Source: a virus. From it: a stretch of 24,381 bases of DNA. Below the pieces are notes generated by a model. It was given only the letters and a program-made list of their open reading frames with translations. It ran no database searches and had not been told where the DNA came from. This document shows, piece after piece, positions 1 to 24,381 of this stretch (position 1 is its first letter; each line of letters opens with the position of its first letter). A program made the translations under genes and the position numbers. The stretch lies in the IMG/VR virus record IMGVR_UViG_3300020281_000125, positions 1 through 24,381 of that record; one strand, 5' to 3'.

Positions 1-321
1 ACGCAAACGACTCGTTCTGGTTATTCTAACTCGGATATTGGGCTTGAAGATACAAGTGAGTCTTTTGGATTACCCGCTACAGCGGATCTAATGTTTGCTC
101 TCATAACAACTGAAGAACTTGAACAGCAAGGACAGTTCATGGTGAAACAATTAAAAAATCGTTATAATGATCCTACACAATACAAAAGGTTTATTGTCGG
201 TGTGGATAGATCAAAGATGAGATTGTTTGATGTAGAAGAAACTGAACAAACATTAACTGATGATACACCAGTTTTTGATAAGACACCAACTGGTGAAAGA
301 TTTAAGGATTTTAAGTTATGA
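1..321 (+). CDS. 41: Replicative DNA helicase, T4 gp41-like, C-terminal end (partial)
   Basis: The reading frame is open from base 1 and ends at 321, giving the last 106 residues of a protein that starts outside the window. The visible part includes SGYSNSDIG, ESFGLPATADLMFALIT and MVKQLKNRYNDP, the end of the RecA-like core and C-terminal tail of the DnaB-family helicase of T4-like phages. This enzyme unwinds DNA 5'-3' at the fork and recruits primase. The Met at 91 is internal and is not a start. The stop overlaps the ATG of thyX, so the two genes are co-translated. Identification rests on the recognised tail sequence; the Walker motifs lie outside the window. Confidence 0.85.
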   Translation, partial: TQTTRSGYSNSDIGLEDTSESFGLPATADLMFALITTEELEQQGQFMVKQLKNRYNDPTQYKRFIVGVDRSKMRLFDVEETEQTLTDDTPVFDKTPTGERFKDFKL

Positions 322-992
322 TTGCAAAATTAATATCATATAGTAAACCTTCTGAATTTACCACATACGGAAAAGAAATGCCAAAGAACTGTCAAGATTT
401 GATAGCTTTTTGTGCAAGAGTTTCTAATCCATCAAATCAAAATAATACTAAGACATCAGAAAAGTTATTAAATTATCTTTCTAAACATAAGCATTGGTCT
501 CCATTTGAAATGGTGAGTGCCTGCATAGAAATAGAAACTACAAGAGATATTGCCAGACAATTATTAAGACATCGTAGCTTTAGTTTTCAAGAGTTTAGTC
601 AAAGATATGCAAATCCAGTGGAGGAGTTAGAATTTGTCACACGAGAAGCGCGCTTGCAAGATACAAAGAATAGACAAAATAGTGTCGAAGTTAATGATAG
701 GTCTCTCCAAACTGAGTGGGAGCGAGAACAAGGAAGAGTTATCTGGATGTGCAAACAAGTTTATCAACAAGCTATCAAGAAAGGGATTGCAAAAGAAGTC
801 GCAAGGGCAGTCCTACCAGAAGGATTAACTAAATCAAGATTATATATGAATGGAACTATAAGAAGTTGGATACATTTTATTGATTTGCGTTCAGCGAACG
901 GAACACAAAAAGAATGTCAACAAGTAGCAATTGAATGTGCTAAAGCAATATCAAATATATTCCCAATGGCAAAGGACTTTATAAATGAATAA
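318..992 (+). CDS. thyX: Flavin-dependent thymidylate synthase ThyX
   Basis: Makes dTMP from dUMP using methylene-tetrahydrofolate and NADPH with FAD, supplying thymidine for phage DNA. The ThyX signature is visible at residues 84-97, RHRSFSFQEFSQRY, matching RHRxxSxxExSxRY; the usual Asn of this motif is Gln here. The 224-residue length is normal for the family. Flanking motifs also fit: HWSPFEM near residue 60, and RLYMNGTIRSWIHFIDLR near the C-terminus, which carries the second set of substrate/FAD contacts. The ATG overlaps the stop of the helicase gene, placing it in the replication operon. ThyX genes are frequent in marine myoviruses. Confidence 0.96.
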   Translation: MIAKLISYSKPSEFTTYGKEMPKNCQDLIAFCARVSNPSNQNNTKTSEKLLNYLSKHKHWSPFEMVSACIEIETTRDIARQLLRHRSFSFQEFSQRYANPVEELEFVTREARLQDTKNRQNSVEVNDRSLQTEWEREQGRVIWMCKQVYQQAIKKGIAKEVARAVLPEGLTKSRLYMNGTIRSWIHFIDLRSANGTQKECQQVAIECAKAISNIFPMAKDFINE

Positions 993-1359
993 ATATACAC
1001 AAGACATGACAGGAACAGGACAACATATCGAATTACCAGACCCTGGCCCCGAGCCAGAAAGGTACTATGACTGGATGCTTTGGAAATTGAGGCAGAGTCC
1101 AGAGTGGAATGCTATAAAAGAAAAAAAGAAAAATGAATTTCAAACCGGAATATTCGAGGTTATTAAGAATATGTTAAAACATAGTAGTTTGACATTAGCA
1201 TTAATTTACACGTTTGGCCATATTATTATAGCCATGAATGTCGTATATTGGATGACTGGTGCAGACTTGTTTGAAGCCGGTGTTGTCGCTCTTGTTGAGC
1301 CAATGTTTAATGGTATTTGGTTTTATATACTTCACAAACTTTGGAAAAAATATAGTTAA
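985..1359 (+). CDS. DUF2061-like small membrane protein
   Basis: 124 residues. The N-terminal ~65 residues are soluble and charged (PDPGPEPERYYDWM). From about residue 68 two hydrophobic segments follow: SLTLALIYTFGHIIIAMNVV and, after TGADLFEAGVVALVEP, GIWFYILHKLWKK. The order of hydrophobic segment, TGa...Ea..al.Ep, then W.y.lHklWkk resembles DUF2061, a family of small inner-membrane proteins of unknown role. It starts with AAGGA spaced before ATG 985 and overlaps the end of thyX. No function can be given. Confidence 0.7.
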   Translation: MNKYTQDMTGTGQHIELPDPGPEPERYYDWMLWKLRQSPEWNAIKEKKKNEFQTGIFEVIKNMLKHSSLTLALIYTFGHIIIAMNVVYWMTGADLFEAGVVALVEPMFNGIWFYILHKLWKKYS

Positions 1360-1373
1360 GTAGGAGAAAGTTT

Positions 1374-1589
1374 ATGCTTACAATTAATGGAGTAAATTAT
1401 GATGAAAAAGAATTTGGTCTTGAATTAAAGAATTATATTACATTAAGAGCTGAAGTTCAAGTTAATAAGGCAAGACATATGTCAGAGATTGAAAAAGCTG
1501 ATGTATTGACTGCGCACTATAATAAGAAAATTGAAAAATTATTAGAAAAAGAGACACCACTGGAAACACCAGCTGGTAACGATAGTTAA
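1374..1589 (+). CDS. Small phage protein, unknown function
   Basis: 71 residues behind a good ribosome binding site (TAGGAG, 7 nt before ATG). Acidic and probably helical, with a central stretch rich in Glu/Lys/Ala and no membrane segment or Cys. It begins MLTINGVNYDEKEF, a short beta-like start typical of small phage accessory proteins. It is the last gene of the first run and is followed by a weak terminator-like hairpin and a new promoter. I do not recognise the family. Confidence 0.7.
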   Translation: MLTINGVNYDEKEFGLELKNYITLRAEVQVNKARHMSEIEKADVLTAHYNKKIEKLLEKETPLETPAGNDS

Positions 1590-1608
1590 CAAGTTAATAA
1601 CTTTTTTT
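1584..1608 (+). terminator. Weak terminator-like hairpin with T-run
   Basis: AGTTA and TAACT (or alternatively AAGTT/AACTT with a 3-nt loop) can pair just before a run of seven T. It lies between the stop of the 1374 gene and the promoter at 1629, where a terminator is expected. The stem is short and AT-rich, so it may be leaky. Confidence 0.4.
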
Positions 1609-1628
1609 CATTTAAATGCATTTTTTCC

Positions 1629-1657
1629 TTTACAAAGCACATTTTTTATGGTAGAAT
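1629..1657 (+). promoter_or_regulatory. Sigma70-like promoter (TTTACA, 17 bp, TAGAAT)
   Basis: -35 TTTACA at 1629-1634 and -10 TAGAAT at 1652-1657 with exactly 17 bp between. The leader that follows, CTATAAAATGAATAAAGAGG, is nearly the same as the leader downstream of the 15331 promoter. It drives the 1689 gene and probably the run to 3.7 kb. Confidence 0.8.
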
Positions 1658-1688
1658 ATATCTATAAAATGAATAAAGAGGAGTTAAA

Positions 1689-1943
1689 ATGCAAATTCTA
1701 AAAGATATCAAAAATATAAAATTCAACTCAAGTGGTGTATCTGAGCCAATCGTTATGGCATCAGCTGCCGGCTGGTATGTTGGTTCAATCGATAAGTCTG
1801 AAGGTTTCGTTCAGCCTTATGATAGGTATACCGATTACATGACTCAGGAAGATGCTGAAAAAACTCTTAATGAAACTGAGATGTTTTGGGGTGTTACTGG
1901 TGAGCCGGTTTTAAAATTTGATTATATTTTTAAGGGAGTTTAG
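1689..1943 (+). CDS. Small phage protein, unknown function
   Basis: 84 residues; strong site AGAGGAG before ATG 1689, and first gene after the 1629 promoter, so probably expressed early. Contains an aromatic/Gly-rich centre (AAGWYVGSIDKSEGF, QPYDRYTDYM) followed by an acidic helix (QEDAEKTLNE). No transmembrane segment and no cysteines. I do not recognise a named domain. Confidence 0.7.
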   Translation: MQILKDIKNIKFNSSGVSEPIVMASAAGWYVGSIDKSEGFVQPYDRYTDYMTQEDAEKTLNETEMFWGVTGEPVLKFDYIFKGV

Positions 1944-1944
1944 T

Positions 1945-2241
1945 ATGGGAATATTTGTAGGTAAGTATGATCATATCAATACGGAAAAAGTTGCCAATAG
2001 GCATAGTAAGTCATGGGTAGGAAGGTTTAATCCATGTAACTCACAAGATATGCAAGAATATGAAATGGTCAAAGCTATTGTAAGAAACGTAAATTCTAAT
2101 ATAGAAAAAGATAAATTTAGAGTTGAAAAGAAAGGTCGTAAGCCAATCAATGGTTTTGTTTATGGTGGTAACCCAAAAGGTGGCATGAAGAATGCAACAT
2201 TATGGGATGTTTATATATGGAGAAGATATGATTATAGTTGA
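1945..2241 (+). CDS. Small basic phage protein, unknown function
   Basis: 98 residues from ATG 1945, chosen over an upstream in-frame start because AAGGGAG lies just before it and the previous stop ends at 1943. Basic and Gly/Asn rich; the C-terminal third (GRKPINGFVYGGNPKGGMKN, then a W/Y/R-rich end) resembles small nucleic-acid-associated proteins, but that is only an impression from composition. It overlaps the start of the RNase H gene by 14 nt. Confidence 0.65.
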   Translation: MGIFVGKYDHINTEKVANRHSKSWVGRFNPCNSQDMQEYEMVKAIVRNVNSNIEKDKFRVEKKGRKPINGFVYGGNPKGGMKNATLWDVYIWRRYDYS

Positions 2242-3082
2242 TTACAGTGGCATTGCACTTGCTAGTATTATTATTAATAAGACGAATGATGAAGAACTTA
2301 TTCGTCATATGATCTTAAATTCACTACGTATGTACTATTCTAGGTACAAAGACCAGTATGGTGAAATGGTTCTTGCCGTTGATGCTGCAAATAACTGGCG
2401 TAGGAAAGCTTTTCCTCAATATAAAGCAAATCGTAAAAAACATAGACAAGAGTCTGACTTTAACTGGGATGAGGCATTTAGAATACTAAACCTAGTAAGA
2501 GAAGAAATACTTGAAAATATGCCTTATAAAGTTATAAAGATTGATGGCTGTGAAGCCGATGATGTAATAGGCACATTAGTTTATGAAAAATCACAAGATG
2601 AATTTAATCCTGAAGCTATTATGATAGTATCTTCTGATCGTGATTTCTTGCAGCTACAAAAGTTTAACAATGTTAAACAGTTTTCACCGTTAAAGAAAGA
2701 AGAAATGTCTGAACCTAGGCCAAGAGTATTCTTACAAAATCATATAATACGTGGTGATAAAGGTGATGGTGTACCAAATATATTGTCTGATGATAATGTA
2801 TTTGTTGAAGGATTTAGGCAAACACCTATGTCACAAAAGAAAGTCGATGCAATTATTGAAGATGTTGAAGAAGGTGAACTTTTATATGCTGCATCTTGGT
2901 ATCGTAATTATTGTAGGAATAAAAAATTAATCGACTTAAGTGAAACACCATCTGAGCTAAAAACACAAATTATAAATAGTTATAATGAACAGGACCCTTG
3001 GCCAAAGAAAGGTAAAGTATTTCCATACTTTGTGTCCAAGCGTTTAAATAATTTGATTGAAAGTGTACAGGAGTTTATTTAA
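2228..3082 (+). CDS. rnh: RNase H / 5'-3' exonuclease, T4 Rnh-like (FEN family)
   Basis: 284 residues. Removes RNA primers from lagging-strand fragments and has flap/5' exonuclease activity. Metal-binding acidic motifs of the FEN/T4 RNase H fold are visible in order: IIVDYSGIAL (residues 2-11), LAVDAANNWRR, CEADDVIGTL, SSDRDFLQLQ and GDKGDGVPNI. The end, GKVFPYFV...LIESVQEF, matches the T4 enzyme. ATG 2228 is chosen because GGAGAAG lies directly upstream and MIIVDYSG aligns with the family start; a longer in-frame start at 2192 lacks support. Length is close to T4 Rnh (305). Confidence 0.93.
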   Translation: MIIVDYSGIALASIIINKTNDEELIRHMILNSLRMYYSRYKDQYGEMVLAVDAANNWRRKAFPQYKANRKKHRQESDFNWDEAFRILNLVREEILENMPYKVIKIDGCEADDVIGTLVYEKSQDEFNPEAIMIVSSDRDFLQLQKFNNVKQFSPLKKEEMSEPRPRVFLQNHIIRGDKGDGVPNILSDDNVFVEGFRQTPMSQKKVDAIIEDVEEGELLYAASWYRNYCRNKKLIDLSETPSELKTQIINSYNEQDPWPKKGKVFPYFVSKRLNNLIESVQEFI

Positions 3083-3498
3083 TGAAACAATATGTTTTTG
3101 AAGTCCTAGAAGAAATGGCAAAACAAAGAAGTCGTGATGATAAAGTTCGTGTCCTAAAAGAAAATGAGACATGGGCTTTAAAGGATATAATTAGAGGTTC
3201 AATGGACACCTCAGTAAAGTGGAACTTGCCGGAAGGTGAGCCTCCATATACTGCAGCCGCAGCACATAATCACCCCACAAATTTAAGAAAACAAAATGGA
3301 CAATTTAAATATTTTGTCCAAGGTGGTCCCGGTGATAAAATGGCGAAATTTAAAAGGGAGCAAATATTCATTGGAATACTTGAAGGTATACATCCTGAAG
3401 ATGCTAAGCTTGTCATTAACATGATTAACAAAAAGAAAATCCCTGGAATATCCAGACCAGTTGTAGAGGAGGCCTTTCCAAAACTACTGCAGGACTAA
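3082..3498 (+). CDS. Conserved marine T4-like phage protein next to RNase H
   Basis: 138 residues, starting at the TAATG overlap with rnh. It resembles a small protein found beside RNase H in marine T4-like phages (DUF6433-type; the name is from memory). Visible features are a charged N-terminal helix (FEVLEEMAKQRSRDDKVRVL), a central AAAAHNHPTNLRKQNGQFKY segment and a C-terminal VINMINKKKIPGI. The position suggests a role in replication or repair. Catalysis is not evident. Confidence 0.72.
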   Translation: MKQYVFEVLEEMAKQRSRDDKVRVLKENETWALKDIIRGSMDTSVKWNLPEGEPPYTAAAAHNHPTNLRKQNGQFKYFVQGGPGDKMAKFKREQIFIGILEGIHPEDAKLVINMINKKKIPGISRPVVEEAFPKLLQD

Positions 3499-3524
3499 CT
3501 CTACAACCTACGAAAGGTAAAGAG

Positions 3525-3686
3525 ATGGTACTACAACAACTTGAAAGAGATTTACAAATTCACATATCAAAACTTAGAAAAAAAGGAAGGATAAATCGAA
3601 TGGAAAAAATCGTCAAACGTTTAAATTTTATAAGACGAAAAATCAAGTTAAAGCAAGTACTGGAGGATAAGTTTCAAATCAATTAA
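3525..3686 (+). CDS. 53-residue basic helical protein
   Basis: Short reading frame from ATG 3525 (AAAGAG upstream) to TAA 3684-3686, filling the gap between two larger genes. The product is Lys/Arg-rich and regularly heptad-like (LERDLQIHISKLRKK, MEKIVKRLNFIRRKIKLK), so a coiled coil or nucleic-acid-binding helix is likely. No family recognised. Confidence rests on the ribosome site, the fit to the gap and coding-like composition. Confidence 0.55.
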   Translation: MVLQQLERDLQIHISKLRKKGRINRMEKIVKRLNFIRRKIKLKQVLEDKFQIN

Positions 3687-3697
3687 TAAAAAAACCA

Positions 3698-3726
3698 TTT
3701 ACAAACTGCAAAAACTATGATACTAT
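3698..3726 (+). promoter_or_regulatory. Sigma70-like promoter (TTTACA, 17 bp, TACTAT)
   Basis: -35 TTTACA 3698-3703, 17 bp, -10 TACTAT 3721-3726, 24 nt before ATG 3751. The spacer start AACTGCAAAAA resembles AACAGCAAAAA in the 14151 promoter, so these two are closely related sites. Confidence 0.75.
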
Positions 3727-3750
3727 ATTATTATTTAAAAGGTGAAAATT

Positions 3751-4311
3751 ATGAACATATTTGTATTGGATAAAGACCCTGCAAAAGCAGCAATAATGAT
3801 GTGTGATAGGCATATTCCTAAAATGATTGTGGAATCTGCTCAAATGCTAAGTACAGTGCATAGGTTACTTGATGGTACTCCAGAAAGGCGGCCATCCAAG
3901 TCAGGTAAGACTATGCAAAAATATTATTCTTTTGGTGATGAACGTGATGATTTATTTTATCTTGCAGTTCATAAGTACCATCCATGTACAACATGGACAG
4001 GAAAAACTGATTCAAACTATAAATGGCACTATTATCACTTTGTAGCAATGGCTAAGGAGTTTGAATTTCGTCGTGGTAAAAAACATGCCACTTTTGAAAA
4101 ACTCGGTGGACTTCTTGCAAAATTACCTATAAATATACCACGAGGCGGTTTAACTGAGTTTGCTTTAGCAATGACTCATTATCCTGATTGTATGGTTCCG
4201 GGTGATGCCGTCCAGTCATACCGAAACTACTATCACATGGCAAAATCATTCGCTAAATGGGAATGGGGCCGTGAAGCGCCTAATTGGTGGAAAGGTTATC
4301 AAGGTGCCTAA
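3751..4311 (+). CDS. Conserved phage protein, MNIFVLDxDP family
   Basis: 186 residues from ATG 3751; AAAGGTG upstream supports this start over the in-frame GTG at 3742, which lies inside the ribosome site. It begins MNIFVLDKDPAKAA, then CDRHIPKMIVESAQMLSTVHR, HPCTTWTGKTDSNYKWHYYH, LPINIPRGGLTEFALAM and QSYRNYYHMAKSFAKWEWG, a pattern I recognise from many marine phages, where the function is unassigned. Conserved Cys, His and Trp residues suggest an enzyme. It stands directly behind a promoter. Confidence 0.75.
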   Translation: MNIFVLDKDPAKAAIMMCDRHIPKMIVESAQMLSTVHRLLDGTPERRPSKSGKTMQKYYSFGDERDDLFYLAVHKYHPCTTWTGKTDSNYKWHYYHFVAMAKEFEFRRGKKHATFEKLGGLLAKLPINIPRGGLTEFALAMTHYPDCMVPGDAVQSYRNYYHMAKSFAKWEWGREAPNWWKGYQGA

Positions 4312-4534
4312 GTATACAGTAAAGCCTATTGAAGAAGGCGATGAATATGATATAGAATGCAGTGCAGATGAATTGCAAGACTATCTCAAAAAACATAACT
4401 GCATTAAAGTTTTAAAGTTTCCCGGTGTCATAGCGCATCATGGCAGCTTATTATCAAAAACTGATCAAGGTTGGAAAGATAATCTTAAAAGAATTAAGAG
4501 TGGCTCAGGACGTGGAGACACTATTAAGATTTAG
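4304..4534 (+). CDS. FmdB-like small phage protein lacking the zinc ribbon
   Basis: 76 residues from GTG 4304 (AAAGG 8 nt upstream), overlapping the previous stop. The start VPKYTVK and the end SLLSKTDQGWKDNLKRIKSG...DTIKI match the small FmdB-type proteins of marine T4-like phages. Normal FmdB proteins have a CxxC zinc ribbon near the N-terminus; here only two isolated Cys are present, so metal binding is doubtful. Function unknown. Confidence 0.65.
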   Translation: MPKYTVKPIEEGDEYDIECSADELQDYLKKHNCIKVLKFPGVIAHHGSLLSKTDQGWKDNLKRIKSGSGRGDTIKI

Positions 4535-4542
4535 GAGAAGAT

Positions 4543-4809
4543 ATGAAATTTTTTATTATAGTATCTTTTGTAATGGCAAATACGATGGCATTAGATAGGC
4601 CACTTTTTGTTTTTAAACAACCGGTTTTTGATACACAAGATGAATGCAACCAGTATGTTTCAGTAATGCATCAACGAATATATACTCAGGCAAGTGCTTC
4701 ATATAATTTTAAGCATCAACCTGAAGCCATATTCTGTTTACCTACAGAACAAGTGAAAGAGATTTTTAAGTATAATTATGAAGATGACAAACCAAAACAG
4801 AATATTTAG
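4543..4809 (+). CDS. Small exported protein
   Basis: 88 residues behind TAGGAG. Begins with a signal-peptide-like segment MKFFIIVSFVMANTMALD with likely cleavage near residue 16. The mature part has two Cys (DECNQY and AIFCLP) that could form a disulfide in the periplasm, consistent with export. The C-terminus overlaps the start of the nuclease gene. Family not recognised. Confidence 0.65.
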   Translation: MKFFIIVSFVMANTMALDRPLFVFKQPVFDTQDECNQYVSVMHQRIYTQASASYNFKHQPEAIFCLPTEQVKEIFKYNYEDDKPKQNI

Positions 4810-5470
4810 CCATGACAAAATTGATATCGGATATAGTGACTTGGCTAGTGAAACCACAACCAGCGGGAGAGCTTATACTCTTCCTAATGGTAGTAGTTAT
4901 CCTTCTGTCACTACAGTTTTAAGTATACTTACAGAAGATTCAATCCGTGCTTGGAAAAACCGTGTAGGTGAAGAACAAGCAGAAATCGTAAGTGGTAAAG
5001 CTTCAAGGCGTGGTACCAAAGTACATAGTATTATAGAAAAGTATTTAAATAATGAAGACACGTCAGAATTTTTACCACACATACAGCAAAGCCTCGAAAA
5101 TCTCAAACCTATCCTTGATAATGATATTGGAACGATATTCGGTCTCGAGGTTGCTTTATATAGTGATCACTTAGGTATGGCTGGTAGATGTGATTGTGTT
5201 GCACAATACAATGGCGTACCTTCTATAATCGATTTTAAAACTTCAAGATATATAAAAAAGAAAGAAAAGATAAGCAACTACTTTGCACAAGGTGCAGCAT
5301 ATGCGATTATGTGGGAAGAGCGTACAGGAATGGTGATACCTAATGTTGTAGTCATTATGGATGTCGATCATGAAAAGCCCGTGGTTTTTGTAGAACACAG
5401 GGATAACTATACTAAATTATTAAAGGAAACAATTGATGAATATAGAACTCGAAAAATGTTTGGCCACTAA
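4784..5470 (+). CDS. PD-(D/E)XK exonuclease (RecB/Cas4/MGME1-like)
   Basis: 228 residues from ATG 4784 (ATG 4778, two codons upstream, is equally possible). The nuclease core is visible: SYPSVTTVLSIL and RRGTKVHSIIEKYL (the conserved His helix), then FGLEVALYSDHLGMAGRCD (Glu and Asp), SIIDFKTS (the D-x-K core) and YFAQGAAYA (the QxxxY-type motif). These are the signature of RecB-like single-strand exonucleases common in phages. It probably processes DNA ends in recombination or replication. The size fits a stand-alone nuclease without helicase. Confidence 0.88.
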   Translation: MTNQNRIFSHDKIDIGYSDLASETTTSGRAYTLPNGSSYPSVTTVLSILTEDSIRAWKNRVGEEQAEIVSGKASRRGTKVHSIIEKYLNNEDTSEFLPHIQQSLENLKPILDNDIGTIFGLEVALYSDHLGMAGRCDCVAQYNGVPSIIDFKTSRYIKKKEKISNYFAQGAAYAIMWEERTGMVIPNVVVIMDVDHEKPVVFVEHRDNYTKLLKETIDEYRTRKMFGH

Positions 5471-5708
5471 CCTGTCGTTAACGCAAGCAATTAAACTAAG
5501 ATCAGATTTTGAAGAGCTTACTAAGGGTTATAATATGCCTGAAGGGTCTGATATAAATACTATAAATTGGTTTTTGAAAGATGGCCATAGGTCAAATTCT
5601 CTTCGTAATGGATATAAGGAAGCTAAAGAAATGGCGAAGATATTAAAGGAGTATTCTGATGGCTGCACAAAAAAAACTAGAGGCAGGAAGCAAGTACGCG
5701 AGTTTTGA
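5436..5708 (+). CDS. Small phage protein, unknown function
   Basis: 90 residues from ATG 5436 with AAAGGA upstream; overlaps the nuclease gene by 35 nt and the following gene by 50 nt. Mostly helical, with a basic C-terminus (CTKKTRGRKQVREF) that could contact nucleic acid. Central NMPEGSDINTINWFLKDGHRSN is not recognised. The double overlap suggests translational coupling. Confidence 0.65.
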   Translation: MNIELEKCLATNLSLTQAIKLRSDFEELTKGYNMPEGSDINTINWFLKDGHRSNSLRNGYKEAKEMAKILKEYSDGCTKKTRGRKQVREF

Positions 5709-5988
5709 TAAAGATGGTGATGGAATCGTTACTGATGAAGAATTTGAAATGGAACAAAAGTTGATACAGCTTGAAAATGAAGATAAGAAACAAGATGCAC
5801 AAAGAAACATGGCTTGGTTTGCTCTTGGTGGTATGTTACTTTACCCTGCTTTTGTTATTGCTGCGACATTATTCGGTCTCGATAATGCTGCAAAAATTCT
5901 AGGAGACATGGCCGCTGTATACTTTGTATCAGTTGCTGCTATTGTTGCTGCATTCTATGGCAAGGAAGCACTAGCAAAGAAAAAATAA
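5659..5988 (+). CDS. EF-hand membrane protein
   Basis: 109 residues; AAAGGAG before ATG 5659. Residues ~16-28 form a canonical EF-hand loop, DKDGDGIVTDEE, with Asp at positions 1, 3 and 5, Gly 6, Ile 8 and Glu 12, so calcium binding is likely. Two transmembrane segments follow (WFALGGMLLYPAFVIAATLF and AAVYFVSVAAIVAAFYG) and a Lys-rich end. The topology suggests a membrane protein with a cytosolic or periplasmic calcium-sensing N-terminus. It is the last gene before the glycan cluster. Function unknown. Confidence 0.75.
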   Translation: MAAQKKLEAGSKYASFDKDGDGIVTDEEFEMEQKLIQLENEDKKQDAQRNMAWFALGGMLLYPAFVIAATLFGLDNAAKILGDMAAVYFVSVAAIVAAFYGKEALAKKK

Positions 5989-6003
5989 AATAAGGATTTC
6001 GTT

Positions 6004-6801
6004 ATGAAGAGATTGATATATCAAGTTTATACTGGTAAAAAATCGAAGCTGTATGATCACTGTACAGCTTCGGTTAAAGCATATGCTGATAAAATTTCTG
6101 TAGATTATATCGTACAAACAATCCCCAAAATGATGATTAAACCTGACGTATTTGCAACAAATCGTAGTAAAGAGTCATATGAAAAATATGGAGGATTCTT
6201 ACCAATTTATGAAAAAGAAAATGCACTTGACTATTTTGATAGGTATGACCAAATTTGTATTATTGATGCTGATATCTGGGTGCGTCCTGAAACAGTATCA
6301 AACATCTTCGATGAACTGGACAATATCAGTGGAACCACCGAGTTTGCTGGAGTTGTGGAAAGAATGGCGCCAATCCTCCCGTGGTACAAACAAAAATTAG
6401 TAGGATATACTCGAATGCAGTATTCAAACCTTAAAGATGTTGACTGGTGGTGGAATGAAGATGGTGCTCTATTCTATAACATGGGTCTTATGCTTATGGA
6501 TAAACAAATTACTAAATACTTAAGAGGTCAAACTGGAAAGCAATTTATTCAACGTCCGGAGTTTAAAGATTTTGTTGATGGCCAAGGTGCATGGAAATGG
6601 AGTACAGACCAAACGCTGTTAAACTATTGGGTTAAAAAAGAAAAAATGATACAAAAATATCTTGACTGGAAATGGAATGCTCTTTATACTGCAATACCAA
6701 ATGAAAAAATAAAAGAAGCATATTTCGTACATTTCTTTCTAAAAGATAAATTACCAAATGGTGGCGAAAATGTTGATGAATTAATGGAGATAGTGAAATG
6801 A
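6004..6801 (+). CDS. GT8-like glycosyltransferase
   Basis: 265 residues; AAGGAT upstream. A GT-A fold is suggested by YDQICIIDADIWVRPE, with the metal/nucleotide DxD motif (DAD), and by FYNMGLMLMDK, the GT8-type acceptor-side motif. A Trp-rich region (DVDWWWNEDG) and WSTDQTLLNYW follow, and the end VHFFLKDK carries the expected late His. It likely transfers a sugar from a nucleotide donor to a phage or host glycan. First gene of an overlapping cluster; its stop overlaps the next ATG. Confidence 0.8.
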   Translation: MKRLIYQVYTGKKSKLYDHCTASVKAYADKISVDYIVQTIPKMMIKPDVFATNRSKESYEKYGGFLPIYEKENALDYFDRYDQICIIDADIWVRPETVSNIFDELDNISGTTEFAGVVERMAPILPWYKQKLVGYTRMQYSNLKDVDWWWNEDGALFYNMGLMLMDKQITKYLRGQTGKQFIQRPEFKDFVDGQGAWKWSTDQTLLNYWVKKEKMIQKYLDWKWNALYTAIPNEKIKEAYFVHFFLKDKLPNGGENVDELMEIVK

Positions 6802-7142
6802 AAGTAGAAATAGAAGTGAGTGTTGGAGATTATTTAGATAGACTTTCCATTTTGGAAATTAAAAAACTTAAAGGTCTTGATGTTTCAAAAGAAATGGCAG
6901 CATATCATCATAGATTAATTAACCTTGATGTAGGTTATGATTTTTATTTAAATATAATAAAATCAATTAACCTTCAACTGTGGGACTTGGAAGATATTAA
7001 AAGAAAAAAACTTGAAAGATATTCGAAGAAAGAAAGCGATATTGCATTATTAATAACTCAACTTAATGACTTAAGACATGAAACAAAAAAGAGAATTGAT
7101 GCTTATTTTGGTTCAGATTTTACAGAAAAGAAAAGCCATTGA
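6798..7142 (+). CDS. DUF6165-like protein
   Basis: 114 residues starting in the ATGA overlap with the previous gene. MKVEIEVSVGDYLDRLSILEIKKLK, then LWDLEDIKRKK and the terminal EKKSH match a small helical family (DUF6165, name from memory) found in surface-polysaccharide loci of bacteria and phages. No catalytic residues are evident; it may act as an adaptor or regulator of the neighbouring glycosyltransferases. Confidence 0.7.
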   Translation: MKVEIEVSVGDYLDRLSILEIKKLKGLDVSKEMAAYHHRLINLDVGYDFYLNIIKSINLQLWDLEDIKRKKLERYSKKESDIALLITQLNDLRHETKKRIDAYFGSDFTEKKSH

Positions 7143-7909
7143 AACATATAGCACTAAGATCAAAGAGTGTTAGAAGCGGTGATAGACCATATACCACACC
7201 AGGGTTAGGTGACAGATCTCATAGCTTATTGCTTGCATATCAATACGGTAAAGCTCATGATACACCAGTAACAATACATTTAACTGATGATAAGTGGAGT
7301 GTAGCTGGTGGTAAGATTTCAGATAAAAAGAAAAAATCATGGGTTGAACTCTTAGGTTTATTTCCAACTGATTCGATCTATATTGAAACACATCCAGTTG
7401 AAAATCTAACAGAAGTTGAATGGATAAAGTATCTTAAATCAAAAGGATTTGATGCAAAAATATATTACTATAAAGACACTGCACATATGCATCCAAATGA
7501 AACTAAAGTTGGAATTGAGATGTCTCAGTATTTAGAAAAGTTACCAAAACTAAAACCAGTGGTTAAGAACGGTTGGTTTCCAGACGAATTTATTACAGCA
7601 CAGTGGGATTCAACAGATCCAAGAAGAAGATTATCAAAAAAAGTTATAAGAGAAATCGAAGACAAATATGAATGTATAGTTTTAAAAGTTGGTGGTGAAG
7701 GCCAAGGACAACTTAAAACTTCAATACCTCATATTGGTTTAGCAATGTCTTTGGCAAAGTGTCATATTGGTAGTGACTCCGGAATGATGCATATTGCACA
7801 ATTATATAAGGACTATGAAGACATACATATATATGATACAGATGGCTCATACAAATCTCATCATTTAATAAGAGCAATTAATAATGGAAGTAAATATTTT
7901 AAGGTATAA
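7139..7909 (+). CDS. GT9-like (heptosyltransferase-fold) glycosyltransferase
   Basis: 256 residues, starting with TTG 7139 inside the previous stop; no better start is available. The C-terminal half carries the GT-B/GT9 donor-site pattern: VLKVGGEGQG, then SIPHIGLAMSLAKCHIGSDSGMMHIAQLY, where the DSGxMHIA motif marks the family of LPS heptosyltransferases. The N-terminus has a Gly-rich GLGDRSHSLLLAYQYG loop. Shorter than full LPS heptosyltransferases (~350), so the N-domain is reduced. Probably acts in cytosolic glycan assembly. Confidence 0.75.
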   Translation: MKHIALRSKSVRSGDRPYTTPGLGDRSHSLLLAYQYGKAHDTPVTIHLTDDKWSVAGGKISDKKKKSWVELLGLFPTDSIYIETHPVENLTEVEWIKYLKSKGFDAKIYYYKDTAHMHPNETKVGIEMSQYLEKLPKLKPVVKNGWFPDEFITAQWDSTDPRRRLSKKVIREIEDKYECIVLKVGGEGQGQLKTSIPHIGLAMSLAKCHIGSDSGMMHIAQLYKDYEDIHIYDTDGSYKSHHLIRAINNGSKYFKV

Positions 7910-7914
7910 CTATC

Positions 7915-8535
7915 ATGATGGCAACTCATACAAATAAAGACTCAAGACACATAATGCACGTAATTAAACCTGACTCTATAGGCGCAGAGATTGGAGTTTG
8001 GATGGGTAATACCTCAACACAGTTTCTAAAAAAAGGTCTTAAAAAGTTTTATATGGTTGATGCATATTCTGTAGAACCTTACAAAGAAAATACAGAAATG
8101 TCTTACCAAGAATATCTGGCAAAATATCAGCCAATTACTGGAGAGATTGCAGAAGCAGGATTTCAAAAGTTTTATGATAGAGTTTATAATGAAATTAAAG
8201 AAAGATTTAGGACTGTACCAGAAGCCGAAATATGTAGAATGACTTCAGATGAATGGTTTGAACAATTTATGGCAGCAAAAGGACATGGTAATGATGAGAT
8301 GCTTGATTGGATTTATATTGATGGTGATCATTCATATGAAGGCTGTTTAAAAGATTTGGAGAATGCACTTAATGTTGTACGACAAGGTGGATTAATTTTA
8401 GGTGATGACTATGGATGGCCGAATGCAAAATGGTTTAAACCCGGTGTAACAAAAGCTGTTGATGAATTTATAAATAAACATAACTTAACTAAAATGCTTA
8501 GACATGGCGAAACACAATACGAGATAAGAATATGA
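7915..8535 (+). CDS. Class I SAM-dependent methyltransferase
   Basis: 206 residues (ATG 7915 or 7918). The Rossmann methyltransferase motifs are clear: SAM-binding GAEIGVWMGNTS (residues ~23-34), acidic post-strand-2 VDAYS, and DWIYIDGDHSYEGCLKDLE followed by GGLILGDDYG, which is the Methyltransf_24/TylF-like arrangement with a metal-binding Asp-His. Such enzymes O-methylate sugars. Between a glycosyltransferase and the RuBisCO-like gene, a sugar-modifying role is likely. Its stop overlaps the next ATG. Confidence 0.85.
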   Translation: MMATHTNKDSRHIMHVIKPDSIGAEIGVWMGNTSTQFLKKGLKKFYMVDAYSVEPYKENTEMSYQEYLAKYQPITGEIAEAGFQKFYDRVYNEIKERFRTVPEAEICRMTSDEWFEQFMAAKGHGNDEMLDWIYIDGDHSYEGCLKDLENALNVVRQGGLILGDDYGWPNAKWFKPGVTKAVDEFINKHNLTKMLRHGETQYEIRI

Positions 8536-9677
8536 GTAATACAAGTCCATTTCCTGATCTACCAGTCACCAACACATGGCAGCCGCCTGAGGTAACTGAA
8601 CCAATAAAAAGGTACACTGTCACATACGAAGTTGATGGTCCAGATATTCCAAAGATTGCACATGAAATTGCAATAGGTCAAAGTATTGGTAATCCTAATA
8701 TAAGATCGGAAATAGAAAACTCTCCAAACATAAAAGATTATGCAGCAAATATAGAAAGCATAGATGGCAACATAGTTAAAATAAGTTTTAATAGAAATGC
8801 TTTTATTTGGCCTAATGTAAATCAACTCATGTGTATTATTATGGGAGGTCATACTGACATACTAGGAGTTGATAGATGTAGAGTACTAGATATTGATATT
8901 GAAATCAAGACAGATGGACCTGTTTTAGGTATGTCAGGTTGGAAAGATAGATTAGATGCTCATAATCGACCACTATTTGGTGCTATAATAAAACCAAAGT
9001 CCGGTTTAAATATGGAACAATACATGTCCATAGTTAAAGACATGGTCTACGGTGGTGCAGATTTTATTAAAGAAGATGAAATCATGGCACATAATTTATA
9101 CTTACCACTTGAAAAAAGAGTAGAGGCTGTTGAGCACTTAAAGAATATATCAGGCTGGAAAGGTTTCTTTGCGTACTGTATAAATGCGGATCCTATGGAA
9201 TTAATAGCTAATATTAAAAAGATTTATTATCATACTTGCACACCAAACGTTATTGGTGGCTGTCATATTAATTTTTGGTCTGGATTAGGTGCATATACAT
9301 CAGCAAGAGGATTCGATATTGCAACACACTACCAACGTTCAGGTATTAGAATATTAACTGATCCAAGTAACAAATATTCTTTAGCTTGGCCAGTGTTAGT
9401 GAAACTTGGCTGTATGGCAGGAGTTGACAGTATGCATGTTGGTATGTTAGGCGGATACTATCCAGAAGGTGAAAGTGAAGAAGAAACATTAGAAGCAATT
9501 AAAATATGTCAGAAATATGATGTGATTCCCTCATTAAGTTGTGGTATGAATCCAGTCCTTGCAAGAGAAATAAAAGAAAGAATAGGTAATAACTGGATGG
9601 CATCAGTTGGAGGATGGCTACATACAGGTGATAGCCTAATTAAAAAAGTAAAAGAGATGAGTGAAAGTTTGAATTAA
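8532..9677 (+). CDS. RuBisCO-like protein (form IV-type large-subunit homologue)
   Basis: 381 residues. The RuBisCO large-chain barrel is recognisable: FGAIIKPKSGL (Lys154 and Lys156, equal to spinach K175/K177), GGADFIKEDE (Lys180, Asp182, Glu183, equal to carbamylated K201 and metal ligands D203/E204), DSMHVGML (His302, equal to H327), PSLSCGMNP (Ser336, equal to S379) and SVGGWLH (phosphate-loop Gly pair). Missing are loop-6 Lys334 (Tyr309 here), the H294/R295 pair (region reads LTDPSN) and N123 (Gly in MGGHTD). True carboxylase activity is therefore unlikely; an enolase, isomerase or decarboxylase acting on a sugar phosphate fits known RuBisCO-like proteins. It overlaps its neighbours by ATGA/TAATGA, so it belongs to the glycan operon. 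Shorter than RuBisCO (~470). Confidence 0.9.
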   Translation: MSNTSPFPDLPVTNTWQPPEVTEPIKRYTVTYEVDGPDIPKIAHEIAIGQSIGNPNIRSEIENSPNIKDYAANIESIDGNIVKISFNRNAFIWPNVNQLMCIIMGGHTDILGVDRCRVLDIDIEIKTDGPVLGMSGWKDRLDAHNRPLFGAIIKPKSGLNMEQYMSIVKDMVYGGADFIKEDEIMAHNLYLPLEKRVEAVEHLKNISGWKGFFAYCINADPMELIANIKKIYYHTCTPNVIGGCHINFWSGLGAYTSARGFDIATHYQRSGIRILTDPSNKYSLAWPVLVKLGCMAGVDSMHVGMLGGYYPEGESEEETLEAIKICQKYDVIPSLSCGMNPVLAREIKERIGNNWMASVGGWLHTGDSLIKKVKEMSESLN

Positions 9678-10408
9678 TGAAATTAATTATGCCGATGGCA
9701 GGAAATGGCCAGCGTTTTTTTGATGATGGATACGACTTACCTAAACCTTTAATAGACATAAATGGTAAACCTATGTTTAAGAGAGTTATTGATAACTTGC
9801 ACTTAGACAATGTTAATCCTTGGTTTATAATTAGGCAAGATCATATTGATGACTATGAAATTGATAAAAGAATACGTGAATATTATCCAGATGCACACAT
9901 AATAATAACTCCAAGTCTTACTGAAGGTGCAGCTTGCACAGTAAGATTAGCAACAAATTTATTTGGTGGTGAAGAAATGATGGTTGCAAACTGTGATCAA
10001 CTTATGGTTTGGAATCATAAAGAATTTTATAAAAAAATACAAACTGGTTTATACCCCGGTGGATTAATACCAGTATTCTTACCTGATCATAACGAACCAA
10101 TACACAGTTATGTTGAATTAGATAATTATAATAATTTACTTCAAGTTAAAGAAAAAGAAATAATTGGACCACTTGCTACAGTAGGTGTATATTATTTCGT
10201 AGATGAAGTTGATTTTATAAGAGCACATAATAAACAAAAAGATGCTAATGATAGAGTAAATAATGAGTTCTACTTAGCTCCTGTTTACAACTACCTTGAA
10301 GAAAATGTTGGAGTTTTTGAAATAGAAAAAATGATAGGTATAGGAACACCACAAGAGCTTAATGCTTTAAAGAATAGTGAGTGGTGGGATAGATTGGATA
10401 GTTTATAA
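9677..10408 (+). CDS. Sugar nucleotidyltransferase (NTP_transferase family)
   Basis: 243 residues. Residues 2-30 hold the nucleotide-binding signature MPMAGNGQRFF...LPKPLIDINGKPM (G-x-G-x-RF followed by KPL). A metal-site Asp is seen in VANCDQLMVW, and NNEFYLAPVYN and MIGIGTPQEL match sugar-phosphate nucleotidyltransferases that activate a sugar 1-phosphate to NDP-sugar. It directly follows the RuBisCO-like gene (shared A of TAATGA), so it is a candidate for activating whatever sugar phosphate that protein makes. This link is inferred from position. Confidence 0.88.
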   Translation: MKLIMPMAGNGQRFFDDGYDLPKPLIDINGKPMFKRVIDNLHLDNVNPWFIIRQDHIDDYEIDKRIREYYPDAHIIITPSLTEGAACTVRLATNLFGGEEMMVANCDQLMVWNHKEFYKKIQTGLYPGGLIPVFLPDHNEPIHSYVELDNYNNLLQVKEKEIIGPLATVGVYYFVDEVDFIRAHNKQKDANDRVNNEFYLAPVYNYLEENVGVFEIEKMIGIGTPQELNALKNSEWWDRLDSL

Positions 10409-11139
10409 TGAAAGCTGCGATTTGTATATCTGGTGTTGCCAGAGGTAATGTTAAAAGAAATGTTGGTCATTTACAGAAAGCATTTCCTGATATTCCAATA
10501 TTTTATTCTTCATGGAATGAAACAAAAAATAATATATCAGAAAAATATAATTCATCATATTATCCAGAACCACAAATGCACTATAATCCATGGTGTGAGT
10601 GTGTAACTGATAATCCTCATCCAAAATATCACGCATATAAAAAAGAATTTATTAACAAGACTGGAATATCTCATCAAGGTAAGTTATTAAATGCTACAAA
10701 ACAATTAATCGCTCATGCATACCAATTAGATGATCTACCTGAAGAATATGATATGATTATTAGAACTAGGTGGGACACTATCGTATCAGATCGTGCAGAC
10801 TATACTAATTATTTAAAAGATTCTTATGAAAAAAATATGGCTATAGGATTTGCCATAAGAGGTGGAAGATGGATTTATTTAAATAAATTTAAAGATATAG
10901 AACATGTTTATATTACTGAAACTACAGATCAAATGTGGAGTCGTGACTGGGCATGGTGGTTAAATGATAACTTAATATTCCATCCAAGAAAATTGTATGA
11001 TACAAAAAAAGTATTTCAATTACATGAAGAAAAAAAATTATGGCCTGCTGAATATGGATGGTACCAGATATTAAGTATCGATGATAATCATCATTGTGTG
11101 TACGGTGGTGCAGCTCTTGAAAAGTTTTCATATGCTTAA
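10408..11139 (+). CDS. Putative glycosyltransferase, RTRWD type
   Basis: 243 residues; starts in the TAATG overlap with the nucleotidyltransferase gene. N-terminus AAICISGVARG resembles the first strand of surface-glycan transferases, and YDMIIRTRWDTIVSD around residues 114-128 is the R-x-R-x-D pattern used as donor-site motif in WavE-type and capsule transferases. The C-terminal part (WYQILSIDDNHHCVYGGAALEKF) is aromatic and His-rich. The specific substrate cannot be told. Confidence 0.65.
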   Translation: MKAAICISGVARGNVKRNVGHLQKAFPDIPIFYSSWNETKNNISEKYNSSYYPEPQMHYNPWCECVTDNPHPKYHAYKKEFINKTGISHQGKLLNATKQLIAHAYQLDDLPEEYDMIIRTRWDTIVSDRADYTNYLKDSYEKNMAIGFAIRGGRWIYLNKFKDIEHVYITETTDQMWSRDWAWWLNDNLIFHPRKLYDTKKVFQLHEEKKLWPAEYGWYQILSIDDNHHCVYGGAALEKFSYA

Positions 11140-11557
11140 TACATTACTTAAAAGGTATAAATCAAGACGTGAAATTTATGCTGACTTTTACGAAAAAGAA
11201 TTACTTCAGTATCGTCATAAACCTATTAATTTATTACAAGTAGGTGTTGAAAATAGTATTCCAGCATTACATAAGTTTCTACTTAGAGCAAACATTTACT
11301 GTATTGATAAATTTGATAGAGTTGAGCCAAAAAGATTTAAATTTTTAGAAAATACAAGAGTATTTTGGTCAAGATGTGACATTGATGACGAGTATAAAAT
11401 TAAAGAAATGATGACAGAAATTTGGAATAAACCAAGATTTGATATTATAATAGATAATAGTAGTAATTTTGCAAATACTAGATTTAATTTTTTAAAAAAA
11501 TATTGTATAGGTAATTATTATATTGAAGAAGGTGATGAAGTTAGGATAGCAATATGA
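11132..11557 (+). CDS. Reduced methyltransferase-like protein
   Basis: 141 residues from ATG 11132, overlapping the previous gene by 8 nt. The sequence follows a TylF/cephalosporin-hydroxylase-like Rossmann order: YADFYEKELLQYRHKPINLLQVGVE (motif I region), IYCIDKFD and FDIIIDNSSNFANTRFNFL. In active relatives the last motif reads IDDGSH; here the second Asp and the His are lost (DNSSN), and the SAM loop lacks the usual Gly-x-Gly. It is also short, so it may be inactive or a divergent partner. Confidence 0.55.
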   Translation: MLNTLLKRYKSRREIYADFYEKELLQYRHKPINLLQVGVENSIPALHKFLLRANIYCIDKFDRVEPKRFKFLENTRVFWSRCDIDDEYKIKEMMTEIWNKPRFDIIIDNSSNFANTRFNFLKKYCIGNYYIEEGDEVRIAI

Positions 11558-12252
11558 AAGCATTCGCGATAGTTGTACCAGATAATAAGACTTCAATGGC
11601 CGGATTTGCTGAGCTTCAAGACAGTTATGATAAGTATGGTCATAAAGACGGCTTAGAAATGCATGAAGCCGTACCGGTCGACAAGGTAGAACTAATAGCA
11701 GGTGGTAATGGTCTGACTTGGAACTATCCATGGGAAGGAAAAGTATCAGATATAAAGAGTGGATTAATTAAATCTGCTTACCCAACAGCAGATAAACGTA
11801 AACGTATTTCTTGTTTTATGAGTCACTGGTATCTTTGGCAAAAGTGTGTAAAACTTGATGAAATGATATTAATTTTGGAACATGATTCTCGTCTTATAAA
11901 AAAATTACCAGCAGACAGCACGTTTGCAAGAGCACCATACGATATCATTGGCATTAATGATCCATCAATGGCAACACGTAAATCAAAAGTATATCACGAC
12001 ATGATATTAGAAAGAGAAGACTTTTTTCAACCTGTACCAAGAATAGATGAGTTTAATATTCCACAAGGTCTGGCTGGTAATTCAGCTTATGTAATAAAAC
12101 CAGAAGGTGCACAGCACATGCTTAACTTAGCAAATGAATACGGTATGTGGCCAAATGACGCATTAATGTGTTATCAGCTTGTGCCAAAACTTGGTGTAAC
12201 ACGTAACTTCTATACAAGAATACAAGGATTGAGGTCAACGACAACACTATGA
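11554..12252 (+). CDS. GT25-like glycosyltransferase (first of a tandem pair)
   Basis: 232 residues, ATGA overlap with the previous gene. The GT25 (LPS galactosyltransferase) core is visible: RISCFMSHWYLWQKCVKLDEMILILEHDSRL, with the conserved CxxSH...W pattern and the ExD donor motif (EHD), and then AGNSAYVIKPEGAQHML. These enzymes add hexoses to surface glycans. The next gene carries the same motifs, so a local duplication followed by divergence is likely. Confidence 0.85.
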   Translation: MKAFAIVVPDNKTSMAGFAELQDSYDKYGHKDGLEMHEAVPVDKVELIAGGNGLTWNYPWEGKVSDIKSGLIKSAYPTADKRKRISCFMSHWYLWQKCVKLDEMILILEHDSRLIKKLPADSTFARAPYDIIGINDPSMATRKSKVYHDMILEREDFFQPVPRIDEFNIPQGLAGNSAYVIKPEGAQHMLNLANEYGMWPNDALMCYQLVPKLGVTRNFYTRIQGLRSTTTL

Positions 12253-12890
12253 AGATGTATGTAATAACAATAATGGAAAACGAGAGATCTGTACAAGTTG
12301 CTGACAGATGTGTTAAGAGTGGATTGGTCTTTGGTTATAAGATTAAAAAACATAAAGCCTATAGTCCACAAAACTGTGATGTATATGAAGAGTTAAAAAA
12401 GCTTAAATATCCAGAAGCGCTATTTCATGAAAAATATAGTAGACCAGAAAATTGTATAGCAGGTTTTTTAAGTCATCATAGTTTATGGCAGAAATGTGTA
12501 AGATCTAAAGAACCAATAGTAATATTTGAGCATGATGCAGTATTAGTTGGTGACATACCACAGATGATGATGTTTGATATACTAAACTTAGGTAAACCAT
12601 CATACGGTAAGTTTAACACTCCATCGTATATAGGTTACGGATCATTAGTTTCAAAACCATATTTCCCTGGTGCACACGCATATAGATTAACTCCAAAAGG
12701 TGCACAACAACTAATTGATGAATGTGTATTCAGCGCAGGTCCTACTGACATATACATACACTCTAGTAAATTTACTTTAGGTGAGTACTATCCTTGGCCA
12801 GCAGAAGCAAGAGATAGTTTTACAACAATACAACAAAAAGCAGGTTGCTACGCAAAGCATAATTATGGCGAATCCTACGAAATTATATGA
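12249..12890 (+). CDS. GT25-like glycosyltransferase (second of a tandem pair)
   Basis: 213 residues, ATGA overlap. CIAGFLSHHSLWQKCVRSKEPIVIFEHDAVLVGD mirrors the motif block of the preceding gene, including SHxxLWQKCV and EHD, and GAHAYRLTPKGAQQLIDE matches its Ala-Tyr...GAQ segment. DIYIHSSKF near the end is the expected Asp-containing acceptor segment. Probably adds a different sugar of the same glycan. The stop lies inside the start of the next gene. Confidence 0.85.
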   Translation: MKMYVITIMENERSVQVADRCVKSGLVFGYKIKKHKAYSPQNCDVYEELKKLKYPEALFHEKYSRPENCIAGFLSHHSLWQKCVRSKEPIVIFEHDAVLVGDIPQMMMFDILNLGKPSYGKFNTPSYIGYGSLVSKPYFPGAHAYRLTPKGAQQLIDECVFSAGPTDIYIHSSKFTLGEYYPWPAEARDSFTTIQQKAGCYAKHNYGESYEII

Positions 12891-13515
12891 TGAAGCTTTT
12901 TTAACTGGCTGTGATAAACACCATGAATGGTTTTTAGAATGGTTCATTACTAATTATAAAAAGCACTTAAAGACTCCACTTATATTTGCAGATTTTGGAT
13001 TATCTGAGACTGCTCTTTCTTATGTTAAAAAGAACGTGCATGCAGTTATGAATGTAACTAAGTCGCCTGAAAAAGGCTGGTTTAAAAAACCATTGTCAAT
13101 GCTATGTTGTCCTTCAAAAAAGACTGTTTGGATAGACATGGACTGCGAGATACGTGAAGATATTAGTAACATATTTAAATTATTAGAGCCAAAAAAATTA
13201 AACATGGTTGAGGATAAACCATGGACAAAAAGACGAAATGAAGTATGGCATAACTCTGGTATTGTAGGATTTATAGATAAACCTGTAATATTAACTCAAT
13301 GGGCGCAGCAAGTGAAAGCAAAACCAGAAGTTGGCGATCAAGAAGTTTTACATTCAATGTTGAATCCTATTACAAAGATCGGTGCAATTAATGACTTACC
13401 TAACGAGTACAATGTTATGAGAATACAAACTGAGCTAGATAACTATAATGGTAAAATAAAAGTCATGCACTGGACTGGAAAGAAAGGTAAAGAAAAGATT
13501 AGGAGTATGTTATGA
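12865..13515 (+). CDS. GT8-like glycosyltransferase
   Basis: 216 residues from ATG 12865; an upstream in-frame start at 12781 would overlap the previous gene by 110 nt and has no support. TVWIDMDCEIREDISNIFKLL contains the DxD donor motif (DMD) and VWHNSGIVGFIDKP is the GT8-type NxG segment, with GDQEVLHSML and VMHWTGKKGKEK closing the active site (late His/Lys). A GT-A transferase in the same glycan pathway as its neighbours. Confidence 0.78.
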   Translation: MANPTKLYDEAFLTGCDKHHEWFLEWFITNYKKHLKTPLIFADFGLSETALSYVKKNVHAVMNVTKSPEKGWFKKPLSMLCCPSKKTVWIDMDCEIREDISNIFKLLEPKKLNMVEDKPWTKRRNEVWHNSGIVGFIDKPVILTQWAQQVKAKPEVGDQEVLHSMLNPITKIGAINDLPNEYNVMRIQTELDNYNGKIKVMHWTGKKGKEKIRSML

Positions 13516-14129
13516 AAGTAGTTCATATAATAGGTAATGGTGATCAAGCAAGCTTGTTTCATAAAGAACAGCGCAATGGAATGAAGTTAACATGTAATAT
13601 TCCACCTTGGCCAGTTGCAGGTGCCTATGGAACTATCATGGTTGATTTTAAAATGATGCGTGCATTGCATGAAGGTTCGCTTACTATCCCCGGTGATTGG
13701 ATATTAGGAATGAGACCAAAAATTTGGATGGATCAACAACCAACCTTTTATGTAAAACACTCAGCTCAAGTAAAAGAATTTTATACAGTACTTCCTAAGT
13801 ATGTGGCAAACTACACAGACTTTAATTGTGGTCACATGGCAGTACACTACGCAGCAAATAAAGTTAAAGCAGAAGAGATACATATGTACGGCTTTGATTC
13901 TATATTCGACTTTAATCTTAGAAGCTGTTCTGATTTCTATCTTAACTCAGATCGAGGAAATTCTAATAATCATAGGTTAGCAAATAACTGGAGACCAGTT
14001 TGGCAGAACATGTTTAAAGAATTTCCAAACACTAAGTTCATAATGCACCATATTCATGATGCAATTAAGTTTCCAGTATCTGATAACGTCTCAGTAAAAA
14101 CGTATGAATCCAAAGCAAAAATGGATTGA
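13512..14129 (+). CDS. Sialyltransferase-like (GT29/GT42-type) protein
   Basis: 205 residues, ATGA overlap. HIIGNGDQASLF at the N-terminus resembles the GNG donor loop of sialyltransferase-like enzymes, and CGHMAVHYAANKVKAEEIHMYGFDS resembles the S/CG-x-x-A...EI.LYGfD block of GT29/GT42 and MptE-like families. A late HHIHD could supply the catalytic His. Last gene of the glycan cluster, followed by a new promoter. The donor sugar cannot be told and a non-transferase role remains possible. Confidence 0.55.
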   Translation: MKVVHIIGNGDQASLFHKEQRNGMKLTCNIPPWPVAGAYGTIMVDFKMMRALHEGSLTIPGDWILGMRPKIWMDQQPTFYVKHSAQVKEFYTVLPKYVANYTDFNCGHMAVHYAANKVKAEEIHMYGFDSIFDFNLRSCSDFYLNSDRGNSNNHRLANNWRPVWQNMFKEFPNTKFIMHHIHDAIKFPVSDNVSVKTYESKAKMD

Positions 14130-14150
14130 TCTCATTAGAAAAAATAACTG

Positions 14151-14179
14151 TTTACAAACAGCAAAAAATAGTATAGAAT
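14151..14179 (+). promoter_or_regulatory. Sigma70-like promoter (TTTACA, 17 bp, TAGAAT)
   Basis: -35 TTTACA 14151-14156, 17 bp, -10 TAGAAT 14174-14179. A TATAAATA octamer lies directly after it at 14185-14192, so early and late starts could both operate here. Confidence 0.8.
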
Positions 14180-14184
14180 AGTAC

Positions 14185-14192
14185 TATAAATA
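14185..14192 (+). promoter_or_regulatory. TATAAATA octamer (possible late promoter)
   Basis: Exact match to the T4 late-promoter octamer in the intergenic region upstream of the 14251 gene, 5 bases downstream of a sigma70-like -10. The first three bases of the usual GTAATA extension are not present, and the octamer is also part of the shared leader CTATAAAT/A, so this one may be chance. Confidence 0.4.
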
Positions 14193-14201
14193 ATAAAAAA
14201 A

Positions 14202-14230
14202 GAAGGACAAGATAATAGTTCGAGTCCTTC
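14202..14230 (+). promoter_or_regulatory. Leader hairpin GAAGGAC/GTCCTTC
   Basis: A perfect 7-bp stem (14202-14208 with 14224-14230) around a 15-nt loop in the leader of the 14251 gene. The 5' arm contains AGAAGGA, the sequence that acts as ribosome site in the parallel leader at 15.38 kb; here it is hidden and a second site (CGGAGAT) precedes the ATG. It could affect mRNA stability or translation. Confidence 0.5.
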
Positions 14231-14250
14231 AATCATAAACGGAGATAAAT

Positions 14251-15297
14251 ATGCGAAATGCAAATGTAGTCCCTGTCACACAGGGTCGGTTCAATGATTC
14301 CGATTTAGAATTTCATAAGTCAATATACGAAAAAATTGGTAAAGATCTTTATCCTAAGATTTTCGGTCATCCAAAATTTAAAGGCATTAAACTATTCAAC
14401 ATGAATGAAGTTGACATGAATAATGAGTATGGTGGTCAAAAAGTCAGGTACCAAGATAATACTGCTTATAAGCGCATTCGTAAATGTATAGGTGAGACAG
14501 GTTATGACTTAACTAATCCTCCACCATGCATTGTAGATATGCCTACAAGAATGAAACCTATGGCTGATGGTCGTACTAGAACTGGTGTTTTAGAAGAGTT
14601 TAATTTTACAAACTTAATCGCTGCTGAATTTGATCCATTTACTGAGCAAGAATTTCTTGAGTTTGGTTTCATGGCAAATGAAGAACCATATCCTAAAGGA
14701 GTTGCTACTAAAAAAGACTTGATTTTTACAGTATCAAATATTATTAAAGCACTAGGTGATAAGATTACTTCTAATCAAATGCTCTTTAATATAATAACAG
14801 ATGAAGTTACAAAGCTTGCTCCTACTATTCGTAGCCTAACTAAAGCCGATAGAGATGAACTCATTCATCAATTAAAAAATGATAATATGATTGGAAATCA
14901 TGGTAAAGTTTTATCATTTAAGAATGGAACTGGTGTGACAAAGTGGTTAAAAGATCATGGATGTGCTGATACTGATAAAATGATGTATATACCAGTCACT
15001 ACTTGGGCACCAAAAGCAATGGAAAAAATAATAAATGCTGTCAAAGATAACCCTGAGAAAAAAGAATTTAGGGTGGTGTGTCATGGTAGTGTTTTAGAAT
15101 CATCTGCTCCAGTTAAAGATTGGTATGATAGATGTACTAACTTTGATAAGACATTCAAATCGCATCTTGAAGATATTGCTTTAATATCACATAATAAAAA
15201 CTACACTCTTGATTCTAGGATCAAAATTTATGGTACAATACCTATGGTAAATGTCGATAATATACCAATGGGATGTATCTATAAATTCCAGAAATAA
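14251..15297 (+). CDS. ParB/Srx-like fold phage protein
   Basis: 348 residues, behind its own promoter. Around residues 90-130, PPCIVDMPTRMKPMADGRTRTGVLEEF resembles the ParB/sulfiredoxin-type motif in which DGRxR follows a strand and a helix starts. ParB-like domains in phages act as nucleases or CTP-dependent DNA-binding switches. The rest (TRMxPM..., helical middle with many Lys, a C-terminal strand-rich part) is not recognised. The role is uncertain; a strong private promoter and terminator mean it is a single-gene unit. Confidence 0.55.
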   Translation: MRNANVVPVTQGRFNDSDLEFHKSIYEKIGKDLYPKIFGHPKFKGIKLFNMNEVDMNNEYGGQKVRYQDNTAYKRIRKCIGETGYDLTNPPPCIVDMPTRMKPMADGRTRTGVLEEFNFTNLIAAEFDPFTEQEFLEFGFMANEEPYPKGVATKKDLIFTVSNIIKALGDKITSNQMLFNIITDEVTKLAPTIRSLTKADRDELIHQLKNDNMIGNHGKVLSFKNGTGVTKWLKDHGCADTDKMMYIPVTTWAPKAMEKIINAVKDNPEKKEFRVVCHGSVLESSAPVKDWYDRCTNFDKTFKSHLEDIALISHNKNYTLDSRIKIYGTIPMVNVDNIPMGCIYKFQK

Positions 15298-15301
15298 TAT
15301 A

Positions 15302-15328
15302 AAAAAGTGCACTTTTTGTGCACTTTTT
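15302..15328 (+). terminator. Rho-independent terminator
   Basis: AAAAAGTGCAC at 15302-15312 pairs perfectly with GTGCACTTTTT at 15318-15328 around a TTTTT loop; the T-run follows the GC-rich part of the stem. It lies 5 bases after the stop of the 14251 gene and just before the next promoter. The A-tract/T-tract symmetry means it could work on both strands. Confidence 0.9.
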
Positions 15329-15330
15329 CC

Positions 15331-15359
15331 TTTACAAGTCATTAAAAATAGTGTATAAT
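15331..15359 (+). promoter_or_regulatory. Sigma70-like promoter (TTTACA, 17 bp, TATAAT)
   Basis: -35 TTTACA 15331-15336, 17 bp, consensus -10 TATAAT 15354-15359. The leader CTATAAAATGAAAAAAGAAG is a near copy of the one after the 1629 promoter. Confidence 0.87.
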
Positions 15360-15392
15360 AGATCTATAAAATGAAAAAAGAAGGAGTTAAAA

Positions 15393-15581
15393 ATGGCAAA
15401 AGTTAAGAGTTTAATGATGGATTTACAAGATGAGTTCTATTATAAGGCTGATAAAATCATGAAAGATTGTGAAGATCTTAGTGATGCTAAGACAAAAATC
15501 GAAGCATTAAGAGCTAAAGAGTATAATTGGATGGATTCCAATCTTGTTGAAAACGAGGTCGAGGACTACTACTATGCTTAA
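15393..15581 (+). CDS. Small acidic phage protein, unknown function
   Basis: 62 residues behind a strong site (AGAAGGAG). Helical and acidic (MDLQDEFYYKADKIMKDCEDL, then KIEALRAKEYNWM) ending in VEDYYYA. The end overlaps the SleB-like gene by 8 nt, so it may be translationally coupled to a lysis enzyme. Family not recognised. Confidence 0.7.
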   Translation: MAKVKSLMMDLQDEFYYKADKIMKDCEDLSDAKTKIEALRAKEYNWMDSNLVENEVEDYYYA

Positions 15582-16137
15582 GAAATTTTATCTTAGCATG
15601 GTACTGGCATTTGTTGCTTTTGCCGGTTTAACATTTTGTAGTCCACCTGCACCAGCACTGGAACTTAAAAATATAATAAGACAAGATCAAGCAAAGTGTC
15701 TTGCAGATAATATGTACTTTGAAGCAAGAAATCAATCTTGGCGTGGCATTGTTGCGGTTGGAATGGTAACACTAAATCGTGTTAGTGATAAGAGATTTCC
15801 AGAAATATTATGTGAAGTCGTTAAACAAGGACCGACAAGTAAATGGTGGCTTGAACAAAAAGGCAAAGTAGTTCCTATACGTCATAAATGTCAGTTTAGC
15901 TGGTACTGTGATGGTAAGAGTGATAAGATACCTGACTTTGATATTGAGTTATATAATGCCATATTTGCAAAAGCAACACGTATGATTGGTCAATATAATT
16001 GGGGAACTTTAGATGATATGACAAAAGGTTCTACACACTATCATGCAGACTATGTATATCCTGAGTGGAGACAAACAAAAACAAAAATGATAACAATAGA
16101 TAATCATATATTTTATAAATGGGAAATCAATGAGTAA
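15574..16137 (+). CDS. SleB-type cell-wall hydrolase with signal peptide (endolysin candidate)
   Basis: 187 residues from ATG 15574, chosen because it opens a signal peptide: MLKKFYLSMVLAFVAFAGL, with likely cleavage near APA-LEL. The mature part has the Hydrolase_2/SleB pattern: CLADNMYFEARNQSWRGIVAVG (catalytic Glu in YFEAR), VTLNRVSDKRFPEILCEVV and KCQFSWYCDGKSD. SleB-type enzymes are cell-wall lytic amidases or transglycosylases. In this phage it is the best endolysin candidate, exported by the host Sec system. Small membrane proteins follow. Confidence 0.9.
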   Translation: MLKKFYLSMVLAFVAFAGLTFCSPPAPALELKNIIRQDQAKCLADNMYFEARNQSWRGIVAVGMVTLNRVSDKRFPEILCEVVKQGPTSKWWLEQKGKVVPIRHKCQFSWYCDGKSDKIPDFDIELYNAIFAKATRMIGQYNWGTLDDMTKGSTHYHADYVYPEWRQTKTKMITIDNHIFYKWEINE

Positions 16138-16333
16138 AATAGATCCAAGATCCATACATATTGATCAACGTAAAATAGACTCAAGAAGAGATGCATGGGA
16201 TAGAGATATTATGCCAGCAGATTGGGTAAAGCCTGAACCAAAAACAGACAAACGTATTGAAAATGCAAAACCAGTTTATATATTTGCACTTTTTTATGTA
16301 GCAATTTTAATAATGATAGATTCAATGGGGTAA
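16130..16333 (+). CDS. Small single-pass membrane protein
   Basis: 67 residues, ATG overlapping the hydrolase stop. The N-terminal 45 residues are hydrophilic (IDPRSIHIDQRKIDSRR, DIMPADWVKPEP) and the C-terminus is one transmembrane segment (VYIFALFYVAILIMI). Position directly after a cell-wall hydrolase makes a lysis-accessory role possible, but no holin signature is visible. Confidence 0.65.
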   Translation: MSKIDPRSIHIDQRKIDSRRDAWDRDIMPADWVKPEPKTDKRIENAKPVYIFALFYVAILIMIDSMG

Positions 16334-16335
16334 AA

Positions 16336-16677
16336 ATGAGAAAATTAATATACGACGCTTGGAATGGTGTAATGAATTATAAAATGAATCCATTAAAAAA
16401 TATTCCAGATTTACAAGTAAGACACATGGTAATGCAGATACTTGCATGGATGTGGTGTATAGCATTTTCAATGTACTTTGGAAGTATGTGGGTGTTTGGT
16501 ATGACAGCGATAGCACACATGTTTATTATATCTGCAATAGTAGTTACAGTGGCAACTTTTTCTGCAGCGAATAAACTTAATTGGAGTTATCACACACCAA
16601 GTCGAGCAAGAGCAATGTATTATAATGGTAAAAGAATTGAATTAGATAAAAATGATGTCGGCGGTGAACATGAATGA
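16336..16677 (+). CDS. Two-pass membrane protein (holin candidate)
   Basis: 113 residues. Starts MRKLIYDAWNGVMNYKMNPL, then IPDLQVRHMVMQILAWMWCI, a start I recognise from marine phage proteins of unknown role. Transmembrane segments are MQILAWMWCIAFSMYFGSMW and MTAIAHMFIISAIVVTVATF; a basic C-terminal tail follows. Size and two passes fit a class II holin and the hydrolase is two genes upstream. That role is inferred only. Confidence 0.65.
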   Translation: MRKLIYDAWNGVMNYKMNPLKNIPDLQVRHMVMQILAWMWCIAFSMYFGSMWVFGMTAIAHMFIISAIVVTVATFSAANKLNWSYHTPSRARAMYYNGKRIELDKNDVGGEHE

Positions 16678-16870
16678 TAAAGAAAAGTTACGTGGATATC
16701 GTGGATTAATCAGAAGAGACATCGATGAGCTTGAAGTAAGATTAAAAACTATAGAAGCAAAGATCGATAGATTAAGCGAAAAGCTCGATAAGCATATTAA
16801 CTTTATTGATGATACGTATGAAGGATTAAAGAATCCTATTAAAATGGCAACAAGGTTTTTTAAGAGGTAG
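16670..16870 (+). CDS. Small coiled-coil protein
   Basis: 66 residues from ATG 16670, overlapping the previous stop. Residues ~14-44 (RRDIDELEVRLKTIEAKIDR and onwards) are a strict heptad coiled coil rich in Glu/Lys, followed by a basic amphipathic end (NPIKMATRFFKR) that could bind membrane. It may partner the neighbouring membrane protein. No family recognised. Confidence 0.65.
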   Translation: MNDKEKLRGYRGLIRRDIDELEVRLKTIEAKIDRLSEKLDKHINFIDDTYEGLKNPIKMATRFFKR

Positions 16871-16872
16871 AT

Positions 16873-17067
16873 ATGACTAGTGCAGAACATTTGAATTATA
16901 CCGAAGAAGAAATAGAAAAATTTGAAGCAGAACACGCAAAAGGAATAGTTGAGATGCATGGCTGGAAAATAAAGCCCGGTGAAATACATGCAGATAATGG
17001 AACAGTCATAGATTGGATTAACAAACATATTAAGATAATAGAGGACTTTGAAAAAAAATATGAGTAG
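16873..17067 (+). CDS. Small acidic phage protein, unknown function
   Basis: 64 residues; AGAGG before ATG. Acidic helix YTEEEIEKFEAEHAKG followed by GWKIKPGEIHADNGTVIDWI and a charged helix. It ends inside the next gene's first codons. Not recognised. Confidence 0.65.
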   Translation: MTSAEHLNYTEEEIEKFEAEHAKGIVEMHGWKIKPGEIHADNGTVIDWINKHIKIIEDFEKKYE

Positions 17068-17521
17068 TATAGTAGATGATTATTTAAATGAGAAAATTAG
17101 GAAGAAAAAAATGAGTGGTGAAAAATTAGAAATTAATGATGATGGATTAGTTACAAGCTTTGGTGATCAACCTAAAAAAGAACCAAAGGGTGAATATAAG
17201 TTTAATGAGAAAGAATATGTTGAAGAGCTATTAAGAGTTATTGATTCAACATATACAGGACACTATTCAAGAGATCATTTTCAGGCAACTGAGTTTATTA
17301 TTGATGGTGGCCACGGTACTGGTTTCTGTATCGGTAATATTATGAAGTATGCTCAAAGGTACGGCAAAAAAGGTAGTAGAGATGATGCTCGTAAAGACTT
17401 ATTAAAAGTATTACATTATGGAATCATTCAACTATTTGTACATGATTTTGAAGAAGTAGATAAGTGTGCAAGTATCGAGTATAATTACGATAATGAAATA
17501 CTGTCAAAAAATAGACAGTAA
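17060..17521 (+). CDS. DUF3310-like (SaV / gp1.7-type) protein
   Basis: 153 residues from ATG 17060, overlapping the previous gene. After a charged N-terminal 60 residues, TGHYSRDHFQATEFIIDGG, then FCIGNIMKYAQRYGKKGSRD and DDARKDLLKVLHYG match DUF3310: Tyr/His near the start, FxxGNxxKYxxRxxxKG, and a D...K helix. The same fold is part of T7 gp1.7, a nucleotide kinase. A nucleotide-metabolism role is therefore plausible but not shown. Confidence 0.8.
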   Translation: MSSIVDDYLNEKIRKKKMSGEKLEINDDGLVTSFGDQPKKEPKGEYKFNEKEYVEELLRVIDSTYTGHYSRDHFQATEFIIDGGHGTGFCIGNIMKYAQRYGKKGSRDDARKDLLKVLHYGIIQLFVHDFEEVDKCASIEYNYDNEILSKNRQ

Positions 17522-17559
17522 ATCTCTGTCATATTATTGTAGCTGTCAATTTTTTGACA
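17500..17559 (+). repeat. CTGTCA repeats and paired hairpins before a late promoter
   Basis: CTGTCA occurs at 17501, 17525 and 17543. ACTGTC/GACAGT (17500-17519) and TGTCAA/TTGACA (17544-17559) can each form a hairpin. The first overlaps the end of the DUF3310 gene. Together they could act as a weak terminator or as a protein-binding site ahead of the TATAAATA at 17563. Confidence 0.5.
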
Positions 17560-17562
17560 TCA

Positions 17563-17570
17563 TATAAATA
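17563..17570 (+). promoter_or_regulatory. T4-type late promoter TATAAATA
   Basis: Exact octamer 18 bases before ATG 17588, in intergenic DNA. In T4 this sequence is read by host RNA polymerase carrying gp55, with gp33 and the gp45 clamp. Confidence 0.7.
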
Positions 17571-17587
17571 TTACTGTAGGAGTAATT

Positions 17588-17995
17588 ATGCCAAAAATAT
17601 CAGAAAATACCGGCGTTGAAATGCCAATACGAAATCTATTGTCAATCATTGTGGCAGTGGCTGTTGGTGTATGGGCATATTTTGGTATTATTGAAAGATT
17701 AAACAAAGTAGAAACTGAACTTATAATAATTAACACAGACCTTGAAAAAAATACTGAGTTTAGAATTAAGTGGCCACGTGGTGAAATGGGTAGTTTACCA
17801 GCAGACAGTGAACAGTTTATGTTAATAGAACACTTAGCAGGTCAACTTGAGAAACTCGCAAATAATATTGAAACTGGTAAAGCTCCATTTGATCAACAAC
17901 AAAAGCTTACACTCGATTTTTATAAGTCAAGAATTGAAAAACTCGAGGACCAGATAGAAAAGCTAAAAGATAAGATAGTAAACGGAAAACACTAA
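17588..17995 (+). CDS. Membrane-anchored coiled-coil protein
   Basis: 135 residues; TAGGAG upstream. One transmembrane segment at ~17-34 (LLSIIVAVAVGVWAYFGI), then a long charged region with coiled-coil ends (IERLNKVETELIIINTDLEK and FYKSRIEKLEDQIEKLKDKI). The layout of N-terminal anchor plus periplasmic coiled coil is like an inner-membrane spanin, but no outer-membrane partner with a lipobox is evident. Late expression from the 17563 site is likely. Confidence 0.65.
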   Translation: MPKISENTGVEMPIRNLLSIIVAVAVGVWAYFGIIERLNKVETELIIINTDLEKNTEFRIKWPRGEMGSLPADSEQFMLIEHLAGQLEKLANNIETGKAPFDQQQKLTLDFYKSRIEKLEDQIEKLKDKIVNGKH

Positions 17996-18222
17996 TGGAA
18001 ATATTCTCAGGATTTATTTTGTTAATGTTTATGAGTGGAGATGTTAAACCTACAGAGTTTACACCTCGTGACTCAATGATGGAATGTTTGAAAGTGAAGA
18101 GATACATCAAAAGAAAACAAGGACCGGGCGGACCGCGATGGGTATGTCAAAAAGGCAAACTCGAGTTTGAAATAAAAAACGGTGAAAAGCATCCACTTAA
18201 AATACTTGAGTTGTATAAATAG
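17995..18222 (+). CDS. Small exported protein
   Basis: 75 residues, starting at the TAATG overlap with the previous gene. The N-terminus MEIFSGFILLMFMSGDVKP is a short hydrophobic signal or anchor. The mature part has two Cys (MECLKVKR and RWVCQKG) that could pair, and is strongly basic. Function unknown. The TATAAATA octamer for the next unit lies at its 3' end. Confidence 0.65.
   Translation: MEIFSGFILLMFMSGDVKPTEFTPRDSMMECLKVKRYIKRKQGPGGPRWVCQKGKLEFEIKNGEKHPLKILELYK
18214..18221 (+). promoter_or_regulatory. T4-type late promoter TATAAATA (GTATAAATAGTAATA)
   Basis: Octamer with the extension GTAATA, repeated identically 178 bp downstream and on the minus strand at 20074. Lies 25 bases before ATG 18247. 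Confidence 0.8.
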
Positions 18223-18246
18223 TAATATCGACGGATAGGGAACTCG

Positions 18247-18396
18247 ATGGCAAATTATAGATGTACAAATTGTGGTAACGTTCAGGATGTAGAGGTTACA
18301 GAAGTAACAATTGATAACGAAGGTGAAACAACAACCGTAAAATCTTCAACCGAAAAATGTACTCAGTGTGGATGGACGCACTGGGAAGACGTATAA
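18247..18396 (+). CDS. 49-residue zinc-ribbon protein
   Basis: Starts at ATG 18247 (TAGGGAA upstream) and ends at TAA 18394-18396. RCTNCGNVQDVE and KCTQCGWTHWED form two CxxC knuckles 31 residues apart, a classic rubredoxin-like or transcription-factor zinc ribbon. It stands between two late promoters and has its own, so it is expressed alone. A role in binding RNA polymerase or DNA is possible. Too small for annotation by length alone. Confidence 0.78.
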   Translation: MANYRCTNCGNVQDVEVTEVTIDNEGETTTVKSSTEKCTQCGWTHWEDV

Positions 18397-18399
18397 ATA
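18392..18399 (+). promoter_or_regulatory. T4-type late promoter TATAAATA (GTATAAATAGTAATA)
   Basis: Same extended site as at 18214. Transcription would start about 5-8 bases downstream, right before the riboswitch aptamer at 18413. Confidence 0.85.
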
Positions 18400-18412
18400 G
18401 TAATACATTAAA

Positions 18413-18482
18413 CGTTCACCCGAAAGGGCGGAAGTAAGCGATCGCTGAAGGAACGCACCTAACCATTAACTAGGGAGGGTGA
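18413..18482 (+). promoter_or_regulatory. Glutamine riboswitch (glnA / Downstream-peptide RNA class)
   Basis: The class consensus is present almost without change: outer stem CGTTC (18413-18417) with GAACG (18451-18455), hairpin CCC-GAAA-GGG, then CGGAAGTAAG, a short AGC-GATC-GCT hairpin, and GAAGGAACGCACC. These RNAs bind L-glutamine. The expression platform is visible: TCACCC (18416-18421), part of the aptamer, is exactly complementary to GGGTGA (18477-18482), and CACC (18456-18459) to GGTG (18478-18481), both covering the ribosome site of the 18486 gene. So control of translation by glutamine is likely. Direction of the switch is not certain. Confidence 0.92.
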
Positions 18483-18485
18483 CTA

Positions 18486-18590
18486 ATGACTTACAGACCA
18501 TTTTCTTGGAAGAGGTTTTGTCAGGCTCGAAATCGTGCCAGAGTTCATAAGATATTGAACTATCGCATGCGCTATTTTGTAGCTGCCTAA
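18486..18590 (+). CDS. 34-residue basic peptide controlled by the glutamine riboswitch
   Basis: ATG 18486 after a strong site (AGGGAGGG) to TAA 18588-18590. The peptide starts MTYRPFSWKRFCQARNRARV and ends RMRYFVAA; it carries seven Arg and two Lys and no acidic residue, so its charge is about +9. It has the expected size and position of the peptides that follow Downstream-peptide RNAs. In cyanobacteria a glutamine riboswitch controls small basic inhibitors of glutamine synthetase; a similar action on host nitrogen metabolism is an inference. It overlaps the convergent gene by 4 bases. Confidence 0.82.
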   Translation: MTYRPFSWKRFCQARNRARVHKILNYRMRYFVAA

Positions 18591-18802
18591 TAAAGCTTAG
18601 TATTTTTTCCGACAGGCTTAGGGACACAAACCGCAGTGTATCTGACTAATAAATCAGCATCATTTTCTGCATTGCGGTTTGGTACCATCGGTTGTTTGTT
18701 GAGTCTTTCGGCAAAGTACAAGCAATCATTGATATTTTTAAAATACATGTCTTGACTTATTATAGCCTTTCCCATATATACCATCAATAAAAATGCGTGC
18801 AT
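18587..18802 (-). CDS. Small exported protein
   Basis: 71 residues; signal-like N-terminus MHAFLLMVYMGKAIIS, then FKNINDCLYFAERLNKQP and YTAVCVPKPVG. The DCxxFAxxLN...C pattern is the same type as in the exported protein at 4543 (DECNQY...CLP), so these may be distant relatives with one disulfide. Last gene of the minus-strand late operon; its start overlaps the stop of the 19080 gene. Function unknown. Confidence 0.65.
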   Translation of the reverse strand: MHAFLLMVYMGKAIISQDMYFKNINDCLYFAERLNKQPMVPNRNAENDADLLVRYTAVCVPKPVGKNTKLY

Positions 18803-19080
18803 TATCTTTTCTTTTTAAAATTTTTTGGTGCTAAAGCAGCTTCAGCTTCTCTTCTCATTCTTTCAATATTATCATTACTTGTGTCAAATTTAGGTTTTTC
18901 TCTCATAGTTAATTGAGATTTAAACTGTTTCTTTACAGGTTCTTTATCTTGGCAACCATTTAACATTGCTGTTATGGCTCTATATCCGTCACCTATAAAG
19001 ATAAGTTGATTATTTTGATATAACTTTGCTTTACTGGCATCGTTTAAATCAATAATGTAATTTTCATGTTTGAACTTCAT
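18802..19080 (-). CDS. Small phage protein, unknown function
   Basis: 92 residues from ATG 19080 (AAAGAAG upstream). An earlier in-frame start would overlap the Cys-rich gene almost fully and lacks a site. A compact N-terminus (KFKHENYIIDLNDASKAKLY, then IFIGDGYRAITAMLNGC) is followed by a basic disordered tail (EAEAALAPKNFKKKR). Not recognised. Confidence 0.62.
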   Translation of the reverse strand: MKFKHENYIIDLNDASKAKLYQNNQLIFIGDGYRAITAMLNGCQDKEPVKKQFKSQLTMREKPKFDTSNDNIERMRREAEAALAPKNFKKKR

Positions 19081-19195
19081 CTTCTTTACAATCACACGAT
19101 GTACATACATCGTTAGCGCAATTTGGACATTCTGGCGCATAACAATGACACCTACATCCACACTTAGTACACCATCTTTCTGGACTTCCTGACAT
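19064..19195 (-). CDS. 43-residue Cys-rich metal-binding protein
   Basis: ATG 19195 with AGAGGTG upstream to TGA 19064-19066. Ten of 43 residues are Cys, arranged WCTKCGCRCHCY, ECPNC and VCTSCDC, i.e. three CxxC units plus CxCxC. This is dense enough for a metallothionein-like cluster or two interleaved zinc knuckles. It lies in another frame under a longer spurious start of the next gene, so it is easily missed. Spacing fits the operon: 8 nt after the previous stop, 17-nt overlap with the next gene. Confidence 0.72.
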   Translation of the reverse strand: MSGSPERWCTKCGCRCHCYAPECPNCANDVCTSCDCKEDEVQT

Positions 19196-19203
19196 GTTCA
19201 CCT

Positions 19204-19569
19204 CTATTTCTTAATTGAATTTAAACTATCGACTACATCATCGATACTTGGTTCTTTACTCCATGGATTATAAACACACTTATATTGTTTTGGACAATTA
19301 TTTTCATACATCAATTCAAATGTTTTATTTCCACCAATGTATATACACGCTTGTCTGCCGGTTGTGCGTGATTTTAGTGTCTTATATAACCTACATGTCG
19401 TATATTTCTTAGTATGTCCATTTCTATTTATTTTCTGTTGATTTGTGTACTGTTTTTTTGTACCGTACTTTGGATCTTTTGGCTCATACGTCTTACCAGC
19501 TGCATGTGCTATTATCGTAAATGCAAAAATAAGAAATATGATTATGAATGTGGTTAAGTAGGTTTTCAA
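19204..19569 (-). CDS. Exported Cys-containing protein
   Basis: 121 residues. Clear signal peptide: MKTYLTTFIIIFLIFAFTII followed by AHA-A cleavage near residue 23. The mature part is basic, with YEPKDPKYGTKKQYTNQQK then CRLYKTLKSRTTGRQACIYIG, and NNCPKQYKCVYNPW, four Cys that could form two disulfides in the periplasm. The start directly touches the previous stop. I do not recognise the family. Confidence 0.7.
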   Translation of the reverse strand: MKTYLTTFIIIFLIFAFTIIAHAAGKTYEPKDPKYGTKKQYTNQQKINRNGHTKKYTTCRLYKTLKSRTTGRQACIYIGGNKTFELMYENNCPKQYKCVYNPWSKEPSIDDVVDSLNSIKK

Positions 19570-20052
19570 CTAAATGATACCTTGAGACTTCAATAATGCT
19601 GCAGTTAACCATGTAACAAAACCTCCGACAAGAACAACACATACAACGATTGCAGTAATTTCTATTACTTTACGTTGTCTTTCTTTTTGTGCATAAATAG
19701 CTGCTTGTCTTTTCTTTCTGATTTCACCTTCGGTTTTGAGTAACTCATCCCATGCCGCAGGACCACGTGTTAATGAAATAAGTTGTTTAAGTTGATAACG
19801 CATATCCTCGGCTTTCTTCTTAGCCATGAATGACGCCATTGCTTCTTCTTCAATAGAACCTGCTGCAAATAACTTTTTAAACAATGGTGGTTTTTTTGCG
19901 TACTCGTCTGCCTTATTAATATCGGATGCGGCGCCCATCCATCTACTTAGATCACCTGACATTGATTCGATATCACGTCCGACTTCAAAACCTTTTTTGA
20001 TTGCATTGAATGCTGTTGTTGCCGCACTCAAAGCTGCTGCTACTTCTATCAT
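19570..20052 (-). CDS. Membrane protein with Ala-rich N-terminus (possible virion protein)
   Basis: 160 residues; first gene of the minus-strand late operon, behind GAGGAAC. N-terminal AALSAATTAFNAIKKGFEVG is an amphipathic helix, the middle is charged and helical (EEEAMASFMAKKKAEDMRYQ, IRKKRQAAIYAQKERQRKV), and the C-terminus is one transmembrane segment (ITAIVVCVVLVGGFVTWLTA). Similar proteins are common in marine myoviruses, where they are suspected virion components; this is a weak memory-based link. Confidence 0.7.
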   Translation of the reverse strand: MIEVAAALSAATTAFNAIKKGFEVGRDIESMSGDLSRWMGAASDINKADEYAKKPPLFKKLFAAGSIEEEAMASFMAKKKAEDMRYQLKQLISLTRGPAAWDELLKTEGEIRKKRQAAIYAQKERQRKVIEITAIVVCVVLVGGFVTWLTAALLKSQGII

Positions 20053-20073
20053 ATTAGTTCCTCTTCTTATTAC

Positions 20074-20081
20074 TATTTATA
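20074..20081 (-). promoter_or_regulatory. T4-type late promoter TATAAATA, minus strand
   Basis: Reads TATAAATAGTAATAAG on the minus strand, the same extended site as at 18214 and 18392, 22 bases before the ATG at 20052. Supports the five minus-strand genes down to 18587 as one late transcript. Confidence 0.85.
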
Positions 20082-20151
20082 AAAAAGCAGTAAGAAAAGA
20101 CGTAAAACTTGTATATATATTAAGATTTATGCAAAATAAAAAGGAAAGATC

Positions 20152-20973
20152 ATGACGCAATTAATATCCCCAAAAAAGTTTACAGACACAGTTGGCCTTT
20201 TAAGGTCATTTTTTTTAGATAAAGGTTTTTTAGAAGTTCACACTCAAAATAGGTTGTCAATCTTGGCAGCTTGCGAGGATCCATTTAATGTGGCAACTTA
20301 CAAGTATGCGGGTGAAGTTTGGCCATTACCACAAACCGGACAGATGTGGCTAGAACACGAATTACTTAGTAAACCTGACTCAAAAGGTTTCTTTTGTGTA
20401 TCAACTTCATATAGACAAGAACCTAACGCAATCCCTGGAAGACACGACATTATATTTCCAATGTTTGAATTTGAAATGCCCGGTGACATATATGATCTTT
20501 CAAAAATGGAATACGAGTTAGTAGAATACTTAGGATTTAAAAAGCCAGAAGAAAAGACTTACTCAAAATGGCAAGAGTATTTTAGTTTAAACCAAGACCA
20601 AGAGCTAGTAGCAGAGCATGAAGCTAAAATGTATAATGATTTTAGTACTGCAATGATTACAGACTTTCCAGAGTTTACAAGTCCATTTTGGAATATGAGT
20701 CGTTACGAAGATGGTATAAGATCAAAAAAGATTGACGTAATATTAGGTGGTATGGAAACTATTGGATCAGCAGAAAGATCCACAAATAAAGATCAAATGA
20801 GAGATACATTTCATACGATTACTAATGGTGCATACTCTAAATTATTATTTGATTTATTTGGTAAAGAACGAGTTGAAGCAGAATTAGAAGAGTTCTTAAA
20901 GTTTGATTTCTTTCCACGAGTTGGTGGTGGGATCGGTATGACAAGAATGATTGCAGCTTTGGATCCTATGTAA
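20152..20973 (+). CDS. Class IIb aminoacyl-tRNA synthetase catalytic domain (Asn/Asp/Lys type)
   Basis: 273 residues; AAGGAAAG before ATG. Class II motifs are clear: motif 2 with FFCVSTSYRQEPNA (Arg88, Glu90) and GRHDIIFPMFEFEMPG; ILGGMETIGSAERS (residues 197-210), matching the EIIGGSQRE segment of AsnRS/AspRS; and motif 3 RVGGGIGMTRMIAAL (Arg265). The OB-fold anticodon-binding domain is absent, so the protein is the catalytic core only. Such stand-alone cores occur as AsnA, archaeal asparagine synthetase paralogues and tRNA-modifying enzymes. The adjoining Asn-anticodon tRNA favours aminoacylation, but amide synthesis is possible. Confidence 0.85.
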   Translation: MTQLISPKKFTDTVGLLRSFFLDKGFLEVHTQNRLSILAACEDPFNVATYKYAGEVWPLPQTGQMWLEHELLSKPDSKGFFCVSTSYRQEPNAIPGRHDIIFPMFEFEMPGDIYDLSKMEYELVEYLGFKKPEEKTYSKWQEYFSLNQDQELVAEHEAKMYNDFSTAMITDFPEFTSPFWNMSRYEDGIRSKKIDVILGGMETIGSAERSTNKDQMRDTFHTITNGAYSKLLFDLFGKERVEAELEEFLKFDFFPRVGGGIGMTRMIAALDPM

Positions 20974-20979
20974 AAGTTT

Positions 20980-21066
20980 TGCAGGGTGGCGGAACGGTAG
21001 ACGCGGTAGGTTGTTTCCCTATTGTCTGTGCGAGACGTGGTGGTTCGAATCCACCCCCTGCAGCCA
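20980..21066 (+). tRNA. tRNA with Asn anticodon GUU but a long variable arm (class II, Leu-like body)
   Basis: Acceptor stem TGCAGGG/CCCTGCA, T8-G9, D arm GCG/CGC with Leu-like loop (GAACGGTAGA), anticodon stem GTAGG/CCTAT with loop TTGTTTC (anticodon GTT at 21013-21015), variable arm of 16 nt with GTCT/AGAC stem, T arm GGTGG-TTCGAAT-CCACC, G73 and encoded CCA. Normal tRNA-Asn is class I with a short variable loop. U1-A72 and G73 are shared with tRNA-Asn, while D arm and variable arm are of the Leu type. Position 37 is U, which is very rare. It begins 6 nt after the stop of the synthetase-like gene. Confidence 0.9.
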
Positions 21067-21076
21067 AAAATAATCC

Positions 21077-21105
21077 TTTACAAATGTGTATTTATGTAGT
21101 ATAAT
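21077..21105 (+). promoter_or_regulatory. Sigma70-like promoter for tmRNA (TTTACA, 17 bp, TATAAT)
   Basis: -35 TTTACA 21077-21082, 17 bp, consensus -10 TATAAT 21100-21105, about 30 bases before the tmRNA acceptor piece. Confidence 0.87.
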
Positions 21106-21134
21106 ATATATTATATAACGATGAAACAAAGTAA

Positions 21135-21380
21135 AAAATTTACTGGACTCGGGGGCGGTACCCGACAGCTCCACCAAAAACACTCGATTATCGCGAGTAG
21201 TTTTGATGGGGCTGAAATAGGATCGACAGGAATTGAATAGCAATGTGGAGTTATCCGGATGTGAGCTCGGTTAATGCGAACAAAACTCTAAATGCAAACG
21301 ATAATTTTGCATCTCAGGAGTTAGCTCAAGCAGCGTAATTCCTATGCGCTAGGAGAGAGCGTGGAAACAGAATCTCTCCA
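21135..21380 (+). ncRNA. ssrA: Permuted two-piece tmRNA (alphaproteobacterial type)
   Basis: The order is inverted relative to one-piece tmRNA. First the acceptor piece: T-arm-like TCGGG-GGCGGTA-CCCGA (21149-21165), CAGCTCC, A73 and CCA ending at 21176. Then a spacer (21177-21207) with stem AAAACACTCG/CGAGT-A-GTTTT. Then the coding piece from GGGGCTGAAATAGGATCGAC (21208), whose GGGGCTG pairs with CAGCTCC. The tag reads ANDNFASQELAQAA (21294-21335) and stops at TAA; ANDNFA is typical of alphaproteobacterial tags. A 3' hairpin GGAGAGA/TCTCTCC closes the piece near 21379. It rescues stalled ribosomes and marks products for proteolysis. Outer ends are estimated. Confidence 0.93.
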
Positions 21381-21404
21381 CCAACACACACACAGGAGGA
21401 CAGT

Positions 21405-21638
21405 ATGTCTAAAAATGCATATGAGATTCGTCTCGAAACTTTAAGGATGGCCAAAGAAATGGCTGACACACAATTTTGTGTAGAACAAGATATAATGTAT
21501 AGAATGATTGATCAGGCGGTTGAAAAACGTCAAGACATTGAGGATGTAATCAAAGAACACTCACCAATGATGTATCAACCGGTTGATTTAATCGAAACTG
21601 CTAATAAGCTTTATGCTTATGTAGGCGAAAAGCAATAG
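21405..21638 (+). CDS. Conserved small phage protein
   Basis: 77 residues; strong AGGAGGAC before ATG. It begins SKNAYEIRLETLRMAKEMAD, a start I recognise from marine T4-like phages, and is helical and acidic. The site lies just behind the tmRNA 3' hairpin, so it may share the tmRNA promoter and depend on processing of that transcript. Function unknown. Confidence 0.75.
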   Translation: MSKNAYEIRLETLRMAKEMADTQFCVEQDIMYRMIDQAVEKRQDIEDVIKEHSPMMYQPVDLIETANKLYAYVGEKQ

Positions 21639-21646
21639 GAGAACTT

Positions 21647-21859
21647 ATGGCCGAAGAAAAGAAAAATGGTATCGTTGTAAAGAACGAACATAATGAGTTT
21701 GAATTAGCCTTAAGGTTTTTAGGTAATGAACTTATCGCAATCAAGATGGCTGCAACAAACTTTAGTGGTAAACTGATAGTATGGAGTATCTTATTACTCT
21801 TATTTAGTTTCATGCTGTTGGAAGTCTTCGGCCTATCCGCATACTTTGGAGTTCACTGA
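21647..21859 (+). CDS. Small single-pass membrane protein
   Basis: 70 residues; TAGGAG upstream. Charged N-terminus (MAEEKKNGIVVKNEHNEFEL), an amphipathic helix, then one transmembrane segment (LIVWSILLLLFSFMLLEVFG). Its stop overlaps the next ATG. No family recognised. Confidence 0.7.
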   Translation: MAEEKKNGIVVKNEHNEFELALRFLGNELIAIKMAATNFSGKLIVWSILLLLFSFMLLEVFGLSAYFGVH

Positions 21860-22014
21860 TGTGGGGAAGAATAATTGAATGGACAGGTGGTGTGAAATAT
21901 GAGCCACCTAAAAAAAGGAGAAAGATAATGGCACCGAATCCACACTATGTTAATATGATAATTAATTTTAGTATACTTGGTACGTTGATTTATGTTGCAA
22001 TACAAGTGTCGTAG
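21859..22014 (+). CDS. Small membrane protein with possible dual start
   Basis: 51 residues from ATG 21859 (TGATG overlap with the previous stop). Basic N-terminal half (YEPPKKRRKIM) and one transmembrane segment (MIINFSILGTLIYVAIQV). AAAAAAAGGAGAAAGAT precedes an internal in-frame ATG at 21928 and is a stronger ribosome site than that of the first ATG, giving a 28-residue form that is almost only the transmembrane segment. Confidence 0.62.
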   Translation: MWGRIIEWTGGVKYEPPKKRRKIMAPNPHYVNMIINFSILGTLIYVAIQVS

Positions 22015-22561
22015 AACTCAAGACGCTGATTACATACAGGACTTGTTTATTAAAGCAAGTCAGTACGAACATCGAAACTCAAGTAACTATAGAAAATTAG
22101 AGAGAGTCGATAACTTTATCGACTTCTATACTTTACATAATGATGACTCTGTCATAGCATTTTCAGGTGTGTACCCGTTTGATAATAATCTTGTAAGAGT
22201 TCTCGACTCTACATTTTATTTTCCGCATTTTCGAGCCAAGCACGGAAGTTACTATTCAACTGCAAGTACATACTTCTTACCACAAATGACAGAGTATGTT
22301 ATCAGTATTGGAAAGACACCCTTCTTTTCTATGCAAAGTGACAGACCTCATAAAAGAATTATGAGTAAGATTGTAAAACATTTTAATGAAAACAATAAAC
22401 TACAGTATAAGTTACTTGACGGCTATCACTGGACATGCAAGGGTGAGCCGATTCAATCAAATAAAAGATGTTGGCAGACTGTGGCAGTTTGTGACTATGG
22501 TAACCTATTTTTAGAACTGTCAAACACTTGGAAGTCTCCTTTCCAGTCACCAAGAGACTGA
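21992..22561 (+). CDS. Conserved phage protein, possible GNAT-like fold
   Basis: 189 residues, ATG 21992 overlapping the previous gene by 23 nt. Residues ~10-60 and VIAFSGVYPFDNNLVRVLDS followed by FYFPHFRAKHGSYYSTAS have the look of an N-acetyltransferase core, and KRCWQTVAVCDYGN is a late strand. The pyrophosphate-binding loop (Q/RxxGxG/A) is not evident, so the assignment is weak. The last 67 nt overlap the convergent gene at 22495. Confidence 0.55.
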   Translation: MLQYKCRRTQDADYIQDLFIKASQYEHRNSSNYRKLERVDNFIDFYTLHNDDSVIAFSGVYPFDNNLVRVLDSTFYFPHFRAKHGSYYSTASTYFLPQMTEYVISIGKTPFFSMQSDRPHKRIMSKIVKHFNENNKLQYKLLDGYHWTCKGEPIQSNKRCWQTVAVCDYGNLFLELSNTWKSPFQSPRD

Positions 22562-22794
22562 CTGAAATCAGTAATCGTCTTCCATGTACCTGCACTATCA
22601 AGTTCTATGTCTAACACGGCTTCGTTATCAACGAAACCAGAACGTTCCCAACTTATAATCTTTCCTTCAGAAATTAATTTTTTCTTAAAAGCATCAAAAG
22701 TTTTAAAGCCCGGTTGGTCTTCGACCTCACCAGACCAATCATCAGGTAACGAACCACCGGGTCTTCGAATGTATAATTTTTTTATGTAACTCAT
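22495..22794 (-). CDS. Small phage protein, unknown function
   Basis: 99 residues. N-terminus KKLYIRRPGGSLPDDWSGEV, then GFKTFDAFKKKLISEGKIIS and EAVLDIELDSAGTWKTITDF. ATG 22794 lies 8 nt after the upstream stop with no clear ribosome site, so translational coupling is likely. It overlaps a plus-strand gene at its 3' end. Not recognised. Confidence 0.55.
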   Translation of the reverse strand: MSYIKKLYIRRPGGSLPDDWSGEVEDQPGFKTFDAFKKKLISEGKIISWERSGFVDNEAVLDIELDSAGTWKTITDFSQSLGDWKGDFQVFDSSKNRLP

Positions 22795-22799
22795 AGTTC

Positions 22800-22807
22800 T
22801 ATTTATA
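22800..22807 (-). promoter_or_regulatory. TATAAATA on the minus strand (possible late promoter)
   Basis: Octamer directly upstream of ATG 22794, overlapping the stop of the 2OG-oxygenase-like gene. A start here would give a leaderless mRNA, and the GTAATA extension is missing, so this match is less certain than the others. Confidence 0.35.
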
Positions 22808-23663
22808 TAATAACAATTCCGTTCTTTACCATGTCAGTAGGATTCATTTTATTAGTGTACTCGTTGGTGTACCAGACGCCGTCTTTGAGTGTCAACCACG
22901 GGCTGAATCCAATGATGAGGCAAGTACGATTCTTTATGTTCTCGTGATAGTCAAAGTTCCACCTGTGAACTCTTTTCGTGTTCCAGTGATAAGCGTACCC
23001 GGGTTCAAATCTCAACTTAGTACCAGTGTCTTGAAACTCAATGTAGTAGTCATCACTATAAACTAGCGGTATGAGTATCCTACTGACGAACTCGTTCTCT
23101 TCATCGACGTGCCACAAGAACTCCTTATTCATATCAAACTTTTCTTGATCAACATTGTGCGGTCTCACCTCGGCGAGTCTGCCTTGAAACATGTCAAAGC
23201 GAAGTTTCTCAAAGACTCTTGGAAAGTTACCCCACTCTGTAACTTCGGTGCGAACTCGCAGTCCTAACGGGTCATTGTAAGTGTTGTACTTGACGAGCTG
23301 CTTTTCATAACCGTTCTTTAACTGATGAGACCACTCCTCGAGTCCTACTTCTTTCGATGATCTCGGTTCACCTAGACACTGAGCGTGCATGTCGATGTCG
23401 TGAACGTAGTCAGGATTGTAAGTTAAGCCGAGGCCTCCGTAGAGCTGACTTCGATTCCACTTGTGATTCCTACGATGAACCATACCGTACCAACCAAACT
23501 TTCGATAGGCTCGATCGACATCATTCTCTAAGTGCTTCCACGGTAGGTCTAAAGGTATGCGTACATACTCGTCTTGGCACTCCGGCTCAACGGGATGTAT
23601 ATTAAAGATCTCTCTCAACTGTTCGTGTCGAGATCGATTTGCTTGAAGGTCACTGTCTCTCAT
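22803..23663 (-). CDS. 2-oxoglutarate/Fe(II) oxygenase-like protein (Asp/Asn beta-hydroxylase type)
   Basis: 286 residues. The metal- and 2OG-binding set is visible in the C-terminal part: FLWHVDEENEFVSRILIPL (HxD), GYAYHWNTKRVHRWN (distal His) and NRTCLIIGFSP (Arg). The N-terminal ~170 residues are specific and not recognised (LPWKHLENDVDRAYRKFGWY, HKWNRSQLYGGLGLTYNP). Such enzymes hydroxylate proteins, peptides or sugars. It follows a second such protein on the same strand (overlap 14 nt), so they may act together. Its DNA is more GC-rich than the plus-strand part. Confidence 0.78.
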   Translation of the reverse strand: MRDSDLQANRSRHEQLREIFNIHPVEPECQDEYVRIPLDLPWKHLENDVDRAYRKFGWYGMVHRRNHKWNRSQLYGGLGLTYNPDYVHDIDMHAQCLGEPRSSKEVGLEEWSHQLKNGYEKQLVKYNTYNDPLGLRVRTEVTEWGNFPRVFEKLRFDMFQGRLAEVRPHNVDQEKFDMNKEFLWHVDEENEFVSRILIPLVYSDDYYIEFQDTGTKLRFEPGYAYHWNTKRVHRWNFDYHENIKNRTCLIIGFSPWLTLKDGVWYTNEYTNKMNPTDMVKNGIVII

Positions 23664-24117
23664 ACTTCTCCAATATCTCCTCGTAACTCTTATCGAATAT
23701 TGACAACTTAAAGAGGTAGCGGTCAGACGTCATCGCGGTCACCATGTGTTCCTGTGTCACGTCGACAATCGCTGTCTTGTACTTAAAATGAAACGTATTG
23801 AATCCCTGTCGAAACGTGATCGGGTCAGCAACAGAAGACAGTACCAAATTAATCGCACACGTCGTACCCCTGTCCTGATGAAACGGCAGCGTGAATCCCT
23901 TCTCTTGTATATAGAAACGCGGCTTGATCGATACGTCGAGTCTCTTCTCAAACTCTTCCGTTATCATCTTACCGTAACCTGTCACGTCACGTTTGATCAA
24001 CCACTTTTGTATTACGGTACCTGTCTTTGGATCAACGAACGGCTCGTATCCGTCTCTGTCTCTCGCTTCACGTAACAACATCTTCTTGTCATATTCATAA
24101 TCTATCTCGTACAGCAT
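23650..24117 (-). CDS. Small 2OG/Fe(II) oxygenase-like protein
   Basis: 155 residues from ATG 24117; an upstream TTG at 24165 is possible but would overlap the membrane-protein gene. LPFHQDRGTTCAINLVLSS gives an HxD metal motif, VTQEHMVTAM the second His, and SDRYLFKLSIFDKSYEEILE the Arg for 2OG. It keeps the core double-stranded beta-helix order in a small size. Substrate unknown. Overlaps the larger oxygenase-like gene. Confidence 0.68.
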   Translation of the reverse strand: MLYEIDYEYDKKMLLREARDRDGYEPFVDPKTGTVIQKWLIKRDVTGYGKMITEEFEKRLDVSIKPRFYIQEKGFTLPFHQDRGTTCAINLVLSSVADPITFRQGFNTFHFKYKTAIVDVTQEHMVTAMTSDRYLFKLSIFDKSYEEILEKYERQ

Positions 24118-24134
24118 CGTGCAAATCTCTACAT

Positions 24135-24299
24135 TTACATGTTCTCGTTCTTGCGTTTCAGGCAATACATATTAAACATCGTCATATTGAACCATGTCAG
24201 AAAGAACGCGAACACGGGCGCATAATGAAACATCTTATAACATATAAACAACATGCACGAAGTCATGCCAATCATAAAGTGATCACTCGTCTTCATCAT
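24135..24299 (-). CDS. Small membrane protein, Met-rich
   Basis: 54 residues from ATG 24299 (or the next Met, 24296) to TAA 24135. Ten Met residues, including its start, and two short hydrophobic segments (MIGMTSCMLFICY and APVFAFFLTWFNMTMFNM) with a basic end (CLKRKNENM). It overlaps the gene before it by 17 nt. Not recognised. Confidence 0.6.
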   Translation of the reverse strand: MMKTSDHFMIGMTSCMLFICYKMFHYAPVFAFFLTWFNMTMFNMYCLKRKNENM

Positions 24300-24381
24300 C
24301 TATCACTAACTCTCTTTCCTTCTTACCAAACTCACGTCGATACACTGTCTTTCCCTTATCCGGACTCTCATATATCCATAC
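24283..24381 (-). CDS. C-terminal end of a conserved small phage protein (partial)
   Basis: The frame is open to the window edge and ends at TGA 24283-24285, leaving 32 residues: WIYESPDKGKTVYRREFGKK followed by an acidic tail. The W-I-Y-E-S-P-D-x-G-K-T-V-Y-R-R pattern is known to me from small proteins of T4-like marine phages with no function. Only the start may be missing. Confidence 0.65.
   Translation of the reverse strand, partial: VWIYESPDKGKTVYRREFGKKERELVIDDEDE

Follow-up and report, generated by a model that had tools for sequence, protein, structure and literature searches.

Few RuBisCO-like proteins (RLPs) have a known function. MtnW (TIGR03332) is a DK-MTP-1-P enolase and OiaX (NF042437) a 3-oxo-isoapionate-4-phosphate decarboxylase; an isomerase of R. 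rubrum is another such protein. We know of no earlier RuBisCO-fold enzyme of a glycan-building pathway, and the group described here, which we call clade X, would be the first if our reading is true. The accessible part of the 2007 ocean survey describes 65 RuBisCO homologues outside the known forms (PMC1821046), and the name IV-GOS appears in the accessible part of a further paper (PMC10173188). Those marine homologues, later IV-GOS, fall outside the known forms as clade X does; the likeness is one of description only, and they may belong to the same branch. A landfill study from 2025 tabulates viral rbcL as a carbon-fixation auxiliary gene. According to the available sections of that study the gene clusters with RbcL-like proteins, differs from an earlier viral RbcL, and its function also occurs in random IMG/VR viruses (PMC12607003). 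It is a viral RbcL-like gene like ours, matched by description only, and these sections give it neither a role nor a context of nucleotidyltransferase (NTase) or glycan genes. The initial annotation of our locus held that no role of an RLP in viral glycosylation had been described. This stands in the open-access literature searched, where the viral RbcL-like gene itself is reported and no paper linking an RLP to an NTase or to glycan synthesis was found. The RuBisCO-like superfamily itself is known; distinctive here are the separate RLP branch and its new gene context.

The window, by which we mean the whole stretch of DNA analysed, is a virus record of 24,381 bases. Its RLP frame is open from ATG to TAA, and the antisense strand, in the one frame tested, is rich in stops. 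The product is a RuBisCO homologue of the PF00016 superfamily by score and fold: it reached 78.1 bits (E 8.9e-22) against the Pfam RuBisCO_large cut-off of 30.1, and the top phmmer match in the PDB had an E-value of 2.1e-21. The structure prediction suggested in the initial annotation was run, giving an AF2 model (pLDDT 87.4, pTM 0.86) built from an alignment of 34 sequences. Foldseek matched the model best to the type III RuBisCO 3a13 (E 2e-24, TMq 0.79), VIA-align to 2cwx (Z 38.5, rmsd 2.3, 347 residues). The nearest solved structures were RuBisCOs and RLPs with Z of 36–38.5 over about 340–354 residues, and the Chlorobium RLP (IV-Photo) was among the fold matches.

Table 1. Features of the window, with the evidence for each
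Feature	Coordinates	Strand	Evidence
Conserved protein, possibly glycosyltransferase (by eye)	6004..6801	+	no Pfam match; 35/38 viral loci
Conserved protein, perhaps GT9-like glycosyltransferase	7139..7909	+	PF01075 E 0.11, below cut-off; 24/38 viral loci
Methyltransferase	7915..8535	+	PF13578 3.5e-15; family in 28/38 viral loci
RLP of clade X, 381 aa	8532..9677	+	PF00016, model and fold, own branch, residues
Sugar-phosphate-type NTase, 243 aa	9677..10408	+	PF12804, phrog_3980, 4evw, linkage
Putative GT-A-type glycosyltransferase, 243 aa, conserved after NTase	10408..11139	+	30/38 viral loci
Conserved protein	11081..11557	+	no Pfam match; family in 26/38 viral loci
Glycosyltransferase family 25	11554..12252	+	PF01755 49 bits, cut-off 24
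Glycosyltransferase family 25	12249..12890	+	PF01755 43 bits, cut-off 24
Cell wall hydrolase	15544..16137		PF07486 1.3e-17
Class II tRNA-synthetase-like gene	20152..21429		PF00152; phrog_29758 4.5e-131

The RLP gene overlaps the methyltransferase gene at its start (ATGA), and its stop shares one base with the ATG of the NTase gene (TAATG). The protein encoded after the NTase yielded an AF2 model with a pLDDT of 79.4 and GT-A-like matches (best Z 12.6, rmsd 3.8, 187 residues); nucleotidyltransferases match as well, and we assign it with moderate confidence as a putative GT-A-type glycosyltransferase. Its family matched a SAR11 family weakly (hhalign probability 77, E 2e-5) and gave no match to the neighbour gene in Pacearchaeota. 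With neighbours of this glycan type, the description of the locus in the initial annotation as an RLP inside a viral glycan cluster is borne out. Upstream the window carries a T4-type RNase H, whose C-domain is present, Thy1 and a PDDEXK gene. No gp23-type major capsid protein was found in the 24 kb; one occurs in two of 14 RLP-carrying records. One of these two is a 142 kb contig (JAAXIF010000028.1, locus L057) from a Sphingobacteriales MAG with a viral-type RLP cluster, most likely a phage contig inside a bacterial MAG. Further downstream in the window, the N-terminus of the cell wall hydrolase looks signal-like by eye. The tRNA-synthetase-like gene is 66–68% identical to 'tRNA ligase' genes of the Prochlorococcus phages P-SSM2 and P-SSM7 and is directly followed by a tRNA-Asn(GTT) and a permuted tmRNA.

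We compared the window RLP with the curated families. It remained far below the cut-offs of form III RuBisCO (TIGR03326, 105.2 bits against 497.45), PRK04208 (97.3 against 438), PRK13475 (58.8 against 489), MtnW (48.6 against 513.6) and OiaX (79 against 700). In a tree built from 65 of the 81 rows, clade X forms one side of a branch with 100/100 support, apart from every labelled group, the labelled groups being without IV-GOS, IV-DeepYkr, IV-AMC and IV-Aful sequences. MtnW and the OiaX-related rows form separate branches, each with 100/100. The first tree took 15 of the 20 cellular loci, a later tree with wider viral sampling left out 17 of 72 rows, and one locus with a split frame (L054) was kept out of the trees. 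A placement in a known functional clade such as MtnW had been named beforehand as a finding that would weaken the glycan proposal; scores and tree place the protein outside all of them. Members of clade X are also set off by a gap in profile score, exceeding 360 bits when all other matches stayed at or below 250 in searches of 247, 236 and 398 genomes.

The active site was compared over 63 distinct clade X rows including the window, eight duplicates having been removed; reference groups were labelled via NCBIfam cut-offs for the rows tested. All 63 keep K175, K177, K201, D203, E204, S379 and G381, and all replace E60 by G, T65 by N, N123 by G, H294 by Q, K334 by Y and G380 by C. In the window the kept residues K175, K177, K201, D203 and E204 correspond to K154, K156, K180, D182 and E183, H327 and S379 to H302 and S336, and the replacements are G49, N54, G106, Q268, Y309 and C337 in the order given above. 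Position 295 is K in 38, R in 18 and S in 7 of the rows, position 327 H in 53 and Q in 10. K177 is found among the reference groups in forms I–III only; MtnW has V, OiaX A, and other RLPs C, S, N or A. Signatures of the clade are GQS(I/V)GNP, QKSG or QRSG, and SCG, together with Q294, Y334 and C380, all present in the window RLP. The residue reading of the initial annotation largely holds across the clade, as to both the conserved KPK lysines, carbamate lysine, Asp/Glu metal ligands and equivalents of H327 and S379, and the lost loop-6 lysine, H294 and N123. It erred in counting R295 as lost, the window having R269 and 56 of 63 members K or R, and the changes at E60, T65 and G380 come in addition to those it named.

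These residues and scores bear on what the protein could do. The closest HMM and fold are those of form III RuBisCO (3a13, 2cwx), with which clade X shares K175, K177, K201, D203 and E204 as well as H327 and S379. A gene for carbon metabolism, serving the host by true RuBisCO activity or methionine salvage, might be read from this closeness, but it is barely credible given that E60, T65, N123, H294 and K334 are replaced in 63 of 63 rows, that all scores lie far under the curated cut-offs and that the branch is a separate one. On the same scores, replaced residues and branch a true RuBisCO of forms I–III was ruled out. MtnW shares the superfamily, the metal triad and, as an enolase, the chemistry that we propose for clade X, but it has V177, P295, L327 and S334 where clade X has K177, mostly R or K295, mostly H327, and Y334. 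It was ruled out on score, residues and tree. The same holds for OiaX, which like clade X has G at position 123, but carries A177, H294 and K334. Azospirillum oleiclasticum possesses three genes of the RuBisCO superfamily; one of them belongs to clade X, and another reaches 461 of the 700 bits required by the OiaX model.

A reaction at C–C bonds, in which the RLP as a decarboxylase, aldolase-like enzyme or transcarboxylase would assemble the activated sugar's carbon skeleton instead of isomerising it, has a precedent in OiaX, by its NCBIfam name a decarboxylase of this superfamily, and would suit the retention of K177 and S379, as in carboxylases. H294 and K334, however, are kept in OiaX and its relatives and replaced in every clade X row, and the clade stands apart from OiaX in the tree; we regard this reaction as rather unlikely. 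The many active-site changes could also be taken for a non-catalytic RLP that uses the fold as a scaffold, decoy or structural element. This we judge highly improbable: the predicted carbamate lysine and metal ligands (K201, D203 and E204) and both KPK lysines are invariant, and strong purifying selection on the viral RLPs is indicated by dN/dS values of 0.03–0.14 in all ten pairs tested, at a dS near saturation.

The most consistent feature of clade X loci is the neighbouring NTase. The window NTase scored 27.4 bits on PF12804, just above the cut-off of 27, and 8.3e-43 on phrog_3980. The best solved relative of the family profile is 4evw (2.9e-34), named a nucleoside-diphosphate-sugar pyrophosphorylase, followed by proteins of the 6-deoxy-mannoheptose pathway. 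The initial annotation had proposed that this NTase activates the product of the RLP, and had named the absence of the link from related genomes as a finding that would weaken the glycan proposal; the link is present. Of 84 viral records 78 have an NTase linked to the RLP, and the remaining six are cut contigs. In detail the positives are 33 of 38 viral loci (window and Sphingobacteriales contig included), of which the other five end inside the RLP, and 45 of 46 further viral records, where the miss (L281) is a cut copy of another record (L279). Among cellular loci 18 of 20 are positive; one miss is a 3.1 kb contig (L071) and the other ends in the RLP (L077). The linked NTase is always on the RLP strand, at a distance of up to 400 bp in 67 of the 78 viral and all 18 cellular positives. 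Within 1.5 kb it was found in 12 of 14 clade X loci versus none of 109 other RuBisCO or RLP loci. These counts are to be read with the composition of the samples: many loci are close relatives and not independent, the NTases of two loci were detected by six-frame search, and the training set of the linkage HMMs held most positives of the 14-locus, 38 viral and 20 cellular counts. The 109 negative loci, the 46 wider viral loci, the NTases of L086 and L088 and the cupin and GDPD-like genes of L064 and L069 lay outside it.

In the NTase tree the RLP-linked sequences sit on several supported branches, at least three of them in viruses, and the RLP has therefore been paired with this NTase family more than once. 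A viral NTase (L051) clusters with those of SAR11 and the HAD-fused ones (99/98), and the RLP of a near-identical contig (L050) groups with other phages. The pairing is probably functional. In six SAR11 loci (L059, L061, L065–L067 and L070) two NTase paralogues flank the RLP; the motifs GxGxRF and KP, otherwise usual, have been lost from the upstream one, which seems degenerate.

Beyond the NTase, the wider viral loci frequently contain a small cupin (35 of 46) and a GDPD-like protein (32 of 46; 13 of 20 cellular loci). On clustering of the neighbours in these 46 loci only RLP, NTase, cupin and GDPD-like protein were broadly shared, the next families reaching 17 and 13 loci. Full sets of cupin, NTase and GDPD-like genes were found in Elusimicrobiota (L064), Azospirillum (L069), Bacteroidota (L063) and an alphaproteobacterium (L062). 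On the contig of the last, RmlB, NTP_transferase, DegT and Polysacc_synt come next, together a set for surface glycans. A search of the window and of two related contigs (69 and 47 kb) revealed neither cupin nor GDPD-like gene; the phages of this group have a reduced cassette of RLP, NTase and putative glycosyltransferase. Legionella loci have RLP and NTase without cupin or GDPD-like gene, and no glycan genes were seen beside the pair there.

The cupin and the GDPD-like protein match solved structures weakly, the latter against GDPD enzymes, of which it keeps the motifs HRG, ExD and GHD. Its frequency and conserved motifs would fit a cassette for an activated polyol or phospho-alcohol destined for a teichoic-like or phosphodiester-linked polymer, in which the GDPD-like protein would trim or recycle phosphodiesters and the RLP reshape a small phospho-ketone. 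The NTase, however, resembles sugar-1-phosphate enzymes, and the group of the window has no GDPD-like gene; we consider this product doubtful. Decoration of viral DNA with a hypermodified base, in place of a surface glycan, would fit an RLP commoner in viruses than in cells in the searches made, and DNA can be a substrate of such phage glycosyltransferases. The same RLP–NTase pair occurs in cells, though, once beside surface-polysaccharide genes (the alphaproteobacterial contig), and no base-modification gene was recognised nearby, which makes DNA an improbable destination.

In S-CAM9, in B23 and in eight SAR11 genomes the NTase carries a fused HAD domain at its N-terminus; the domain of S-CAM9, the only one scanned, matched the beta-phosphoglucomutase family best. 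All eight HAD-fused SAR11 loci had a GDPD-like gene within the stretch examined and none an RLP within 1.5 kb. These SAR11 data hinted that the RLP substitutes for the HAD domain, an idea given up on finding fusion and RLP together in four of 46 wider viral loci; a separate HAD match occurs in two more. HAD-NTase and GDPD-like genes without RLP were seen in SAR11 and cyanophages (L210–L214, L216–L218; L206, L208), and Synechococcus phage Bellamy (L322) has the NTase, annotated as 'phosphatase', with a cupin and without RLP. Such sets of S-CAM9, B23, Bellamy and SAR11 share the NTase, GDPD-like and cupin families with clade X loci and differ in the missing RLP; they are an unassigned sugar pathway of their own. 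Since the three families thus also occur without it, the RLP represents a single branch within a wider pathway and is not obligatory.

Members of clade X were found in viruses, SAR11, Legionella, Azospirillum, Bacteroidota, Elusimicrobiota, Verrucomicrobiota and DPANN archaea. In the searches made they are common in viruses and rare among cells: three of 247 genomes in the order of a SAR11 genome, two of 236 in the phylum of one cellular locus (L072) and one of 398 in that of Legionella carried one. A scan of IMG/VR with a clade-wide profile returned 302 viral relatives among 465 candidate stretches, and the follow-up rests on the best 80 of the 302. Two RLP queries found no match in 50,697 phage records, three RLPs had none in PHROGs, and no RuBisCO fold was among the 50 BFVD matches listed (best TMq 0.40). 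Terminase was found in seven of 25 wider viral records checked, and the viral nature of most therefore rests on IMG/VR. All viral rows together with four to five SAR11 and Bacteroidota rows form one branch (96/90; SH-aLRT 100 in another tree). The first trees had nested the viruses inside cellular sequences, which was revised when wider viral sampling put these cellular rows inside a mostly viral branch; transfer may therefore have run between phage and cell in either direction.

Taking the evidence together, we give an even chance to the reading that the clade X RLP is a sugar-phosphate enolase or isomerase dependent on metal and carbamate, and that its cassette supplies a glycan with a nucleotide-activated sugar or polyol. 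R295, H327 and S379, which we take to be the P2 phosphate site, are largely kept, and T65, W66, K334 and G404, presumably the P1 site, are replaced; we infer that the substrate has a phosphate at one end only. Q at position 327 in 10 and S at position 295 in 7 of 63 rows weaken this argument. MtnW keeps W66 and G404 and has P295 and L327, roughly the reverse pattern. Under the enolase or isomerase reading the RLP would enolise a ketose phosphorylated at its end (position 5 or 6) and reprotonate it elsewhere, the cupin may isomerise or epimerise, and a HAD mutase or phosphatase, own or host, would shift or remove the phosphate. The NTase would add the nucleotide and glycosyltransferases transfer the activated sugar. 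A mutase moving the terminal phosphate to C1 could link an RLP binding a terminal phosphate to an NTase in need of a sugar-1-phosphate. The linkage part of the original glycan proposal is thus strongly supported by the NTase counts, while its further parts, in which the RLP would act before the NTase and on the same molecule and the product would go to a surface glycan and not to DNA or lipid, remain proposals.

More broadly, it seems possible, if a little short of probable, that clade X adds another functional class to the RuBisCO superfamily, that of a phosphosugar enolase or isomerase with a biosynthetic role, making the precursor of an undescribed nucleotide sugar. Phages would be the main vehicle of its spread, as a cassette of RLP, cupin, NTase and GDPD-like protein that also moved between them and marine bacteria such as SAR11. 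With an invariant active site of its own, at least 302 viral stretches in one scan and a fixed set of partners, the clade turns a RuBisCO-fold reaction in glycan synthesis into a testable question, and work on it could uncover a new nucleotide sugar in phages and SAR11. For metagenomics it is a warning not to take every viral 'rbcL' label as a sign of carbon fixation. The near-constant place of the gene next to one for sugar activation suggests that the RuBisCO fold has been reused to build unusual surface sugars.

Follow-up and report, generated by a model that had tools for sequence, protein, structure and literature searches.

A predicted glutamine riboswitch precedes a small basic peptide gene in a virus related to marine T4-like phages

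Which gene does a glutamine riboswitch control when it is carried by a phage, and what would the gene product do in the infected cell? The question arises from a virus record of 24,381 bases, hereafter the window, to whose full length all window coordinates refer. An initial annotation, made from the bases alone, had placed in it a late promoter, a glutamine aptamer and a gene for a 34-residue basic peptide, and had proposed that the peptide acts on glutamine or nitrogen metabolism.

The aptamer, its late promoter and the peptide gene

The whole window was searched with cmscan, and a plus-strand match to RF01739, "Glutamine (glnA leader)", was found at 18411–18459. The match extended over the full length of the model (1–53 of 53) and scored 57.6 bits, above the gathering score of 35 bits; its E value was 1.7e-10 for the whole window and 3.9e-14 in a single-record search. 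The aptamer call of the initial annotation, which had joined the glnA and Downstream-peptide classes, was thus upheld for glnA by the covariance search. RF01704 (Downstream-peptide) was absent among the Rfam matches of the window up to E = 1, and the element is therefore type 1, not type 2. Judged from these scores, it is a glutamine aptamer of the glnA class, and the window copy would be expected to bind L-glutamine. Glutamine binding activates expression in both types, according to a review (PMC6316151).

The element lies in a 5′ leader, where it is followed by a covarying stem over the ribosome site and then by an ATG. Upstream of it, a T4-type late promoter box, TATAAATA, was read directly on the plus strand at 18392–18399; it overlaps the stop of a 49-codon ORF and is separated from the aptamer match by 11 nt. 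The exact box was present within 60 nt 5′ of the aptamer in 28 of 41 members with the same peptide family, and every one of the 41 had a relaxed box, the background rate being 0.006 per 60 nt. The late promoter that had been claimed for this position is thus a feature of the whole family.

Downstream, the aptamer match ends at 18459, 26 nt before the ATG at 18486, and GGGAGGGTG precedes this ATG. The plus-strand ORF of 34 codons at 18486–18590 encodes the peptide MTYRPFSWKRFCQARNRARVHKILNYRMRYFVAA, with a net charge of +9. When viral contigs were searched using only the peptide alignment, 42 further loci were obtained, and the aptamer core lay directly upstream of the peptide in every one of them; in the 20 loci tested, the upstream aptamer always exceeded the Rfam cut-off. 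Promoter, aptamer and peptide are obligately linked. The median dN/dS was 0.28 (31 distinct sequences, 28 codons), and M1–P5, W8, F11, A14, R15, A18 and R27 were invariant. As the loci found through the peptide alone all carry the aptamer and the dN/dS is this low, comparison of the sequences identifies the ORF as a real gene under purifying selection.

A minus-strand ORF at 18587–18802 in the ORF list converges on the peptide gene and overlaps its stop. In most family members the peptide stop is likewise followed by a convergent gene or by no long co-directional ORF, so that an operon behind the peptide is not supported. With no gene on the same strand directly behind it, the peptide gene is the only target that the switch has nearby in the window, and the same layout in most members makes it the natural target. 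A scan for an intrinsic terminator 3′ of the peptide found none.

The expression platform was examined next to its relatives in a varied set of 47 leaders, taken from viral contigs, from Melnitz and from one SAR11 chromosome. In the window, the 3′ tail of the aptamer, CACCT (18456–18460, plus strand), forms the 5′ arm of a stem with 18477–18481; this 3′ arm, GGGTG, is the end of a ribosome-binding site read directly as GGGAGG running into GGGTG (18473–18481, plus strand). Across the leaders, the five bases 3′ of the aptamer P1 helix, mostly CACCT, CACTT or CATCT, pair around the ribosome site. Tail positions 1–5 were paired in 47, 47, 47, 46 and 46 of the 47 leaders, respectively, with C-G, T-A and A-T exchanges, the register being picked to maximise tail pairing, which inflates the absolute pairing and does not create the exchanges. 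At positions 3 and 4 the covariation exceeded that of all 1000 shuffles. The pairing takes forms such as GCACC/GGGTG, GCACTTT/GAAGTG, GCATCTTT/GGAGATG and CAATC/GATTG, and among 104 distinct spacers the real tails outpaired tails exchanged among loci in 200 of 200 shuffles.

The initial annotation had assigned the 5′ arm to TCACCC, pairing with GGGTGA. Within the window this segment (18416–18421) is indeed complementary to GGGTGA. Its homologue, however, was fully paired in 24 of the 47 leaders, against 45 of 47 for CACCU/GGGUG, where compensatory changes were present; the conserved partner is the aptamer tail, and TCACCC was rejected as the pairing arm. The tail stem was present in the folded window RNA, the lowest-energy fold of which contains no aptamer P1 stem. 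The folding energy of the single sequence was not unusual (z −1.44).

Proposed mechanism and role of the peptide

We propose that a late phage transcript would begin a few bases 5′ of the aptamer. While glutamine is low, the aptamer tail GCACCU would pair with GGGUG of the ribosome-binding site and translation would be blocked. At high glutamine, ligand binding would draw the tail into the aptamer and so free the ribosome site, allowing synthesis of the basic, helical 34-residue peptide. The leader would then switch translation ON, with this one gene as its output, and the peptide may tune host or phage metabolism while glutamine is plentiful. The ON direction, which we infer by analogy with cyanobacterial gifB, is the best reading because the layout is that of the cyanobacterial leaders, activation by glutamine is reported for both riboswitch types, and in a published crystal structure glutamine binding reportedly recruits the aptamer tail. 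Taken whole, a late glutamine-gated translational ON switch for a basic peptide is in our judgement the probable explanation. Late, glutamine-gated production of a small basic peptide had already been suggested, and aptamer, late promoter and conserved peptide all agree with it, ligand binding being deduced from the aptamer class.

What the peptide does is a separate matter. The likeliest role, by analogy only, would be to bind and damp a nitrogen-assimilation protein. Possible partners are a nitrogen enzyme, PII-type proteins, RNA or the ribosome. The predicted structure is a single helix of residues 6–33 (mean pLDDT 77) that is basic on every side; an amphipathic helix was not supported, and binding to nucleic acid or the ribosome is for this reason as open as enzyme inhibition. 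Such a peptide might act on RNA, the ribosome or another nucleic-acid machine of phage or host, with glutamine merely signalling translational capacity or lysis timing. This alternative, possible but on balance unlikely, fits the fully basic, non-amphipathic helix, the late promoter ahead of the peptide and the tmRNA that adjoins the peptide gene in some family members, whereas in hosts the same sensor sits on nitrogen genes.

Alternatively, the peptide could be a glutamine synthetase inactivating factor, like IF7 or IF17 in action, with which the phage shuts down ammonium assimilation in the host once glutamine is abundant. The cyanobacterial gif genes have the same sensor, leader design, size range and strong positive charge, and cyanophage-type relatives carry DUF4278 peptides, DUF4278 being the N-terminal part of IF17 (PMC6316151). 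Against this, the host group differs from cyanobacteria, and pairs of inactivating factor and glutamine synthetase are reported to be specific, as the Synechocystis factors do not inhibit the Anabaena enzyme (PMC6316151). Similarity of the peptide to IF7 was not beyond chance: a profile of seven IF7 cores scored the phage peptides at no more than 3.4 bits and shuffled sequences at up to 7.8 bits, and homology to IF7/IF17 was rejected. DUF4278, the IF17-type N-terminal domain, gave no Pfam match with the window peptide, and we regard this alternative as rather unlikely. The action on glutamine or nitrogen metabolism claimed by the initial annotation gained no support from any test; no IF7/IF17, DUF4278 or other family match was obtained.

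Searches of the peptide against Pfam, NCBIfam and the PDB gave nothing credible, and PHROGs no match. BLAST of isolated phage records matched neither the locus nor the peptide credibly, and the peptide was found in none of 289 alphaproteobacterial genomes in a search run without a positive control. Kinship with other W-C peptide families, that of Melnitz included, was suggested to the eye by KIL-x-Y/F-x-R and was not significant. The peptide family is new.

Relatives, host and the target gene in Melnitz and Mosig

For most ORFs shared with known phages, the window is nearer to Melnitz and HTVC008M than to the cyanophage P-SSM7. For example, the ORF at 318–992 is 60% identical to Melnitz and 47% to P-SSM7, and that at 17048–17521 is 57% identical to Melnitz/HTVC008M and 42% to P-SSM7; several others match the HTVC008M/Melnitz group only. 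One exception is the ORF at 20152–20973, which matches P-SSM7 only (67% identity). It resembles a class II aminoacyl-tRNA synthetase (PF00152), with Asp/Asn ligases nearest, and is directly followed by an 87-base tRNA-Asn (together 20152–21066); the same pair occurs in P-SSM7, where it is annotated "tRNA ligase". The two may constitute a phage-borne Asn charging unit.

The Rfam scan also revealed a permuted two-piece tmRNA of the alphaproteobacterial model at 21073–21382, with the tag ANDNFASQELAQAA. Among 22 contigs with the window peptide family, all of them fragments, psbA was present in none and the alphaproteobacterial tmRNA in 12. psbA was confined to contigs with YRG-type or NNWQL/MALIL-type peptides, that is, the cyanophage type. 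On these sequence grounds, we assign the window to a marine T4-like phage nearer to the SAR11 and OM43 myophages HTVC008M and Melnitz than to P-SSM7. The contents of the fragments make a non-photosynthetic marine proteobacterium the likely host. A host outside the cyanobacteria, which had been raised as a condition for extending the range of the class, is thus most likely, but the extension itself is not new: glutamine riboswitches outside cyanophages were published in 2022 for Melnitz (host OM43) and Mosig (host SAR11) (PMC9004378), and the aptamer also occurs in SAR11, SAR86 and SAR116 chromosomes.

In that report, the Melnitz switch was placed in the 3′ domain of ssrA and taken to control ssrA (PMC9004378). 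The corresponding reading of the window, in which the switch would serve the phage tmRNA or another distant gene and not the peptide, could appeal to this report and to the permuted tmRNA, which lies 2.5 kb from the switch. Yet the Melnitz aptamer starts only at 46398, past the end of the tmRNA model at 46390; the annotated end of ssrA was overextended by ARAGORN, which makes the tmRNA too long by about 46 nt in Melnitz and 47 nt in the window. The Melnitz aptamer is followed by GGGGAGAGTG, with a ribosome site, and by the ATG of an unannotated 32-codon ORF, MTLYQQWCYLKAQKEYRRRQKILMYFRIRLKG. In the window a convergent gene lies 3′ of the peptide, and in Mosig the switch precedes Mosig_00116, a hypothetical gene of 51 residues. 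Control of ssrA or a distant gene is therefore very improbable. In the Melnitz record (MZ577097.1), riboswitch and peptide gene occupy the plus strand at 46398–46593 (1899–2094 of our locus L127), where the record instead annotates a minus-strand ORF (gene 89).

Window, Melnitz and Mosig are thus three phages in which the switch is followed by a small basic peptide. Since the switch in Melnitz lies past the end of ssrA and ahead of an unannotated peptide gene, the published assignment looks wrong for Melnitz on re-reading of its sequence; the identification of a peptide gene, in place of ssrA, as the target is new. That the element is a decayed, functionless cargo copy is scarcely credible, for although the window peptide family is known from metagenomic contigs only, promoter, aptamer, covarying platform and purifying selection are kept across dozens of loci.

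Spread, meaning and comparison with known systems

A pattern scan of IMG/VR viral contigs gave at least 119 aptamer loci. Among the matches listed, nearly all aptamers precede short ORFs, which belong to several families that show no evident relation in sequence. Every one of the 134 distinct phage peptides linked to a riboswitch had a net positive charge, with a mean of +6.7, the mean for other small ORFs with ribosome sites on the same contigs being +1.2. Some of the linked peptides, in cyanophage-type contigs, are DUF4278 proteins. Tandem glutamine aptamers before one small peptide gene were observed in L015, L020, L037, L059, L073, L098, L105, L111, L118, L120 and other viral contigs, an arrangement that resembles the one in host chromosomes.

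A genome scan located the same aptamer in SAR11, SAR86 and SAR116 chromosomes, often in tandem among the matches listed; its targets, read by eye, were an ammonium transporter, glutamine synthetase and glutamate synthase. Glutamine switches have been described as restricted to cyanobacteria (PMC6316151), while metagenomic cases were already known (PMC2864571); the cyanobacteria-only statement no longer holds. Another riboswitch-linked peptide family, family B, had chromosomal homologues in 82 of 147 SAR11-family genomes, and the phage-type aptamer was present in only 2 of 118, which suggests that phages may have brought a small protein of host type under the control of a glutamine switch. In the minus strand of the Pelagibacteraceae CP.1 chromosome (L200, 7376–7662), a phage-type riboswitch and a family-B peptide lie among ordinary SAR11 genes. 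A near-identical element was present in a second genome (G091), and the search of 116 other SAR11-family genomes found no such riboswitch.

A different conserved leader was noticed upstream of small basic genes in SAR11 loci L369, L371–L375, L377, L381, L383 and L388. It comprises a hairpin such as CCGAT-CTAC-ATCGG, then TTAAAA, then GTAG (or a loop ATCGC with GCGA), and had no Rfam match up to E 0.1 in the loci scanned. It is a candidate covarying pseudoknot just 5′ of the ribosome site and possibly a new cis-regulatory RNA.

Overall, the element is real and its class known; the peptide family and the re-assigned target are new. We tentatively suggest, at somewhat short of an even chance, that a late strategy gated by glutamine is common to phages infecting marine heterotrophs (SAR11, OM43 and relatives), in which one sensor and leader design serves several small basic effectors, unrelated in sequence, acting on the nitrogen or translation economy of the host cell, one of them, family B, having SAR11 chromosomal homologues. 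The results offer a testable target gene for a group of marine-phage riboswitches that was apparently assigned to the wrong gene before, and indicate that RNA-based glutamine sensing is widespread among phages that infect abundant ocean bacteria and reaches beyond cyanophages. They also bring to light a set of small proteins, so far unstudied, from which it may be learnt how phages sense the nitrogen status of the host and steer it. Because both Melnitz and Mosig are isolates in culture, the idea is already open to testing.

Compared with known systems, the window shares its riboswitch class with Melnitz and Mosig, which are related T4-like phages with small basic ORFs after the switch; Melnitz also has an alphaproteobacterial-type tmRNA, but the peptides of 32 and 51 residues belong to families other than that of the window. 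The cyanophage S-CREM1 glnA riboswitch (PMC9964418) is likewise phage-borne with a small ORF downstream, which, unlike the window peptide, starts with the YRG motif typical of DUF4278. In S-CREM1 (L121, 2505–2776) this DUF4278-like start is fused to a C-terminal half that resembles the NNWQL peptides standing alone in other cyanophage-type contigs, which suggests modular exchange. In SAR11, SAR86 and SAR116 chromosomes, the same aptamer stands in another leader layout, mostly in tandem and about 90 nt before large proteins. RF01704 (type 2), which has no match in the window, is also a glutamine sensor before ORFs of 17–100 codons and is reported as restricted to marine picocyanobacteria (PMC6316151). 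The cyanobacterial gifB/IF17 leaders share the RF01739 model and an output of a small basic protein with the window, and the IF7/IF17-type leaders set the aptamer tail against the ribosome site in the same way (GCGCCTC/GGAGGCG there, GCACCT/GGGTG in the window). The window differs from gifB/IF17 in that its gene is a phage gene behind a late promoter, its peptide is unrelated in sequence and its host is probably not a cyanobacterium.

Follow-up and report, generated by a model that had tools for sequence, protein, structure and literature searches.

An anticodon-blind synthetase core and an Asx-identity class II tRNA-like RNA paired in marine viruses, with a possible role in pyrimidine synthesis

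What can a synthetase-like protein that has no means of reading an anticodon do with a tRNA-like RNA that carries the anticodon of tRNA-Asn on a body resembling that of tRNA-Leu? This question is raised by two adjacent genes in a stretch of viral DNA of 24,381 nucleotides (IMG/VR record IMGVR_UViG_3300020281_000125), which was analysed as a whole and is called the window here. A reading of this window from its sequence alone had described the two genes as fused in an operon, of which the adjacency holds and the fusion does not. The features are the following.

20152–20973 (+): stand-alone AsnRS/AspRS-type class II catalytic core, 273 aa (ORF, Pfam, PHROG, AlphaFold2)
20974–20979 (+): spacer of 6 nt between stop codon and RNA (4–11 nt in most relatives)
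20980–21066 (+): class II tRNA-like RNA with anticodon GUU and encoded CCA (ARAGORN, Rfam, covariation, own family model)
20980–20986 (+): 5' strand of the acceptor stem (U1), pairing with 21056–21062 (A72)
20989–21004 (+): D arm of the tRNA-Leu type
21006–21022 (+): anticodon arm with the loop TTGTTTC at 21011–21017, GUU at 21013–21015 and a pyrimidine at position 37
21023–21038 (+): variable arm of 16 nt, the stem of which covaries in the family
21039–21055 (+): T arm
21063–21066 (+): discriminator G73 and encoded CCA

The synthetase core and its RNA

The product of the ORF at 20152–20973 matches Pfam tRNA-synt_2 (D, K, N) with residues 14–270 (E=7e-17); no OB-fold or other anticodon-binding family was found in the Pfam search of the 273-aa enzyme, which returned tRNA-synt_2 only. 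It belongs to PHROG 29758 (4.5e-131), a family of unknown function, and its scores against NCBIfam equivalogs are all far below the cut-offs, i.e. 27.2 bits for AspRS, 20.5 bits for AsnRS (asnS cut-off 342.6 bits), 19.9 bits for AsnA (cut-off for AsnA/AS-AR, PRK06462, 389 bits) and 15.3 bits for EpmA. The AlphaFold2 model (pLDDT 91.6, pTM 0.89) finds its best structural match in the catalytic domain of the class IIb AsnRS of Pyrococcus horikoshii (1x54), with a TM score of 0.80 by query and 0.52 by target, so that in the predicted structure the catalytic domain appears whole and the anticodon domain absent. Enzyme and AsnRS share the catalytic fold, motifs 2 and 3 and a GQxxxLE-type stretch (QTGQMWLE in the enzyme, QSSQLYLE in AsnRS), but the OB-fold anticodon-binding domain is missing in the former and identity is about 18%. 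Residues R88, E90 and H98 of motif 2 and R265 of motif 3, which bind ATP and substrate, are invariant in 38 diverse members of the family. The protein thus is the class IIb core without anticodon-binding domain that had been proposed, and as such it has no means of contacting an anticodon.

The RNA at 20980–21066 is called tRNA-Asn(gtt) by ARAGORN and scores 47.6 bits with the Rfam tRNA model and 87.7 bits with our own family covariance model, the other matches of which are tRNA-Leu genes. (A loose RNA pattern missed it in the window, its D loop being one base shorter.) Measured against a canonical tRNA-Asn, it has the anticodon GUU, G73 and U33, but neither the short variable loop of class I nor the purine at position 37, since the loop TTGTTTC continues after U33 and G34 U35 U36 with U37 and C38. 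Measured against tRNA-Leu, it has a Leu-like D arm, but G73 and GUU instead of A73 and a Leu anticodon. All that had been noted of this RNA at first sight, i.e. its place 6 nt downstream, GUU, U1–A72, G73, the Leu-like D arm and the variable arm of 16 nt, was confirmed, and the idea of a Leu-like class II body that carries the identity of tRNA-Asn is supported. When 30 relatives were aligned to its fold, 98.7% of the cells of 24 pairs were paired, and the stems showed 192 double-sided changes as against 57 in shuffles, with only the true register scoring. The fold of this RNA is under selection.

Conservation of the pair and the bases that the RNA has kept

Enzyme and RNA form a conserved module that is widespread in marine viruses. 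At least 599 IMG/VR stretches were obtained per scan, nearly all of them encoding relatives of the enzyme, and among the 285 marine viral loci that could be scored (those whose sequence continues for 200 nt or more downstream) a class II RNA lies at most 420 nt downstream of the enzyme gene in 264, with two further RNAs (L295, L300) being seen by the covariance model. The two genes are thus a true pair, as had been suspected, and related phages keep both together. The pair is also present, with the RNA directly downstream, in the cultured cyanophages P-SSM2, P-SSM5 and P-SSM7, where GenBank labels its members ‘tRNA ligase’ and ‘tRNA-Asn’. In the P-SSM2 entry (AY939844.2) the tRNA-Asn is wrongly given at 164094–164179, about 2 kb away from the true RNA, which is located directly behind the enzyme gene (ARAGORN, L082 3813–3900). 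Many pair-carrying phages encode other tRNAs as well. The CCA end is encoded in about two thirds of the viral copies of the RNA, and its variable arm can be as short as 5 nt or as long as 39 nt, which argues against the initial suggestion that the enzyme might read the long arm, be it by sequence or by length. A third partner gene was sought by clustering the ORFs within 6 kb, which revealed no universal neighbour, no family being shared by more than 27 of the 324 loci, so that there is no obvious aminoacyl transferase.

Which parts of the RNA are constant is informative about its use. U1–A72 and G73 occur in all 159 distinct viral RNAs, as do G34 and U35, and U36 occurs in 158, the sole exception having GUC. 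In bacteria, the Asn identity consists of the anticodon and G73 and the Asp identity of G73, G34, U35, C36 and C38, whereas U1–A72 is the determinant for the amidation of Asp-tRNA to Asn-tRNA by GatCAB (PMC9976931; PMC4206432). This mark of a GatCAB substrate (U1–A72, no G1–C72) is found in 159/159 viral RNAs and in 35/35 RNAs from Bacteroidota, which are described below.

A decoding tRNA with U36, however, is expected to have an A (usually t6A) at position 37 and U33. Of the 159 distinct viral RNAs, 145 (91%) have a pyrimidine at position 37 and only 14 a purine, and U33 is present in 137 and replaced in 22 (14%). The other tRNAs encoded at these loci, 114 in number, behave differently: 111 have a purine at position 37 and three a pyrimidine, and the exceptions listed seem to be RNAs of the target family that were mis-parsed; the difference in pyrimidine-37 between the class II RNAs and the neighbouring tRNAs is highly significant (Fisher 6e-53, computed on an earlier set of 149 RNAs rather than on the 159). 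Since the identity bases are invariant while U33 and purine-37 have been lost, the viral RNA, as judged from its bases, probably is built for Asx aminoacylation and not for decoding, and we consider it quite likely that it is indeed a non-decoding, Asx-charged RNA. The simplest reading would be that selection maintains it as a substrate which normal anticodon-reading enzymes charge with Asp or Asn, and keeps it off the ribosome. As the core encoded next to it has no reach to an anticodon that is nevertheless invariant, this reader should be another enzyme, i.e. one of the host. Among the uses that the sequence-only reading had considered, a non-translational one such as amino-acid donation therefore fits best, whereas inserting a residue at Asn codons would require a loop fit for decoding, and escape from an anticodon nuclease is at odds with the anticodon itself being the invariant part. 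An aminoacylated and apparently non-decoding tRNA-like RNA is known from Bacillus cereus, i.e. tRNA(Other) with LysRS1/LysRS2; the viral RNA differs from it in identity and partners, and tRNA(Other) is not paired with an anticodon-blind core.

Cellular relatives and pyrimidine genes

The enzyme had been supposed to be phage-specific, which it is not. Relatives with 45–62% identity are found in metagenome-assembled genomes of Bacteroidota, Patescibacteria, Myxococcota, Chlamydiota, Dependentiae, a Woesearchaeote and others, with the proviso that such contigs can be viral. In a number of these loci the enzyme gene stands among pyrimidine genes. The order is enzyme–pyrEF–pyrD in L108 and L110 and enzyme–DHODH–pyrE–pyrF in L114 (Chlamydiota; neighbours checked); pyrEF and pyrD adjoin the enzyme in L093, L095 (checked), L097 and L103, pyrD does so in L092, and in L096 pyrEF followed by guaA, guaB and purM is found beside it.

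Enzyme carriers also tend to be devoid of pyrB, with all absences resting on draft genomes of unstated completeness: in the order of G001, pyrB is present in 139/149 genomes but in 0/5 enzyme-positive ones (p=4.4e-7), with five enzyme-negative genomes being without it, too; in the family of G008, it is missing in 4/4 enzyme carriers versus 10/116 others (p=1.2e-4, or p=0.004 with the curated cut-off); and overall there is no pyrB match in 20 of 25 enzyme carriers, pyrE being matched in 24 of 27. As for the next step, pyrC has no match in G008 and G017 and only noise-level matches in G007 and G025, such that all four carriers among the Flavobacteriia give either no dihydroorotase match or one at noise level, and neither Chlamydiota carrier gives any. 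Among Chitinophagales, 0/5 enzyme-positive genomes versus 122/144 others have pyrC above the cut-off (p=1.4e-4), with the former retaining a sub-threshold pyrC-like gene.

Because the enzyme is thus found in pyr operons and present where pyrB, and in places pyrC, is absent, this gene content suggests that the most likely role of the cellular enzyme is to replace PyrB, together with PyrC in some lineages, and on balance we favour the view that the enzyme works in pyrimidine synthesis. Its likeness to PyrB (aspartate carbamoyltransferase) would be one of place only, i.e. the cellular relatives occupy PyrB's apparent position in pyr operons, but the fold is unrelated and the chemistry presumably different and ATP-using. 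This link to pyrimidine biosynthesis and the loss of pyrB are new and had not been foreseen from the window; a search of the open-licence PMC literature yielded no description of the enzyme–RNA pair, nor of such an alternative to PyrB.

In phages, the connection to pyrimidines is also visible. In a set of 474 cyanophage-like records, all of phages whose UvsX resembles that of P-SSM7, the six that encode the enzyme are also the six, and the only ones, that encode PyrE of the P-SSM2 type. As these six are P-SSM2, P-SSM5, P-SSM7 and duplicates, and only two independent genera are represented, the corresponding p=7e-14 is overstated. In L088 and L255–L260, the enzyme gene is preceded, at a distance of 63 nt, by a compact DHODH-like ORF; such an ORF is also found nearby in L066 and L046, and a true PyrE is encoded 285 nt upstream in L170. 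Further phage ‘pyrE’ neighbours had initially been listed as candidates (L010–L015, L056, L058, L290, L306, L316, L318, L320); L056, L290 and L306 were tested and turned out to be adenine phosphoribosyltransferases, and only L170 has a true PyrE. The window itself encodes a ThyX-type thymidylate synthase (318–989, +; PF02511, 4e-42), in keeping with pyrimidine supply being under the control of the phage.

In cells, enzyme and RNA do not go strictly together. When the Flavobacteriia, Myxococcota and Chlamydiota that carry the enzyme were searched for a dedicated class II RNA, the matches examined were all tRNA-Leu or tRNA-Ser; the covariance search scored 150 candidates per genome, such that a divergent RNA could be missed. 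Most cellular members thus show no dedicated tRNA, and hence the enzyme can work without the RNA. The most diverged cellular locus (L115, 45% identity) has an ordinary class I tRNA-Asn(GUU) at 8820–8892, about 200 nt downstream of the enzyme.

Four enzyme-positive Aureispira-type Chitinophagales do have a class II RNA with U1–A72 and G73, which is unlinked to the enzyme gene and has the anticodon GUC and a variable arm of 46–64 nt (covariance model). A strict pairing of enzyme and tRNA in cells, as these four genomes seemed to indicate, was rejected, since a pattern search finds the GUC RNA in 89/149 Chitinophagales genomes, mostly without the enzyme; in cells, the two are therefore not obligate partners. 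The GUC RNA often occurs in 2–5 tandem copies (4–5 in L413 and L414), and across Chitinophagales (e.g. L412–L425) its giant variable arm measures 43–123 nt. In 37 distinct matches obtained with up to three free mismatches, positions 34–36 and C38 never vary whereas 32, 33 and 37 do; this set is unbiased, in contrast to the 35 Bacteroidota RNAs mentioned above, which were gathered with a regular expression fixing GUC and C38. The GUC RNA thus seems to combine the full Asp identity set and the GatCAB mark with a loop unfit for decoding. A GUC tRNA that is Asp-charged and then amidated would, if it did decode, lead to Asp codons being read as Asn, and this would account for the broken loop. The GUC RNA may be a dedicated RNA for tRNA-dependent Asn supply, with the viral GUU RNA as its counterpart. 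The viral RNA has the charging and amidation determinants of the known route of this kind (non-discriminating AspRS, GatCAB and tRNA-Asn), but it is class II with an apparently non-decoding loop, whereas the tRNA-Asn of the known route also translates. Beside the GUC RNA, an Lrp/AsnC regulator is encoded in 8/14 loci examined, and the one regulator tested is AsnC-like (PRK11179, 7.6e-52). Rfam gives no match at four Chitinophagales loci with the GUC RNA, even at E 0.1, and ARAGORN does not call it at L371, L372 and L376.

What the module may do

Our best explanation, which we put forward tentatively, is that the viral module is a two-part metabolic device—a non-decoding carrier tRNA for Asn or Asp and an anticodon-blind Asx enzyme—that feeds pyrimidine synthesis. 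The RNA would be a tRNA turned into an amino-acid carrier, which has kept its charging determinants (G34 U35 U36, G73), is charged with Asp or Asn by the anticodon-reading AspRS or AsnRS of the host and, via U1–A72, may have its Asp amidated by GatCAB. The AsnRS-like core would then act with ATP either on the charged end or on the Asn or Asp that this RNA provides. The likely product would be a precursor of orotate, because the cellular relatives appear to replace pyrB and sometimes pyrC, and PyrD and PyrE, whether host- or phage-encoded, would use it for making pyrimidines, such that phages would boost the supply for DNA synthesis. A candidate reaction, attractive because Asn already has both ring nitrogens, is Asn + bicarbonate + ATP → dihydroorotate. 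That the RNA serves as the direct donor in a reaction leading to a pyrimidine precursor is more doubtful. Somewhat unlikely is the complete scheme of a tRNA-dependent pyrimidine branch in marine phages, in which Asn or Asp on the class II tRNA, or Asn delivered by this tRNA, would be converted to carbamoyl-aspartate or dihydroorotate by the core with ATP, in place of PyrB and, in some lineages, of PyrC. The usual reaction of the class II synthetase fold is activation of an alpha-carboxyl group, which is not obviously what orotate synthesis needs and counts against the pyrimidine reading. With enzymes without the RNA and RNAs without the enzyme both existing in cells, the two may also have separate jobs, which phages have joined.

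Alternatively, the phage core itself could charge the RNA by recognizing U1–A72 and G73, and perhaps the class II body, with the amino acid going to an acceptor that could be a protein, a lipid, the cell wall or a nucleic acid. The nearly obligatory adjacency in viruses as well as the invariance of the class II catalytic residues and of the acceptor elements would all be in line with such a synthetase. Yet, the invariance of G34 U35 U36 would make little sense for an enzyme without an anticodon domain, the loss of pyrB would go unexplained, no conserved transferase gene is nearby in the 324 loci, and most cellular members show no such tRNA; we thus regard self-charging as unlikely.

Asparagine synthetase A and the archaeal AS-AR provide a precedent for an AsxRS core without anticodon domain being used outside of translation; these enzymes derive from AspRS and lack its tRNA-binding domain (PMC9437257). 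An enzyme of this type that makes Asn from Asp, with the tRNA aiding Asn supply, could account for the same domain loss and for the AsnC-type regulators beside the Bacteroidota RNA. It is improbable, however, as the AsnA score of 19.9 bits (as against a cut-off of 389) is no better than those for AspRS and AsnRS, such that the better match to AsnA that could have made the pairing coincidental is not seen; AsnRS and AspRS are the top folds with AsnA being absent from the best 50 structural matches of the model; and synthesis of free Asn predicts neither operons with pyrD and pyrE nor loss of pyrB, whereas our enzyme is linked to pyr genes and, in the viral case, also to a tRNA.

The RNA might also act as a decoy, i.e. 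as a sponge for an anticodon nuclease, for AspRS or AsnRS or for GatCAB, or as a sensor of Asn or Asp levels that controls the operon. The features that it has kept are precisely those by which tRNA-Asn or tRNA-Asp is recognized, it lies just behind the enzyme gene, and its Bacteroidota version often has the AsnC-type regulator at its side (in the 8/14 loci). But the tight pairing with the enzyme would find no explanation, an encoded CCA is needless for a pure sponge, and we know of no nuclease that requires U1–A72 and G73, which makes this role hardly likely. Finally, an ordinary phage tRNA-Asn with a minimal AsnRS that boosts the reading of AAC and AAU in phage mRNAs, as the invariant GUU, the other tRNAs of many such phages and the GenBank labels might suggest, is very improbable given the prevalence of pyrimidine-37 and the loss of U33 as compared to the neighbouring tRNAs, a class II arm of such variable length and enzyme relatives that have no tRNA.

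If the tentative pyrimidine reading is true, a relative of synthetases replaces aspartate carbamoyltransferase in an unsuspected route into one of life's most conserved pathways, a tRNA retired from translation serves metabolism as an amino-acid carrier, and phages have a new means of steering the nucleotide supply of their hosts by a module that is very abundant in marine viruses. Whatever the chemistry, two undescribed families emerge, one of AsxRS cores that are blind to the anticodon and linked to pyr genes, the other of class II RNAs of Asx identity, in viruses and in Chitinophagales, that apparently cannot decode.

Some further features of the window and of the viral enzymes are of interest in their own right. 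Directly behind the class II RNA, a permuted tmRNA of the alphaproteobacterial type is encoded (21073–21382, +; 141.6 bits; tag ANDNFASQELAQAA). A 189-aa ORF at 21992–22561 was suspected to be a GNAT and has no Pfam match. The protein encoded at 8532–9674 (+) resembles the large chain of RuBisCO (PF00016, 8.9e-22), and with 105 bits for its best NCBIfam match, type III RuBisCO (cut-off 497), it may be a divergent RuBisCO or a RuBisCO-like protein. Glutamine riboswitch aptamers (RF01739, 52.8–57.6 bits) are found in the window (18411–18459, +), where no notable plus-strand ORF precedes the synthetase gene 1.7 kb away, and in L025 (991–1041) and L029 (5947–5997), where they lie just behind the class II RNA. 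Among viral enzymes, 33/220 distinct proteins end with -AA (AKAA, QLAA, ALAA; e.g. L016, L020, L024, L060), as compared to 17/2120 neighbouring ORFs of at least 100 aa; these tails resemble the ssrA degron and perhaps mediate turnover by ClpXP.
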